The notes beneath the pieces are model-generated. The model was not told where the DNA came from. It searched no databases and saw only the letters and a list, made by a program, of their open reading frames with translations. Made by a program: the position numbers and the translations under genes. Below, in pieces: positions 1 to 64,000 of a DNA stretch of 64,000 bases. The stretch is from Bacteroidota bacterium (GTDB taxonomy: Bacteria; Bacteroidota; Bacteroidia; Chitinophagales; Chitinophagaceae): assembly GCA_030706635.1 (NCBI GenBank), contig JAUZOD010000004.1, forward strand, positions 62,001 to 126,000. The letters run 5' to 3'. Positions within the stretch are counted from its first letter, which is position 1. Each line of letters starts with the position of its first letter.

Positions 1-1
1 G

Positions 2-973
2 ATCATTCAGGAAGCATATCCCATGATGCAGCGCTATGTAGCGTATCTGAAAAAGAAATCGGTTCATTCGATATTGAATTACGGATTGGGTGACTGGTAC
101 GACTATGGCCCGGGCGCACCGGGGGATGCCCAGCTTACGCCAAAAGCATTAACCGCTACAGCCATTTACTATTATGATGTTTCGCTGTTGGGAAAGATGG
201 CAGCTATGCTTCAAAAGCCGAAAGATGCGGAGCACTATAAGAACCTGGCCGAACAAATAAAAACAGCGTTCAACATCAGGTTTTTTAACAGCAAAACCAA
301 AGTGTATGCTACCGGAAGCCAGACCTCCATGGCCATGCCCTGGTGTGTAGGTCTTGTGCAGGAGAAGGACAGAAATGTCGTGTTGCAGAACCTGATCGAT
401 TCCATTCAGCATACGGGAAACGCGTTAACGGCAGGCGATATCGGATTTCACTTCTTAGTGGAGGCATTGGATGAGGGTGGTGCTTCTCAAATGATCTATG
501 AAATGAATAACCGGAATGATGTGCCCGGATACGGCCTGCAACTGAAAAAAGGTGCAACGGCATTAACTGAATCCTGGAATGCCCTGGAAGAATCCTCCAA
601 TAATCATTTGATGCTCGGGCATATTATGGAATGGTTTTACAGCGGTCTTGCGGGAATCAGTCAGCAAGCCGGTTCCGTAGCATTCAAACAGCTTATCATT
701 CGGCCTGAACCGGTAGGAGACATCGTATCAGCAAAGGGAAGTTTTAATACACCGTACGGCATGGTGATCAGTGACTGGAAAAAAACGGATGAGGGGTTTT
801 TATTGCATCTGATCATTCCGGTAAATACATCGGCCAGTGTTTATCTTCCGGCAACAGTAACATCAACAATTTATCAGAATAAAGAAAGGCTGGGCAAAAA
901 CCGGATTGCGTATTCAGGAAAAACGGCCATGGTTCAGGTTCAATCCGGGGAATATTATTTCGAAGTGAAATAA
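2..973 (+). CDS. Alpha-L-rhamnosidase-like glycoside hydrolase (GH78-type), C-terminal part; 5' end lies outside the window
   Basis: The frame is open to the window edge (IIQEAYPMMQRYV...). Motifs YGLGDWYDYGPG, TALTESWNALEESSNNHLMLGHIMEWFYSGLAGI and the C-terminal beta-domain (GSFNTPYGMVISDWKKTDEGFLLHLIIPVNTSASVYLP) fit the GH78 family. Confidence 0.85.
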   Translation: MIQEAYPMMQRYVAYLKKKSVHSILNYGLGDWYDYGPGAPGDAQLTPKALTATAIYYYDVSLLGKMAAMLQKPKDAEHYKNLAEQIKTAFNIRFFNSKTKVYATGSQTSMAMPWCVGLVQEKDRNVVLQNLIDSIQHTGNALTAGDIGFHFLVEALDEGGASQMIYEMNNRNDVPGYGLQLKKGATALTESWNALEESSNNHLMLGHIMEWFYSGLAGISQQAGSVAFKQLIIRPEPVGDIVSAKGSFNTPYGMVISDWKKTDEGFLLHLIIPVNTSASVYLPATVTSTIYQNKERLGKNRIAYSGKTAMVQVQSGEYYFEVK

Positions 974-1274
974 TCTGTCAGATCAGGGTGCGTGCCGGGA
1001 ATGCTGAGCGCACGTAATTCTATTTCATCATATTGCCTATGCGTTTCCGGGATTGTTAAAATAGCCCAGCCTATTAAACCATAAAAGGTCATTTCACCCT
1101 ATACCGCAGTTCGGCGAACAATTCCCCATTTCACGGCGGCAGCCCATTATAAACCCGGAATCCAAAAGCTAAAGCAATGATTTTAACCATCTTATCGTTA
1201 AACAGGTTAACCGGTGGTTAATTAAAATTGTATTGCCTATTTTGCACCACGAAATTCATAAAATCCTATATCAG

Positions 1275-4200
1275 ATGCTGAAAAAAGTATTGAAAGTCTC
1301 CGGAATCCTATTAATCGTTTTAATCCTGCTCGCTTTCCTGATCCCGTATCTTTTCAAGGGTAAGATAATGACCATCGTGCGGGAACAGATCAATAATCAC
1401 GTGAATGCCCGCGTGGACTTTGACGATATTGATATCTCCCTCTTCAGACATTTCCCGAGACTGTCTGCCGGTTTGGAAAACCTGCAGGTGGTGGGTGTGG
1501 ATGCATTCAGCAAAGACACCCTGATCTCCGCCAAACAAATGGATATGGCCGTCGACCTTTTCAGTCTCTTCGGCGGATCCGGAATGAAAATCTACAGCAT
1601 TACCATTGACCAGCCCCGCATACACGCCATCGTGAATTCCGATGGAAGGGCCAACTGGGATATCAGCAAACCGGATACCACGACCGCTGCGACTCCGGGA
1701 AAAGCCGGTTCATTCCATATTAACCTGCAGTCTTATAAAATCAATGATGGTTATATCAGCTATCTGGATGTTCCGGGAGATATGAGCAGCGAGATCACCC
1801 ACTTAAATCATTCCGGGAGCGGCGATTTTACATCGGACCTGTTTACCCTGAAAACAAAAACCTCGGCGGAATCGGTTTCCTTCACCTATACAAAAATACC
1901 TTACCTGATCAACTCCAGGACCGAACTCGGAGCCGATATCGAGGTGGATAACAAAACAAACAAGTACAGCTTTAAGACCGATGATATCAGCCTGAACGAC
2001 CTGAGACTCTCGGCCAGCGGTTATTTCCAGTTTGTAAATGATACTACATATGGAATGGACATCCAATTCAACGCGCCTTCAACCGAATTCAAAACTTTAT
2101 TATCCCTGATACCGGCCGTATATAAAAATGACTTTAACAAGATTAAAACCAGTGGCAAGGTTGTGCTTAACGGTTTTGTCAAGGGCGAATACAATTCCGT
2201 TAAGATACCGGCATATCAGATTAACCTGGATGTGGAGAATGGCTTCTTTCAATACCCCGACCTGCCTCAGCCGGTGAAAAATATCAGCATTGCCTTAAAA
2301 GTAAATAATCCGGATGGCATTACGGATCATACCGTAGTGGATATTTCGAAAGGACATATTGAGTTTGGCAGTGATCCATTTGATTTCAGGTTATTGCTGA
2401 AAAATCCGGTGACCGATCAATATATTGATGCAACGGTTAAAGGCAAGCTCAACCTGGCCCAGGTAACCCGGTTTATAAAATTAAGCGGAGACACGAAATT
2501 GTCCGGACTGCTGAATGCCGACGCTTCAGCAAAAGGAAATGTTTCGGCGATCACCAAACAAAAGCCGGGACCTTTCACTGCCAACGGTTTTATCAATATC
2601 AGCAACCTGAATTATTCATCGAAAGATTTTCCACAGCCTGTCCGAAACGGCAATATTCAAATTGCATTTGAAAATCCTGACGGCGTGGCGGATCATACCA
2701 TCATCACCATCCCCGCAGCCCATCTGGAAATTGGCAGCGACCCGGTAGATTTCAACGTATTGATCAAAAACCCCGTGAGCAATCTCTATTTTGATGGCAG
2801 CGTGAGGGGCAGGTTCAATCTGGCCAATACTGCCCAGTTCAGCACGCCGGAACCCGGAACATCCCTGACCGGAACCCTGACGGCTAACGTGGCTTTCAAG
2901 GGGAATAAATCATCCATTGATAAAAAAGCATACGATAAAATAAATGCTTCCGGAACACTTAAACTGGCTAACCTGAACTACAGCAGCAAAGCTTATCCTG
3001 ACGGTATCAAACTGGATGAAGCGGATTTTACTTTTAATCCGAAGAACATTACCCTTAATACGGCCAGCGCAACTTATCTGCAAACCCGATATACTGCCAG
3101 CGGGTCAGTAGATAACGCCATCGGGTATGCACTGAAGGACGAACCGATAGCAGGCTCCCTGAATATTCATGCAGACAACATAGATCTCAACAGACTGATG
3201 GGAACGGTCCCTGTATCGCCAGACAGCAATGCGACCAAACCGGCCGGCAATGCAGAGCCCTTTCTTGTTCCGAAGAATCTGGCTTTTATTCTAAACGCTA
3301 CGGTAGATAAACTTCATTATGATAAAGTGGATTATTCCGGCCTGAAAGGTTCCATAGCCATAAAAGACGAAACCGTAGCGTTGAAGGACGTGCAAATGAA
3401 TGCACTGGACGGCAGGATCTCGGCTACCGGCTTTTATTCAACCCAAAAGGATAAGAAGAATCCGGATATATCCTTTACGTATGTTGTAAGCGGACTGGAC
3501 GTTCAAAAAACGTTTAATGCATTCAATACGATTCAGAAATTAATGCCTGCCGGTAAATTCGTTGACGGCAAAGTGAATTCTCAATTAACCCTGAATGGGA
3601 AATTGGATGGCAGTATGATGCCTGATCTTAGTTCGCTTACCGGAAAGGGGAACCTGAATATGATAGACGGCGTATTCAAAAAATTTGCTCCGGTGGAAAA
3701 ACTGGCCCAGGCATTAAATGTGAATGATCTGAACGGGATTTCCCTGAAAGACATCCGGTTCTCCTTTGAATTTGCCAATGGCAGGGTGCTGGTTCAGCCT
3801 TTTCATGTTAAAGTAAAAGATATTGATATGGAGATTGGCGGCACGCAGGGTTTTGATCAGTCCATTGACTACCTGATTGGCATGAAGCTGCCCCGAACTA
3901 TTATCGGATCCCAGGGTAATGCCCTGATCAATAACCTGACGCAACAGGCAAACAGCAAAGGCATTCCGGTTAAGCTGAGCGACTATATTAATCTGAATGT
4001 GCGAATGGGAGGCACATTGGCCAACCCCCAGATTAAGACAGGGTTGAAGGAGACGGGAGGAGATGTAAAAACCGAAATAAAACGGCAGGCGGCAGATTTT
4101 GCAAAACAGGCGGTTGACAGTGTAAAAACAGTTGTCACGGCTAAAACAAACGAATTGAAAGACACAGCCAAAGCAATTAAAAATCAGGCGATACGGGATC

Positions 4201-4367
4201 TGCAGAAGGACCTGGGGAAAGCCCTTTCCGGACAAAAGGACAGCACGGGCGCATCCGGAAAAACACTGGAAAATACGCAGAAGAATGCAGAACAGACGTT
4301 GAAGAATACCCTCAATAATTTATTCAATAAAAAAAGCACCGTCAAAGACAGCACCAAATCAAAGTAA
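1275..4367 (+). CDS. AsmA family protein (large inner-membrane-anchored/periplasmic)
   Basis: N-terminal TM helix (MLKKVLKVSGILLIVLILLAFLIPYLF), then AsmA-type N-terminus (IDISLFRHFPRLSAGLENLQV...DLFSLFGGSGMKIYSITIDQPRIHAIVNSDGRANWDI). The ORF opens at 1233, but a promoter-like CTATTTTGC sits at about 1237-1245, so ATG 1275 is preferred. Confidence 0.85.
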   Translation: MLKKVLKVSGILLIVLILLAFLIPYLFKGKIMTIVREQINNHVNARVDFDDIDISLFRHFPRLSAGLENLQVVGVDAFSKDTLISAKQMDMAVDLFSLFGGSGMKIYSITIDQPRIHAIVNSDGRANWDISKPDTTTAATPGKAGSFHINLQSYKINDGYISYLDVPGDMSSEITHLNHSGSGDFTSDLFTLKTKTSAESVSFTYTKIPYLINSRTELGADIEVDNKTNKYSFKTDDISLNDLRLSASGYFQFVNDTTYGMDIQFNAPSTEFKTLLSLIPAVYKNDFNKIKTSGKVVLNGFVKGEYNSVKIPAYQINLDVENGFFQYPDLPQPVKNISIALKVNNPDGITDHTVVDISKGHIEFGSDPFDFRLLLKNPVTDQYIDATVKGKLNLAQVTRFIKLSGDTKLSGLLNADASAKGNVSAITKQKPGPFTANGFINISNLNYSSKDFPQPVRNGNIQIAFENPDGVADHTIITIPAAHLEIGSDPVDFNVLIKNPVSNLYFDGSVRGRFNLANTAQFSTPEPGTSLTGTLTANVAFKGNKSSIDKKAYDKINASGTLKLANLNYSSKAYPDGIKLDEADFTFNPKNITLNTASATYLQTRYTASGSVDNAIGYALKDEPIAGSLNIHADNIDLNRLMGTVPVSPDSNATKPAGNAEPFLVPKNLAFILNATVDKLHYDKVDYSGLKGSIAIKDETVALKDVQMNALDGRISATGFYSTQKDKKNPDISFTYVVSGLDVQKTFNAFNTIQKLMPAGKFVDGKVNSQLTLNGKLDGSMMPDLSSLTGKGNLNMIDGVFKKFAPVEKLAQALNVNDLNGISLKDIRFSFEFANGRVLVQPFHVKVKDIDMEIGGTQGFDQSIDYLIGMKLPRTIIGSQGNALINNLTQQANSKGIPVKLSDYINLNVRMGGTLANPQIKTGLKETGGDVKTEIKRQAADFAKQAVDSVKTVVTAKTNELKDTAKAIKNQAIRDLQKDLGKALSGQKDSTGASGKTLENTQKNAEQTLKNTLNNLFNKKSTVKDSTKSK

Positions 4368-4392
4368 GTCCCTTGCATCCAAAACCAGGCTC

Positions 4393-6630
4393 TTATATAT
4401 TCCACCAGTAGGTGAACTTCAGGACGACCGCCCGGTTCCTCACAGAAAAAGGCGTACTGTAATAGTTGTCCGTATAAACAATGAAGAGGTCCGAAGCTGG
4501 TTTGTACCGCCATTGGAGTCTGGTATTGATGTTCATGTTTTTTATCTGCTGGTTGTACTGAATGAACGCAGTAAAAAACAGGGTGTTTGTCATGGTAACA
4601 TCGATGCGCGGACCGATCAGCCAGAACGTGTTGTTGCCCCAGGGCTGCGGCAGTTTCAGCACATTATAAGAAGTACTCAAAGCAATACTCACAAAGGGCT
4701 GAAACCGGTAACCGATATCATTGCTGAACGTCAGTTTTGTACCGTTATCGTAAAAACCTCCATACCGGAGCGAGAAATCGTAGGTGAACACGCTCTGTGG
4801 TTTTGATACAAAGTCAAGTCCAACCGTGTTCCAGTGATGCTGCGTTCCCAGCTTCAGGGAATCTATGCCGGTGTTTGTCGGATCGAACGGAGCCAGCAAT
4901 TTTACATAGTCCTGAATAACCACCGGAGCCAGGGTGGCCTTGTTCCGGAATGTGATGAGCCAGGTGAGCATATTCTCATGATCCGTTTGATGAAAGTTTT
5001 CATTGTAGTAATATGTGGAAATAAACTGGGGTCCATGGGTAAGTACGGATCCGCCGGACGGGAAGAAATAATAATTGATCTGGGGGTTCAGTTTCACGTA
5101 TCCCTGTCGTGGCACGTAACCAACTTCTGCATTGAAATTACGGCCGCTGTACTGGTAAGCGCCATTGATAAGCCAGTGGCGATCGGAATATTGTAAATTC
5201 CCGGCCTGAACCCAGTCATGACCGGATTTTCCCGGGCTGAAAGATTTCAGCAGCAGCATTTTTCCCGTCCAGAAATTATTGGCGGAAGCCAGGTTATATT
5301 CCATTCCGATGCTGCGGTTATACATGGAATATTGCGGAAGAGTGGAATCCTTGCCCGGCTGGTAGGCCAGTGATTGCTTGTTCACGAAAAGAAAACCGAT
5401 ATTCGACCGGGCAAAAATTTTCCGTTGCAGGGCGAGTACCGCAAAATTCTGCCGGGGCAAGCCGGTTGAATCAACACTTCCCGTTTGCATATCCATGGCG
5501 CCGATGCGCCAGTTCCGGTCCAGTTTACCACTCAGGCGGCCACCAAATTCAATCGGTACGCCCAGTCCTATACGCCGGGAGAAAAAAGGTCTCAGATCGG
5601 AATAACCAAAATTGGTAAACTGATCTCCGTTCTCCAGAAAAAATTGTCTTTTCTCCGGATAGAACAATTCGTAGCGGCTGAGATCAATCACCTGCTTGTC
5701 TACTTCCACCTGGGAAAAATCAGGGTTCACGGTAAGGTCCAGGTTGAGCGAAGAAGTCACGGATATCTTTGCATCTCCGCCGATCGTTGTCTTATATGCC
5801 GAAGGTGAAGCAGGCGAATAACTTTTTCCTACCTGGGTAAGTAAATAGGGGATGACCGAAATATTGGTGCCCGGCTCCGGTGGAATCGTATCCCAAACCA
5901 GAACGCCGGTATAAGCCAGGGAAGCCGTTGGAAATTGACGGGGCACGGGCGTCCAGCTGGATTTTTCCGTCGTTTTCAGATCATTCCGGCTGAAATTTAT
6001 GCCCCAGCGGGTAATCCCTTTTTTGTACCTCAGGGTTTTGAACGGAATGGCCATTTCCAGAACCCAGCGATCCGGATAACGTTTTACTTTCGATATCCAT
6101 TTGTTATCCCAGCTCAGATCCACTTTGCCACCTTCGTACATTGATCCATCCCATTGCCCTCCTGCTGCGTTAGCGCCGAAAGTGAATCCATTCGTTTCGT
6201 CATCGAAAGGGTCCAGAAAGAAAATGAAATTATCATTTTTTACAAAACTCCAGTCGCGGTGCATGGACTCAACCATATAGGGCCCGGGCACGGCGTCATG
6301 GCAAACGGCCGACAGATAAACAAAATGAGCGTCGTAGGTCATTCTGACTTCTGTTTTGACCCTGGCGCGGGATGTATCCATGGGCAGGACCATAAAAAAG
6401 CTATCTGCCACTTCAGCCATTTTCCACCCCGGCTCGTCCAGGATCCCATCAATATGTATCGGGCTGTCTGTTCGCCGGATATGAATTTTGTATGCAGCGT
6501 TTTTCTTGTGATCCGATACCGTCTGAGAAGACGGTTTGACGCTGCCTTCCCCATAAGAATCCTTCCTTTTTTGAGCTAAAAGAGAAAAACCACAGAAACA
6601 AAAGCAGAGGAACAGCAACCCTTTATACAT
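4393..6630 (-). CDS. DUF5916 family protein: N-terminal CBM9-like domain plus C-terminal beta-barrel
   Basis: IHIDGILDEPGWKMAEVADSF...VYLSAVCHD...DNFIFFLDPFDDETNGFTFGANAAGGQWDG, followed by FYPEKRQFFLENGDQF..RRIGLG and a long aromatic-rich barrel. Confidence 0.85.
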   Translation of the reverse strand: MYKGLLFLCFCFCGFSLLAQKRKDSYGEGSVKPSSQTVSDHKKNAAYKIHIRRTDSPIHIDGILDEPGWKMAEVADSFFMVLPMDTSRARVKTEVRMTYDAHFVYLSAVCHDAVPGPYMVESMHRDWSFVKNDNFIFFLDPFDDETNGFTFGANAAGGQWDGSMYEGGKVDLSWDNKWISKVKRYPDRWVLEMAIPFKTLRYKKGITRWGINFSRNDLKTTEKSSWTPVPRQFPTASLAYTGVLVWDTIPPEPGTNISVIPYLLTQVGKSYSPASPSAYKTTIGGDAKISVTSSLNLDLTVNPDFSQVEVDKQVIDLSRYELFYPEKRQFFLENGDQFTNFGYSDLRPFFSRRIGLGVPIEFGGRLSGKLDRNWRIGAMDMQTGSVDSTGLPRQNFAVLALQRKIFARSNIGFLFVNKQSLAYQPGKDSTLPQYSMYNRSIGMEYNLASANNFWTGKMLLLKSFSPGKSGHDWVQAGNLQYSDRHWLINGAYQYSGRNFNAEVGYVPRQGYVKLNPQINYYFFPSGGSVLTHGPQFISTYYYNENFHQTDHENMLTWLITFRNKATLAPVVIQDYVKLLAPFDPTNTGIDSLKLGTQHHWNTVGLDFVSKPQSVFTYDFSLRYGGFYDNGTKLTFSNDIGYRFQPFVSIALSTSYNVLKLPQPWGNNTFWLIGPRIDVTMTNTLFFTAFIQYNQQIKNMNINTRLQWRYKPASDLFIVYTDNYYSTPFSVRNRAVVLKFTYWWNI

Positions 6631-6954
6631 CAGCAGAAAATCATTTTAGACGAATTCGAAAAAATACGATTTATTCGGGAAACGGGAAATTTTGACGTTC
6701 AGAAGACCATGTCACCGGTTTACTGGTCGAATCATACACAAATCAATCAGGTGATATATACCGGGGATTTCTGTCGTCCCCTTGCAGAATTGACAATTTC
6801 CTTATATTTTTAACCCATTCCATCCAATAATTGGCGCAATACTTGCGTTAAGGCCATGATTCTCCTCCTTTTTCCAATTTCCGATGTATTTGCCGCCGCT
6901 GTAAAATCCATATTCGTTGCATGACCCCATCATCCGTCAACGAAATTGTTAAAC

Positions 6955-7800
6955 ATGAAACCTTTTTTTCTGGCCTGCCTGCTGATTCCGGGTCTGGTCC
7001 ACGCCCAGCGCTGGCACGTGAACGTTACCGGTGGTCTATCCAATTATTCCGGTGACCTGCAAGCAAAGCCGTTCACTTTTGACCAGGGTTTTTTTGCTTT
7101 CGGCGCCGGTGCCCAATATGATCTTACCCGTAACTTTTCTTTGACTTCCAACATAAGCCTGATGCAGGTAGGCGCTTCAGACAAATATAACAGACCCAAT
7201 CTTCAGTTTCGCAACCTCAGTTTCCAAACGAATATTCTGGAATGGAATCTGCTCGGGGAATATACTTTTTTTGACATCACCCGTTCAAAAATATCTCCTT
7301 TTATTTTTGGAGGTGTTGCCGTTTTTCATTTCGATCCTTATGCATTTGACAGTACCGGCAACAAGATTTATCTTAAACCATTAAGCACGGAAGGAGAGGG
7401 TTTGACGGCATATCCCGGGCAGAAGCCTTATAGCCTGACCCAGTTTGCCATTCCCTTCGGGGGAGGCATTAAATTCCGGATCACCGATAACATTGTACTC
7501 GCTTACGAAATCGGATTCCGTAAAACATTTACCGATTATCTGGATGATGTGAGTACGCGTTATGTTGACAGGGCAACCCTGCTTGCAGAGAGAGGACCCA
7601 AAGCAGTGGAACTGGCCTACCGGGCCGGAGAACTGAAAGGTGGAAATCCCACCTATCCAACAGCAGGAACGGTGCGCGGCGGCTCAAAATACAAGGATAT
7701 CTATTATTATACCGGCATCCGGTTGAGCGTGGCGCTGATCAGCCGGAACAATCCTTATTACGGAAGGGGCCGAACCGATTGTCCCAAATCGGTACAATGA
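6955..7800 (+). CDS. Outer membrane beta-barrel protein (DUF6089-like)
   Basis: Signal peptide MKPFFLACLLIPGLVHAQ; GGLSNYSGDLQAKPFTFDQGFFAFGAGAQYDLTRNFSLTSNISLMQVGASD; conserved FIFGGVAVFHFDPYA and DDVSTRYVD. ATG 6955 is preferred over TTG 6946. Confidence 0.75.
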   Translation: MKPFFLACLLIPGLVHAQRWHVNVTGGLSNYSGDLQAKPFTFDQGFFAFGAGAQYDLTRNFSLTSNISLMQVGASDKYNRPNLQFRNLSFQTNILEWNLLGEYTFFDITRSKISPFIFGGVAVFHFDPYAFDSTGNKIYLKPLSTEGEGLTAYPGQKPYSLTQFAIPFGGGIKFRITDNIVLAYEIGFRKTFTDYLDDVSTRYVDRATLLAERGPKAVELAYRAGELKGGNPTYPTAGTVRGGSKYKDIYYYTGIRLSVALISRNNPYYGRGRTDCPKSVQ

Positions 7801-7811
7801 TTTTAGTTGGC

Positions 7812-7819
7812 TAATTTTG
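7812..7819 (+). promoter_or_regulatory. Bacteroidota-type -7 element (TAATTTTG) upstream of the UbiD-family gene
   Basis: Exact match to TAnnTTTG, 18 nt before ATG 7837. No clear -33 TTTG was seen. Confidence 0.4.
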
Positions 7820-7836
7820 CGGGTTGAACACACCCG

Positions 7837-9756
7837 ATGGCATTTAAACAGCTTTCCCAATTTATAGATGCGCTTGAATCTGCCGGCGAACTGATCCGCA
7901 TTAAAACTTTTGTGGATCCCAGACTGGAAATGGCCGAGATCACGGATCGCGTGAGTAAAACCCCTGCACAAAACAAAGCCTTACTTTTCGAAAACACGGG
8001 ATATGATTTTCCGGTTTTAATGAATGCCTATGGCAGCGAAAAAAGGATGTGCATTGCACTCGGAGTATCCAGACTGGATGATATCAGCCGGGAGATTGAA
8101 GGCCTGTTTAAGCTGCTGGCCGGCCCCAAGGAGTCCATTCTGGACAAACTCAGGGTGTTACCGAAACTCAGTCAGTTCGCGGCCTGGATGCCCGCCATAA
8201 AGCGGGGAAGGGGAGCCTGCCAGGAGGTGGTGATGGCTTCTCCGGATCTGAATAAACTGCCCATCATTACCTGCTGGCCGAAAGATGGCGGGCCTTTCAT
8301 CACCCTGCCCATCATTCATACCAAAGATCCCGAAAGCGGAGTCCGGAATGTTGGCATGTACCGCATGCAGCTGCTGGATTCGACCCGCACGGGCATGCAC
8401 TGGCATAAACACAAAGTGAGCGCCCGCCATTTTCAGGCTTATAAAAAGTTGAATAAAAGAATGCCCGTGGCTGTTGCGCTTGGCGGGGATCCCATATATG
8501 CTTACTCCGCCACGGCCCCTTTGCCCGATAATGTAGATGAATATATGCTGGCCGGATTTCTGAGAAAGAAGAAAGTGGAACTGGTGAGATGCCTGACCCA
8601 GCCGGATGTGGAAGTGCCTGCTGACGCCGATTTTGTGATTGAAGGTTATGTTGATCCCCAGGAAGATCCTATCTGGGAAGGACCTTTTGGAGATCATACG
8701 GGATATTATTCGCTGCCGGACTGGTATCCTTCTTTTCATGTAACAGCCATAACGCATAAGAAAAATCCTGTTTATCCCGCAACTATTGTCGGTATTCCAC
8801 CACAGGAAGATGCCTGGCTCGGGAAAGCTACGGAGCGGATTTTTCTGGCGCCGATGAAAATGATGATGATCCCGGAAATCGTGGATATGGAAATGCCCGT
8901 GGAAGGCGTGTTTCATAACCTGGTGATTGCGCAAATCCATAAGGAGTATGCCGGTCATGCGCAAAAAGTGATGAGCGCCATGTGGGGGGCCGGGCAAATG
9001 ATGTTCAATAAAATCCTGGTGCTGGTGGACGAAGCCACCCGGATCACCGATTATAAAGCACTTGCACAATATGTTTTTAAAAACCTGAATCCGGCCACCG
9101 ATATTTCATTTGCCCAGGGCCCGATGGATGTGCTCGACCACAGCTGCAGTAAACTGGGTTTCGGCGGCAAAATGTGCCTGGATGGTTCCCAAAAATTTCA
9201 GGAAGAAACCGATGACCGGTACGGAGTTTCTGAAAGCAAAAAAGCTCTTTCTGAGGAAGAACTGAAGCGCCTGTTTCCGGAGATCAGCGCTGCAAACACA
9301 GCACTCCTTCAACAGGATATTCCCTGCCTGATCCTTTGTGTTAGCAAGCGCCGGCGAGGCCAGATAATTGAACTTCATCAGGGCCTGGTTTCAAAATTAC
9401 TGGCATCCCATCAGCTCAAAATGATCCTTTATATCGACGATACCATTGATCCAAACAAGCTGCCAACTGCTCTCTGGCGGTTCTGTAACAATCTGGATCC
9501 CAAGAGAGATCATATTTTATATGAAATAAAACATGAGGATAAGCTATATGCCTGTATGGGATTGGATGGCACTACCAAAACAGAAGCGCTGGATGATTTT
9601 CAGCGGGACTGGCCAAACATTATCGTAGCGGATGACCGCACGATATCCACGGTGGACCAAAAATGGTCATCGCTTGAACTAGGCGCTTTCATTGCTTCCC
9701 CGTCACTTTCTTTCAGGGATCAGATGTACGGAGTGGAAGCGGTGGCTGATGTGTAA
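7837..9756 (+). CDS. UbiD family decarboxylase (menaquinone biosynthesis decarboxylase type)
   Basis: Full-length UbiD-type sequence: MAFKQLSQFIDALESAGELIRI, KALLFENTGYDFPVLMNAYGSEKRM, GMYRMQLLDSTRTGMHWHKHK, IWEGPFGDHTGYYSLPDWYPSFHVTAITHKKNPVYPATIVGIPPQEDAWLGKATERIFL. Confidence 0.92.
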   Translation: MAFKQLSQFIDALESAGELIRIKTFVDPRLEMAEITDRVSKTPAQNKALLFENTGYDFPVLMNAYGSEKRMCIALGVSRLDDISREIEGLFKLLAGPKESILDKLRVLPKLSQFAAWMPAIKRGRGACQEVVMASPDLNKLPIITCWPKDGGPFITLPIIHTKDPESGVRNVGMYRMQLLDSTRTGMHWHKHKVSARHFQAYKKLNKRMPVAVALGGDPIYAYSATAPLPDNVDEYMLAGFLRKKKVELVRCLTQPDVEVPADADFVIEGYVDPQEDPIWEGPFGDHTGYYSLPDWYPSFHVTAITHKKNPVYPATIVGIPPQEDAWLGKATERIFLAPMKMMMIPEIVDMEMPVEGVFHNLVIAQIHKEYAGHAQKVMSAMWGAGQMMFNKILVLVDEATRITDYKALAQYVFKNLNPATDISFAQGPMDVLDHSCSKLGFGGKMCLDGSQKFQEETDDRYGVSESKKALSEEELKRLFPEISAANTALLQQDIPCLILCVSKRRRGQIIELHQGLVSKLLASHQLKMILYIDDTIDPNKLPTALWRFCNNLDPKRDHILYEIKHEDKLYACMGLDGTTKTEALDDFQRDWPNIIVADDRTISTVDQKWSSLELGAFIASPSLSFRDQMYGVEAVADV

Positions 9757-9916
9757 TCCGCGCCACTATTCCTCAGGGAGGTTCAATGCTGTACATAAAC
9801 AAACAATTCTGATAAAGAATCATTCCGTTGGCTTCCATTGAATAATATGTTTTGATCAGATCCGGTTTCACGAGTAGAATTTTAAACACGAATATGTGAT
9901 CGTTTTTTTCCGAAAA

Positions 9917-9942
9917 TTCACAGTCTGTCCGGAGGCTGTGAA
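9917..9942. repeat. Inverted repeat TTCACAG-N12-CTGTGAA, copy 1
   Basis: ttcacag (9917-9923), tctgtccggagg, ctgtgaa (9936-9942). Confidence 0.6.
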
Positions 9943-10342
9943 AAAATTATTTCAAAATTTTATCTGCCCTTGTAGGGAAACGGGAATTAAAATTTTGAAT
10001 CACAATCAGTAGAATCCTGGTTGTATTTAACCAATTATTTTAAAAAGAAGGCAGATGGATTCAGGAAGGAGTATGGTCAGACATGGAAATCAATGGTCGT
10101 CCGGGATTTCCTGGAGCTTCCTGCCATATTTCTTCGGGGCTTCCCCCCGGGATCAGCCAGAATTCCCGTAGAACTCCCGAAGACCTGCGACTAAAGGGCC
10201 TCTTTAAATGGAATCAATATGCTGAAAACCAGCTATAAATGCAGATGCTTTCAACCTAGAACCCGTATGGAATCCAGGCAGAAAGAATAGCCCGTTGTAA
10301 CCCATTCAGGGTCAATGGAATCTGTGAAAAGACAAAAATATT

Positions 10343-10370
10343 TTTCACAGGCTGTGATCCGGCTGTGAAA
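10343..10370. repeat. Inverted repeat TTTCACAG-N12-CTGTGAAA, copy 2
   Basis: tttcacag (10343-10350), gctgtgatccgg, ctgtgaaa (10363-10370). Same arm sequence and same 12-nt spacer as the copy at 9917. Confidence 0.6.
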
Positions 10371-10803
10371 GAAGTATGCAGGTCATTGGCATATTTGTGT
10401 TGCCAGCGAGGTTACGGATCTGGCGGGATATCGGGTTACGCCAACAACCCGGCTTTTCTTCCGGAGGCGCAATCCCCGGGCTTTACTGACAACGACAGAA
10501 CAATTTTTTAAACAATTAAAATTTCAAAACATGATTTATTTGCCCTGATATGACTATTGATGAACCAGTGCAACCATAGCCTGCGCATACCATCTGGCCA
10601 TACAATCATTGTGGTGAAGGGCGTTGGCAAGGCAGATTGCCATTGGCAGCAGCGCCATTCCGGCTATACGAAAGCACCGTTTCGTTATACACCGAATCCG
10701 GATTCCAGAATGGCCGCGGGTAAAGAATATACTCTTTTAGGCAGATGCCGGGCAGCACAAAAACTGAAAAATAATAAGAAAATAAAAATGAGTTTCGTAC
10801 ATA

Positions 10804-12612
10804 TCACCGGTTACTATACCCGACGGCATATACGTCCGCTTTCAGGTCAAGGTTCTGCGTTTCATTGGACAGACATTCTATAATGAGCGGCCTTCCGAAA
10901 TCAAGATCATCCGCGCTTATTTCGCCGGCCGCCCAGGACAAACCGCTCCATATCATTTTGTCATATTCAATGTGCAGGGGAAGCGGTTTGCCATTTTGAG
11001 AAGCATGAATTTTAAAAACCATATCCATCTTTTTACCATCGGGCGGCGCTCCGCCCCAGGTACGGTAAGGCAATCCTTTCGAATCAAATTGCTGGAAGAT
11101 GATCCGGATATTTCTCACGGGCAATTTAGCGATGGTCGCTTCTATTTTATTTTTCCCGGTCTGTTTGAAATCACCGTTGATTTTTGAAATAGCTACCGGA
11201 ATGGAGATGCTCTCATCCCTTCCCAGATTGTATTTATCCGTGGCATACTGATCAAATCCAACAACCACGAGTTGTTCCGGGCCCAGGGACAGCTGGCTAC
11301 CCCGGAGCACGGGTCTGTATCCGCCATCCGCGTACAATACAGCTGAAGTCTTCGCAATAACCGGCAGGGAGACGGTGGCCATTGCCTGCGAAGGATTCAC
11401 TATGGTGCAAACCACGCCCTGCAAACCCGAAGCCCTAAAACCATAGGGCTTTCCACTGCCCGGGATTTCACCAAAGCTGCTGAACTTATCCTGGATTTGC
11501 AGTTCGTGATAAAGACTTTGGGTTTTGGCAAACCATTTTGCATCCGCATCATTCAATAATTCCAGGTTGCCGTGATACACATTCATCCATCCGCCGCGGG
11601 CCAGTTCCAGGATGAGCATTCCTTTCCAGGCCTGAATACCCCGGTAATAACAGGTGCCGGTTTTGCCGATCATAAAAGCACAGTTATCTATCCGCCGGAG
11701 GGGGAGTCCGTTGAATTCGAATTGGCGCACCATGTGATCGGAGTAATTATCCGCCGAACGCCAGATATTCATCATCGGAACATCGGAAAACCGCGGATCA
11801 CCGCAGCATAGTGTTTCAAAAACCTCCAGCCATTTCAGGTTGATGTCTTTTTTAAAGGGTGCAAAAGTATTTTCCATGTCCCCTCCGAATCCGTTATATC
11901 CCGTGATTAAAACATCGTCATTCTTCGCCCGGAACCTTTGGAGCATGCCCATGAATGCCTGTTTATTTTTTTCCTGCACTTGTTCGGGGCTGTACTTGTT
12001 TTCAGATGCCGGCGTCACGGCTTCAAAATTGGCGAAATCGAATTTGAAAAGACGTACGCCCCGGTCGTACCAAAGTTGCAATGAACCTTCCAGATGGTTC
12101 AGATAACCGCCTTCAAAAAGACAAAGGATATTGGGATCTGTCGCCAGGGAATCTTTCCAGGCATCAATCACCTCTAAAAACCTGCCGCTGTGCGTGGCAA
12201 TCAGGTTCGTTGAGAACCACATGCCGGGCAGGATATTATTTAGTTTGCACGAAGAAAGCCATTTATCCGGTCCGTTAGGCCAGTGCTGTTTATTCCACTC
12301 ACGGTAGCCCCCTCTTTTGTCGAACCAGAATGCATCCATTACATAATAATCTATCTGCACGCCGCTCTTCTTTAACCGCAGAATTTCATCCAACTCACGC
12401 AGGGAAAGCAATTCCGTCTGGGCCACATTGTCTGACAGTTCATCGTGAGCCGACCAGTTGTTATAAACAAAAACAGGGCGGGTGAGGCCTGCCATCGCGG
12501 TTTTGCCCCGAACAGTCCAGGCTTCCGGCGAACGCTGACCAAAAGCCTTTGTCAAAGGATGCGCTGCCAAACCCCATAAGGCAGCCTGCTTAATCAGTTC
12601 TCTTCTTTTCAT
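10804..12612 (-). CDS. Tat-signal TIM-barrel glycoside hydrolase, alpha-galactosidase-like (clan GH-D/GH36-like)
   Basis: Twin-arginine leader MKRRELIKQAALWGLAAHPLTKAFG; VFVYNNWSAHDEL...VQIDYYVMDAFWFDKRGGYREW...DRGVRLFKFDFANFE fits a GH-D-type catalytic Asp strand; C-terminal beta-domain. Confidence 0.65.
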   Translation of the reverse strand: MKRRELIKQAALWGLAAHPLTKAFGQRSPEAWTVRGKTAMAGLTRPVFVYNNWSAHDELSDNVAQTELLSLRELDEILRLKKSGVQIDYYVMDAFWFDKRGGYREWNKQHWPNGPDKWLSSCKLNNILPGMWFSTNLIATHSGRFLEVIDAWKDSLATDPNILCLFEGGYLNHLEGSLQLWYDRGVRLFKFDFANFEAVTPASENKYSPEQVQEKNKQAFMGMLQRFRAKNDDVLITGYNGFGGDMENTFAPFKKDINLKWLEVFETLCCGDPRFSDVPMMNIWRSADNYSDHMVRQFEFNGLPLRRIDNCAFMIGKTGTCYYRGIQAWKGMLILELARGGWMNVYHGNLELLNDADAKWFAKTQSLYHELQIQDKFSSFGEIPGSGKPYGFRASGLQGVVCTIVNPSQAMATVSLPVIAKTSAVLYADGGYRPVLRGSQLSLGPEQLVVVGFDQYATDKYNLGRDESISIPVAISKINGDFKQTGKNKIEATIAKLPVRNIRIIFQQFDSKGLPYRTWGGAPPDGKKMDMVFKIHASQNGKPLPLHIEYDKMIWSGLSWAAGEISADDLDFGRPLIIECLSNETQNLDLKADVYAVGYSNR

Positions 12613-12781
12613 TGAGCTGAATTAAATGATTTCAAAAACATGCGCCAAAGCCTTTCGCCGGAGCGGGTTTGCCGTTAAAATCCAGGGCTTCGGTATTTAG
12701 GTTCATCGTTTCGTGCAAATTAAGGCCACGGCTCCGGAGTATGGAATTTACGAGATATTATATGCATTAAATCTGGCTGGA

Positions 12782-13033
12782 TCAGAAAAAGACAAAACCT
12801 GTGTATCTAACCGTTGGTTTCGACCTGGGTAGCGACCGGTGAGCGAACAAGGCTGGTCTTCGCAAGGATATTCGGTAAAGCCAGAGTTTGGTGAATATTT
12901 CCCGGGTTATTACCTCAGCGACATCGGAAGAGTGGGAGATCGTAAGCACGTACCCGAATACCCTGATTTTATAGTTGTCAAAAAGACACTTAAAATCGGG
13001 ATCATTCATATACCGTTCACCATAAGGAGTCAT
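12782..13033 (-). pseudogene. Truncated remnant of a sigma-70 family (ECF-type) RNA polymerase sigma factor, region 2 only
   Basis: FKCLFDNYKIRVFGYVLTISHSSDVAEVITREIFTKLWLYRISL resembles ECF sigma region 2. Similarity is then lost (RRPALFAHRSLPRSKPTVRY) and the ORF stops; no region 4 was seen. Confidence 0.55.
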
Positions 13034-13135
13034 GGCGGCAGTTAAAAATTATAGCATTCGGTGGTATAAAAGTAGTGAATTATCAATTAGCGCATTATTT
13101 CTTCCCAGGGACGACCCGATCCGGCAATTATATAT

Positions 13136-13165
13136 TTTGCGATTTCCCTTCAAACCCTAATTTTG
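13136..13165 (+). promoter_or_regulatory. Bacteroidota-type promoter for tRNA-Ser (TTTG-N18-TAATTTTG)
   Basis: TTTG at 13136-13139 and TAATTTTG at 13158-13165, immediately before the tRNA at 13171. Confidence 0.55.
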
Positions 13166-13170
13166 CACAC

Positions 13171-13255
13171 GGAGAGATGGCAGAGCGGTCTATTGCGGCG
13201 GTCTTGAAAACCGTTGAAGGTCAAACTTCCGGGGGTTCGAATCCCTCTCTCTCCG
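13171..13255 (+). tRNA. tRNA-Ser (anticodon TGA)
   Basis: ggagagatggcagagcggtctattgcggcggtcttgaaaaccgttgaaggtcaaacttccgggggttcgaatccctctctctccg. Acceptor stem GGAGAGA/TCTCTCC, anticodon loop CTTGAAA, long variable arm, GTTCGAATC T-loop. Confidence 0.95.
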
Positions 13256-13269
13256 CGGAGTGCTTTATG

Positions 13270-13294
13270 AAACCCTTATTCAGTAAGGGTTTTT
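13270..13294 (+). terminator. Rho-independent-like terminator downstream of tRNA-Ser
   Basis: AAACCCTTA-TTCAG-TAAGGGTTT followed by TT. Confidence 0.7.
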
Positions 13295-13661
13295 AGTTTT
13301 AAGGGAGTAGTTTGGGACAAAAAATGAAGTAACAAAAGAATTCATGGCAGAACCGGTAACACTTATCAATTCTGATGGCTGAGTTTCCTGTCGGAGGTCT
13401 TCAAACGGCTGAAGCGATTACGCTTCATTCCCCAAAGTTTTTAGGATTTTCGTTGGATCTATTTTTATTTCTTTCATGTCGCAAAGTTAGGCGGCTTTCT
13501 TTCGCAGAGATATTTTTTTTAACATTTTCGCTTTGTGGCTTTTTTCATGTTCGGCACTATTGTCCGCAATGGATGGCGCTAACAAAAAGTACACTTTCTT
13601 TTTAAAATCACACATTTCCGAACAAACCCTAAGATTAGTTAACTTCAGTATTAAAAAAGTC

Positions 13662-15509
13662 ATGGTTTCACGTCGACACTTTATTCAGCAATCTTCCATG
13701 GCGGCAGTTGCCTTGTCAGCACCACAAGCCCTTTTGTTTTCAAACAATGACAGCGAGCCTTTTTCGTATGAATCGCCTTACCTTAAGATACAACTACGGA
13801 GAGAGCACCCCCAGTTCTCTTTTTTTTCTGTTGATAGTTTAGGTGGGAAACAGTTTGCTTTGAGTCCTTTAGTAACAACTTCAGCCCCATCCGAACTACC
13901 TTATTTAAGTCGCGTAACGCCGAACAGCATTTCCTATTTTTTAAAAGCCGGGAAGCAGAATATGCCTGTTTGGAAATGCGGCCTGCAACCTAAAATGCTT
14001 ACTATCCATGCACACTGGGTTAATGGTGAAAATGTTGCTCCACTAGTCATCAGTTTCGCACAGAAAAAAAACCACTGTACCGTACTGGGGATAATGGATG
14101 AACAAAGGCAAGTAAAATTTCCCTGTGTGCTGCATTTTCCGGGACTGGGCACTTTTCGCGTCTATTGCAATGAGCCGCGGGTTACACTTTTTTATGATGC
14201 AGACCGAAAAGTAAAAGAGCCTTTTGTGAAACTAGCTTTACAGGCTGCCAGCGCTGGTTTTCCAGATATTACCTATCGTTTTGAACCGGTAAGTATTTAT
14301 CCTGAAATTAATAAAATACAGGGTGATGCCCGCTTTGATGGCTTCAGGAGAAATTACATCAATATATTCCAGATGAATCCGAATGTCAGGGCATTGGCAA
14401 ATAATTCAGCCAGCGATGCCTGTGCGTTAACCCTCTTTTTGTATGCGGAAATGGCTATGCATACTCCTGAACTGGTGGAAGGCCTTACTGCAATGGACCT
14501 GGTAAGGAATACGCTTGAACGGTATTTTGAGGGGATGAAAGGTTATGGAATGGTGGGTTATCGTATCAGCGCTGTATGGCAAAGCAAATTCGATTCTTCG
14601 GATAGCATGCCTTCGTTAATTATTTCAGCTTGTAATTATATCCTTGATTCAAAAGATAAAGCCTGGGCTGTCAAATATTATCCGGCCATTAAGGAATGGG
14701 CAGCTAAAATGATAATAACCGACACGAATAACGACGGCATAATTGAGTATGGATATTCAGGTAATTCCGGCAGTTGGGACGGAGCGGAATTTAAAGAACC
14801 GGCTAACTGGTGGGACGACATTGGCTTTGGACATGATGATGCTTATTCCAACGCGTTAGCTTTTCGGGCTTGTATGTTGTTGGTAAAAGTAGCTGCTTTT
14901 TTAAATGAAGCGGATGACAGCAATTATTTTGACGCTTTTGCTAAAAAACTAAAAGGTAATTATTACGCAAAATTTTATAATCCTGATACTGGTGTCTTGG
15001 GTGGCTGGAGAAGCGAGGATGGCATGCTTCACGATTACTATTTTACATTTGTCAACAGTGTTGCTATTAGCTATGGCTTGATAGAAATGGACGATGCAAA
15101 ACGAATTATGATGGCATTAGTAAAAAAGATGAAAGAAGTAGGCTATACTGATTTCCGACTGGGGTTACCTGGTAACCTGATTCCTATTGCCGGTGATGAC
15201 TATGCTGACAAATCAGAAGATTGGGGCTATCGGCATTTTCAGACTTATGAAAACGGTGGAGCTACAGGTTGTTATGTTTACTATACGATTCACGCCCTTT
15301 ATCAGGTAGGGATGAAAAAAGAAGCGGAAGAAATTTTTATGTCGATGATGGAAAGCTATAAGGACGGCTCATTCCAGGGATATTGCGAAGGCAATAACAG
15401 GTCAAAAGACTGGAAAAACTGGAAAGGGGAATGTTGGGGATATGAAGGTTTTCTCGTGGATAATTATCTTGCTTTACTTGCAATATCCGATTACGTTGAT
15501 TCTTTTTGA
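13662..15509 (+). CDS. Tat-signal glycoside-hydrolase-like protein, six-hairpin (alpha/alpha)6 type; possibly GH116/DUF608-like
   Basis: Leader MVSRRHFIQQSSMAAVALSAPQALLF. The C-terminal half has six-hairpin features: ITDTNNDGIIEYGYSGNSGSWDGAEFKEPANWWDDIGFGHDDAYSNALAFRACMLL, YYAKFYNPDTGVLGGWRSEDGMLHDYYFTFVNSVAISYGL. ATG 13662 is preferred over 13533. Confidence 0.6.
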   Translation: MVSRRHFIQQSSMAAVALSAPQALLFSNNDSEPFSYESPYLKIQLRREHPQFSFFSVDSLGGKQFALSPLVTTSAPSELPYLSRVTPNSISYFLKAGKQNMPVWKCGLQPKMLTIHAHWVNGENVAPLVISFAQKKNHCTVLGIMDEQRQVKFPCVLHFPGLGTFRVYCNEPRVTLFYDADRKVKEPFVKLALQAASAGFPDITYRFEPVSIYPEINKIQGDARFDGFRRNYINIFQMNPNVRALANNSASDACALTLFLYAEMAMHTPELVEGLTAMDLVRNTLERYFEGMKGYGMVGYRISAVWQSKFDSSDSMPSLIISACNYILDSKDKAWAVKYYPAIKEWAAKMIITDTNNDGIIEYGYSGNSGSWDGAEFKEPANWWDDIGFGHDDAYSNALAFRACMLLVKVAAFLNEADDSNYFDAFAKKLKGNYYAKFYNPDTGVLGGWRSEDGMLHDYYFTFVNSVAISYGLIEMDDAKRIMMALVKKMKEVGYTDFRLGLPGNLIPIAGDDYADKSEDWGYRHFQTYENGGATGCYVYYTIHALYQVGMKKEAEEIFMSMMESYKDGSFQGYCEGNNRSKDWKNWKGECWGYEGFLVDNYLALLAISDYVDSF

Positions 15510-15667
15510 TTTTAATGGGAGCTCCGGGGAGCAATATTATTTAAAACACCTCCGTCAAATTATCCCGCACAGACATAAGCCTGTCAGCTACCGGGGGTCC
15601 GCAAAGATTTTTAAAGTTCTGGGTGTCTTTTGGTGAGCTGGGTAATCTACATGGAGGGTCACGGAGG

Positions 15668-16921
15668 TCATGCACAATCTGGTTTATTTTTCACGACAAT
15701 CAGGGTAATCAGGGCAGACAGGAACAGGGACCCCGCCATAAAAATATAGGATGCGCCGAATCCGCCCGTGGTCCCGTTCAGATATCCCACCACATAGGAA
15801 CCTACAAAAGAGCCCAAAGCCCCCAGGCTATTGATCAGCGCGATTGCTCCGCCGGAAACATTCCGCGGCAGAATCTCGGTGATGATGGCAAAGAAGGGTC
15901 CGTAAGGCGCGTACATGGCTCCGCCGGCTATGACCAGCAATACAAATGACAACCAGAAATTACTGGTTCCCACGAGATAGGAGCTGTAAAATGCGATGGC
16001 CCCCACTAACAGGAACGGCCAGACGAAGGCTTTCCGGTTTAATGTCTTATCGGAAAAATAAGATGCCGTCAGCATGGCCAAAGCCGCCAATACATAGGGC
16101 ACCGAAGACAGCCAGCCCGTCTTTACCATGCTCATATCGGACGCCGCATGGATGATGGAGGGCAACCACATCACAAAACCATATACACCAATGCTCCATA
16201 ATGCATATTGCAGGCAAAGCAGGATAACCGTCCGGGACTTAAAGGCTTCAATATAATTCCTGACCGGCTTAATATGCTGCTGTTCCTGTTGCAACTTATC
16301 TTCCAATGCCGTTCTTTCCGATTCAGTCAGCCATTTGGCTTCCTTCGGTGAATCACTCACCAGCCGCCACCAGAAGAAGGCCCAAATGATGGCCGGTAAT
16401 CCTTCCAGTATAAACATCCATCGCCAGCCAAGCGATTTCACCAGGTAACCGGACAAGATAGACATCCAGAGGATCGTGACCGGATTGCCGAGGATTAAAA
16501 AAGTATTGGCCCTTGATCGTTCCGATTTTGTAAACCAACGGCTCAGGAAAATCAGCATCGCCGGCATCACAGCGCTCTCCACCACACCCAGCATAAACCG
16601 GATCACGATCAGCAGATGCACATTGTGGAGCAGGCCTGTAGCCATCGCAAGACCGCCCCATAAGATCAGCGACCAGAAGATCAGCCTTTTCGCACTTTTA
16701 TTGGCTGCATATAAGGCGCCGGGGATCTGAAAGAAGAAATAGCCCAGAAAAAAAAGGGATCCCAGTAAGGACGACATGGCCGCAGTAATATGCAGATCTT
16801 CGGCCATGCCACCGGCCGCCGCAAAACCAAAATTGGCCCGGTCCAGGTAGGCAAGACTGTACGTAAAAAAGGCTACCGGGATCAGACGGACCCACCGCCG
16901 TCTTGCAATCGTCTCGGGCAT
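15668..16921 (-). CDS. MFS transporter, anion:cation symporter (hexuronate/sugar-acid) type
   Basis: RLIPVAFFTYSLAYLDRANFGFA...GSLFFLGYFFFQIPGALYA...RFMLGVVESAVMPAMLIFLSRWFTKSERSRANTFLILGNPVTILWMS fits the ACS-family MFS signature. Confidence 0.9.
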   Translation of the reverse strand: MPETIARRRWVRLIPVAFFTYSLAYLDRANFGFAAAGGMAEDLHITAAMSSLLGSLFFLGYFFFQIPGALYAANKSAKRLIFWSLILWGGLAMATGLLHNVHLLIVIRFMLGVVESAVMPAMLIFLSRWFTKSERSRANTFLILGNPVTILWMSILSGYLVKSLGWRWMFILEGLPAIIWAFFWWRLVSDSPKEAKWLTESERTALEDKLQQEQQHIKPVRNYIEAFKSRTVILLCLQYALWSIGVYGFVMWLPSIIHAASDMSMVKTGWLSSVPYVLAALAMLTASYFSDKTLNRKAFVWPFLLVGAIAFYSSYLVGTSNFWLSFVLLVIAGGAMYAPYGPFFAIITEILPRNVSGGAIALINSLGALGSFVGSYVVGYLNGTTGGFGASYIFMAGSLFLSALITLIVVKNKPDCA

Positions 16922-16961
16922 AGATTAATATTTTAAATTGGGGTTAAAACGGGTGCGGATC

Positions 16962-18461
16962 CTAACTAAACGGCCGGTCATGGGAACGCCTTTCATTCCA
17001 TTCGGTCGTCGGCGCAAAAAAGCTGTTGTCCTTCGGACTGAGATGTTTTTTTACTTCCTCCTCATTCAACTCAATACCCAGACCCGGTGCGGTAAGCGGC
17101 AGGTTGGCAAAACCTTTTGTAATGAGTTGTCTGCCGTCGGTTGTTTTGACCAGGCCTTCCCACCAGGGGAGGTCAATGGAATGATGTTCCAATGCCAGAA
17201 AATTCTGTGTTGCAGCAGCACAGTGCACGTTGGCCATAAACGAAACCGGTGTGCCGGCCTGATGCATGGCCATGGCAACACCATGCTCTTCCGCGTAGTC
17301 CCCGATCCGTTTTGTTTCCAAAAGCCCTCCGGAAGTAACCAGGTCAGGATGAACGATGTCCGTGGCATGAATATCTATCAGCGGTTTAAAATTTTTCAAC
17401 AGATAAATATCTTCCCCGGTGTTGGTGGGTGTATCCAGGGTATCCGTAATGGTTTTCCATTGATCCGGGAACTCCCAGGATATCAGGTCTTCCATCCAGG
17501 CCAGCCGGTATTTTTCCAGCGCCTTACCGAGACGTATTCCATTGTTCAAATCAAAATGACCAAAATGATCCGAAGAAAGCGGGATATCATAACCGACCAT
17601 ATTACGCACGGTTTCCACGATTCTGGACAACTCAGCCAGGCCCTTATCGGTAATTTGTATCTGGGTGAAAGGATGACGGGTACTTCCGTAAGACATCGGA
17701 TTGCCCAGATCTCCATACTGCTGCAGATCACCTTTTGCATTCTCCCAGAATTTTGGATTCACCAGGGTGCCCGGTATTTTGGCGATCTCCTCAATACCCA
17801 CATCCATTTTCAACCAGGTAAATCCCTGTTCTTCCGTGCGGTACTTGATCAGCTTAAGCTGCTCTTCAGGAGAATTGGCTTCCGGCGTGTCTGCATATAT
17901 CCTTATTTTGTCCCGGTACCTTCCACCCAGCAACTGCCAGGCGGGCACATTATATGCTTTGCCGCACAAATCCCATAGCGCTATTTCCACACCGCAGACA
18001 CCTCCTGCCTGACGGGCGGGTCCGCCAAACTGTTTGATGGATTTAAAAAGCATCTCCACATTACACGGATTTTGCCCGAGTATGCGGCTTTTCAGCATCA
18101 GGGCATAACGCGGATCGGCGCCATCCCGCACTTCACCCAAACCATAAATGCCCTGATTGGTATCGATCCGGATAATGGCAGTTCCTCCGAGAACCGTCGT
18201 GAGCGCATACCGCATGTCCGTAATCTTCAGATCAGAGGGACTGGAAGCCCGGTTTATCCTGGAAGTGGTTTGCGCCATGGTATCTTCAAAAGACAGCCCC
18301 AGGAAACCTCCCAAACTCATTCCTCCGAGCGCCGTTCTCCGAAGAAAGCTTCGCCGGTTGTGACCGGTGGAAGGATCACTCAATTCTCTGCTATTGGCTT
18401 CCGCTTCCGCGTTTTCCATTTGCCTGTTGCCGGCTGCTATTTTTTTTAAAATATTATTCAT
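16962..18461 (-). CDS. Enolase-superfamily protein (mandelate racemase/muconate lactonizing enzyme, RspA-like sugar-acid dehydratase) with Tat signal
   Basis: Leader NRRSFLRRTALGGMSLGGFLGLSFEDTMA; enolase-superfamily motifs AIIRIDTNQGIYGLGEVRDGADPRYA, VEIALWDLCGKAYNVPAWQLLGGRYRDKIRIYADT, LSSDHFGHFDLNNGIRLGKALEKYRLAWMEDL, NTGEDIY. Confidence 0.88.
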   Translation of the reverse strand: MNNILKKIAAGNRQMENAEAEANSRELSDPSTGHNRRSFLRRTALGGMSLGGFLGLSFEDTMAQTTSRINRASSPSDLKITDMRYALTTVLGGTAIIRIDTNQGIYGLGEVRDGADPRYALMLKSRILGQNPCNVEMLFKSIKQFGGPARQAGGVCGVEIALWDLCGKAYNVPAWQLLGGRYRDKIRIYADTPEANSPEEQLKLIKYRTEEQGFTWLKMDVGIEEIAKIPGTLVNPKFWENAKGDLQQYGDLGNPMSYGSTRHPFTQIQITDKGLAELSRIVETVRNMVGYDIPLSSDHFGHFDLNNGIRLGKALEKYRLAWMEDLISWEFPDQWKTITDTLDTPTNTGEDIYLLKNFKPLIDIHATDIVHPDLVTSGGLLETKRIGDYAEEHGVAMAMHQAGTPVSFMANVHCAAATQNFLALEHHSIDLPWWEGLVKTTDGRQLITKGFANLPLTAPGLGIELNEEEVKKHLSPKDNSFFAPTTEWNERRSHDRPFS

Positions 18462-18510
18462 GTACTGGAAATTTTTATGGTTTTTGAAAAAGATACGCGA
18501 TCAGAATAAA

Positions 18511-19443
18511 TCAGTAATTGCGCGTTTTCAGGTAATCATCCAATTCCTTTTGACTCATGGGTAATTTGCCAGGATAGTTCTTTAACCAGTTCAAAAAATC
18601 TTTTTTCACTTCTTCTGTCCACTCGCTGTCTATTTGTCCCGCCAGATATTTCTTCTCGCGCAGACGCTGATGGCCGAATTCATCCCTCAGTGCAGTCACT
18701 TCCGATGTAATGACCAGTTCTTCCACCAGGGCAGCCGGAATAAAAATAGTTCCATATTTATTGGCCAAAACCACATCTCCCGGTAATACCACCGCTCTGC
18801 CGATGCGGATGGGCGCATTGATACTGGTCAGCATCATTTGCTGAATATAGGAGGGATCCTGACCTTTTATCCAGCCGTTAAAACCTCTGATCTCCGTAAG
18901 CCCCGCCTGGTCACGCACCGAACCGTAAAATATCACGCCTCTCTGGGATCTGGCGTAAATCGAGTTTCCCAGGTTGTCGCCGATCAATGTACCGTCTGCC
19001 ATTTTCCCATAACCATCCGCCACATAAACATCCCCCGGAACCAGCACATCAATTGGCCAGGAATTGGTTCCTCCCTGCGGATTTCTTTTCTCCAGCCGGC
19101 CCTCTTCTTTCACCACACTGATCAGATCGGGCCGCGAAGGCATATACTGTGCGGTAACCACCCTTCCGGTCATCACACTGTCCGGCTGAATCACAATCCA
19201 GTTCCCTTCGTACTGATTCTGATATCCCTTATTGCGCAGCACACCCCAGGCATCCTCCATGGAAACATTTTTCAGCCTTTCCAGTATGGCATCGGGAACT
19301 TTTGGCCGTCCGTCGGGAAGCCGTTCTCCCTTCCAGTCCGCAGTTAAGGCTTTAATGTATTCGGGTGTTGATCCAACCCGCTGGGCCCGCGCCAAAAAAA
19401 TACCAGATAATAAAGCAAGAGTAAATATCAATTTCTTATTCAT
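18511..19443 (-). CDS. RraA-family protein (HMG/CHA aldolase-like fold) with Sec signal peptide
   Basis: MNKKLIFTLALLSGIFLARAQ signal; RraA core VLVPGDVYVADGYGKMADGTLIGDNLGNSIYARSQRGVIFYGSVRDQAGL...VVLPGDVVLANKYGTIFIPAALVEELV. Confidence 0.85.
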   Translation of the reverse strand: MNKKLIFTLALLSGIFLARAQRVGSTPEYIKALTADWKGERLPDGRPKVPDAILERLKNVSMEDAWGVLRNKGYQNQYEGNWIVIQPDSVMTGRVVTAQYMPSRPDLISVVKEEGRLEKRNPQGGTNSWPIDVLVPGDVYVADGYGKMADGTLIGDNLGNSIYARSQRGVIFYGSVRDQAGLTEIRGFNGWIKGQDPSYIQQMMLTSINAPIRIGRAVVLPGDVVLANKYGTIFIPAALVEELVITSEVTALRDEFGHQRLREKKYLAGQIDSEWTEEVKKDFLNWLKNYPGKLPMSQKELDDYLKTRNY

Positions 19444-19779
19444 AAAGCATCGTTTATCTTATACTAAATTAAAAGATTTTGCACTTCGTTTGTTTGAATA
19501 GGAATAATAATCCGGAACCAGGTTTCTTATTCAATCATTTTAGATAATAAAATATCAGTATGTCTTATGCGCAGGCGAAAAATCCGGCTTAAATGATTCT
19601 GAATAACAAAATGAGGAGATTCCGGCCTTGAAGACCAACAAAACGATATTTGGATTCTATGACTGTATACGATTAGCCTTATATGAACACGGACAGACAG
19701 CCGGAAACACACTGCAAAACCAACCTGATCCGGGATGGTTTTTTTTTGTAGTTTAGTATCCTTATTGCATTTTGACCTT

Positions 19780-20493
19780 ATGCTAACTGCGCCACTGAAA
19801 TACCTGGTTTTAGACGATGATGAAATCGACCGCATCAGTATTGAAAACGAGGCCAAAAAATTCCCTTTTTTTCAGAAGATAGCATCCTGCGCCCATCCAC
19901 TGGAGGCCTTTGAACTAATCAGCCGCTTCCAGCCCGATATTATTTTTCTGGATATTGAAATGCCCGACATGAGTGGAATAGAACTCATCAAAACCAGGAA
20001 TATTTCACATGCATTGCCGGTACTGATTACCTCGCATCCGGAATTTGCCATAGAGAGCTATGAACTGGATGCGTTTGACTATTTACTGAAACCCCTGAAT
20101 GCAGAGCGTTTCGCCCGCTGCGCCCACCGGCTTCATGACTTTTGGGAGATGCGGATGAAATCGTTTGATGTGGAAAGTAGACAGGAATCGGGCTACATCA
20201 TCATCAAACAAGGGCACGACAAATACAAATTACCCATCCCGGAGATCACTTATCTGGAAGCCATGAAAGACTATACCCGCATTAAAACGGTGACGGGCCA
20301 GTATTTGGTACTCACTACTTTAAGTGGTATATTAGAAAAACTCCCCGCCGATCTGTTTGTGCGTATCCATCGCAGTTATGTGGTGAACCGGGAAAAAATT
20401 GATGTTGTGGAAAAAAGCAAAATACATATTCAGGACCATATCCTTCCCATCGGGAAATTATACAAAAATGCATTGAAGCCGTTTTTTGACTGA
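19780..20493 (+). CDS. LytTR-family response regulator (receiver + LytTR DNA-binding domain)
   Basis: Receiver YLVLDDDEIDRISIENEA..PDIIFLDIEMPDMSGIELI; C-terminal LytTR ITYLEAMKDYTRIKTVTGQYLVLTTLSGILEKLPADLFVRIHRSYVVNREKI. ATG 19780 is preferred over 19735. Confidence 0.92.
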   Translation: MLTAPLKYLVLDDDEIDRISIENEAKKFPFFQKIASCAHPLEAFELISRFQPDIIFLDIEMPDMSGIELIKTRNISHALPVLITSHPEFAIESYELDAFDYLLKPLNAERFARCAHRLHDFWEMRMKSFDVESRQESGYIIIKQGHDKYKLPIPEITYLEAMKDYTRIKTVTGQYLVLTTLSGILEKLPADLFVRIHRSYVVNREKIDVVEKSKIHIQDHILPIGKLYKNALKPFFD

Positions 20494-20546
20494 TCCGTTT
20501 GAGAGAAAGATTTAAATAAGGTTGTTCAAATTTAAATTCGGTTGAT

Positions 20547-22667
20547 ATGCGAAAGGGCCTTTTTATTCTATTGGGCGTATTACTTGGATTAACCGGAATA
20601 AAAGCGCAGGAGCCCGATCTATCAAAGCTGACCTCAACCCAGGATAAGATAAAAGCCTGGATTGCGTATTGCGAATCCTTACATCTGAACAGCAAAAACA
20701 GCAGCGGTAATTATACAGCGCTGCAGCAGGCTGCCTTGAAGGGTGTAAATCTGGCGCCGGCAGACGACCCGGAAGACCGGGGTCATTTTTACTATTTTGC
20801 CGCCTTTGGGTATTATTACCAGGTGAAGTTCGACAGTGCTCAATACTGTTATTACCAATGTCTTCATGAAGCGCAAAAAGCAAAAGATGCCCAGATGATC
20901 GCCAATGCGTGTGTGGCGCTCATTCCGGTAAATTTCCAACTACAACAGCAGTCAAAGGTGGACAGCTGCAAGGATATCCTTCAGTCCGTTATGGATACCA
21001 CCCATAATACCAATATCCTTCAGGATGGCTATTCGGCCCTGGGAAGTTATTATCAGCAAAAATCTTATTACAGCGCCGCTCAGAACTACCTGATCAAAAG
21101 CATTGAACTGCGAAAGAAAATAGTAGATACCACGCAGGACCCTAAGGTAAAACTCAACTATGCCATCCTGTGTTATATGCTGGCAAAACTGTATGGCAAT
21201 ACGGACATGCATGATAAAGGTCTTGCCAGTCTGAAAGAAGGTCAGAAGTTTGCCATTTATTCGCCGCTGGTGGATACCCGTTACCTGAGCAGTTTTACAG
21301 AAGAATTCTGCACTTCAGGGAATATCGATTCCGCTCTTTATTATGACAGTTTGCTCGAATTGCGGTCGCGGAACAGTCCGGTGGTTCTTTCTGAAAGTGT
21401 TTCGGCAGACATCAGCATTGCGCAGTATTATATCAACAATAAACAATATAACCGCGCCGGCCCCTTTGTAGAAAAAGCGGACGCGTTGGCTACCAAAAGC
21501 AAATCGCCCATCCTGATTTACCAGTCGCAAATGGCGAAGGGGCGTTACCTGAAAGAAACGGGCAAACCGGCGGAAGCCATCATCTTACTGAATCAGTCCA
21601 TGCCGGTGGCCAGAAAAATCAGTCGTGAGGAATATACCGAAGTATTAAAATATATGGCGGAGGCTCAGGAAGCTGTCGGAAACAAAAATGCGGCGTTACA
21701 ATATTATAAGCAGTATACGCAGCAACTCGACAGCCTTACGAAAGAAACCGTTTCCCGGAATATAGCGGATCAGGAAACCCGTTATCAGACTTCCCAGAAA
21801 GAACAACGTATTGCTGTATTGGATAAGGAAAACCAACTCGAAGTATTGGAATTGCAGAATGCTTACCGGACGCGGTTGCTGCTGGTTGTTGGCCTGGCTG
21901 CGCTGGGCGTTATCGCGCTGCTCCTTTATTTTAATTACCGCGATAAGGAAAAACTGAATCAGATACTGAATAAGAAAAATGACCAGCTGGGTGAATTAAA
22001 TGACCAGCTGGCTGTTGCCAATGAAACCAAGGCAAAGTTATTTGGCATCATCGGGCATGATCTGCGGGCTCCCATTGGCAAAATTGTGCAGCTATTGCAA
22101 ATACAAAAGGAAAGTCCCGATTTGATGAACGAACAGTCCAGGCAAAAACACGAAGAGAAATTAAAAACCGCCTCGGAAAATGTTCTGGAAACCATGGAAG
22201 ATCTTCTGCTCTGGAGCAAAAGCCAGATGCAGCATTTTACCCCACAGTTCAGCCCGGTAAAAATCTCCGAAACCATCCAAAAAGAAATAAACTTTCTGCA
22301 CGAATCCACAGAAGATAAAAATCTGAAAGTGCACAATGAAGTGCCGTCTGGTTTTGTACAAAACACGGATGAAAACTTTCTGTCTGTCATCATCCGCAAC
22401 CTGCTTCAGAATTCGGTTAAATACGGTGATGAAGGAAGCACCATTTCCATCAGCGCTGCCGGACGGAAAATACTGATCACCAACCAGATGGTCCATGCCC
22501 GTACCGAAGATCTGAACCGGCTCCTGGAAAATACCCAGGTAAACAGCAAGAGTTCGGGCATGGGCCTTCAGATAGCTAAGGACCTGACCACCTCCATCCA
22601 GGCAAGGATTTTCTTTCAGCAGCAGGATAATCAGCATCTCACGGCAGTTATCAGCTGGGAAAAATAG
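20547..22667 (+). CDS. TPR-containing sensor histidine kinase
   Basis: Signal peptide, TPR-like helices, TM RLLLVVGLAALGVIALLLYFNYRDKE, H-box FGIIGHDLRAPIGKIVQLLQIQ, N-box VIIRNLLQNSVKYGDEG, G-box SSGMGLQIAKDLT. The D-x-G G1 motif appears degenerate (LITNQM). Confidence 0.88.
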   Translation: MRKGLFILLGVLLGLTGIKAQEPDLSKLTSTQDKIKAWIAYCESLHLNSKNSSGNYTALQQAALKGVNLAPADDPEDRGHFYYFAAFGYYYQVKFDSAQYCYYQCLHEAQKAKDAQMIANACVALIPVNFQLQQQSKVDSCKDILQSVMDTTHNTNILQDGYSALGSYYQQKSYYSAAQNYLIKSIELRKKIVDTTQDPKVKLNYAILCYMLAKLYGNTDMHDKGLASLKEGQKFAIYSPLVDTRYLSSFTEEFCTSGNIDSALYYDSLLELRSRNSPVVLSESVSADISIAQYYINNKQYNRAGPFVEKADALATKSKSPILIYQSQMAKGRYLKETGKPAEAIILLNQSMPVARKISREEYTEVLKYMAEAQEAVGNKNAALQYYKQYTQQLDSLTKETVSRNIADQETRYQTSQKEQRIAVLDKENQLEVLELQNAYRTRLLLVVGLAALGVIALLLYFNYRDKEKLNQILNKKNDQLGELNDQLAVANETKAKLFGIIGHDLRAPIGKIVQLLQIQKESPDLMNEQSRQKHEEKLKTASENVLETMEDLLLWSKSQMQHFTPQFSPVKISETIQKEINFLHESTEDKNLKVHNEVPSGFVQNTDENFLSVIIRNLLQNSVKYGDEGSTISISAAGRKILITNQMVHARTEDLNRLLENTQVNSKSSGMGLQIAKDLTTSIQARIFFQQQDNQHLTAVISWEK

Positions 22668-22690
22668 ACCTCCCTCTTTTTGACGATTTT

Positions 22691-22730
22691 AAAAAGACGT
22701 TTGTCGAGTATGCGGCAAACGTCTTTTTTT
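22691..22730 (+). terminator. Strong rho-independent terminator after the histidine kinase gene
   Basis: AAAAAGACGTTTGTCG-AGTATG-CGGCAAACGTCTTTTTTT: long stem, 6-nt loop and T-tract. Confidence 0.85.
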
Positions 22731-22758
22731 ATCCCTACATCTTTGATTTATTAAAACA

Positions 22759-22872
22759 ATGCTGGTTATGGCGGGATTTCGAAACACGAAATGGATAAAG
22801 TCGCTGTTCCTGATCCTGTCGGTCATCTGTTTTCTGCTGGCACTGGTACTGCTGATCATGTTAAACCATTAA
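22759..22872 (+). CDS. Small single-pass membrane protein (37 aa), not in the supplied ORF list
   Basis: ATG 22759 to TAA 22872: MLVMAGFRNTKWIKSLFLILSVICFLLALVLLIMLNH. Basic N-terminus then a hydrophobic helix of about 20 aa; sits between a terminator and the next gene. Confidence 0.45.
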   Translation: MLVMAGFRNTKWIKSLFLILSVICFLLALVLLIMLNH

Positions 22873-22902
22873 TAAACGTTCCGGACACTTAAAAAGCAAA
22901 AT

Positions 22903-23436
22903 ATGCGACAACTGGCACCGCCTGCCTTTCTTATTGTCACCCTGTTTCAGTCCCCGGCCTGTACAAATACCACGGGTAAATCCTCCAAAGATGCCAGTTC
23001 AGGCCCGGGCTCCGGATCGGGAAGCTATATGTATTATGAATATTCCACAACCTCATCGGGAAAGGATATGAGCATTCAGGGTTATTCGAAATTATACCTA
23101 TCATCCAGTGGTGATGCACGCAGCGAGATGGATATGACCAATACAGCTATTAAAATAAAGAAGTCGTCTCCCATAGTCGTTATTGGCCACGCAGACAAAC
23201 CCAATAAAAGCATTTCTGTGGATAACGGTACGTCAGGCAATGGCATGAAAGGCTTTACGGACGGTGAAGGTACCACGCTAACCAGGAATGATGCGTCAGG
23301 CTTAGTAAACGGAGCTTTATCAGCCGCCGAATTTAGTGCGCCAATCGGGATCTCCGTGGATGCATCGGGAAAAAACATATATGTGTCCGACTACAACAAT
23401 AATAATATCCGAAAAATAAGTCTGAAGCAAAATTAA
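22903..23436 (+). CDS. Hypothetical exported protein: DUF4412-like N-terminal segment joined to a single C-terminal NHL repeat
   Basis: N-terminus GSYMYYEYSTTSSGKDMSIQGYSKLYLSSSGDARSEMDM is DUF4412-like; C-terminus NGALSAAEFSAPIGISVDASGKNIYVSDYNNNNIRKIS is one NHL repeat. Confidence 0.55.
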   Translation: MRQLAPPAFLIVTLFQSPACTNTTGKSSKDASSGPGSGSGSYMYYEYSTTSSGKDMSIQGYSKLYLSSSGDARSEMDMTNTAIKIKKSSPIVVIGHADKPNKSISVDNGTSGNGMKGFTDGEGTTLTRNDASGLVNGALSAAEFSAPIGISVDASGKNIYVSDYNNNNIRKISLKQN

Positions 23437-23476
23437 AATCACAGCATTTATCAACAGATCATTAAACCATATAGTC

Positions 23477-24505
23477 ATGAAGAAATTTATCTACCTGATC
23501 CTATCTCTATTATTCCTTTATTCCTGCAAAAAAAGCAATAGCAGCGGGAATAACTCAGGGAGTGACTCAACAAACACACCAGGCGCAGTGAGTACCTTTG
23601 CAGGAAGCCCCACTTCAAGTCCGTTTACGTGGCCGCCTACGGGTATCTGCTCGGATTCCAAGGGTAATATTTTCGTTTCCGAAAATAATGGTGCAGTTGT
23701 GGTGAAGATCACCGCAGCTGGCAGCACTTCCACTTTTGCCGGAAGCGGTGTACCCGGCTGCGACCCCGGTACCGGCACCGCCGCCACTTTCACTTTTCCT
23801 TACGAGATTTGTTCGGATGCACAGGACAATATTTACGTCGCAGACTATCTGTGCAGCGGAATAAAGCGTATTACGCCCAATGCCGTGGTAACGCTTTTTG
23901 CCGCCAGCGACCCAACCCATGGCATTTACCTGGGCCCTCAGACCATCTGTTCCGATCCACAGGGAAATTTGTATTCCGGCAATCAGTTAGGGGAAGAAAA
24001 TATAACCAAAACGAATTCAGCAGGAACCCCGTCTTTTTTCGCCGGCAACGGAACCAATGGAACTGCGGATGGGTCCGTAACCAGCGCCTCTTTTGCCGGG
24101 CCTACGGGAATCTGTGCGGATGGAAAAGGAAATGTTTATGTGGCAGATGCGCACCGGATCAGAAAAATTTCCGGCGGACAGGTAACGACGGTAGCCGGCA
24201 GCCAAACCGTTGGATATGTTGACGGAACAGGCACCGCTGCCGAATTCGGCGGCGCCATGGGGCTTTGCGCAGACGGGAATGGAAATGTATACATAGCCGA
24301 CGTAAATAATAATGCTATCCGTATGCTTACCCCGGCAGGTGTGGTTAGTACCATTGCCGGATCAGCCAATGGAGGCTATCAGGATGGAGATCCTAAGACG
24401 GCTATGTTTTCCCAACCCAGCAATCTTTGTTTTGGAACAGATGGCAATTTGTACATAACCGATTATGGCAATAGCGTCATCCGGAAAATTACAATGAAAA
24501 AATAG
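23477..24505 (+). CDS. NHL-repeat lipoprotein (predicted six-bladed beta-propeller)
   Basis: Lipobox ILSLLFLYSCKK; six NHL units, e.g. GICSDSKGNIFVSENNGAVVVKI, GICADGKGNVYVADAHRIRKI, GLCADGNGNVYIADVNNNAIRML, NLCFGTDGNLYITDYGNSVIRKI. Confidence 0.88.
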   Translation: MKKFIYLILSLLFLYSCKKSNSSGNNSGSDSTNTPGAVSTFAGSPTSSPFTWPPTGICSDSKGNIFVSENNGAVVVKITAAGSTSTFAGSGVPGCDPGTGTAATFTFPYEICSDAQDNIYVADYLCSGIKRITPNAVVTLFAASDPTHGIYLGPQTICSDPQGNLYSGNQLGEENITKTNSAGTPSFFAGNGTNGTADGSVTSASFAGPTGICADGKGNVYVADAHRIRKISGGQVTTVAGSQTVGYVDGTGTAAEFGGAMGLCADGNGNVYIADVNNNAIRMLTPAGVVSTIAGSANGGYQDGDPKTAMFSQPSNLCFGTDGNLYITDYGNSVIRKITMKK

Positions 24506-24528
24506 ACCGGAACGCGGAAAACAACCAC

Positions 24529-26277
24529 ATGCAACCGAAACTATTTATATTTTTTATGATCATAAACCTGGCGGGTGCAGAACTGATTCAGGCTCAGGAT
24601 CTGCAAAACCTGAAAAACAGTAAACCTTTTACCCTGCACGGAAATATCTCGGCGGGATTGAATACCTACAGCAACTTCACGAATCCAAAAGATTCCGTCT
24701 CCAACACCTCTTTTGGAAGCAATCCCGCTTATTTTTTACAGGCTAACCCGGTAGTTTCCATATATGGCTATAACATACCCATAAACTTTATGATTGCCAG
24801 TCAGAACAAAAGTTTTAATACGCCCTTTAACCGCTTTGGGTTGAGTCCGCAATACAAATGGATCAAACTTCATCTCGGCTGGCAATCCTTGAATTTTTCT
24901 CAGTTTACCCTGAGCGGGCAGCAAATGCTGGGGGCAGGATTTGAACTGACTCCCGGAAAATTCCGGGCGGCCTTTATGTACGGGAAATTTAACAACGCCG
25001 TGACGGACATCTCCCAGTTCAATAACTTAAACAACAACATCCCGCTTTATAAACGAAGCGGCTTTGCAGCAAAAATCGGATATGGATCAGTGGCTAACTT
25101 TATTGAGTTCTCTTACCTGCAGGCAAAGGACGACAGCAATTCTATTCCCAGGGCCATCATCGATTCCGTTCTGGTCAAGCCCGCAGCCAACCAGGTGGCC
25201 GGTCTGAACGGCCAATTGACCCTCCTGAAATCACTGGTCGTAAAAGCAGAAATGGCGGCCAGTTATTATGTGGGCAATACCTCGGGAGACAGTCTCCAAA
25301 CGGACAACAACTGGACCAAGCTGGCAGCTTTTACACCACGCACCAGTTCGCGCATATCTTTTGCCGGACAAGCCAGCCTGAACTACCAGTTCCACGCAGG
25401 TAATGTAAACTTCCAATACCGGCGGGTGGATCCCAACTATCAGTCCATGGGAGCTTTCTACATGCAAACCGATATTGAACAGTACACGTTTGGGTTCAAC
25501 TACGGCTTTTTAAAAAACAAGCTACATCTGCAGTCCAATATAGGATGGCAAAAAAACAATCTTGCGAATACGGCGGTCAGCGACTCCAAAAGAACGATTG
25601 GCAATATCGGATTGAATTATTCGCCGTCATCTGCCTTCGGGATCGATGTTAATTATTCCAACTACGGCATCTCCCAACAGATCATTCCGCAGTACACCGA
25701 TCCAACAGCGCTCGTACGTTATGATTCAGTGCGCATCAGTGAAGTAAATCAATCCATCTCGGTGTCGCCTCATGTATTCATTAACGGGGATAATATCCAA
25801 CATTCCATCAGCCTGCAGGCCGATTTTCAGTTACTGCACAACAACAATCCCGCCCAGAGCGACGAAGACTTTACTTCTTCCATGAGCAGCCTGATCTATT
25901 CACTGATTTTTCCGAAGGCTAAGTTCAACATCAGCAACACATTCAATTATTTTAATACGATCCTCACCGGGAACAGTTCGGCAACCCTGGGCTACAATCT
26001 TGGTGTCAGTAAAAATCTGAGTCCGGATATGAAATCTGCAGACCGGAAAAAATTGATCCAGTCGGTAAACCTATCGCTGTACGGGGGGTATTTTTCCAGT
26101 TCATTCCATCATACGAACACCGGCAACACCATCTCAGTAAATCCGGCCATCTCGCTCGGCTTACGCGGTAAACATACCCTGCAGTTAAATCTGAATTATA
26201 CAAACATGAGCACCAGCAGCAGCAATACCAGCCATCAGCAACTGATGTTTTCAACGCGATATAATGTAACGTTTTAA
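24529..26277 (+). CDS. Predicted outer-membrane beta-barrel protein of unknown family
   Basis: Signal peptide; alternating amphipathic strands throughout; terminal strand ends QLMFSTRYNVTF, an OMP-like C-terminal aromatic. Starts 24 nt after the NHL gene. Confidence 0.7.
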   Translation: MQPKLFIFFMIINLAGAELIQAQDLQNLKNSKPFTLHGNISAGLNTYSNFTNPKDSVSNTSFGSNPAYFLQANPVVSIYGYNIPINFMIASQNKSFNTPFNRFGLSPQYKWIKLHLGWQSLNFSQFTLSGQQMLGAGFELTPGKFRAAFMYGKFNNAVTDISQFNNLNNNIPLYKRSGFAAKIGYGSVANFIEFSYLQAKDDSNSIPRAIIDSVLVKPAANQVAGLNGQLTLLKSLVVKAEMAASYYVGNTSGDSLQTDNNWTKLAAFTPRTSSRISFAGQASLNYQFHAGNVNFQYRRVDPNYQSMGAFYMQTDIEQYTFGFNYGFLKNKLHLQSNIGWQKNNLANTAVSDSKRTIGNIGLNYSPSSAFGIDVNYSNYGISQQIIPQYTDPTALVRYDSVRISEVNQSISVSPHVFINGDNIQHSISLQADFQLLHNNNPAQSDEDFTSSMSSLIYSLIFPKAKFNISNTFNYFNTILTGNSSATLGYNLGVSKNLSPDMKSADRKKLIQSVNLSLYGGYFSSSFHHTNTGNTISVNPAISLGLRGKHTLQLNLNYTNMSTSSSNTSHQQLMFSTRYNVTF

Positions 26278-26288
26278 ATTATTTTCCG

Positions 26289-29200
26289 ATGAAACCCATC
26301 CTGCGAATCCTTTTCTTTTATGTTTTCCTCCTGACCTGTTGTATCCGGGTCAATGGCCAGGCTTATCCGATCCGTGTGCAGGTGCAACTGATTCCTCCTT
26401 ATCCTGCCAATATCTCCGATTATAAAAACAGGGCTGTTATTTCCTTCACCAACATGTCCCAGGCTGCGGTGGACGTTTATCTGCGGGGCAGCCTCAAGAA
26501 CGACAGGGGACAGTTCATTCAAACCAAACCGAATATATTCAGCAATTCACCCATCCATATTCCGGGCCTGCAGACGGTCGTGGTGCAAGGCAATCAGTTT
26601 GATGGAAACTTTCTGGATCTCAATAACCTGCAGACGAATCTGGACCAGCAGGCCTATTCCAACCTATTTCAATTCGGTATGATTCCTGAGGGCTATTATT
26701 CCTTTTGTATCTACGCTTATTCCCGGAATGTGAATGGCAATTATACCCCGGTCAGCGACCCGCAGGCTGCCGGCACCTGTTTCGATTACAACGTAGGTTA
26801 TGTAGTTCCGCCCATCATATTATCACCCATGCAGGATGCGGTTATAACGGCCACTCCCAATCAAAATATAAATATAACCTGGACCCGGCCGGTCGGCAAT
26901 TTGCAAAATGCATCGCTGGTTTATGACCTTTACCTCGTTAAAGTTTTGCCTGACGAAGATCCTAATGTGACGCTCACCAATGCCGTTCAGTACGGTTCCG
27001 GGATTTTCTTCAGGCAACAAAATATTCAGATCAATAATTTTCCATTTACGAACCTGACCAGTTTTCAGCTGGATGCCGGCAGTAAATATGCCATCATGGT
27101 TCAGGCGCGGGACCTAACCGGTAAAACAGCATTTGAAAACAATGGCCGCAGTCAAATGCAGGCATTTACTTATGGGGCGCTTCCACCACCTGCAATTGTG
27201 CCCGCACAGATTGCCGGCATCGGCAGCCCGGATGTTCTAAGCGGTAATTTTAGTTGTTCCTGCAAAACGGACATTTCTTCTTTCGACAAAACCAATAACA
27301 ATGCATCCCTGAAAAACGGTGGCCGTTTCAACATGGCTTCCCTGACCATCAATATCGGAACAGTCGCACCTTCCGGAAGCACCATTTCCGGTACGGGAAC
27401 CGTACTGATCGGCGGGGCTCCGGTGATGATATCCTTTAAAGATGTTGTAGTGAATAAAGATGGCTTTGCTATTACGGGAACAGCTTCCGGCACTGTATCG
27501 CCCGGTTTTGATTTTCTGAATAACGGGGGTGCTCCCTCCGTTTCAACAGGGAATTACCAGTCTTTTATCGACCACATTACAAAATACAATATAGGAGCGG
27601 TAAAAAATGGCGCGGGCATACCGCTGCCATTCGGGTTGAACCAGATCGGAGCGGCCGATGCCGTAAATATTGGGGTGATCGGATTGAACATTACGCCGCA
27701 ACAGGCTGCCTACGACGCCATAGCTGCTGTAAAGCTCATTGACGCCGACAATGTACTGTCTTTGCTGGCAAAGAATGTTTGCTTCAGCAGTGCATCACCC
27801 ATGTGTGGCGATGCGATCTTCGTTTTAAGCCAGGACTTCCAGGTTCCTGCCATCAACCTGAATTTCAAAGGCTATGTGTCCGACGCGGCACCCGGCACTT
27901 TTGTGGTCCTTTCCAATAGCCAGATCAAACAATTTCACATCAATGCCGAATATACATTTTCTAATTCCGAGTTAACGAAAGCAGATGGTTCTGAGGAAAA
28001 AGCCATTTTAAATGCAGATGCAACCAGTTGGAGTGACTGGACCGCATCTGTTACCATGGATCCCTTTAAACTCAGTGCTCTCGATGGCGTACTATTCACC
28101 CTGAACAGTGGCGCCCTGTACGACCATTCCACGCTTCGTAATCCGGCGGGCATGCCCAATGCCTTCAGTGATCCTGATCTCAGCGAAAAAAATGCTGCGA
28201 TTGGAAATAGTCTTTGGACGGGCTTTTTTATTCCTTCTATTACGTTGAGCATGCCCGCGCTGGTAAAAAGCATGAAGAGCGCCGATCAGAATCTGACGAT
28301 AGCAGCAACTAACATGGTATTGGACAAAGACGGCATTACGGGTGTAGTGAGCGCTAATAACGTAGTAAGTATTGATGACGGTTCATTGGGCGGATGGTAT
28401 TGTTCTGTAGATCAGATCAACATTAAATTACTAAACTCCTCTTATAAAACGGGGGGGCTGAACGGGAAACTGGTATTGCCCTTTTCTGACAGAACGAAAG
28501 CCAAGAGTCAGATCGCCTATACCTGCAGTCTTTCCAGCTCCGAAAGCGGAAGCGGGCTAACCTATCAATTCGTCGCGCAGCAGACCAACGATATTGATTT
28601 TTCCGCCTGGTGGGCGCAGATCAACCTGAATAACTGCAGCATACAGGTGACCAATAACAATTCGGCCCATACCACGGTAGCATCAGCAGATGTATCGGGT
28701 AGATTGAGTCTGGAAGGAAACATCAAAGGTTTTAAAGTAGGCATTGATCTGGTGGATGTAGAACACCTCGTTGTGCAAACCCAGGCGCCCTACGTAACCG
28801 TTCAGAACGCGACTTTTGGATTCGCGTCTCCCCAGCACTTTATGGCAGGATTCCCGATAAGCATCACCAATATCCATCCGGTAGTTACGGGATCGAAGGT
28901 GGGGCTGCAATTCGCCTTCGGACTCAACCTGAGCGATGTCAGCAATGACCTCCTGCCATCAGCAACCACCGTGATGACCGTTCAGGCTGATATTTTATCC
29001 GGCGGCCGTCCCAGCTGGTCAAATCCTGACTTACAACTGGATTCGATAAAGGTATCCGGAGGCCTCGCCGGCGTCATCACGATTAAAGAAGGCTACCTGG
29101 CTTTCTTTCATGACGATCCCACTTTCGGTGATGGGGTTCAGGGATTTCTGGATGCTACGTTTTCGGGTTTAGATGCCCTCGAAGTCACTTCCAATGTCAA

Positions 29201-31898
29201 GTTCGGCAATACTTCCGCTTCGTCTGGCAGTTCCTATAATTTCTGGTATTTCGATGCCTTTCTGAAATTCAGTCCCGCTATTGTAGTTGGTCCCGGTATC
29301 AGCATCAATGGTTTCGGCGGCGGCGCCTATTACAACATGATGAAAACGGCCAATAGTGATGCCGTATCACAGGCAGATTATTTTAAGAATTTGAATCAGT
29401 ATCAGGTGAATGCCTTTAAGCCCCAGCGCGGAAGTTTTGGATTCAAGGCGAAGGTGGGCGTCTGCTCCAGTGACGGGTATATTTTCTCCGGATTTGGTGA
29501 AATCGGGATGACTTTTGGCACAACCGGTGGCTTCAGCGTGAATTCTATTGACGGCAGTGTGTATGCGCAGATGATGACTTCCCTGCCAACAGGAAGTGAT
29601 GATCAGAATTCACCCATTCAGGGGATTATCAGCTGGCATATCGGCATCGCCGATAAAGTGTATGATCTCAATGGAGCAGTTTCGGTGGCTTTTCCCTCCG
29701 ATGGCAGCGTTATGACCGGCAAGGGATGGTTTGATTTTATGGCCGACGTTGGAAACGACAACTACTATATTAAACTGGGTGAACCTGATCTTTCGAAGCG
29801 AATAGATGTGTCCGTTATGAAACTGTTCGATCTGAACGCTTATTTTATGGCAGGAAATCAGGTGAATGCCTCATTACCCGATCCCAATCCGGATATAGTG
29901 GATGTTTCGCAACTCAGCGGTTATCAGAAACTGGACTATAATGCAGATGCGGGTGGCCTGGTGTTCGGCGCCGAGTTTAAGTTCTCCCACGAATTTGACT
30001 ACCTGATTTTCTACCTGACAGTGAAAGCCGGCCTGGGCTTCGATATCAGCCTCGCCCACTACACGCAGGGATGCAACGGGAACATCAATCCTCCCGGAAT
30101 TAACGGATGGTATGGTCTCGGTCAAATCTACGCCGGAATAAGCGGTGAATTCGGTGTGCAGGTGGACCTCTGGTTTTTTTCCGGAAGGGTAAAAGCGCTG
30201 GATGTGGATGCCAGTGTACTTTTACGCGGTGGCATTCCCAATCCAAACTGGTTCGACGGTACCGCCAATTTTGATTATAACGTGCTGGACGGCGCCGTTA
30301 GCGGCAGTGTCAATTTTCATGTTGCTTTCGGCGACAAGTGCGTACCTGAACAGCAGGTTTTCAGTCTGCCCCTCATCCAGGAAATTAAGCCTGCTGACCA
30401 AACCTCCAATGTACCCATCAACGCGGTAACGGAAGTCTTGTTTAACTATCCTGCAGAAAAGCAATTTGACCTGACGGTAACCGATGACAACGGAAACGAG
30501 CAGGTGCACAGCTATAAACTGGTAATCGAAAGCTGTACCGTTACCAACCAGGCCAACGGACAGGTATATGCGTCTTATGCTGACCACAACAGCTATCCGG
30601 TATTTGAAGATGACAACAACAAGACACTGGCCATGAGTCCGGACAATGCTTTCGATGCCCAAACACAATATGCCGTTTCCGCCACCGTAAAAGCACAGGA
30701 ACTCAGCAATGGTCAATGGAACGACTCCTACTATAAAGGGGCCATTGTGGAACAGAATCAAACAGCCAGTTTCAAAACAGGCGATTGCAACCCGGATGAA
30801 TTGATATCGGATCCACGCAGCCGTCTCGGAGCCTATCCATTTCCAAATCAGCGATATTTCCTGCAGGGTGAGTCTAAACAAGGCGCCATCATCCTGGATA
30901 AAAACTATAGCTGCATCAGTGATCCGTCAGAGAAATTCAGTCTGGTAGCCCGTTTTACAGCTCTCAGGAACAACAGCGAAGTAGGCAGTTTTGAAAAACC
31001 CATAAACACTGGCAGCGGCCATTACCTCAAATTCGACATCCCCACATTACCCAATGATTGTGTTGTTCGGGTTGAGATCATCAAGCGGAAAAAAATGACA
31101 GCCCAGGACAGTTACACTATGTTCAAATCGAATCTCCCGGCAATGACCGCCCTCAATAAATCACAATCCGGCAATTCCAACAGCAGAACCAGCATCAGTT
31201 ATACCGCATACCGGGGCATGACGCAACAATATGCAACACAACCGGCCACGGGAAAAGGACTTTCGGTATCCTCCCAGCAAATGGCCATCAGTTCCCAATA
31301 TGCCAATTTTAATAAAAACCACGATCTGAAACTGGCCGACAAAAATGTAGACATCATTCTTTATAGCTATCATTTCCGGACAAGTCATTTTAATACACTG
31401 CATGATAAGCTAATGCAGATGTCTTATGCCCAGACAACGGGATATCAGATGGGATGTCCGAATATCAGGCTTTCTGCAACTGAAAAATTTGAAAGTTCCG
31501 ATATTACCGGTTTTGTCAGCGGCAATTACGACAATGCTTATATTTATTTCACGCTGCCATTGATCGTCTTCAAAGAGAATTCAAATTACAACAGCTGGCT
31601 GCGCAACTATGCATTACCCTGCGTATACCAATCCTTTTTCAATGCAGGCATCAACGTAGACGAGGCCCGCAACAGTGCAGGGACCAGTTATCAGTCCTTT
31701 CAGCAGAACGGCCTGGCCTGTACCAATGACATTTACTGCGTGCCGCTCCGGCCCATTGAGATCATCAGCTATGACGGGCCGCTATCGCAGGATGAAATTG
31801 ATGATCAGGAAACGTCAGACCATATTTCCGCAGCCACCGGCAAGTTACTAACTACTATGCACGTCCAGAGCAACAACATTCAATCTTATAAAAAATGA
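26289..31898 (+). CDS. Giant secreted/surface protein (1869 aa) with TANFOR-like N-terminal domain
   Basis: After the signal peptide, YPIRVQVQLIPPYPANISDYKNRAVISFTNMSQAAVDVYLRGSLKNDRGQFIQTKPN resembles the TANFOR domain; then an FN3-like segment (NINITWTRPVGN...VYDLYLVKVLP) and a long repetitive beta-rich region. Confidence 0.7.
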   Translation: MKPILRILFFYVFLLTCCIRVNGQAYPIRVQVQLIPPYPANISDYKNRAVISFTNMSQAAVDVYLRGSLKNDRGQFIQTKPNIFSNSPIHIPGLQTVVVQGNQFDGNFLDLNNLQTNLDQQAYSNLFQFGMIPEGYYSFCIYAYSRNVNGNYTPVSDPQAAGTCFDYNVGYVVPPIILSPMQDAVITATPNQNINITWTRPVGNLQNASLVYDLYLVKVLPDEDPNVTLTNAVQYGSGIFFRQQNIQINNFPFTNLTSFQLDAGSKYAIMVQARDLTGKTAFENNGRSQMQAFTYGALPPPAIVPAQIAGIGSPDVLSGNFSCSCKTDISSFDKTNNNASLKNGGRFNMASLTINIGTVAPSGSTISGTGTVLIGGAPVMISFKDVVVNKDGFAITGTASGTVSPGFDFLNNGGAPSVSTGNYQSFIDHITKYNIGAVKNGAGIPLPFGLNQIGAADAVNIGVIGLNITPQQAAYDAIAAVKLIDADNVLSLLAKNVCFSSASPMCGDAIFVLSQDFQVPAINLNFKGYVSDAAPGTFVVLSNSQIKQFHINAEYTFSNSELTKADGSEEKAILNADATSWSDWTASVTMDPFKLSALDGVLFTLNSGALYDHSTLRNPAGMPNAFSDPDLSEKNAAIGNSLWTGFFIPSITLSMPALVKSMKSADQNLTIAATNMVLDKDGITGVVSANNVVSIDDGSLGGWYCSVDQINIKLLNSSYKTGGLNGKLVLPFSDRTKAKSQIAYTCSLSSSESGSGLTYQFVAQQTNDIDFSAWWAQINLNNCSIQVTNNNSAHTTVASADVSGRLSLEGNIKGFKVGIDLVDVEHLVVQTQAPYVTVQNATFGFASPQHFMAGFPISITNIHPVVTGSKVGLQFAFGLNLSDVSNDLLPSATTVMTVQADILSGGRPSWSNPDLQLDSIKVSGGLAGVITIKEGYLAFFHDDPTFGDGVQGFLDATFSGLDALEVTSNVKFGNTSASSGSSYNFWYFDAFLKFSPAIVVGPGISINGFGGGAYYNMMKTANSDAVSQADYFKNLNQYQVNAFKPQRGSFGFKAKVGVCSSDGYIFSGFGEIGMTFGTTGGFSVNSIDGSVYAQMMTSLPTGSDDQNSPIQGIISWHIGIADKVYDLNGAVSVAFPSDGSVMTGKGWFDFMADVGNDNYYIKLGEPDLSKRIDVSVMKLFDLNAYFMAGNQVNASLPDPNPDIVDVSQLSGYQKLDYNADAGGLVFGAEFKFSHEFDYLIFYLTVKAGLGFDISLAHYTQGCNGNINPPGINGWYGLGQIYAGISGEFGVQVDLWFFSGRVKALDVDASVLLRGGIPNPNWFDGTANFDYNVLDGAVSGSVNFHVAFGDKCVPEQQVFSLPLIQEIKPADQTSNVPINAVTEVLFNYPAEKQFDLTVTDDNGNEQVHSYKLVIESCTVTNQANGQVYASYADHNSYPVFEDDNNKTLAMSPDNAFDAQTQYAVSATVKAQELSNGQWNDSYYKGAIVEQNQTASFKTGDCNPDELISDPRSRLGAYPFPNQRYFLQGESKQGAIILDKNYSCISDPSEKFSLVARFTALRNNSEVGSFEKPINTGSGHYLKFDIPTLPNDCVVRVEIIKRKKMTAQDSYTMFKSNLPAMTALNKSQSGNSNSRTSISYTAYRGMTQQYATQPATGKGLSVSSQQMAISSQYANFNKNHDLKLADKNVDIILYSYHFRTSHFNTLHDKLMQMSYAQTTGYQMGCPNIRLSATEKFESSDITGFVSGNYDNAYIYFTLPLIVFKENSNYNSWLRNYALPCVYQSFFNAGINVDEARNSAGTSYQSFQQNGLACTNDIYCVPLRPIEIISYDGPLSQDEIDDQETSDHISAATGKLLTTMHVQSNNIQSYKK

Positions 31899-32554
31899 GT
31901 CTTATGAAACAAATGCTGATCCTGTGTATTTGCTCCTGTATTGCAGATCGGGGCCTGGGACAAATAAAAAAAATGCAATCCCAGGTGTTGACGCAATCGT
32001 CCGCATATGCATCATTAAACAAGCCATCCCAGAATCAAACCGGCTACAGTAACCAGCATGCACAAATGACGGGAGCCGCCGCAACATCAGTCGGTTTTCA
32101 ACTGCTCGCTCCGGGCTGTACCGGCAATGCCTGTCAGGATATATCCATCCGCTACGAGATTCCTGGCTATGTTTTTCTTGACCGGATTTTATTGGCCGGA
32201 AATTTACAGGATAAAATGGGGCAGCTGCTGGATGAACAGCAGCAGTGGCAAAACATGTCCCAGGCCTCCGACCAAACCAAACAACAAATGAATACCCTGA
32301 TTCAGCATCAGATTGATCAACTTCAAAGCATAGAGGATAATTTACAAAATGGTTGTAAGCCGGTTGACTTTGAAAATTATCCAACCCGGATAAATGCGGA
32401 TGTCCGTTATAATGATCCCGTCTCCGGATCCATGGGACTCATGCGGGCCAACGGCAGCGGGGATTTAAATGTAATGGACTTGTTCAACGGGGTTCCGTTC
32501 AGCGCGCTGGATGCAAGTCCGGTGAAAGCCACGATGCTTATCTATAAAAAATAA
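31895..32554 (+). CDS. Hypothetical secreted protein with central coiled-coil-like Gln-rich segment
   Basis: ATGA overlap with the stop of the upstream giant gene; signal-like N-terminus; LQDKMGQLLDEQQQWQNMSQASDQTKQQMNTLIQHQIDQLQSIEDNLQ. Confidence 0.7.
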   Translation: MSLMKQMLILCICSCIADRGLGQIKKMQSQVLTQSSAYASLNKPSQNQTGYSNQHAQMTGAAATSVGFQLLAPGCTGNACQDISIRYEIPGYVFLDRILLAGNLQDKMGQLLDEQQQWQNMSQASDQTKQQMNTLIQHQIDQLQSIEDNLQNGCKPVDFENYPTRINADVRYNDPVSGSMGLMRANGSGDLNVMDLFNGVPFSALDASPVKATMLIYKK

Positions 32555-32556
32555 TT

Positions 32557-34665
32557 ATGAAATATCTGTTCCTTTTTTTCATCCTTCCTTTTGCCCTCGT
32601 GGCGACTGCGCAAAAAAAAACAGGCAAAGCCGTTCCGCCAAAGAAGGACAGCGTGCACATTTCGCTGCACATGAAAGCTCAGAATTATGGTGATTCCATC
32701 GTGGTTCGCTGGGCTCCGGGAACTGCTGTATCCTGGCTGCTTACACAGAAAAACGGCTTCGTGTTTAAAAGAAAGGTATTCCGGAAGGGACAGAAAAATG
32801 TATTCTCACTCGTCGATTCCTCCTCCACGGTTATCCATCCCTGGAGTCTGGACGCCTGGGGCAATTATTTTAAGTCATCCCATGACAGCCTTTCCGCCGT
32901 TGCCGCACAAATGGTTTTTGCGAAAGCACTACCTTTCGACAAAAGCAAGCAGGGGAATTCCTTCAACAATCTTTCCGAAAAATACAATGAACAACAAAGC
33001 CGCTTCGGCTTTGCCCTGATGCTGGCAGATTTTGATCCGGCAGTAGCTGACGGTATGGGTTTCCGTTATGTGGACAAAAAAGTCAGCAGAGGTCTCTACT
33101 ATCTCTATACCCTGGTGCCGGTGGAAATTCGTCCCTATGCAAAAATAGATACCGGTCGCGTTCTGGTGGATGGCTCCCGGAAATACATCCGTGAGAAGTT
33201 CCCGGTCATAAAAGGAATTGCCGGGGATAAAAAAATCAAATTGCTTTGGTACAGTGGTATCGGGACCAATCCTTTTTCCGGATTTATTATTGAAAGGTCG
33301 GAAGACGGTAAAAACTTCAGCCGGCTGAACAGGTTGCCCTTCGTAGCCTTCAAATCCGGAAAAGAAAAGGATAAACCGGTTGAATACAGTGATTCCGTTT
33401 CTCAGGATTATAAGAATTACTACTACCGTGTTATTGGTATAAACTCGTTTGGAGATCACTCAGATCCATCGCAGATACTAACCATCCATGCGTTGGATCT
33501 TACACCCCCGCATTATCCGTTGATCAGCTCCATCAAAAATATAAAAGGAACTGGGTCCATCCAGTTACAATGGACTAAGAACGAAAAGGAAAACGATTTT
33601 AAAGGTTATATCGTGGGCAGAAGCACAAACCTAAAAGGTCCGTTCATGCCAATCAGCAAAGATTTCCTTCCTTATGGAACCACCCGTTTCACGGATGAAC
33701 ATCCATCCACGGGCTCGCCGAACTATTATATCGTAGCAGCTGTGGACACTGCCGGAAATGCAGGGCGTTCCCTTCCCGCGTATATGAATGTGGAGGATCA
33801 CACCGCACCGGCAAGACCCGGTGGGGTAGCCGGCAGTATTGATAGCAGCGGTCGTGTATCCATCCACTGGAATTGGGGAACTGAAGATGACCTGGCCGGT
33901 TACCGGGTTTTCTTTGCCAATGCCCCCGATCACCAGTTCACTCCTTTGTCTCAGGATTTGGTCACAGACAGTTCTTTTACGGATTCCATCATCCTGAAAA
34001 CGCTCACTAAAAAAATATACTATAAAGTAATTGCCTACGACCAGGCTATGAACGCCAGTCCGGCTTCGCCCATTCTTGTTTTGAATAAACCAGACAGGGT
34101 TCCTCCGCTGGCCGCAATGATCAAAGGATTTAAGGTTACAGACAGTGCTGTTGTCCTAGCCTGGTTTCCCAGCAGCAGCAACGACGTCTCCCGGCAAATC
34201 CTGTACAGAAAACAAGATAGTTCAACCGACTGGACCGCATTATCTGAATTCCGCCCAAAAGATTCTGTATTTACTGATCGCAAGATATTATCCGGTCACC
34301 GCTACGTTTACGCCATTGAAACCATAGACAGCAGCGGGCTGCATTCTGGAAAGTCGTTTCCATTACGCGTGTATGTGCATGCCAAAGGATACCGGGGACA
34401 AATTAAAAAATTTGAGGTCGAAAAAGTGGAGGGCAAAAACATTGTATCCATGCATTGGATCGCCCCATCAAACGATATCCGCTATTATATACTTTACAGG
34501 GGACAGGACGATCATGGTTTGAGAATGACGGGAAATATCCCTGGAACCAGTTCTGTTTGTGAAGATAAAATAATGCCGGGTAATTATCAGTATGCTATAA
34601 AAGCCATATATAATAACGGAGATGAATCAGCGCTGAGTGATGTAAAAACGATAAAAGCACTTTAG
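32557..34665 (+). CDS. Fibronectin type III repeat protein (secreted)
   Basis: Signal peptide MKYLFLFFILPFALVATAQ; about five FN3-like units ending YYYRVIGINSFGDHSDPS, YYIVAAVDTAGNAGRSLP, IYYKVIAYDQAMNASPAS, YVYAIETIDSSGLHSGKS, YQYAIKAIYNNGDESALS. Starts 2 nt after the previous stop. Confidence 0.85.
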   Translation: MKYLFLFFILPFALVATAQKKTGKAVPPKKDSVHISLHMKAQNYGDSIVVRWAPGTAVSWLLTQKNGFVFKRKVFRKGQKNVFSLVDSSSTVIHPWSLDAWGNYFKSSHDSLSAVAAQMVFAKALPFDKSKQGNSFNNLSEKYNEQQSRFGFALMLADFDPAVADGMGFRYVDKKVSRGLYYLYTLVPVEIRPYAKIDTGRVLVDGSRKYIREKFPVIKGIAGDKKIKLLWYSGIGTNPFSGFIIERSEDGKNFSRLNRLPFVAFKSGKEKDKPVEYSDSVSQDYKNYYYRVIGINSFGDHSDPSQILTIHALDLTPPHYPLISSIKNIKGTGSIQLQWTKNEKENDFKGYIVGRSTNLKGPFMPISKDFLPYGTTRFTDEHPSTGSPNYYIVAAVDTAGNAGRSLPAYMNVEDHTAPARPGGVAGSIDSSGRVSIHWNWGTEDDLAGYRVFFANAPDHQFTPLSQDLVTDSSFTDSIILKTLTKKIYYKVIAYDQAMNASPASPILVLNKPDRVPPLAAMIKGFKVTDSAVVLAWFPSSSNDVSRQILYRKQDSSTDWTALSEFRPKDSVFTDRKILSGHRYVYAIETIDSSGLHSGKSFPLRVYVHAKGYRGQIKKFEVEKVEGKNIVSMHWIAPSNDIRYYILYRGQDDHGLRMTGNIPGTSSVCEDKIMPGNYQYAIKAIYNNGDESALSDVKTIKAL

Positions 34666-34712
34666 GAAGTGCCGGTATATTCCGGGAGAAATCTGAAAAC
34701 GAAAATAAGACA

Positions 34713-35858
34713 ATGAAAATAGTAAGAGTAATAAAAACAGGTTTGCTGTTTTCGTTTATTCCGGTTGTCTTCGCCCTGTGTAAGAAGACCAACACTACGA
34801 TTTCGGATTATAAAGTGGAAATAACTTCCATCAATCCCGGCAGCGGAAATAATAACACCGCCGTCACCCTGAAAGGAAAAGGGTTTAGTCTCGTTCTAAC
34901 GGAAGACACGGTAAAATTCAATGGCAAAATAGCCCAGATCACGCAATCGACTGATTCGACGATACTCGCTTATGCGCCTGCCGGAGGCACCACGGGCAAT
35001 GTCACGCTTTCCATCCGGGATCAGCTGGTCGCTGGCCCCGTATTTACCTATCTGGCTTCACCTGTATCCATCACCGGAATCAGCCCGACCTCGGGGCAAG
35101 CCGGCGTACAGGTGACCATCACGGGTAGTCAATTTGTAACAGATACATCTAAAGATCTTGTCTATTTTAACGGTGTAAGAGCGGCTGTGGTCTCCGCGCG
35201 TACAACCACAATGGTCGTCATTGCACCAAACAGTACCACAGGGCCGGTAAGCGTAACAGTAAATGGCAATACAGCCAGCGGCCCTGTGTTCACTTATACC
35301 GTGCCCGCTCCGGTAATCACCAACGTCGTTTACAACGGTTTGTTCGCCATTACAGGACAGCATTTCGATCCGCAGGCATCGGTAGTGAAGATCGGGGGGC
35401 AGACAGTGACCGGATTTAATTTTACGGATCTGGGAAACGGACAGGCTCAGCTTGTACATCAGAATTTTATACCTGCATCCAACCTGGACAATCCGGCGCC
35501 GGTCACCGTTACTGTAAGTAATGTAACAAGCAACGTGTACTCATTCCTGTTTGCTCCGGTGATCAATTCCGTTAGTCCGGATACGGTTTCCGTCAATGAT
35601 AATGTAACCCTGCAAGGCATGCTCTTTGGCAACCGCACAGTAGCCAGCAGCGTAAAGGCATTCTATTTTGATCAGGGCGGCAATAAAACCTATATGACGC
35701 CAGATCCGGTGGTTGTTTCCTGGAATACCAATGCCATTCAGGTTACCATGCAGGACTATGGTTCCTATCCGATCGGCTCAGGGGGAACGCCTTTTGATCT
35801 CGAAGTGAATGTGGGTGCAAGAAGCGGAAATATCCAGGTGCGGTTTCACATATTATAG
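34713..35858 (+). CDS. IPT/TIG-repeat lipoprotein
   Basis: Lipobox-like FIPVVFALCKK; repeats ITSINPGSGNNNTAVTLKGKGF, ITGISPTSGQAGVQVTITGSQF, ITNVVYNGLFAITGQHF, INSVSPDTVSVNDNVTLQGMLF. Confidence 0.85.
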   Translation: MKIVRVIKTGLLFSFIPVVFALCKKTNTTISDYKVEITSINPGSGNNNTAVTLKGKGFSLVLTEDTVKFNGKIAQITQSTDSTILAYAPAGGTTGNVTLSIRDQLVAGPVFTYLASPVSITGISPTSGQAGVQVTITGSQFVTDTSKDLVYFNGVRAAVVSARTTTMVVIAPNSTTGPVSVTVNGNTASGPVFTYTVPAPVITNVVYNGLFAITGQHFDPQASVVKIGGQTVTGFNFTDLGNGQAQLVHQNFIPASNLDNPAPVTVTVSNVTSNVYSFLFAPVINSVSPDTVSVNDNVTLQGMLFGNRTVASSVKAFYFDQGGNKTYMTPDPVVVSWNTNAIQVTMQDYGSYPIGSGGTPFDLEVNVGARSGNIQVRFHIL

Positions 35859-35876
35859 CAACCGTTAAACCTTATC

Positions 35877-38564
35877 CTATTTATCGTCGTTATCCTTGTC
35901 CGATCCGGTCAACTTTCCGGGAAACGCTTTCTTTCCGTTGACTGAGAACCAGACGATCCTGTTGAGCAGGTCGTCATCTCCGCCGTCAATATGATCGAAT
36001 TGCGGCAATGCCGATAAAACGGCAAAGTGTTTTGCTTTGCCCTTCAGAGCAGAAGGGCTTTTATTCATTTCGTCCAGCGGAATTCTATTGGGCAGAACAT
36101 GATAGGGCGTTTTATCAAACGTACCGGAAAAACAATCAAACATGGGAAGAGCCGTGGCATCCAGCGCATTCATTGGCGGAATTCCCAGGATCTGCTCAAT
36201 GGTCCTCACAATACAAGTTTGATTGTAATTGGTATGCACCGTTTGATGTAAAACAGAGTAGGGGCTTATCACGAAACCGGTGGTCCGGTAGGCAGATACA
36301 TGGTCCCAACCGTCCTGTGAATCATCTTCCGTTACAAAGATGACCGTAGAGTCAAAAAACCGGCTTTCCGAGATGGCATTCACGATTCTCCCTAATGCCA
36401 GATCGTTATCTGCCACCATGGCCCGGGGCGTGGGATATCCTTCCCGCATACCGGTGGTATGATCTTCGGGTAAAGCCAGTATCATGAGCTGGGGCATCTG
36501 GTCTCCTGGCATCTGTTCAAAAGCTTTCAGTTCTTTAATGAAAGCGCCCGCCCTGTACTGATCATTTACCTTAGGATCGTCAAAGCCCGGATATTGCTGG
36601 GATAAAATTGGCCTCACTCTTGAAATGGTGGAAACATTCTTAAAATCAAATGTCCTGCCTTCCTGATATAATTTATAGATGTCTTTCCAATCCAGTTTTT
36701 CATGCCATTCGGGAGAACACGCTTCACCATAAATCCGTACCGATTTACCATGATCGAGCGCGTTATTCCATATAAATCCTTCTTTATTATATACGAGTGC
36801 ATCTGTCTGAACATGCGGGTAGCTTTGAAACCAGGCACGCACATTCTTTTCAACATAGTCTGAAGTCATCGCGGCATCCGTCCACTGATGACCTTCGGCA
36901 GATGATTTGCCCGAGGCAAGATAATTGTCAAGCAATAAATAGTCCCTCGCCAGCTGATGTTCGTTAGGCGTCACCTCTTCTCCAAAGACGCACAAAGAAC
37001 TCATGCCATTGCCAATAGTCATATCGCCCAACACCTGATCGTACGTCCTGTTCTCTTTGATGATGTACACGACATGCTTAAAAACAGAAGGCTCGCCGAT
37101 ACGCTCAGGAACAGGTTTCGGCATGATCCCTGAACGCGGCAACTGCTGTGCAAGTTTTCCCCGGAAACGAAGATTAGCGTTTTCAACGCGCCGGGTGTAA
37201 TCTTTCAATTGTTTCCCGTCAGGCAAAGGGATGACTGATACCGTTGCAGCAGCGTGGTGGCTATTATAGGCACCATTCTTCCCCGCTATCCTGGCGCCTT
37301 CACCCTCGAGATTGGCCACACAAAGCACCTCGTCATTCTCCAGCGCCAACCCTGCGGGATAGGCTTCCGTTGGAATAAACCCAAGTAATTCATTGCGGCC
37401 CTTTCCTGAAACAGAGGCCTTCGCACCCAGCTTAATAACTGCAACTGCATTATCCATGCCGTTCGCAACATACAAACGCTTTCCGGAACGATCTATGGCC
37501 AGTGCGTTGGGTGCATCGCCCATAAAAGGATTGCTGATCCCATTCAGTCGCACGGACAGGGAATCCACTAATTCATCCGTGCCCGTATTAATAACAGACA
37601 CCTGATCACTATTCCCGTTGGCCACATAGACAAACCTTTTATCCGGGCTGATGATGATGGCATTCGGATGCAGTCCCACCCTGATCTCCGATTGTTTTTC
37701 TCCCGTTTTCAAATCAACTACATCTACGGTGCCCATGGCCGTAGCACCGGTACGGGAATCAACATAAACCTGTCCAAAGGGAATGCCAGCCGTTTCACCC
37801 GTTCCCTGAACAGGAACAGGGCCCGCCCAGTTAGTTACATACGCTTTCTCATCGGTTAACGCAATACCAAAGGGCGCCATGCCTGTGGAAACAGTCCATA
37901 CCGGAACCTTGTCTTTTAATCTGATTTTCGTTAACTGGCTATTACCACTCAAAACAACATAGAGGTAATTCTCTCCGTCTTCCGCATGAATCGCCAGATC
38001 ATTGGGAATGGCAATAGGCGAAGGAGCAACAGCGCGAAAAGGAATCGAATCGGTTATTTTACCAGTCGCACCATCCCAAACAGCATCCAATACATAAGAA
38101 CGTCCCGTGGATGTCTTTGACACCCCCCAGAAAACATGCAGGATTTGTCCATCCCTGAATGCCTTGATACCAGAATAAGTGCTCACCAGTCCTTTCAAAA
38201 CCGGGGAGGTATTATAATCAATATGGTAAAGAAATTTATTGGTTCCGGTATTGATAAAAGTAACACCATACCGGTCTTCTACGGCCAGCACCTGCGTTCC
38301 CGGTAAAAGAACACAATCCAGACTGTGATTTTCCTGATTCGGATTCCCGAAGCGGATAACAGCACCTGCGGGATCAATCAAACGGTTGTACGGCATTCTG
38401 ACCATCCTGTCATCCAGGGATGTGATGGTGTCCGTAATCGTATACCGATTGCTGTCGGTAACCACTGAACTCTTGTAAACCCTTGTTGTGTTGCATGCAA
38501 ATAATGAAAAAACTAACAAGAAAGAAACCGCTTTCTTAAACCCTCTGTCCGCCGGATAATTCAT
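35877..38564 (-). CDS. Bifunctional YncE-like beta-propeller / phosphoesterase (alkaline phosphatase superfamily) lipoprotein
   Basis: Lipobox LVFSLFACNTT; YVTN-type repeats IIISPDKRFVYVANGNSDQVSVINTGTDELVDSL and LAIDRSGKRLYVANGMDNAVAVIKLG; phosphoesterase FKHVVYIIKENRTYDQVLGD...FVTEDDSQDGWDHVSAYRT. Confidence 0.88.
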   Translation of the reverse strand: MNYPADRGFKKAVSFLLVFSLFACNTTRVYKSSVVTDSNRYTITDTITSLDDRMVRMPYNRLIDPAGAVIRFGNPNQENHSLDCVLLPGTQVLAVEDRYGVTFINTGTNKFLYHIDYNTSPVLKGLVSTYSGIKAFRDGQILHVFWGVSKTSTGRSYVLDAVWDGATGKITDSIPFRAVAPSPIAIPNDLAIHAEDGENYLYVVLSGNSQLTKIRLKDKVPVWTVSTGMAPFGIALTDEKAYVTNWAGPVPVQGTGETAGIPFGQVYVDSRTGATAMGTVDVVDLKTGEKQSEIRVGLHPNAIIISPDKRFVYVANGNSDQVSVINTGTDELVDSLSVRLNGISNPFMGDAPNALAIDRSGKRLYVANGMDNAVAVIKLGAKASVSGKGRNELLGFIPTEAYPAGLALENDEVLCVANLEGEGARIAGKNGAYNSHHAAATVSVIPLPDGKQLKDYTRRVENANLRFRGKLAQQLPRSGIMPKPVPERIGEPSVFKHVVYIIKENRTYDQVLGDMTIGNGMSSLCVFGEEVTPNEHQLARDYLLLDNYLASGKSSAEGHQWTDAAMTSDYVEKNVRAWFQSYPHVQTDALVYNKEGFIWNNALDHGKSVRIYGEACSPEWHEKLDWKDIYKLYQEGRTFDFKNVSTISRVRPILSQQYPGFDDPKVNDQYRAGAFIKELKAFEQMPGDQMPQLMILALPEDHTTGMREGYPTPRAMVADNDLALGRIVNAISESRFFDSTVIFVTEDDSQDGWDHVSAYRTTGFVISPYSVLHQTVHTNYNQTCIVRTIEQILGIPPMNALDATALPMFDCFSGTFDKTPYHVLPNRIPLDEMNKSPSALKGKAKHFAVLSALPQFDHIDGGDDDLLNRIVWFSVNGKKAFPGKLTGSDKDNDDK

Positions 38565-38752
38565 TCAAACAAATCATTTAGTACGCTAATATTTCTCAGT
38601 GGGAGACCTTTTTGGTGTTCATCAATACGCCCTTGAATCAGGAATAAAATAAGGATCGTCAATCTTATATTTTACCGGCGTGGTCGGCCTAAAATTAAAG
38701 AAAAAAATGCGAATGGTTTGAATCAGCGTGAAACAATGGCGGGAGGGAGCAC

Positions 38753-39166
38753 CTACTTCAGTAACCAGATGGTATCTGCAATGGTTATCTGACCATCAGA
38801 AACCGCTGCCCTGCACGAATTCTTATTATACGAATGATCAGAAGGAACAAAAATCAGCGCATAATTTCCCGGAGGAATATCTTTCAGTATGTAGGCTCCG
38901 TTGGTGGTATCTGTGAACGTGGAGGCCATAGTATCAGAAACGGAAACAGCGAAAACCGATGTTTTTACTGACAATGGAACAACTATCCCCAATATGGAAC
39001 CTGTCTCTGGCAGTCTTTTTACGTTTTTGCCTTGCAGGAAGAAAGGATGTCTGATTGAAGCATCCCCTGGAGATTTATTTTTGGAATTGCTGAAACCAGA
39101 TCGCAGGATAAACAGGAAGACGACTGCGGAAATAAGGGACACAAATGGCATTACGCCTGGTTTCAT
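38753..39166 (-). CDS. Hypothetical membrane-anchored protein with carboxypeptidase-regulatory-like (CnaB-like) domain
   Basis: N-terminal TM MKPGVMPFVSLISAVVFLFILRSG; TDTTNGAYILKDIPPGNYALIFVPSD resembles CarboxypepD_reg/CnaB. Internal ATG 39166 is preferred over 39268. Confidence 0.55.
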   Translation of the reverse strand: MKPGVMPFVSLISAVVFLFILRSGFSNSKNKSPGDASIRHPFFLQGKNVKRLPETGSILGIVVPLSVKTSVFAVSVSDTMASTFTDTTNGAYILKDIPPGNYALIFVPSDHSYNKNSCRAAVSDGQITIADTIWLLK

Positions 39167-39321
39167 GCAGATTTCATTAAGTAGTTTACGTGACAATCTG
39201 AATTCCCTTTGCAATGGCAAACATTGTTCCAGAACAGGATGTCTATCCTGATCGCAGAATAAAGGCAAAGAGGATCAACCTTTTAGATGATTCTCCAATC
39301 CTTATGGCAGACCGTAGATTT

Positions 39322-39669
39322 TTAAAGCAGGGGAAACACTTCTTTAAGAAAAATGGCTTCATTATGTTTCTCATCCTTTGCGGCAAACAGCAGGGTCACC
39401 GGTCCTTTCATTACCTGCTCTTTTAAAATCGAAACGGATTCCTCATTTTCTTTCAGCTCCCGGAGATACCGTTTCCTGAATCCGGACCATTTTGCCGGAT
39501 CATGGTCAAACCATTTCCTGAGTTCAGCACTGGGTGCTATCTCTTTCAGCCAAAGCGCCACTTTTGCTTTCTCTTTGCTGAGCCCCCGCGGCCAAAGCCG
39601 GTCCACCAGAATTCTTTTTCCATCTTCCTTGTCGGGAGCTTCATAAACTCTTTTGATACTTAGTTTCAT
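39322..39669 (-). CDS. DUF488 family protein
   Basis: [68 protein letters not shown] is characteristic of DUF488. Confidence 0.92.
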
Positions 39670-39718
39670 ACTGTTCAACCGTGTTTTAAAAGAATCGGAA
39701 TTTCCCGGAAGTTAATGT

Positions 39719-42442
39719 TCATTCCTTACCGGTTTCCGCTAAAATCTTCCGAAGATTAACTCCCGGTCCCAGCACAGCCTTGAAAATATCCGGCTCCTGC
39801 CGGATGCGGTCCGGGGCATTAAAAATCGTAAAATCCCGGGTTTTTAAACCCGGTTTTAATTCTTCCCAATGCAAAGGCATGGATACCGTTGCGCCGGGCT
39901 TGGGCCTGATTGAATAGGGTGCCGCAATGGTTTGAATTTGCCGGTTCTGTAAAAAATCAAGATAGATCTTTCCCTTCCTTTTGGAGAGACTGCGCTCTAT
40001 GCTGGTTAGCCCTGGCATTTCCTGTTGCACCGCACTAACCACCAGCTCAGCAAACATTCTGGATTGATCATAGCTGTATCGTGCGCCAAGCGGAATATAG
40101 ATATGCATTCCAGTTGATCCGGAAGTTTTGCAGTATGACGCTACTTTCAGATGATCCAGGTATGCCCTGATCTGCAGAGCCACTTCCACCACTTGTTTGA
40201 AAGAATTGGTCTTATCCGGATCAATATCAATTACGCACCAATCGGGGTTGCCGGGCTTTTGAATCCGGCTGTTCCACGGGTTCATTTCGATGCAACCAAG
40301 ATTCGCCATATAGATCAGGCTTGCCTCATCGGTCGCCACCAGAGATTTCTTCTTCTTTCCGTCACTTTCGCTGATGTATGGAAAGGTCTTCACCCACTCC
40401 GGGACCTTGTCCCCGACATTCTTCTGATAAAAAGTTTCTCCTTCAATGCCATTCGGATGCCGGTTAAGACTCTGCGGGCGGTCCTTCAGGAAAGGCATTA
40501 TAAATTCTGCCACGCGGTAGTAATAATTGATCAAATCGCCTTTGCTGATCCGGTCCCCGGGCCAGTATATCTTGGTCAGATTCGATAGGGAAAGCGGGTG
40601 TTTTCTAATGGTCACATCCTTCTGTTTCTCTCCGGGTTGAACTAACAGGTCTTCAGCCTTTCCGATCGTCTTGTCTGTTTTCCGGGAGGACTTTACGATG
40701 GATGCCGCTCTCTCTCTTTCAATTTTTATCTTTTCTTTACCGGAAGGATGTTTGTTAACTATCCCTTCTTTTCTTGTTCTCGTATTTCCCGGCACCTTCA
40801 GCACCTTAATTTTCTTTTCCTCTGCTGCCTTTTTGTCCTCGCGCAATCCGGCATAGACGGGATGCCGAAAGCTTCCATCGCGGGTGGTTTCCGTATACTT
40901 TATCAGGCAAACCAATTCGGGTCTGAGCCAGGTAGCGGGCATATTGGTTTTGGGTCTCACTTTAAAAGGGCATTTTTCCGTGATCAGCGGCTGAAATTTT
41001 TCAAACAGGTCTTTCAGTCCGAGATCATCGAAGCCGGAGCCGCTATGTCCGATGTATTTCAACTCTCCTTTTTCATAACGGCCAAGGATAACTGCCCCAA
41101 AATATTTGCGGCTTTGCCGCCCTTTGGTGAATCCGCAGATAATGGCCTCAGCAAACTGATTATTTTTAATCTTCAGCCAGTTTTTGCTCCGCAGGTTTGG
41201 GGTATACAGACTATCAGCTCTTTTCGCCATCACGCCTTCAAGTCCTTTGGCGATGGCGGCATCAAAAAAGGAAATGCCTTTTTCTTCCACGTGATCACTA
41301 TACTTTAAGATGTTGTCTCCGGCCGGAAGAATATGCTGAAGAATGGCTTTTCTTTCGATCAGGGGAAGACCGGTATAATCTTTCCCTTCATACCACAACA
41401 GATCGAAAAGATAATAGACCAGGATAGCCGCTTTCCCCTGTTTTAAAAACCCCTGCAACTCCTGAAAATCCGGCCTGCCATCTTCTGTAAGGGCGATGAT
41501 TTCCCCGTCAACTACGGCGTTAGCAGACCATTTTTCCAAGGCCTGCTTTACCGGCAGGAATTTTTCATCGAACGAAATATTATGCCGGGACTCAATTCCA
41601 GCCTTACCCTTGTTGATTTTCGCAACCGCCCTGTATCCATCCCATTTAATTTCAAAAATCCAGTCTTTTCCATCAAATGGCCTTTCAACCAATGTTGCCA
41701 GCATGGGTTTTACAGCGGCCGGAATCGCTGCCTTTTTCCCTTTTTCCAATAATTTTCGAATTTCCCCGGGTAGGGGAGTGCTGACAGCAGGCTCTTCTGG
41801 TTTGGCAATCTTTTGTTTGCCGGCTTTTGGCTTACCAGAGATCCACTCTTTGGCTTTTTTATCCTTGCCAACCTGTGCGATAGTCTTGCCGGACCGGACT
41901 GATTTTACTTTTTTGGTAATATCCGAAGCAGAGGCATATTCATCCTTATGTTTAATCAGCAGCCATGCATTATCTCCTTTCTGCCGATTATTTTTGATGT
42001 GGACCAGTGCAAATTCACCTTTTAATTTTTTGCCCCGAAGCCGGAATTTTAAAGACCCCGATCTGAGTTCTTTTAAAAGCTCTTTTTCCTGTGCTTTTTT
42101 GGAGCCTTCTTTTATGAGCGGTTCATAGTTTCCCTGATCCCACACGATCACACGGCCTGCTCCGTAGTTTCCTTCCGGTATGATCCCTTCAAAATCTTTA
42201 TAATCAAACGGATGGTCCTCCACTTTCATGGCAAGACGTTTATCCTGCGGGTTAAGCGATGGGCCTTTGGGAACTGCCCAGCTTTTTAAAACACCTCCCA
42301 TTTCCAGCCTGAAATCATAATGCAGACGGCTGGCGTCATGTTTCTGAACAACAAACTGTAAAGCAGATGAACCCGATTTGCCGCCCCGGGGCTCCGGGGT
42401 CTTATTAAATTCCCGTTTTTCACCATACTCTTTTAAGGCCAT
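39719..42442 (-). CDS. ligD: DNA ligase D (3'-phosphoesterase - ATP-dependent ligase - AEP polymerase)
   Basis: PE module FVVQKHDASRLHYDFRLEMGGVLKSWAVPKGPSLNP; ligase motif I EIKWDGYRAVAKI; polymerase module LSNLTKIYWPGDRISKGDLINYYYRVAEFIMPFLKDRPQSLNRHPNGI. Confidence 0.95.
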   Translation of the reverse strand: MALKEYGEKREFNKTPEPRGGKSGSSALQFVVQKHDASRLHYDFRLEMGGVLKSWAVPKGPSLNPQDKRLAMKVEDHPFDYKDFEGIIPEGNYGAGRVIVWDQGNYEPLIKEGSKKAQEKELLKELRSGSLKFRLRGKKLKGEFALVHIKNNRQKGDNAWLLIKHKDEYASASDITKKVKSVRSGKTIAQVGKDKKAKEWISGKPKAGKQKIAKPEEPAVSTPLPGEIRKLLEKGKKAAIPAAVKPMLATLVERPFDGKDWIFEIKWDGYRAVAKINKGKAGIESRHNISFDEKFLPVKQALEKWSANAVVDGEIIALTEDGRPDFQELQGFLKQGKAAILVYYLFDLLWYEGKDYTGLPLIERKAILQHILPAGDNILKYSDHVEEKGISFFDAAIAKGLEGVMAKRADSLYTPNLRSKNWLKIKNNQFAEAIICGFTKGRQSRKYFGAVILGRYEKGELKYIGHSGSGFDDLGLKDLFEKFQPLITEKCPFKVRPKTNMPATWLRPELVCLIKYTETTRDGSFRHPVYAGLREDKKAAEEKKIKVLKVPGNTRTRKEGIVNKHPSGKEKIKIERERAASIVKSSRKTDKTIGKAEDLLVQPGEKQKDVTIRKHPLSLSNLTKIYWPGDRISKGDLINYYYRVAEFIMPFLKDRPQSLNRHPNGIEGETFYQKNVGDKVPEWVKTFPYISESDGKKKKSLVATDEASLIYMANLGCIEMNPWNSRIQKPGNPDWCVIDIDPDKTNSFKQVVEVALQIRAYLDHLKVASYCKTSGSTGMHIYIPLGARYSYDQSRMFAELVVSAVQQEMPGLTSIERSLSKRKGKIYLDFLQNRQIQTIAAPYSIRPKPGATVSMPLHWEELKPGLKTRDFTIFNAPDRIRQEPDIFKAVLGPGVNLRKILAETGKE

Positions 42443-42521
42443 AATACAGCATTATGTATGCTCTATGCAAATCTAATGCTAGATGCCAGGGAGCGGTATT
42501 CATCAGGTGTAAAAATGAAGG

Positions 42522-42917
42522 TTAATCTTCCGCACAATGGTGAAGGAGCCTCTGCGCTTCCTGGGTGATTTGCCTCAGGCTGGTCGGTTTCATGACCAAT
42601 TCTACATTATATCGTTTACAAAAACTGAGATCTGAAGGATGATTGGATGTACTGAAAACAACCAATGGTACGTGGTCTAATTCGGGCCACTTTTTTATTT
42701 CTGCAATGGTTTGTTTACCATCCATGACCGGCATATTAATATCCATAATAATGAGACAGGGTAGTTCTGCATTCAGGGAATCTTTAAGATATTTTAAAGC
42801 ATCCCTTCCATTTTCCGCATACGCGATCGTATAGGAAGGATCAATATCGAAAATAGCGCTTCTTATCAGGTCTCTGTCATCCGGATCATCATCAACACAA
42901 AGTACTGTTCGGCCCAT
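42522..42917 (-). CDS. Single-domain response regulator (CheY-like receiver)
   Basis: TVLCVDDDPDDRDLIRSAI...LPCLIIMDINMPVMDGKQTIAEIKKWPELDHVPLVVFSTS...MKPTSL; no output domain. Confidence 0.9.
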   Translation of the reverse strand: MGRTVLCVDDDPDDRDLIRSAIFDIDPSYTIAYAENGRDALKYLKDSLNAELPCLIIMDINMPVMDGKQTIAEIKKWPELDHVPLVVFSTSNHPSDLSFCKRYNVELVMKPTSLRQITQEAQRLLHHCAED

Positions 42918-43017
42918 AGTTCAGCGTTCGTTTTGGCATTTCCTCATTCACCTTTGCATAGATAGCGCTAATTTTAAAATTGGAAAAATATATTATCAGA
43001 TTAAATATTATGTTATT

Positions 43018-43497
43018 ATGGACAGATCAGTTGAAATGCTTATAGCGTACAGAAGAACGACATTGAAATTATTGGAAGGACTTTCCATGGATTCCCTAAA
43101 CGCAATCCCTCCGGGTTTTAACAATAACCTGATCTGGAATTTCGGTCACGTGGTTGTGAGTCAGCAAAGCATGTGTTATCTGAATGCAGGATTGAAACCC
43201 GTAATCGACGAGACGTACTTTGTCAAATATCGCAAAGGAACCAAACCGGAAAAACCAGTGGATAAGGCTGAATTTGAAACACTGAAAAATCTTTCTGAAA
43301 CTGCCCTGCAGCAATTGGACAGGGATTTGGAAAATAACCTTTTTTCCCGCTTTAATCCTTTCGGAACCAGTTACGGAGTGGAGATAACTAATATCAACGA
43401 TGTATTGAAGATCCTCTTGTTTCATGAAGGTCTGCACCTTGGCTATTGCATGGCGCTGAAAAGGGCCCAGGGAAATCGTGGAAACAGGTCTTTATAA
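43018..43497 (+). CDS. DinB family protein
   Basis: RRTTLKLLEGLSMDSLNAIPPGFNNNLIWNFGHVVVSQQSM...LLFHEGLHLGYCMALKR: DinB-like four-helix bundle with metal-binding His pattern. Confidence 0.8.
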   Translation: MDRSVEMLIAYRRTTLKLLEGLSMDSLNAIPPGFNNNLIWNFGHVVVSQQSMCYLNAGLKPVIDETYFVKYRKGTKPEKPVDKAEFETLKNLSETALQQLDRDLENNLFSRFNPFGTSYGVEITNINDVLKILLFHEGLHLGYCMALKRAQGNRGNRSL

Positions 43498-43890
43498 ATC
43501 ATCGCCATTAAGCCCTAAATCCGCATTCATATATACTCCTTCGAATAGAATTCGAATATTTTTCCCTCTGCGGTTTTCCGGAATTACAAAATTTTTCCGT
43601 TACCAGCTTGTCCCGCCGCTGGTAAATCCTCCCTGCACCTGGCTAACGGCATTGGAGTAAAAAGGAGATTGGGTAGCTCCGATATCCTCGATGCTCCAAT
43701 CGTGCGGCAGATCCAGGGTTCGCCAATGGGCGTCGTTAAAAGAAGCAGTCTGCCCCCTTTCTACACCTACTTTAAAAAATTTCCATCCGTCATCAAATAA
43801 AATATGGGTTGGATCAACAGTTTGCCCCACACAGATCGTGCTTAGAAGCAGAAACGGAAAAAACCAAATCGTTTTTACCATTGAGATCAT
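43492..43890 (-). pseudogene. Decayed, truncated glycoside hydrolase family 2 (beta-galactosidase-like) N-terminus with in-frame stop
   Basis: HILFDDGWKFFKVG...FNDAHWRTLDLPHDWSIEDI...QGGFTSGGTSW, then TAA (43600-43602), then in the same frame RKNFVIPENRRGKNIRILFEGVYMNADLGLNGDDL. This is the GH2 continuation (WYRKxF...GVYMNxDxxxNG), with TAA where the expected Tyr codon should be. Confidence 0.85.
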
Positions 43891-44078
43891 TGTGCAGAAT
43901 ATGGCTAAATAAAAATAATGCTAAGCATTCGTTCTATTTATTAACATTTACGGCCGTAATATCTTAATAAATTAAAATAAAACATATATGTATTTTTATA
44001 ATGAAAATTATTAATTTGCACCAGCGACGCTGATTTAAAAACGAGATTTTCTCCTAATAATCTAAAAACTGCCCTGAA

Positions 44079-45461
44079 ATGAACAAAATCACCTTAAAAA
44101 CGGCTACACCATTCGTAATCCTGGTTACGATCTCGATCCTGGCCATGTTTGTGCCGTCCGTGGCGAATTTTGATAACGGAAAATACAATGGCGCCGATAT
44201 GGCCTGGATGATTGTCGCCACAGCCCTGGTTTTTCTGATGACGCCGGGACTTGCCTTTTTCTATGGTGGCATGGTTCACCGGAAAAATGTAATATCCACG
44301 ATGATCAAGAGTTTGATAGCCGCTGGCATTGTGAGCATTCTATGGATTGTGGTTGGTTACAGTCTCTGCTTTGGCCAGGATGTGCATGGATTTATCGGCA
44401 ACCCGGCCACGCATTTTATGTTTAAGGGGGTAAACTCGGGTCAGCCCTTTGTCTCGATGCCAACAGTGCCCCTTACTTTATTTGCCCTTTTCCAGTTGAT
44501 GTTTGCCATTATTACACCGGGGTTGGTCGTAGGTGCCGTCGCAGAGCGCATTCGCTTTACTTCATACGTATTGTTTATCGTATTGTTCGCCCTGTTGGTT
44601 TACGCGCCTCTGGCGCACTGGAGCTGGCACCCGGACGGGATGCTCGCCAAGATGGGTGCCCTTGACTTTGCGGGTGGAACAGTAGTTCATATTTCGGCCG
44701 GTTGTGCTGCTCTCGCCGGAGCCATGGTGCTGAAACAAAGAAGAAGCCATATCCAGCATAAGGAAATTCCTCCTGCAAATATCCCCTATGTATTAATCGG
44801 AACAGGATTACTCTGGTTCGGATGGTTCGGATTTAACGCAGGCTCAGCAGGTGCCGCCAGCAGTCTTTCCGTTTCTGCTTTTGCAACAACCAATACCGCT
44901 GCGGCTGCAGCTGGCCTTTCCTGGATGTTCTTTGATGTTTTGAAAGGGAAAAAACCTTCTGTGCTTGGATTTTGCATTGGCGCCGTGGTTGGATTGGTAG
45001 CCATTACACCTGCAGCAGGATTTGTTGCCATTCCGCAAAGCATATTTATCGGCGTGGTGGCAGCCGTGATTTCAAATACTGCTGTCTATTATCGCTCCAA
45101 GACCAAACTGGATGACACACTGGATGTATTTCCCTGTCACGGTATCGGTGGGATGGTCGGTATGCTCATGACCGGAATCTTTGCAACCAAAACAGTGAAT
45201 CCCACGGGTGGTGCCGACGGCTGGTTCTACGGTAACTTTTCGTTTTTCTGGATTCAGGTAAAAGCTTTGCTGATCGTAGTTCCCTACAGTTTTCTCATGT
45301 CTTATGGCATATTCAAATTTATCAACTTCATACTGCCACTGAGGGTGACACAGGCAGAAGAAGAAGAAGGCCTGGATGCCAGTCAGCATGCGGAAAAATA
45401 TATGCAGGGCACTTTGCTGGTATCCACACCGGAAGGTCTTGCTGAAAGAGAAGTTATTTAA
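44079..45461 (+). CDS. amt: Ammonium transporter (Amt/Rh family)
   Basis: ADMAWMIVATALVFLMTPGLAFFYGGMVHRKNVISTM; MFAIITPGLVVGAVAERIRF; DFAGGTVVHISAGCAALAGAMVL; GTGLLWFGWFGFNAGSA; DVFPCHGIGGMVGMLMTGIFA. Confidence 0.95.
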   Translation: MNKITLKTATPFVILVTISILAMFVPSVANFDNGKYNGADMAWMIVATALVFLMTPGLAFFYGGMVHRKNVISTMIKSLIAAGIVSILWIVVGYSLCFGQDVHGFIGNPATHFMFKGVNSGQPFVSMPTVPLTLFALFQLMFAIITPGLVVGAVAERIRFTSYVLFIVLFALLVYAPLAHWSWHPDGMLAKMGALDFAGGTVVHISAGCAALAGAMVLKQRRSHIQHKEIPPANIPYVLIGTGLLWFGWFGFNAGSAGAASSLSVSAFATTNTAAAAAGLSWMFFDVLKGKKPSVLGFCIGAVVGLVAITPAAGFVAIPQSIFIGVVAAVISNTAVYYRSKTKLDDTLDVFPCHGIGGMVGMLMTGIFATKTVNPTGGADGWFYGNFSFFWIQVKALLIVVPYSFLMSYGIFKFINFILPLRVTQAEEEEGLDASQHAEKYMQGTLLVSTPEGLAEREVI

Positions 45462-45516
45462 TTTATGTTCATACCAGCATAGCCTCAGCGCTTTCCTGAA
45501 TATGGCTGCATTCGCG

Positions 45517-45524
45517 TAAATTTG
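45517..45524 (+). promoter_or_regulatory. Bacteroidota-type -7 element (TAAATTTG) overlapping the called 5' end of the ABC transporter ORF
   Basis: Exact TAnnTTTG match, about 20 nt upstream of an alternative TTG start at 45546. Confidence 0.4.
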
Positions 45525-47441
45525 CGGTTTAGTAAAACCGGGCATTTGAAGCATTTACGGGCAGTAAACAAGTATTTCTGGAAGTATAAGTGGAGGCTTT
45601 TGCTTGGTCTTCTTTTCGTAGTCCTTTCTAACTATTTTCGTATACTCTCGCCTCAGGTAACGGGTTACGTGGTGAACTCGGTGGAACAGGAACTGGTCAG
45701 GGAATCCCGCGCAACAGATCCCCATCCCGTTTCCTCCAAACCCGAAAGGAGGATTATCCGCAATCAGAAATCAGATACGGCCAACTACGATATTCTGGTA
45801 AGAAAGTTTATAAGGCAACTGAATTCCACCGGCCAGGGCTTTGGAACGAAAGTAGCCATCAGCGGCATCACCCTGTTAATACTCGCGATGATCGGAGGGG
45901 CTTTCATGTTCCTCATGCGTCAGACCATCATCGTCATGAGCCGCCACATCGAATTTGACCAGAAGAATGAAATCTTCCGGCATTATCAGTTGCTGGACAC
46001 TTCGTTCTACAGAAGCCACAGTACAGGTGACCTCATGAGCCGGATGGCGGAAGATGTCAGTCGCGTCAGGATGTACACCGGTCCGGCGATCATGTATCTC
46101 GGAAACCTGCTGGCCACCATTGGTTTCAGTCTGTATTTCATGATCCGGAAAGACGCCCTGCTCACCCTGTATGTGCTTGCCCCCCTGCCTGTGCTAGCTG
46201 TTACCATTTATATGGTCAATAACATCATCCACAAACGCAGCGAACGGATACAGGCGTTGTTGAGCAATCTCACCACCAATGCCCAGGAATCCTATAGCGG
46301 CATCCGGGTGATCAAATCCTTTGTACAGGAACGTGCGATGATCCGCTTTTTCACCCGGAACAGCGAAGAGTACCGCAAAAATGCAATCAATCTGGCTAAA
46401 GTAGAAGCCGTCTATTTCCCTTCCATGGGACTCATCATTGGACTGAGCACTTTGCTGACCATCATGCTGGGCGGTTTTTATGTGATTCGCGGTACACACC
46501 ACACCGACCTGGGCACGATTACAGAATTCATCATCTATATTACCATGCTTACCTTCCCGGTGAGCGCCATTGGCTGGGTAGCCAGCATGTTCCAACGGGC
46601 CTCTGCTTCGCAAAAAAGACTCAACGAATTTCTCGAAACTGTTCCCACAATTCAAAATCCGCTCCACGCATTAAACCAACACCTTTCGGGCAATATATCT
46701 TTTGAGAAGGTTGATTTTATCTATCCGAACACAGGTATCCATGCCATCAGAAATTTCAGCCTGAAGATCCGGAAAGGCGAAAAAATTGCCGTGATCGGCA
46801 AAACGGGAAGCGGAAAAACCACGCTCGCACAATTGCTTCTCCGTTTTTATGACCCTACGCAGGGTGTAGTGCGTATGGATGGACAGGATATCAAAACGCT
46901 CGACATCCGGAACCTGCGCAGCCAGATTGGCTATGTTCCCCAGGATGTGTTCCTGTTCAGCGATACCGTAACCGGAAATATCCTTTTCAGCAGTGATCAG
47001 AAAACCGAACCGGCGGCCCGGAAAGCAGCCGGCTTCGCCAGCGTGGACCAGGAGGTCCTGCAGTTTTCTTCAGGTTTTGATACCCTGATCGGAGAACGAG
47101 GCGTTACCCTGAGTGGAGGACAAAAACAAAGGATCTCCATTGCCAGGGCGCTCTCCAGGGATCACGGGATCGTTATTTTTGACGATTGCTTAAGCGCAGT
47201 GGATTCCCGAACCGAAAAAGAAATCATTAACCGGCTGTATGCATATCTGCAACATAAAACAGCCCTGATCATTACACACCGCATTTTCGCGCTGTTCGAG
47301 TTTGACCGCATCATTGTATTGGATAACGGAAGTATCATAGAAACCGGCACCCATACCGAACTTCTGGCAATGAATGGCTACTACGCCCATTTGTACGAAC
47401 AGCAACAGCAAACCGGGGAGGAAGCCCAAACCCGCGACTGA
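45522..47441 (+). CDS. ABC transporter, fused permease and ATP-binding (exporter type)
   Basis: TM domain, then Walker A VIGKTGSGKTTLAQLLL, signature LSGGQKQRISIARAL, Walker B IVIFDDCLSAVD, H-loop LIITHR. The true start may be TTG 45546, because a promoter-like -7 overlaps 45522. Confidence 0.93.
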   Translation: MRFSKTGHLKHLRAVNKYFWKYKWRLLLGLLFVVLSNYFRILSPQVTGYVVNSVEQELVRESRATDPHPVSSKPERRIIRNQKSDTANYDILVRKFIRQLNSTGQGFGTKVAISGITLLILAMIGGAFMFLMRQTIIVMSRHIEFDQKNEIFRHYQLLDTSFYRSHSTGDLMSRMAEDVSRVRMYTGPAIMYLGNLLATIGFSLYFMIRKDALLTLYVLAPLPVLAVTIYMVNNIIHKRSERIQALLSNLTTNAQESYSGIRVIKSFVQERAMIRFFTRNSEEYRKNAINLAKVEAVYFPSMGLIIGLSTLLTIMLGGFYVIRGTHHTDLGTITEFIIYITMLTFPVSAIGWVASMFQRASASQKRLNEFLETVPTIQNPLHALNQHLSGNISFEKVDFIYPNTGIHAIRNFSLKIRKGEKIAVIGKTGSGKTTLAQLLLRFYDPTQGVVRMDGQDIKTLDIRNLRSQIGYVPQDVFLFSDTVTGNILFSSDQKTEPAARKAAGFASVDQEVLQFSSGFDTLIGERGVTLSGGQKQRISIARALSRDHGIVIFDDCLSAVDSRTEKEIINRLYAYLQHKTALIITHRIFALFEFDRIIVLDNGSIIETGTHTELLAMNGYYAHLYEQQQQTGEEAQTRD

Positions 47442-47487
47442 CGCTATTTCACGTAAAAACCCGCATTCAGTTTAAATTTGGGGAAAG

Positions 47488-47518
47488 TTTTGCCAGTTCT
47501 GGAACAATATTATATTTG
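47488..47518 (+). promoter_or_regulatory. Bacteroidota-type promoter (TTTG-N19-TATATTTG) for the DUF3276 gene
   Basis: TTTG at 47488-47491 and TATATTTG at 47511-47518 with 19-nt spacing, upstream of the GTG start at 47560. Confidence 0.65.
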
Positions 47519-47559
47519 TAGCTGCTTGTTTTTAATTAATTTACCTAAAACCAACCAAA

Positions 47560-48027
47560 GTGGCTTACGAGAATAATGACAAAAGGATGGAGAGTGTTTA
47601 CAGCAAAAGGATCAGGGCCGGTAAACGTAGAACCTATTTTTTTGATGTGCGCGCTACCCGGAGCAATGATTATTACCTGACGATTACGGAAAGCCGTAAG
47701 AAGTTCAATGAAGAAGGGTACGACCGGCATAAAATTTTTCTCTACAAAGAAGACTTTAATAAATTCATCAAGGCTTTAACGGAAGCCGTTGACTATGTCA
47801 AGACCGACCTGATGCCCGATTTTGATTTTGACGCTTTTAACCACGATCAGATTCCGGAGAATGGGGAGAATGGCGTTCATGAAAACGGCGAGTCCCGAAG
47901 TACTGAAACTTACCGGGATCCGGTAGTGCAGGTTTCAGAAGCTGAAATAAAAGATGAAGCACCTGCAACGGCGCCCGCCCCATCATCTTCCGGTAGTGAT
48001 CACCTGGAAGAAGTTGATAAATGGTAA
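47560..48027 (+). CDS. DUF3276 family protein (PUR-alpha-like nucleic-acid-binding fold), GTG start
   Basis: VYSKRIRAGKRRTYFFDVRATRSNDYYLTITESRKKFNEEGYDRHKIFLYKEDFNKFIKALTEAVDYVK is conserved in DUF3276; acidic variable C-terminus. Confidence 0.9.
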   Translation: MAYENNDKRMESVYSKRIRAGKRRTYFFDVRATRSNDYYLTITESRKKFNEEGYDRHKIFLYKEDFNKFIKALTEAVDYVKTDLMPDFDFDAFNHDQIPENGENGVHENGESRSTETYRDPVVQVSEAEIKDEAPATAPAPSSSGSDHLEEVDKW

Positions 48028-48033
48028 TTTTTT

Positions 48034-48059
48034 AAGCCTCCACCCCCGGAGGCTTTTTT
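48034..48059 (+). terminator. Rho-independent terminator after the DUF3276 gene
   Basis: AAGCCTCC-ACCCCC-GGAGGCTTTTTT. Confidence 0.85.
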
Positions 48060-48065
48060 ATTGAT

Positions 48066-48079
48066 GGATGACTGTTGAC
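48066..48079 (-). repeat. Heptad-type repeat, inverted copy (GGATGACTGTTGAC)
   Basis: Perfect reverse complement of 48168-48181 (GTCAACAGTCATCC). Confidence 0.75.
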
Positions 48080-48167
48080 CAACTACTGTAAAATCTTAAC
48101 AGCCGAAGTAATATTGACTTGGCAATTCACGTTGATTGACTCAGTCGGAGATTTACAATGAAAGTCC

Positions 48168-48195
48168 GTCAACAGTCATCCGTCAACAGTCAACA
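48168..48195 (+). repeat. Four-unit 7-nt array: GTCAACA GTCATCC GTCAACA GTCAACA
   Basis: Read directly; perfect 7-nt register, ends 15 nt outside the stop of the minus-strand glycosyltransferase gene. Confidence 0.85.
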
Positions 48196-48210
48196 ATTTC
48201 CACAAGCTAA

Positions 48211-49317
48211 CTACTTCTCAATAAACTCCCCCGCTCTGCGCGTAATGTTTCCCCAGTAAAAATGATCGTAGAAGCGGGCGGGAACATCCCGTTTTTTTTC
48301 TGTGCCCTGAATAATGGAGTCGGCAAAGGCCATCCAGTCCTCATCTTTACAAACCTGCAGCTTTCCGCCGCAAAGCAGCGGATCCACACCGACGGAGCCG
48401 CTCTCTGTTGAAACTGCATTCAGGTTGTACCCCAGGGCCTCCACCAGTTTGGTTTTAATTCCGCCGCCGGTAATCACAGGATTTAAAAAAACATTACATC
48501 CCTGCAGGTAAAGTTCCAGATCCTCGGCAAATCCAACGACCTGCACCGCGGGAAAAGTTTCACTAAAAAATTTATCGGGTATATCAATTCCGCAGATCAG
48601 CAGGAAATAAGGGAATGCTTTATGCTGCAGAATTGGATTCACACGATAGAGCAGGTTCTCCAGAGCATCCAGGTTCGGCCGGTATTTGAATGCGCCGTTG
48701 AAAAAGAGAAGAGGTATCTCCCTGGAAAGCCCATATTGCTTATGCAGTACGTTCTGGGCTGTATCAACCGCGACCGGAGAAGGAGGGGACGGTATTTCTA
48801 TGCCAAAACTTACCGTGAGGCAGCGGGCCGATTGCAGCCCGAACTTCCAGATGGCATACTGCCGGTCAGAATCGGAAATGAAGAAATTGTAATCCGCCTG
48901 CCGGTGTGTATATTTTTCATAAGCCCATAAGATGGGCCACCACCATTTTCCCAAACTCTTCCATCGGTTCCCCTCCAGATTGTGAGAATGCACAACGAGT
49001 TTTATTCCGCAAGACTTTTTCAACAGCACACCCAGCCAACCATAATACGGATGCTCCAGGATGAGGTGACTGGCCTTTGTTTCCCTAAGGATCCTGCGTA
49101 TCCGGAAAAAATAAAGCGGATTGATATACCGGAAAGAGGTACTGGAAAGTATGTTGAGCAAACGATATCCTTCTGCCAGCCGCGGATCATTTTTTTCCGT
49201 GGTGATACAGGTAACCTGGTGATACCGCGAGAAATATTTATAGAATAAGGCGATTCCCTTTTGTCCCCCGGTGCGGGCGGGAAGAAAGGGATAGGAAACA
49301 AGGGAAACGATGTTCAT
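48211..49317 (-). CDS. Glycosyltransferase, GT4/group 1-like
   Basis: YPFLPARTGGQKGIALFYKYFSRYHQVTCITTEKND...HLILEHPYYGWLGVLLKKSCGIKLVVHSHNLEGNRW...LLFFNGAFKYRPNLDALENLL...CNVFLNPVITGGGIKTKLVEALGYNLNAVSTESGSVGVDP. Confidence 0.85.
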   Translation of the reverse strand: MNIVSLVSYPFLPARTGGQKGIALFYKYFSRYHQVTCITTEKNDPRLAEGYRLLNILSSTSFRYINPLYFFRIRRILRETKASHLILEHPYYGWLGVLLKKSCGIKLVVHSHNLEGNRWKSLGKWWWPILWAYEKYTHRQADYNFFISDSDRQYAIWKFGLQSARCLTVSFGIEIPSPPSPVAVDTAQNVLHKQYGLSREIPLLFFNGAFKYRPNLDALENLLYRVNPILQHKAFPYFLLICGIDIPDKFFSETFPAVQVVGFAEDLELYLQGCNVFLNPVITGGGIKTKLVEALGYNLNAVSTESGSVGVDPLLCGGKLQVCKDEDWMAFADSIIQGTEKKRDVPARFYDHFYWGNITRRAGEFIEK

Positions 49318-49343
49318 GTGGTGTGAATGGGTGACTGTATTTC

Positions 49344-49363
49344 GTTGACGGATGACGGTCGAC
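49344..49363 (-). repeat. Heptad-type repeat, inverted copy (GTTGAC GGATGAC GGTCGAC)
   Basis: 7-nt register; near-inverse of 49403-49415. Confidence 0.65.
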
Positions 49364-49395
49364 CGGGCTTAGCTGCGAATCCGCACCCGATATCC

Positions 49396-49422
49396 GTCCA
49401 CCATCATCCGTCAACCGTCAAC
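49396..49422 (+). repeat. Heptad array GTCCACC ATCATCC GTCAACC GTCAAC overlapping the 3' end of the YfhO gene
   Basis: Read directly. On the minus strand it encodes the YfhO C-terminal residues LTVDG and the TGA stop. Confidence 0.75.
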
Positions 49423-51938
49423 TTTTTCTCCCGTTTCCCCCGCACAAGCTGAACCACCGCGGCTATCAGCAACAGGTACGTGAGTATCGCAGCCCACACA
49501 CTAATGCGGTTGCCGGTCACGTAAGACTGCGGTTCAAAGCGGAATTCAATGGTATGCGAACCGGCAGGAACAGCCATCCCGCGAAGCACATAATCCACTT
49601 TGGCATAAGGTGATTTCTTACCATCTACATAGGCGTCCCAGCCTTTATGATAATAGATTTCGCTGAACACGACAAACTGATTTGTCTTTGCCTGGAACCG
49701 GTATGATATTTTATCATTTAGATTTTCAATCAGTTTCACACTGGCCGTGGAATCCACAATTGGCATAAAGGGTATATCTGCTTCATAAGATTTCTGAACA
49801 ACGGCTGTGTCCCGCAGATGCACCGTATTGAGTGCGGCCATTTCCTCATCGGCCGTAGATACGTACTTAATGGCAGAGACCAGCCAGCAGGAACCGAATG
49901 CGCCTGGATTTAACATGGCGACATCCTCCTTACCGTCTGGACCCTTCCGGATAATGTATTTTGTATTCAGCATATCATATACCTGCTGATTCCCTTTGGC
50001 CAGCTGGTGTTCGATCAGATCGTTGTACAAAGCAAGCTTGGCCGGATGATAACCTCCTACAGAATTGTGATAGTAGGAAGCGTGTGAATCCTGGAATGGA
50101 TCGCCACTGGTTTCGTCCAGCACCCGGAAATTTTTTTCGGGATCTGCTTTTATCTTTTGATCGGCATCCGACATGCTGAAAGATTCTTCGATGTTCTCCG
50201 GCTCTACATAAGTATCATCATTCAGGTATTTTTTCCCTTCCGCCATTAAATCATAGGAGCTGATTACAAGCAAGCCTGCTAACAAAACCGAAGGCTTTAT
50301 CTTATTGCTGAGATAAAACCAAATAAGACCTGCTGCAAGTAAAACGAAAATGATACTTCTGATGAGATCAGCTTCAAAAATCCCCTTGCGATCCTCCTGC
50401 AGGCCAGACATCATCCCATTTACGATCTGACCTGCCTGTTGCTGCATTTCGGGCGTCGGCTGCTTGCCGCGGGCCATCTGCTGAACAAGGTTATTGGCAA
50501 AGTTCTCTTTAAAGCGGCCGTCCGTTGTGGATTTGTAGTCGCTCATGATATACACGAGAAAACTAAGCAGGACGAGACCACCCGTGATGTACAAAACTTT
50601 TTTAAATTTCTTCAGGATCAATTCCCTTTGGTCCCTGCTTTCCAATAATTCCTGCAATCCCAGCACGGCGAGAAGAGGAAAAGCAAGCTGGGGCATGACC
50701 AGCGCCATAGCGGGAGAACGGAACTTATTATAATAAGGAAGATGATCGAACAAAAAATAATTAAAGAAGGAAAGATTTTTACCCCAGGCAAGCATTATAC
50801 CCACGACGGCAATCGCCAGTATCCACCATTTATGCCAGCTCTTCACATATATCATTCCCAGAATAAACAAAAAGCAGATGACAGCGCCAAGATATACAGG
50901 CCCGGAAGTAAAAGGCTGGTCTCCCCAGTAAGACCTCGAATTGGCGATGCGGATGGCATTATCTTCCGGGTAACCAATCTCTGACAGTTTATCCGCAAAT
51001 TTTGAACTTCCTGTGATTTCCTTTCCAGACGTGCCGCCACCCTGCATTCCGGGAACAAAAAGCGTAAGGGTTTCGGGAATGCCGTAACTCCACATGAAAG
51101 CGTAATCTTTATCCAGCCCGCCCTTGGTCTTATTCTTGCTGTCAGTTTGGGTCAACTCTGATTTGCCGCCTCTCATTGTTTCCGTTGCATATTCTTTCGT
51201 GGGCAGCATCGTCAGCGCAAAATTCATAAATCCAACGATCAGGGATAAGGCAATCAGGGAAAAGGCGATAAGCCAGTGTTTGTATTTTTTTTCTTTCCAG
51301 GAGTCGAACAGGTGTACAATGGCAATGATGGCAAGAATGAGTCCGGTATAATAGACGATCTGCAGATGCTGGGTACTCACTTGCATCCCGAAGAACAGGG
51401 TAGTGACTGCCGCGCCGCCCAGGTACCGGCCACGAAGTATCAGCAGAACGCCGGCGACCACGGCGGGCATATAACCGATCGCCATCAGTTCGGTTTCATG
51501 CCCTGCTGCAACCAGAATGGGATTAAAAGTTGCGAAAGCATAAGCAACGGAACCCAGAACGGAAAGCAGAAAATTCAACCGGAACACCTGCGTCAGGATG
51601 TAGAAACAGACACTGGCAATGAAGAAATAAAAAATGGGTTTGGGCAGGCCCAGATTAAAGAGATAACCAAAATAACCAATCGTAATAGAGGAAGTGGCGT
51701 CCATCGCAATATTATATGCGGGCATTCCACTGAACATGCTTTCCGTCCACAAGGGAAAATGACCATGCTTAGCCTTGAAATCATTTGACTGCTTTGCCAT
51801 CGCCGTGTATCCAATCACGTCTGACTGATAAAGCACTTTACCTTCCAGTGCCGTCTTGTTGTACACGATGGACACCAACAGAAATAGAATGATGGCAAGG
51901 ATGTGCGGAACGGCTTTTTTCAGAAAGGATGAATTCAT
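49404..51938 (-). CDS. YfhO family multi-pass membrane protein
   Basis: YFGYLFNLGLPKPIFYFFIASVCFYILTQVFRLNFLLSVLGSVAYAFATFNPILVAAGHETELMAIGYMPAVVAGVLLIL; C-terminal VVFSEIYYHKGWDAYVDGKKSPYAKVDYVLRGMAVPAGSHTIEFRFEP is typical of YfhO. Internal ATG 51938 is preferred. Confidence 0.9.
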   Translation of the reverse strand: MNSSFLKKAVPHILAIILFLLVSIVYNKTALEGKVLYQSDVIGYTAMAKQSNDFKAKHGHFPLWTESMFSGMPAYNIAMDATSSITIGYFGYLFNLGLPKPIFYFFIASVCFYILTQVFRLNFLLSVLGSVAYAFATFNPILVAAGHETELMAIGYMPAVVAGVLLILRGRYLGGAAVTTLFFGMQVSTQHLQIVYYTGLILAIIAIVHLFDSWKEKKYKHWLIAFSLIALSLIVGFMNFALTMLPTKEYATETMRGGKSELTQTDSKNKTKGGLDKDYAFMWSYGIPETLTLFVPGMQGGGTSGKEITGSSKFADKLSEIGYPEDNAIRIANSRSYWGDQPFTSGPVYLGAVICFLFILGMIYVKSWHKWWILAIAVVGIMLAWGKNLSFFNYFLFDHLPYYNKFRSPAMALVMPQLAFPLLAVLGLQELLESRDQRELILKKFKKVLYITGGLVLLSFLVYIMSDYKSTTDGRFKENFANNLVQQMARGKQPTPEMQQQAGQIVNGMMSGLQEDRKGIFEADLIRSIIFVLLAAGLIWFYLSNKIKPSVLLAGLLVISSYDLMAEGKKYLNDDTYVEPENIEESFSMSDADQKIKADPEKNFRVLDETSGDPFQDSHASYYHNSVGGYHPAKLALYNDLIEHQLAKGNQQVYDMLNTKYIIRKGPDGKEDVAMLNPGAFGSCWLVSAIKYVSTADEEMAALNTVHLRDTAVVQKSYEADIPFMPIVDSTASVKLIENLNDKISYRFQAKTNQFVVFSEIYYHKGWDAYVDGKKSPYAKVDYVLRGMAVPAGSHTIEFRFEPQSYVTGNRISVWAAILTYLLLIAAVVQLVRGKREKKLTVDG

Positions 51939-51978
51939 ACAGATCAAAGTGATTAATCACACAAAATAATGATATTTT

Positions 51979-52284
51979 ATGCAGATATTTGGATTTTTGA
52001 ACTATATGGGTTTGCTTAGAATGCTCAACCGGTCTGCTTTTATTTGCAACATCTGTTTTCTGTTTGCGATCCTTCTTCTCCGGATGCGGAATCCCGTTAG
52101 TCCCGGCCTGGCCTCCCTGATCATCGTGATGGGGTTTGTTCTTTCTGTTGTTTTAAATCTGATCGTAAATAGCTGGCACCTGATCAGCCGCTTGCGGAAA
52201 AGATCATTGAGCGCAATTCCCGCCCCGTTCATTTATCTGAATGCCGGTTTTATGGTCATTCAATTACTTCTGTTTATCAAATGA
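51979..52284 (+). CDS. Small integral membrane protein of unknown function
   Basis: 101 aa with three hydrophobic segments; 3' end overlaps the convergent GNAT gene by 21 nt. Confidence 0.6.
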   Translation: MQIFGFLNYMGLLRMLNRSAFICNICFLFAILLLRMRNPVSPGLASLIIVMGFVLSVVLNLIVNSWHLISRLRKRSLSAIPAPFIYLNAGFMVIQLLLFIK

Positions 52285-52815
52285 TCCGGCGAATCCTGGT
52301 TGATCGGTACCATCAGCCAAACTGAGTTCCATCACATAGTCATTCATAAAAAACCCATTTCCTATATCCGTATCTTTTTCGCCCGTTACCAAAAATCCAA
52401 GCTTTTCATAGAAATATCTGGCTTTATTATAGCGGTTAACATCCAGCTGTAAAGTTTGACAGCCGGCCTCTTTTACCAGGCTCACTATATAGTCCAGCAG
52501 GAATCTGCCCAATCCTTTTCCCTGCAATGCAGGGTCCACATAAATTTTATTAAGCTTGCCTTTTTTCGTCTTTTCAAATAAAGCATAAGAGGCAAAGCCT
52601 GCAGGCTTCGAGTCAAATTCCAGGATCAGAAAATGATGATGATATTCAACCATCTGCTGAGTCAGGGAATGGATACTGTACATCTGTCTCAGCATATATT
52701 CAATCTGCACGGCATCTAAAATAGATGAATAGGTTGGCGGCCAGATCTTTTCGGCAAGCGCCTTTACGATGGCGAGATCCTTCTTTTCCGCAGAACGAAT
52801 TAAAGCGTTCTTCAT
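52264..52815 (-). CDS. GNAT family N-acetyltransferase
   Basis: IRSAEKKDLAIVKALAEKIWPPTYSSIL...GKLNKIYVDPALQGKGLGRFLLDYIVSLVKEAGCQTLQLDVNRYNKARYFYEKLGFLVTGEKD. Confidence 0.93.
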   Translation of the reverse strand: MKNALIRSAEKKDLAIVKALAEKIWPPTYSSILDAVQIEYMLRQMYSIHSLTQQMVEYHHHFLILEFDSKPAGFASYALFEKTKKGKLNKIYVDPALQGKGLGRFLLDYIVSLVKEAGCQTLQLDVNRYNKARYFYEKLGFLVTGEKDTDIGNGFFMNDYVMELSLADGTDQPGFAGSFDKQK

Positions 52816-52935
52816 CGTAAAAATTTATTTCCTGGGTCAGCTCCAAAATTAATTCGGGAACTCTTTACCGTTCGCTCATTTTAGAATACACTTTACGTAT
52901 TCAAACGTACTGACATAGATTTACGCCGAAAGCCC

Positions 52936-52963
52936 GTCATCCGTCAATTGTCATCGGTCAACC
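52936..52963 (+). repeat. Heptad array GTCATCC GTCAATT GTCATCG GTCAACC
   Basis: Four 7-nt units read directly; ends 4 nt before the last base of the minus-strand serine dehydratase stop codon (52968). Confidence 0.75.
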
Positions 52964-52967
52964 AAAA

Positions 52968-54410
52968 TCAACATTCACTCAGGCTAATCGGAATATGAAC
53001 AGCCAGTCCGCCATCGGATGTTTCTTTGTATTTGCTGTTCATGTCCAGTGCCGTGTCCCACATGGTTCGAATTACTGCGTCCAGGGACACTTTGGCAAAA
53101 TCCGGTTTACTCTGAAGCGCCAGTTGGGAGGCAGTGATCGCTTTGATAGCTCCCATGGTATTGCGTTCGATACAGGGAATCTGCACCAGGCCCCCGATGG
53201 GATCGCAGGTGAGCCCGAGATGATGTTCCATGGCAATCTCCGCCGCCATAAGCGCCTGCCGCTGAGTTCCTCCGAGGCTTTCGGTTAATGCAGCGGCGGC
53301 CATTGCTGAAGACACCCCTATTTCGGCCTGGCATCCGCCCATCGCAGCCGAAAGGGTTGCCCCCTTCTTAAAAATGCTGCCTGTTTCTCCGGCAGTGAGC
53401 AGGAAGGATATGATCTTTTCTTCCGTGCCGCCGCAGAAACAAATGAAATATTGTAACACGGCGGGAATTACCCCGGCAGCCCCATTGGTTGGGGCCGTCA
53501 CCACTTTACCAAAAGATGCATTGACCTCATTTACCGCAAGGGCGAAACAGCTTACCCAATCCAGGATATATTTAAAATCCTTTCCTCCATCCCGGATGGC
53601 GGTGATCCAACCATCGTACCCTGCATAAGTTCTTCCTTCCAGTAATTTTTTATTCAATCCGGCGGCCCGCCGGCTCACATTTAGCCCTCCGGGTAGAACG
53701 CCAGCCGTATGGCAACCAATATACATGCACTCCTTCATCACACCCCATATGTGCAGCAATTCCTCTTTAATGGCCGTCTCTTCCCTCCACACACGCTCAT
53801 TCTCCATAACTACTTCATCGATGGCCATTCCGGTCTTCATGCACCAGTGAAGCAGGTCATTGGCGGAATCAATAGGAAAGGGAAGCTGCAAGCCGGATCC
53901 GGCATTGGCAGGCTGTCCTTCCATTTCAATAAACCCTCCGCCAATGGAGTAATAGGTTTCTGAAACCGGCTCGGATTGCGCAAATTCCGCCAGGAATCGC
54001 ATGGCATTGGGATGGTAAGGCAGGGATTCGCTTACCCTGAATTCTATATCTGACTGCAGATCAAAGGGAATTTCAATTCCATCAGCGGGCCTGAGGCATT
54101 TGTTTCGCCCTATGGCAGTCAGAATACCGGGGATGGAGCCCGAATCGATCAGCACGGGATCATAACCGGCCAATCCCAGCTGAATGGCGACATCGGTTCC
54201 ATGACCTTTTCCCGTTTTGGCCAGGGATCCAAAAAGCAATACCCTTATCTTTTTCAACCCGGGCAGGAGGCCCTTTTGATCCAGAAACCGGATGAATGAC
54301 TGAGCCGCCCGCCAGGGACCGAGGGTGTGCGAACTGGACGGACCAACCCCTATCTTAAAAATATCAAAAACCGATATGGGATCGTAATGCAATGCTTGTG
54401 GTTTGACCAA
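52968..54410 (-). CDS. sdaA: L-serine ammonia-lyase (single-chain, iron-sulfur type)
   Basis: [117 protein letters not shown]. Confidence 0.95.
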
Positions 54411-54420
54411 AAGTACAATA

Positions 54421-54449
54421 AAAAAACCCCGAACAGGTCGTTCAGGGTC
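54421..54449 (-). terminator. Rho-independent-like terminator (minus strand) after the 110-aa membrane protein gene
   Basis: Minus strand: GGACCCTGAACGACCTGTTCGGGGTTTTTT; imperfect stem plus T-tract. Confidence 0.5.
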
Positions 54450-54542
54450 CGTCTTGCAGGTAGTCTATGGTTACGGCACGCAAAACAATAACTTGGCATG
54501 CACTAACTAAGACAAAGCACTTATTTAAAACGCTGCAAGGGA

Positions 54543-54875
54543 TTATTTTTTTTCCGCGGAAGATGCCCTTTCTTTTTTCGCCAGCAGCTCAATATAGCGC
54601 TGCTCGTTCTGATCCCAGCGGAACCTGCGGGAAAAAATGGCAATAAATACGGTAATCAGCAAAAGGGCCAGGAGCAGGACGCCGGGATTGAAATTGCTGG
54701 TGTTCACCATCATTGCCGCCCGTTTATACCATCCTGAAAAAAAATTAACGGCGATCGGGATCACAAACAGCAGGGCTACGGGAATACCGAGCAAAAACTG
54801 ACGGATGTTCTTTTTTTGCCGGTCCCGGTTTTGCTTCCAGTACTCGACAAAGGCTTCCTCTTCCTCAGTAAGCAT
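54543..54875 (-). CDS. Small membrane protein of unknown function (two TM helices)
   Basis: LTEEEEAFVEYWKQNRDRQKKNIRQFLLGIPVALLFVIPIAVNFFSGWYKRA...GVLLLALLLITVFIAIFSRRFRWDQNEQRYIELLAKKE. Confidence 0.7.
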   Translation of the reverse strand: MLTEEEEAFVEYWKQNRDRQKKNIRQFLLGIPVALLFVIPIAVNFFSGWYKRAAMMVNTSNFNPGVLLLALLLITVFIAIFSRRFRWDQNEQRYIELLAKKERASSAEKK

Positions 54876-55007
54876 AACTATATAGGGTTTAAATTGAGGT
54901 TTATTCAGATATATTGCTAGTTTTCAATATTTTATTTTGATTTCTGTATAATTATTTGCGTTAATTCGCGTTCGTTTCTTTACATTTAAAACCTGAAATC
55001 CTTTGCT

Positions 55008-55925
55008 TTGAAGATACCTCTGCTTCTCGTTCAATTTTTATACAAAAACAGAAGGCTCGCCTTACCTGGGATTGGCATTTTCACGCTCGACAAGTCCGTC
55101 GTATTACCCGAAGAAAATGACCGTGACCTGCTTTCATTGCCCAACGCTGTCCAGTTTCAAAATGCGAATATAACTGTGGCGGACAAAGATCTGATTGCCT
55201 ATATTGTTGCCAATACAGGCAAAATTACACCACTTGCCACATCTGACCTCGATTCTTATCTGACCCTGGGGATGGAAATGCTCAATATCGGCAAACCATT
55301 TTACCTGGAAGGAATCGGGACCATCACCAGAAGCAAGACGGGAAAGTTCGATTTTTCTCCGGGGGAATATACCGTGATTAAAGAAAATCAGGCTGCAGGC
55401 GCGCCGGATCATGGTAAAAAGAGGACGCCGGAATCTGTTCAGCCTGTTTCAGCTCTCCAATCCCCGCAAAACCAGAACCTGTTGAAATTCGTGGCGGTTG
55501 TCGCGGCGCTGATCATTGTGGGCTGGGGCGGATATCTGATGTACAAAAAAATGACACCTCCCGTAACTGAAAATAAGATAACTCCGGTTGACAGCCCCTC
55601 AACGGCATCGGCCGAAACCGATTCATCCGTCGCGCCGAAACAACACGACACGGGAAAAATAACGGTTCCACCCGAAATACATCAGGCAACCGGTAACAAA
55701 GATTCAACAACCTATAAATTTGTTATTCTGGCCACCGATAACAAGACATACGCATTAAAAAGATACCGGCAGCTGATCTCCTTTGATCTCAATGCCCACT
55801 TCTTTGAAAAAGATTCCAGTTTCTTTAAGGTCTATTTTCAATTTCCTGCGCTGGTAAAAGACACCGTCCGCATCAAAGACTCTCTCCGGCGACAATACGC
55901 GCACAGCGTGCAGATTGAAGAATAA
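55008..55925 (+). CDS. HU-CCDC81-like domain protein with TM helix and SPOR-like C-terminus (TTG start)
   Basis: N-terminus LLVQFLYKNRRLALPGIGIFTLD...ITRSKTGKFDFSPGEY; TM LLKFVAVVAALIIVGWGGYLMY; C-terminal YKFVILATDNKTYALKRYRQL resembles SPOR. Confidence 0.7.
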   Translation: MKIPLLLVQFLYKNRRLALPGIGIFTLDKSVVLPEENDRDLLSLPNAVQFQNANITVADKDLIAYIVANTGKITPLATSDLDSYLTLGMEMLNIGKPFYLEGIGTITRSKTGKFDFSPGEYTVIKENQAAGAPDHGKKRTPESVQPVSALQSPQNQNLLKFVAVVAALIIVGWGGYLMYKKMTPPVTENKITPVDSPSTASAETDSSVAPKQHDTGKITVPPEIHQATGNKDSTTYKFVILATDNKTYALKRYRQLISFDLNAHFFEKDSSFFKVYFQFPALVKDTVRIKDSLRRQYAHSVQIEE

Positions 55926-56057
55926 AACGGTTCCGTTTCATATCCCGATTCTTCGGTTATTCTATCCTGGGCTACAGGCAAAATGAGTTGATTTATGAAA
56001 ATATCAGGTTTTTTTTCCTGGATTATCCTAACTTGAATTTAATTTAAAAGATTGAAC

Positions 56058-56861
56058 ATGTATACTATCGCCCCGCCATCTTCTAAAAAAATTTTTACTT
56101 TAGCTTTGTTTCTTTTATCCATGAATATTCTGCTGAATGCACAAAATGAAAAGGCAAAACCGGAAGACACAGAATTTTACACACCGGTTCCCAAAATTGT
56201 AACGCCGGGTAAAACGGATGCTGAAGCGCCTTCGGATGCCCTGGTTTTATTTGACGGAAAGAACCTGGATCAATGGCATGCTGAGGGTGACAGCACCAGG
56301 GCGGCAGGATGGAAAGTGCAGAATGGAATCGTTACCGTGGATAAGAAATCCGGTGGCATCATAACCCGCCAAACCTTCTCCGATTATCAGCTACACATAG
56401 AATACCGGATTCCAAAAAACATCACCGGTTCCGGTCAGGCCCGCGGAAATAGCGGAATATACCTGGCTGCTATTGATAATGACGGAGGGGATGTGGGTTA
56501 TGAGTTGCAGGTGCTGGATAATTACAACAATACCACCTATGTAAACGGTCAGGCCGGTAGTATTTACAAGCAAAGCGTCCCTCTCGCCAATCCATGCCGT
56601 AAACCCGGCGAATGGCAGGCTTATGAAGTGGTCTGGACCGCTCCCCGTTTTAAAGATGACGGCACGCTGGATTCTCCGGCAAGGGTAACGGTATTCCTCA
56701 ATGGTGTATTGGTACAGAATAATTTTGCACTGAAAGGGGTAACGCAGTACATCGGTCAACCTTATTATAAAATGCATGGGCCTGCCCCCATAAAACTGCA
56801 GGCACACGGTGATAAGAGCGAACCCATCAGCTACAGGAATATCTGGATACGCCGTTTATAA
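56058..56861 (+). CDS. DUF1080 domain protein (3-keto-disaccharide hydrolase-like), secreted
   Basis: ALVLFDGKNLDQWHAEGDSTRAAGWKVQNGIVTVDKKSGGIITRQTFSDYQLHIEYRIPKN...RGNSGIYLAAIDNDGGDVGYELQVLDNYNNTTYVNGQAGSIYKQSVPLANPCRKPGEWQAYEVVWTAPRF. Confidence 0.92.
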   Translation: MYTIAPPSSKKIFTLALFLLSMNILLNAQNEKAKPEDTEFYTPVPKIVTPGKTDAEAPSDALVLFDGKNLDQWHAEGDSTRAAGWKVQNGIVTVDKKSGGIITRQTFSDYQLHIEYRIPKNITGSGQARGNSGIYLAAIDNDGGDVGYELQVLDNYNNTTYVNGQAGSIYKQSVPLANPCRKPGEWQAYEVVWTAPRFKDDGTLDSPARVTVFLNGVLVQNNFALKGVTQYIGQPYYKMHGPAPIKLQAHGDKSEPISYRNIWIRRL

Positions 56862-58400
56862 ACCCGGCCTTTTATTTGAAGAGAAAACGGAATCCGGAGT
56901 AACAAAAACTGCTCCGTCCTGAAGTTTTTTTATAAGGATCATGCCTTTGTTGCGTATCACCGTTTGCTCATTCAGCATATCCGGATTGTCCACATCATTA
57001 AACCATACGAGATAATTATTTTTTTCCTGGTAGTATTTCCGGATTTCATCCGGGAATACCCATTGCGGAAGCAGTCTTGCCGGTAGCCCGGTGAACAGAT
57101 AAACTGCGTCTCCGGCATTCGAATATATCCGGTAGCCGGGTTTGAATTCCGGTTTATATTGCTCCAGAAACTGGACAATCTCTGATTGCGGAAAGGGATC
57201 TTCAAAATATCCGGGAATGCCGGCGTCCTTCACTCCATCATAGGTTTCATAGGCTTCCGATAACTCAATGTTCAGAAAAAAAGCGGCAACCGTCAATGCG
57301 AGGCCTGTATAAAGGAGTTTGACCGGTTTCACTTTTCCACTGACAAAGGAGGGAATCCAGAAACTCGTACTCCAGAGCAACGGGATATACATGGGTGAAA
57401 GCAGCCGGCTCGTGAATTGTTCATAACGGGAAAGACTGGCCGAAATAAGCATAAAAAGACAATAAAAAAGACCCGTTGCCGCAAGGATGTATTCATACCG
57501 GCGTTCCGTTTTCCGGCGGAAATAACACCATAACATAGCCAGTATAAAAATAGCCAGCGCAATTCCGGTTATGAATATGGAAACACCCGGTTTTCTGTCT
57601 ATCAGCAGCCAATCACTCAGTACGTCACCAAAGTATTGGATATTCGGCATCAGGGAGTGATTACTTTTCTGACGGGCCCCGGTGGCCAGATGAGTGAAGG
57701 TTTCGTTCCGGATCAGATTAACCAGCAGCAACAGCACGGAAACCATTCCAAAATACAGGCAGTGCCTGATCCGCCTGCCAAAGGATGGTCTTCCCTCAAA
57801 AAAAATAAGAAAAAGACCTATGCCCACCAATACAATGGCAGCATAACGTGTCACACAGGCGAGGGATACCAGCGCTGCACTAATGAGCAGCCATTTCGTT
57901 CCGGGCTTTTCCAGATATTTTTTAATGGCAATCGTGAACAACATCATCAGCAGCAGGAAAAGGGTTTCGGACCATAACATGGAATAAACCTCCAGCAGGG
58001 CCGGACTCAATATCAAACAACACAACATCACCCGTTTATACCACTTTGAAGTATGGTAAAAGCCATTCATAACGGTTCCGCACAAATAAATAAGTGTCCC
58101 AAAAAGAAACCCATTGAGCAGGGCTCCGTATTGTAGTGGATCAAGCCTGGTAAAAAAAGAAACGCCAGCGAGGAAAAAAGGATAACCGGCCGGGAAGTCC
58201 ACGACAGGAAAATCGTCAAAGGCCCTGAATCCGTGTCCTTCCAGCAGATGTCTGGCAGCGCTGATGTAAGTAACCGAATCCGGAGAAACACCAATTCCGC
58301 TGTGCCTGGAAAAAGTCTGGATGATGAGAAACCCGATGACCGCAGCGATCAGCGAATCCAGGTTGGTGGAAAGAGAAAACAATCGCGAATTTACTTTCAT
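56856..58400 (-). CDS. Polytopic membrane protein, glycosyltransferase family 39-like
   Basis: VSPDSVTYISAARHLLEGHGFRAFDDFPVVDFPAGYPFFLAGVSFFTRLDPLQYGALLNGFLFGTLIYLCGTVM plus many TM helices. ATG 58400 is preferred over 58466, which overlaps the divergent gene. Confidence 0.75.
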   Translation of the reverse strand: MKVNSRLFSLSTNLDSLIAAVIGFLIIQTFSRHSGIGVSPDSVTYISAARHLLEGHGFRAFDDFPVVDFPAGYPFFLAGVSFFTRLDPLQYGALLNGFLFGTLIYLCGTVMNGFYHTSKWYKRVMLCCLILSPALLEVYSMLWSETLFLLLMMLFTIAIKKYLEKPGTKWLLISAALVSLACVTRYAAIVLVGIGLFLIFFEGRPSFGRRIRHCLYFGMVSVLLLLVNLIRNETFTHLATGARQKSNHSLMPNIQYFGDVLSDWLLIDRKPGVSIFITGIALAIFILAMLWCYFRRKTERRYEYILAATGLFYCLFMLISASLSRYEQFTSRLLSPMYIPLLWSTSFWIPSFVSGKVKPVKLLYTGLALTVAAFFLNIELSEAYETYDGVKDAGIPGYFEDPFPQSEIVQFLEQYKPEFKPGYRIYSNAGDAVYLFTGLPARLLPQWVFPDEIRKYYQEKNNYLVWFNDVDNPDMLNEQTVIRNKGMILIKKLQDGAVFVTPDSVFSSNKRPGL

Positions 58401-58491
58401 ACCGGTATCCCGAAGGTATAGGAATTTAACATAGTTTTTTCTGTCAATGTTATCTGGTAATTTCAATTTTCGTTCCAGAAAATCTTTCCGG

Positions 58492-61344
58492 ATGCAACGG
58501 TTTTTCTATTTTTTTTTCGTTCTCCTTCTCTCGGCTGTTGCTCATGCAGATGGCCAGATATTTGGTGGAACACCTCCATCCATTAAATGGAACCAGATCG
58601 ACTCCTTTCCTGCAAGAATCATTTTTCCAAATGGGATGGAAAAAGAGGCCGCGGAGGTGGCGTTCCTGGTTTCCTCTCTCAACGAAAGAACACGTTCAAC
58701 ATTAGGTGATCGCCAGCACCGGATAGACATTGTTTTTCATAACCTGACCACCATTTCCAATGCCTATGTTCAGCTCGCGCCGTTCCGGAGTGAGTTTCAG
58801 CTCACCCCTTCCCAGAATAGTTTTGACCTTGGCAGCCTGCCCTGGCACCAGACACTGGCCATCCATGAGTACCGCCACGTGCAGCAATACAATAATTTCC
58901 GGGTTGGGCTTTCCAAAGCATTCTATTATCTTTTTGGGGAGGAGGGTTTGGCATTGGCCAATAACCTTTCCGTACCCAATTGGTTCTGGGAGGGAGACGC
59001 TGTTTATCAGGAAACCCTCGTCAGCAAACAGGGGCGTGGTCGCCTTCCGTTATTCCTGACCGGCTATTTTTCCTTGTGGCTTTCGGGGAAAAACTATTCC
59101 TGGATGAAACTCCGCAATGGCTCTCTTCGTGATTATACACCCGATCACTATCCGCTGGGATACATGATGGTCGCATACGGAAGGGAAAAGTACGGCGCTG
59201 ATTTCTGGAGAAAGACCGCAGTGGATGCCGCTGCCTTCAAAGGATTGTTCTATCCCCTTCAATCATCCATATTTAAACATACCGGTATCAGTTTTCGCCA
59301 GTATCGCAAACAGGCTTTTGCCTATTTCCGCGACCAGTTGCCTGCAGAAGCTTATGGCGATACCAATGCGGCCTATGGCCGGCAACACCCGCATTTCGCA
59401 GCAGATGAAACGTTTCCGCAATTCATCGATTCAAATCGGGTCGTCTTTCTCAAAACCACTTACCGGCAACCTCCGCGGTTTGTGGAAACAGATCTGAACA
59501 ATCACCTGGAAAAGCGCATCAGATACCGGGCTGTTTCCTCCGATGATCAGTTTTCTTTCCGGAACGGGCAGATTGCTTATTCTGCTTACGAGCCTGACCT
59601 ACGCTGGGGCTGGCGGAATTATTCCGTAATCCGCGTGCTTGATATGAATACCGGGAAGGACAAACGGCTCACCAGCAAAACAAAATATTTTTCTCCGGAT
59701 ATTTCTCCTGACGGAAAATGGATCGCAGCCGTTGCTTACCCGGAGGCAGCTCATGCCTGTTTGGATATCCTGGAAAGCAAATCGGGAAAGATGATTCTCC
59801 GTCTCCCCAACCCGGAAAACCTGTTCTATACCTATCCAAAATTCTTCACCAGCCAACAATTGGTAACCGCCGTCCGGAATAGTCGCGGAGAGATGTGCCT
59901 GATGATGCTGGACCTTCCTGCCGGGACGCAAACGCAGCTCTCGGCCTGGTCTATGAATCCCGTTGGCTTTCTTTCGGTACAAAACGGCGATATTTATTTC
60001 ACCCAAACAGATTCCGGCCTGGATAAAGGTTTTCGCATGAAGGCCGGAGAAATATTTCCGATGCTTGACCAGCCTGTTACCGGAACCTATCAGTTCTCCG
60101 CTGGTTTTGGAAAATACGTCTGGACTTCGTTTACTGCTGTCGGTTATCACCTGAATATTGTTAAAGATTCCTCCTTATTTTCGGGAGAATCCATAAGACT
60201 GAATGAAGAAGAACCACTTCAGACACATCGTATCTTTTCCCTGGATCATCCACCATTCCGGATACCCGACACGATTCCTGCATTAAGCTATCCCGTGAAG
60301 CCCTATGTTTCCACTACGGATATTTTTCATTTTCACAGTTGGCGCCCCTATATCAATGATCCGGATTACAGGTTTTCTCTGGTCGGCGAAAATGTGCTGA
60401 ACACTTTCCAGTCTGAAGTTTACGTAGGTTATAACCGGAACGAACAGTACAAAAAACTGGGATTGGATCTGAACTACGGCGGCCTTTTTCCATATTTCAA
60501 CGCCGGTGCAGAATATCTGATCGACCGCAACGGATACCTTCGCAATGCACAAAAGATCTACTGGAATGAACTGGAAACTTATGCCGGCAGTTCTGTTCCT
60601 TTGAATTTCAGCAAAGGCAGGTGGTTGACCAACCTGGAACCGGGAGCCAGCTTCGCCTATCATCAGCAATTCTTTAAAGGAATTTATAAAGACAGTCTCG
60701 TTAACCGGGCATTCAGCAGCATAGACCCGGCGATTTCGTTTTCAAACCAGTTGCAACAGGGAAAACAGCAGATCTTTCCTTCTTTTGCACAGGTTCTTTT
60801 ATTTCAGTATGACCGTGCCGTGACCGGGCTGCAGGGCAACCAGTTCCTCGCATCGGGCAACTTTTATTTCCCCGGCCTGATCTCAACCCATAGCCTGGAG
60901 ATCCGGGCTGCGCTGCAACAGCGCGATTCTTTAAATCAGATCCGTTTCAACAACAGTTTCCCTTTTTCCCGTGGATACTCGGGAGAAAATTTCTACCGGA
61001 TGTACCGCCTGGCAATTAATTATCATTTCCCTTTGGCCTATCCTGACTGGGGTTTCGGAAATATCCTGTACTTTTTAAGAATCCGGGCCAACGTTTTTTT
61101 TGATTACACCAGGGTTCCTTCTTTTTCCAACAACAGCCCTGATGTTGAGCTACAATATCGCTCCCTGGGCATGGAACTCTATTTCGATACCAGTTGGTGG
61201 AACGAACTGCCGTTGAGCCTGGGCATCCGGTACAGTCGTTTATTAGACCGCGATTATGAAGGAAGGGGCCCGAATCAATGGGAACTGATCCTGCCACTCA
61301 ATCTGCTTGACCAGGGGTTTAGTCACCGAAATTCAAACCTGTAG
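58492..61344 (+). CDS. Exported protein with N-terminal HEXXH (gluzincin-like) domain, TolB-like beta-propeller and C-terminal outer-membrane beta-barrel
   Basis: [14 protein letters not shown] (HEYRH, 58864-58878) with downstream [11 protein letters not shown]; TolB-type [38 protein letters not shown]-terminal barrel strands. ATG 58492 (signal peptide) is preferred over 58447. Confidence 0.7.
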
Positions 61345-61420
61345 AAAGTCATGCCCGATACCCGCAGAACTTCTTAATTTTGCCGCCCGGCAGAAAAGGT
61401 ATTCCGGCGAACCATACAGC

Positions 61421-63010
61421 ATGAAGTATAAATCAGAAATAGAGAAGAGACGGACTTTCGCCATCATATCGCATCCGGATGCGGGAAAAACCACCCTCAC
61501 GGAAAAGTTTTTGCTTTTTGGCGGCGCCATTCAAACAGCGGGGGCGGTAAAAAGCAATAAGATCCGGAAGCACGCGACGAGTGATTTCATGGAAATTGAA
61601 CGGCAAAGGGGCATTTCCGTGGCTACATCGGTGATGAGTTTCGAATACCGGAATATGCTCATCAATCTGCTGGACACTCCGGGACATAAAGATTTTGCGG
61701 AAGATACCTATCGTACGCTTACGGCGGTGGATAGTGTGATCCTGGTAATCGACAGTGTGAACGGAGTAGAGGAACAAACCCGTAAACTGACCGCGGTATG
61801 CCGTATGCGTGATACACCGGTGATCGTCTTCGTTAACAAAATGGACCGTGACGGAAAAAATCGTTTTGAGTTGTTGGAAGAAATAGAAAACGAGCTGAAC
61901 CTCAAACTGCATCCCATGACCTGGCCCATCAATAGTGGAAAAGACTTCAAGGGGGTGTACAACCTGCACGATAAAAACCTGATCCTGTTTACGGCTAATA
62001 CCCGCGCATCCGACGGGGATGTGGTGAAGATCGAGGATCTGGTCAGCCCTGTTCTGGATGAAAAACTTGGCGAAAAGGACGCTGCCCTGCTGCGGGAAGA
62101 TGTGGAATTGGTTGATGGAGTGTATGGCCCGCTCAACACCGATGAGTATCTCCTGGGCAAAATAGCCCCGGTGTTTTTCGGAAGCGCCATCAATAATTTC
62201 GGGGTCAGGGAAATGCTGGATACATTCATTCATATTGCACCCGTTCCTCAATGCCGCCCTACAACGGACGGGGAAGTTTGCCCGGGCGATGAAAAACTCA
62301 GTGGCTTTGTCTTTAAGATCCACGCCAACCTCGATCCCCGTCATCGCGATCGCATCGCATTTATCCGGGTATGCAGTGGAAAATTTGAGCGTAATAAATA
62401 TTTTCACCACGTCCGGCTGAACAAGGAAGTCCGCTTCAGTAATCCCTATACCTTTCTGGCGCGGGACAAAGACGTTATCGAAGAAGCGTATCCGGGGGAC
62501 GTGGTCGGGCTATTTGACACCGGTAACTTTAAAATAGGGGATACGCTGACGGAAGGTAAAAATTTTTATTTCACCGGAATTCCTTCTTTCTCCCCGGAAA
62601 TCTTTAAAGAAGTGGTCAACAAAGATCCGATGAAAACAAAACAGCTGGAAAAAGGATTATTGCAATTAACCGATGAAGGCGTGGCCCAGTTGTTCACGCA
62701 GTTTGGGGGAAATAAAAAAATCATCGGCTGCGTAGGTGAACTGCAGTTTGAAGTGATCCAGTACAGGCTGCTGCACGAATACTCCGCCTCGGTGCAATTC
62801 AATAACCTGCCTTTTTTTAAGGCTTGCTGGTTAACCGGCAAGGACCAGAAGAAGCTGGATGATTTTGCCCGATTCAAACAGAATAATATTGCGGAAGACA
62901 AAGACGGGGAAATGGTTTATCTGGCGCAAAGCGAATGGTTTTTGAATACCGAAATCAACAACAACCCGGATATTGATTTTCACTATACTTCAGAAATCCA
63001 TAAACGCTAA
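61421..63010 (+). CDS. prfC: Peptide chain release factor 3
   Basis: [67 protein letters not shown]...[25 protein letters not shown]...[12 protein letters not shown]. The start is refined from 61307 to ATG 61421. Confidence 0.95.
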
Positions 63011-63525
63011 TGGTCGAGACGGAAAGATTACACATCATCCCGCTAAAACCGGAAGAACTCGAATGCTATCTTCAGGGAAAGGGCAAATTGGAGAAACTAT
63101 TCAGGCTGAACGATAACGGCAGAATGGTTTCGCAGGATGTCAGGGATAGAGTAACCCAGGTGCTGCTGCCAAGGTTACGTAAAATGAAAGGCGCTGATTT
63201 CTTATTCCTCAGCTTTTGGATAGTCATTGAAAAATCTTCACGGTCCATTGTTGCGGAGCTGGGGTTTAAAGGAAAACCCGACAAAACGGGGTCTATTGAA
63301 ATCGGTTACGGTACTTTCCCATCCAAAAGAAAAGCCGGGTTCATGACGGAAGCTGTCGCAGGCATGATCCAATGGGCAAAGCCAAGACCCGGGATAAACT
63401 GGCTGACGGCGGAAACGGACAAGGATAACCAGGCTTCGATCCGCGTGATGGAAAAAAACAAATTTGAACCGGTCGATCTGATAGGGAACATGCAGTATTG
63501 GCGGATATCCGTTTCAGGATCTTAA
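63010..63525 (+). CDS. GNAT family N-acetyltransferase
   Basis: METERLHIIPLKPEELECYL-like start, IVAELGFKGKPDKTGSIEIGYGTFPSKRKAGFMTEAVAGMIQWA...NQASIRVMEKNKFEPV. Start overlaps the prfC stop. Confidence 0.88.
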   Translation: MVETERLHIIPLKPEELECYLQGKGKLEKLFRLNDNGRMVSQDVRDRVTQVLLPRLRKMKGADFLFLSFWIVIEKSSRSIVAELGFKGKPDKTGSIEIGYGTFPSKRKAGFMTEAVAGMIQWAKPRPGINWLTAETDKDNQASIRVMEKNKFEPVDLIGNMQYWRISVSGS

Positions 63526-64000
63526 AGGCACTCCCGTATAATTATGCGGTGTTATTTTCTTTAATTCTGCTTTTACCACAGCGGCAATTTTCAGGGAATC
63601 GATGAATGCATGCATGGATTCCCGGGTAATTCCGCTTTTTCCCCGCGTTAACGCTTTCAATGCCTCATAAGGTTTGGGATATTCTTCCCTCCGCAAAATG
63701 GTTTGTACGGCTTCCGCAACAACGGCCCAGTTTTCGTCCAGGTCCTGTTTCAGTTTTTTTTCATTCAACACAAGGCGGGAAAGTCCGCGTTCAATGGATT
63801 TCAGGGCGAGTACGGTATGAGCAAACGGAACACCTATACTGCGCAAGGTAGTGGAATCGGTGAGATCCCGCTGCAAACGGGATATGGGCAGTTTGCCGGA
63901 GAGATATTCAAAAACCGCGTTGGCCAGCCCGAGATTTCCTTCTGCATTTTCAAAATCAATCGGATTTACTTTATGCGGCATGGCAGAAGAACCGACTTCT
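63514..64000 (-). CDS. purB: Adenylosuccinate lyase, C-terminal part (5' end outside the window)
   Basis: Reads off the window edge as EVGSSAMPHKVNPIDFENAEGNLGLANAVFEYLSGKLPISRLQRDLTDSTTLRSIGVPFAHTVLALKSIERGLSRL: PurB signature loop SSAMPHKVNP. Confidence 0.95.
   Translation of the reverse strand, partial: EVGSSAMPHKVNPIDFENAEGNLGLANAVFEYLSGKLPISRLQRDLTDSTTLRSIGVPFAHTVLALKSIERGLSRLVLNEKKLKQDLDENWAVVAEAVQTILRREEYPKPYEALKALTRGKSGITRESMHAFIDSLKIAAVVKAELKKITPHNYTGVPLRS

Follow-up and report, generated by a model that had tools for sequence, protein, structure and literature searches.

Palindromes of the ERIC type, which are comparable to the element described here, are dispersed between genes in many copies, and the heptanucleotide STRRs of cyanobacteria have been described as tandem direct repeats. 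STRRs reportedly also occur within rnpB of heterocyst-forming species (Vioque 1997). In Xanthomonas, GGGAATC arrays form 70-75 convergent inverted pairs per genome, mostly intergenic, and many arrays overlap a stop codon or lie within 50 bp of one (PMC4692102). TAACTGA repeats are known from Beggiatoaceae, Cyanobacteria and five Bacteroidetes (PMC4679880), and CGTC-tagged REPs have no known transposase (PMC3733652, PMC3116915). The earlier note on this DNA held that its heptad family had not been described in Bacteroidota; this stands for the hairpin family, of which no description was found (the literature on Chitinophagaceae palindromic repeats gave no match), but not for heptad arrays as such, given the TAACTGA arrays of five Bacteroidetes (PMC4679880).

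The locus lies in a 64,000-nucleotide stretch (the window) of a Chitinophagaceae genome (G000). The flagged element comprises a left arm of two units (GGATGAC TGTTGAC, GGATGACTGTTGAC; 48066..48079, plus strand), an 88-bp centre (48080..48167, strand not assigned) and a right arm of four units (GTCAACA GTCATCC GTCAACA GTCAACA; 48168..48195, plus strand). It is flanked on the left by a DUF3276 (PF11680) gene (47560..48027, plus strand) with its own intrinsic-terminator-like hairpin (48034..48055, plus strand), distinct from the element, and on the right by a glycosyltransferase family 4 gene (48211..49317, minus strand). Much of what had been claimed for this site proved accurate: the 7-nt register of the right arm is exact and correctly placed, the left arm is the reverse complement of its first two units, and the DUF3276 terminator precedes the array. 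Only the right end of the centre (48147-48167, reverse complement GGACTTTCATTGTAAATCTCC) resembles one canonical half-core, the remainder being unrelated, and model R1 matches 48051-48196 with 42.7 bits (E 3.6e-8). The flagged array is a worn copy of a hairpin element of about 90 bp, half of whose core has been replaced by unrelated DNA.

The arrays at 49344, 49396 and 52936, listed in the earlier note as related, are real and do belong with the flagged one, and the first two are the arms of a single element, which that note had missed, together with the conserved 32-bp core and the loss of most of it from the flagged copy. This canonical copy consists of a left arm (GTTGACGGATGACGGTCGAC; 49344..49363, plus strand), a 32-bp imperfect-palindrome core (CGGGCTTAGCTGCGAATCCGCACCCGATATCC; 49364..49395, plus strand) and a right arm (49396..49422, plus strand), and is matched by model R1 with 72.5 bits over 49335-49424. 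The third is a half element, in which half a core (reverse complement GGGCTTTCGGCGTAAATCTAT; 52915..52935, minus strand) adjoins a single four-unit arm (GTCATCC GTCAATT GTCATCG GTCAAC; 52936..52962, plus strand) just past the stop codon of a serine dehydratase gene. The two-unit form proposed at 6929 (ATCATCCGTCAAC) is unconvincing alone, having two degenerate units, no partner and no core. The hairpins are strong as RNA and as DNA; z-scores of the window copies range from -3.6 to -6.8, and Rfam returned no curated family at gathering score for window positions 47900-53100.

Alignment of 23 copies, each turned the same way, gives the consensus (GGTTGAC)4 - sGACTTTAATTGCGAATTCGCACCTGAAATCs - (GTCAACC)4, the 32-bp core being GACTTTAATTGCGAATTCGCACCTGAAATC plus one base on either side, an imperfect palindrome whose halves differ recurrently (one has TTTATTGCG or TTTAGTTGCG, its counterpart CAGGTGCG). 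In most inverted pairs the centre measures exactly 32 bp, and arms of four units are the commonest (30 arrays in 1.19 Mb, against 21 of three units and only five of more than four). A covariance model built from 20 copies gave 147 strand-matches in G000 (best 107 bits), which correspond to about 75-80 places, since most hairpins match on both strands. Three-unit GTCAN3 arrays number four in the window, against none in 100 shuffles, and 252 genome-wide, against 32 for a reversed control pattern; inverted pairs number 114 per strand genome-wide, against none, with overlapping registers of one pair counted separately. G000 also holds copies with a longer core (56-67 bp), among them a subfamily with a related core of 56-63 bp (C76:27964-28069, C46:78071-78197 and C75:117953-118044), and core-less copies; at C1:224943-224972 and C1:270556-270585 just one C separates the two arms, which looks like a precise loss of the hairpin tip.

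Gene context was assessed in stretches totalling 1.19 of 4.58 Mb, with gene ends taken from a home-made ORF caller and several relatives represented by incomplete metagenome assemblies. Forty-three of 52 neighbouring gene ends fall inside an element or within 15 nt of one, compared with a random mean of 3.3 and a maximum of 10 in 2000 trials. Each of the 48 elements and part-elements lies between genes or overlaps a gene end, and no predicted gene contains one entirely; convergent gaps hold more of them than expected at random (13 vs 5.8) and divergent gaps fewer (9 vs 19.7), and in co-directional gaps 24 of 26 elements are nearer the stop and two nearer the start. The earlier note had named chance-level frequency and a lack of enrichment at gene 3' ends as outcomes that would count against it; neither refutes it, because array frequency across the genome is far above chance and 3'-end enrichment is strong. 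Under a strict rule a heptad TGA serves as the stop in 13 of 49 genes, and inspection by eye adds a few. The canonical element supplies one such end: a YfhO-domain membrane protein gene (49404..51947, minus strand) has its stop codon inside the element, the right arm encoding on its opposite strand the last residues, KLTVDG, and the TGA. The element is also present at the YfhO gene of G225, where the tail is identical, while in G211, G210 and G204 the final residues and a TAA are read from other heptad families; the YfhO end of G206 seems to carry a decayed remnant, and that of G222 has none.

Within the genus, 11 of 33 genomes, including G000, match the model and 22 do not; the two richest relatives give 127 and 94 strand-matches, and carriers include palsa_953 and CRAIB_MAG53, both metagenome assemblies. 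A core-bearing copy occupies the flagged site in G225 and G206, with the same core type but with GTTGATG-type units in both arms (GTTGACG in G000), and other species have unrelated heptads (GCTTAAG in G211, GTGAAAC in G222) or lack heptads there; the flagged copy represents the family in decayed form at a place where these two relatives keep a core-bearing copy. Eight syntenic element sites of G225 include four shared with G000 and four without a full element there, one of the latter retaining only a short arm remnant. A full 90-bp element also lies inside the RNase P RNA gene of G225 (gene at G225:C169, locus L176, 1652-2197, minus strand), in a peripheral helix that in rnpB of G000 holds a shorter insert of unrelated sequence. 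In other genera (G010, G184 and G112), elements of four units, a core of about 34 bp and four units occur with the heptad GTTGTTA and a similar core edge (GCCTTTA ... TGAAGTC); these may form one family with the G000 element.

The family is probably a non-autonomous palindromic mobile repeat, of the REP, ERIC or MITE kind, that settles at gene ends. The spreading unit would be the whole hairpin of about 90 bp, with four 7-bp units, the 32-bp core and four inverted units, which may insert widely and persist at the 3' ends of genes. No more than about three units in, a ribosome from either side would reach a TGA (or, in other heptad families, TAA or TAG), and persistence at gene 3' ends is proposed to follow from this early stop, because an insertion just before the native stop would exchange no more than a few terminal residues; the hairpin might in turn terminate the transcript or make it more stable. 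As in MITEs, there are terminal inverted repeats, no coding content, many copies, and presence or absence between genomes. Against this reading, no target-site duplication of at least 5 nt was found in 19 G000 copies, whose boundaries are uncertain, no transposase partner was found for the element, and G000 has no Y1 transposase. No pair with a long centre, as expected of ends shared with an autonomous transposon, was noticed in 1.19 Mb of G000. Relatives with about 65-90% protein identity still have elements at four of eight sites, a pattern that could point to retention for some function and not to mobility alone.

The two arms of one element resemble each other beyond the family likeness. 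Among 51 copies, arms of the same element show 90.7% Watson-Crick pairing, against 81.8% (sd 0.9) between elements, the maximum in 2000 shuffles of the arm-swap test being 84.6%; for GTTGAC copies alone the values are 89.4% within and 85.1% (sd 0.6) between elements. When columns were shuffled among the first 20 elements, paired cells showed no excess. Unit variants are mirrored at locus L183 (TTTATGG opposite CCATAAA and TTGATAG opposite CTATCAA) and at its G000 ortholog (TTCATAG opposite CTATGAA). Slippage would make the units within one arm alike, and template switching in the hairpin, or selection for pairing, would copy one arm onto the other; the arm matching may come from either of these two.

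The strongest competing explanation, which we nonetheless consider improbable, is that the copies are functional gene-end devices, each a bidirectional three-frame stop joined to a hairpin, selected for stopping translation and for terminating or protecting transcripts between genes. Evidence for it comes from a survey of about 1.9 Mb in 18 genomes of the family, in which array counts do not represent a random sample, because some DNA was fetched for holding elements; the direction of stops played no part in the fetching. Among the 74 inverted pairs the stops point inward in 71, are tied in three and never point outward, and inward stops occupy all three frames in 57 of the 74 left arms and in 55 of the 74 right arms. 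Five pairs have a reversed G/C skew, and even there stops are inward in three and tied in two. The arm pairing within elements, the enrichment in convergent gaps and the YfhO stop codons drawn from three heptad families in five species point the same way. The inward-stop signal is nevertheless partly compositional, since G exceeds C on the inward strand in 68 of 74 pairs and 28 of 32 units carry an inward stop where 20.4 are expected from unit composition; nor are these units independent, because they merge into four loose clusters. The GGGAATC unit of Xanthomonas, moreover, has no stop when read by hand (PMC4692102), and because its pairs run with G inward and without stops, the stop rule could in part be a side effect. 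Nine of the 48 elements lie between divergent genes, two thirds of the genus (22 of 33 genomes) does without a match, and the DUF3276 gene has a terminator of its own. As for transcript termination by the element itself, inspection of the aligned copies by eye found no consistent T tract after the hairpin, as an intrinsic terminator would have.

All 74 inverted pairs of the survey have period 7 or 8, although periods 5, 6, 9 and 10 were searched too, and in G000 tandem arrays number 63 for period 7, 32 for period 8 and at most three for any other period from 4 to 13. Neither a mobile repeat nor a gene-end device explains a period of 7 or 8 and never 5 or 10. We tentatively raise, as a generalization less likely than not, that inverted 7- or 8-nt arrays with inward stops might form a general class of gene-end elements in Chitinophagaceae, in which different species place different families on the same gene end, each supplying C-terminal residues and a stop, and a unit length not divisible by three makes the stops independent of frame. 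If the inward-stop rule is true, repeat elements repeatedly rewrite protein C-termini and stop codons in this bacterial family, and the old question of why bacteria favour 7-nt repeats gains a concrete system.

Several further arrays were observed. Imperfect octad arrays (ATTTGAAA, AATGTGTA) occur in G000 beyond the window as inverted pairs with stops inward (32 arrays in 1.19 Mb; e.g., C24:55610-55733, C46:15189-15289 and C78:34759-34880). Octad or heptad arrays lie at G000 contig ends (C78:1-76, C13:46-66 and C79:14-42), suggesting that such arrays interrupt the assembly. In G022, of the same family, loci L208 and L211 are very densely set with heptad arrays of several kinds, 18 in 120 kb (GTGAGAC, GGATGAC and GGATGTT).

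It is far less credible that the elements are simple STRR or LSSR heptanucleotide arrays made by slippage and paired in inversion by chance. In favour of this, periods 7 and 8 are nearly the sole tandem periods in these genomes, and in most of the genomes that Mrazek et al. surveyed (2007, cited in PMC4679880) no long repeat unit is commoner than the heptanucleotide. Tandem 7-nt units are indeed above chance here, as for STRRs and heptanucleotide SSRs, but the array is not the whole feature and its unit number does not vary freely. The four-unit arms, the fixed and conserved 32-bp core and model matches of up to 107 bits speak against slippage for core-bearing elements, and the likening of the feature to an STRR-type simple array is not supported, given the four-unit peak, the single core joining two arms and the dispersal of REP/ERIC/MITE type. 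Slippage may hold for core-less arrays, such as the 13 consecutive GTCAACT units at C76:48682-48769, which have neither partner nor core.

REPINs moved by a RAYT (Y1 tyrosine transposase) hardly deserve credence: the inverted doublet with a spacer, intergenic, palindromic and variable between species, would suit them, with inverted arms and a palindromic core, though the arms consist of tandem heptads. Against them, the GTAG tag was not noticed, Y1_Tnp (PF01797) is absent from G000, G225 and G206, the three richest carriers, and most non-carriers of the genus do have it, so that for these genomes a RAYT/REPIN origin can stand only if the assemblies lack a RAYT that is in fact there. An attC-like recombination site was rejected by eye, GTTGACN misfitting the reference motif GTTRRRY and the arms facing the other way. 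A Rho utilisation site, with regular YC dimers in the C-rich arm, was considered; that arm would be buried in the hairpin.

The mobile-hairpin reading may finally be set beside the known systems. With cyanobacterial STRRs the element shares its 7-nt units, and its presence in G225 rnpB recalls the heptad repeats reported in cyanobacterial rnpB; we know of no STRR with a fixed hairpin of four units, core and four units. Like REPs, REPINs and CGTC-tagged REPs, it is a many-copy, dispersed, intergenic palindrome downstream of genes, whereas REPs lack heptad arms, measure 20-40 bp, and combine stems of 5-13 bp with an unpaired tag, GTAG or CGTC (PMC3733652, PMC3116915). TAACTGA repeats are likewise intergenic 7-nt arrays with stop triplets within the unit, although those of Beggiatoaceae lie mostly just upstream of start codons, are direct rather than inverted and lack a core (PMC4679880). 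The GGGAATC arrays of Xanthomonas and GGGGA(T/C)T arrays of Nostoc differ in their stop-less, G-quadruplex-type unit and variable unit number, with no core reported in the accessible text, yet they share 7-nt units, a mostly intergenic location and a G-rich strand running inward (PMC4692102). With the present family, scattered remarks on bacterial heptads give way to a defined element that has a length, a core and a tie to stop codons open to test.
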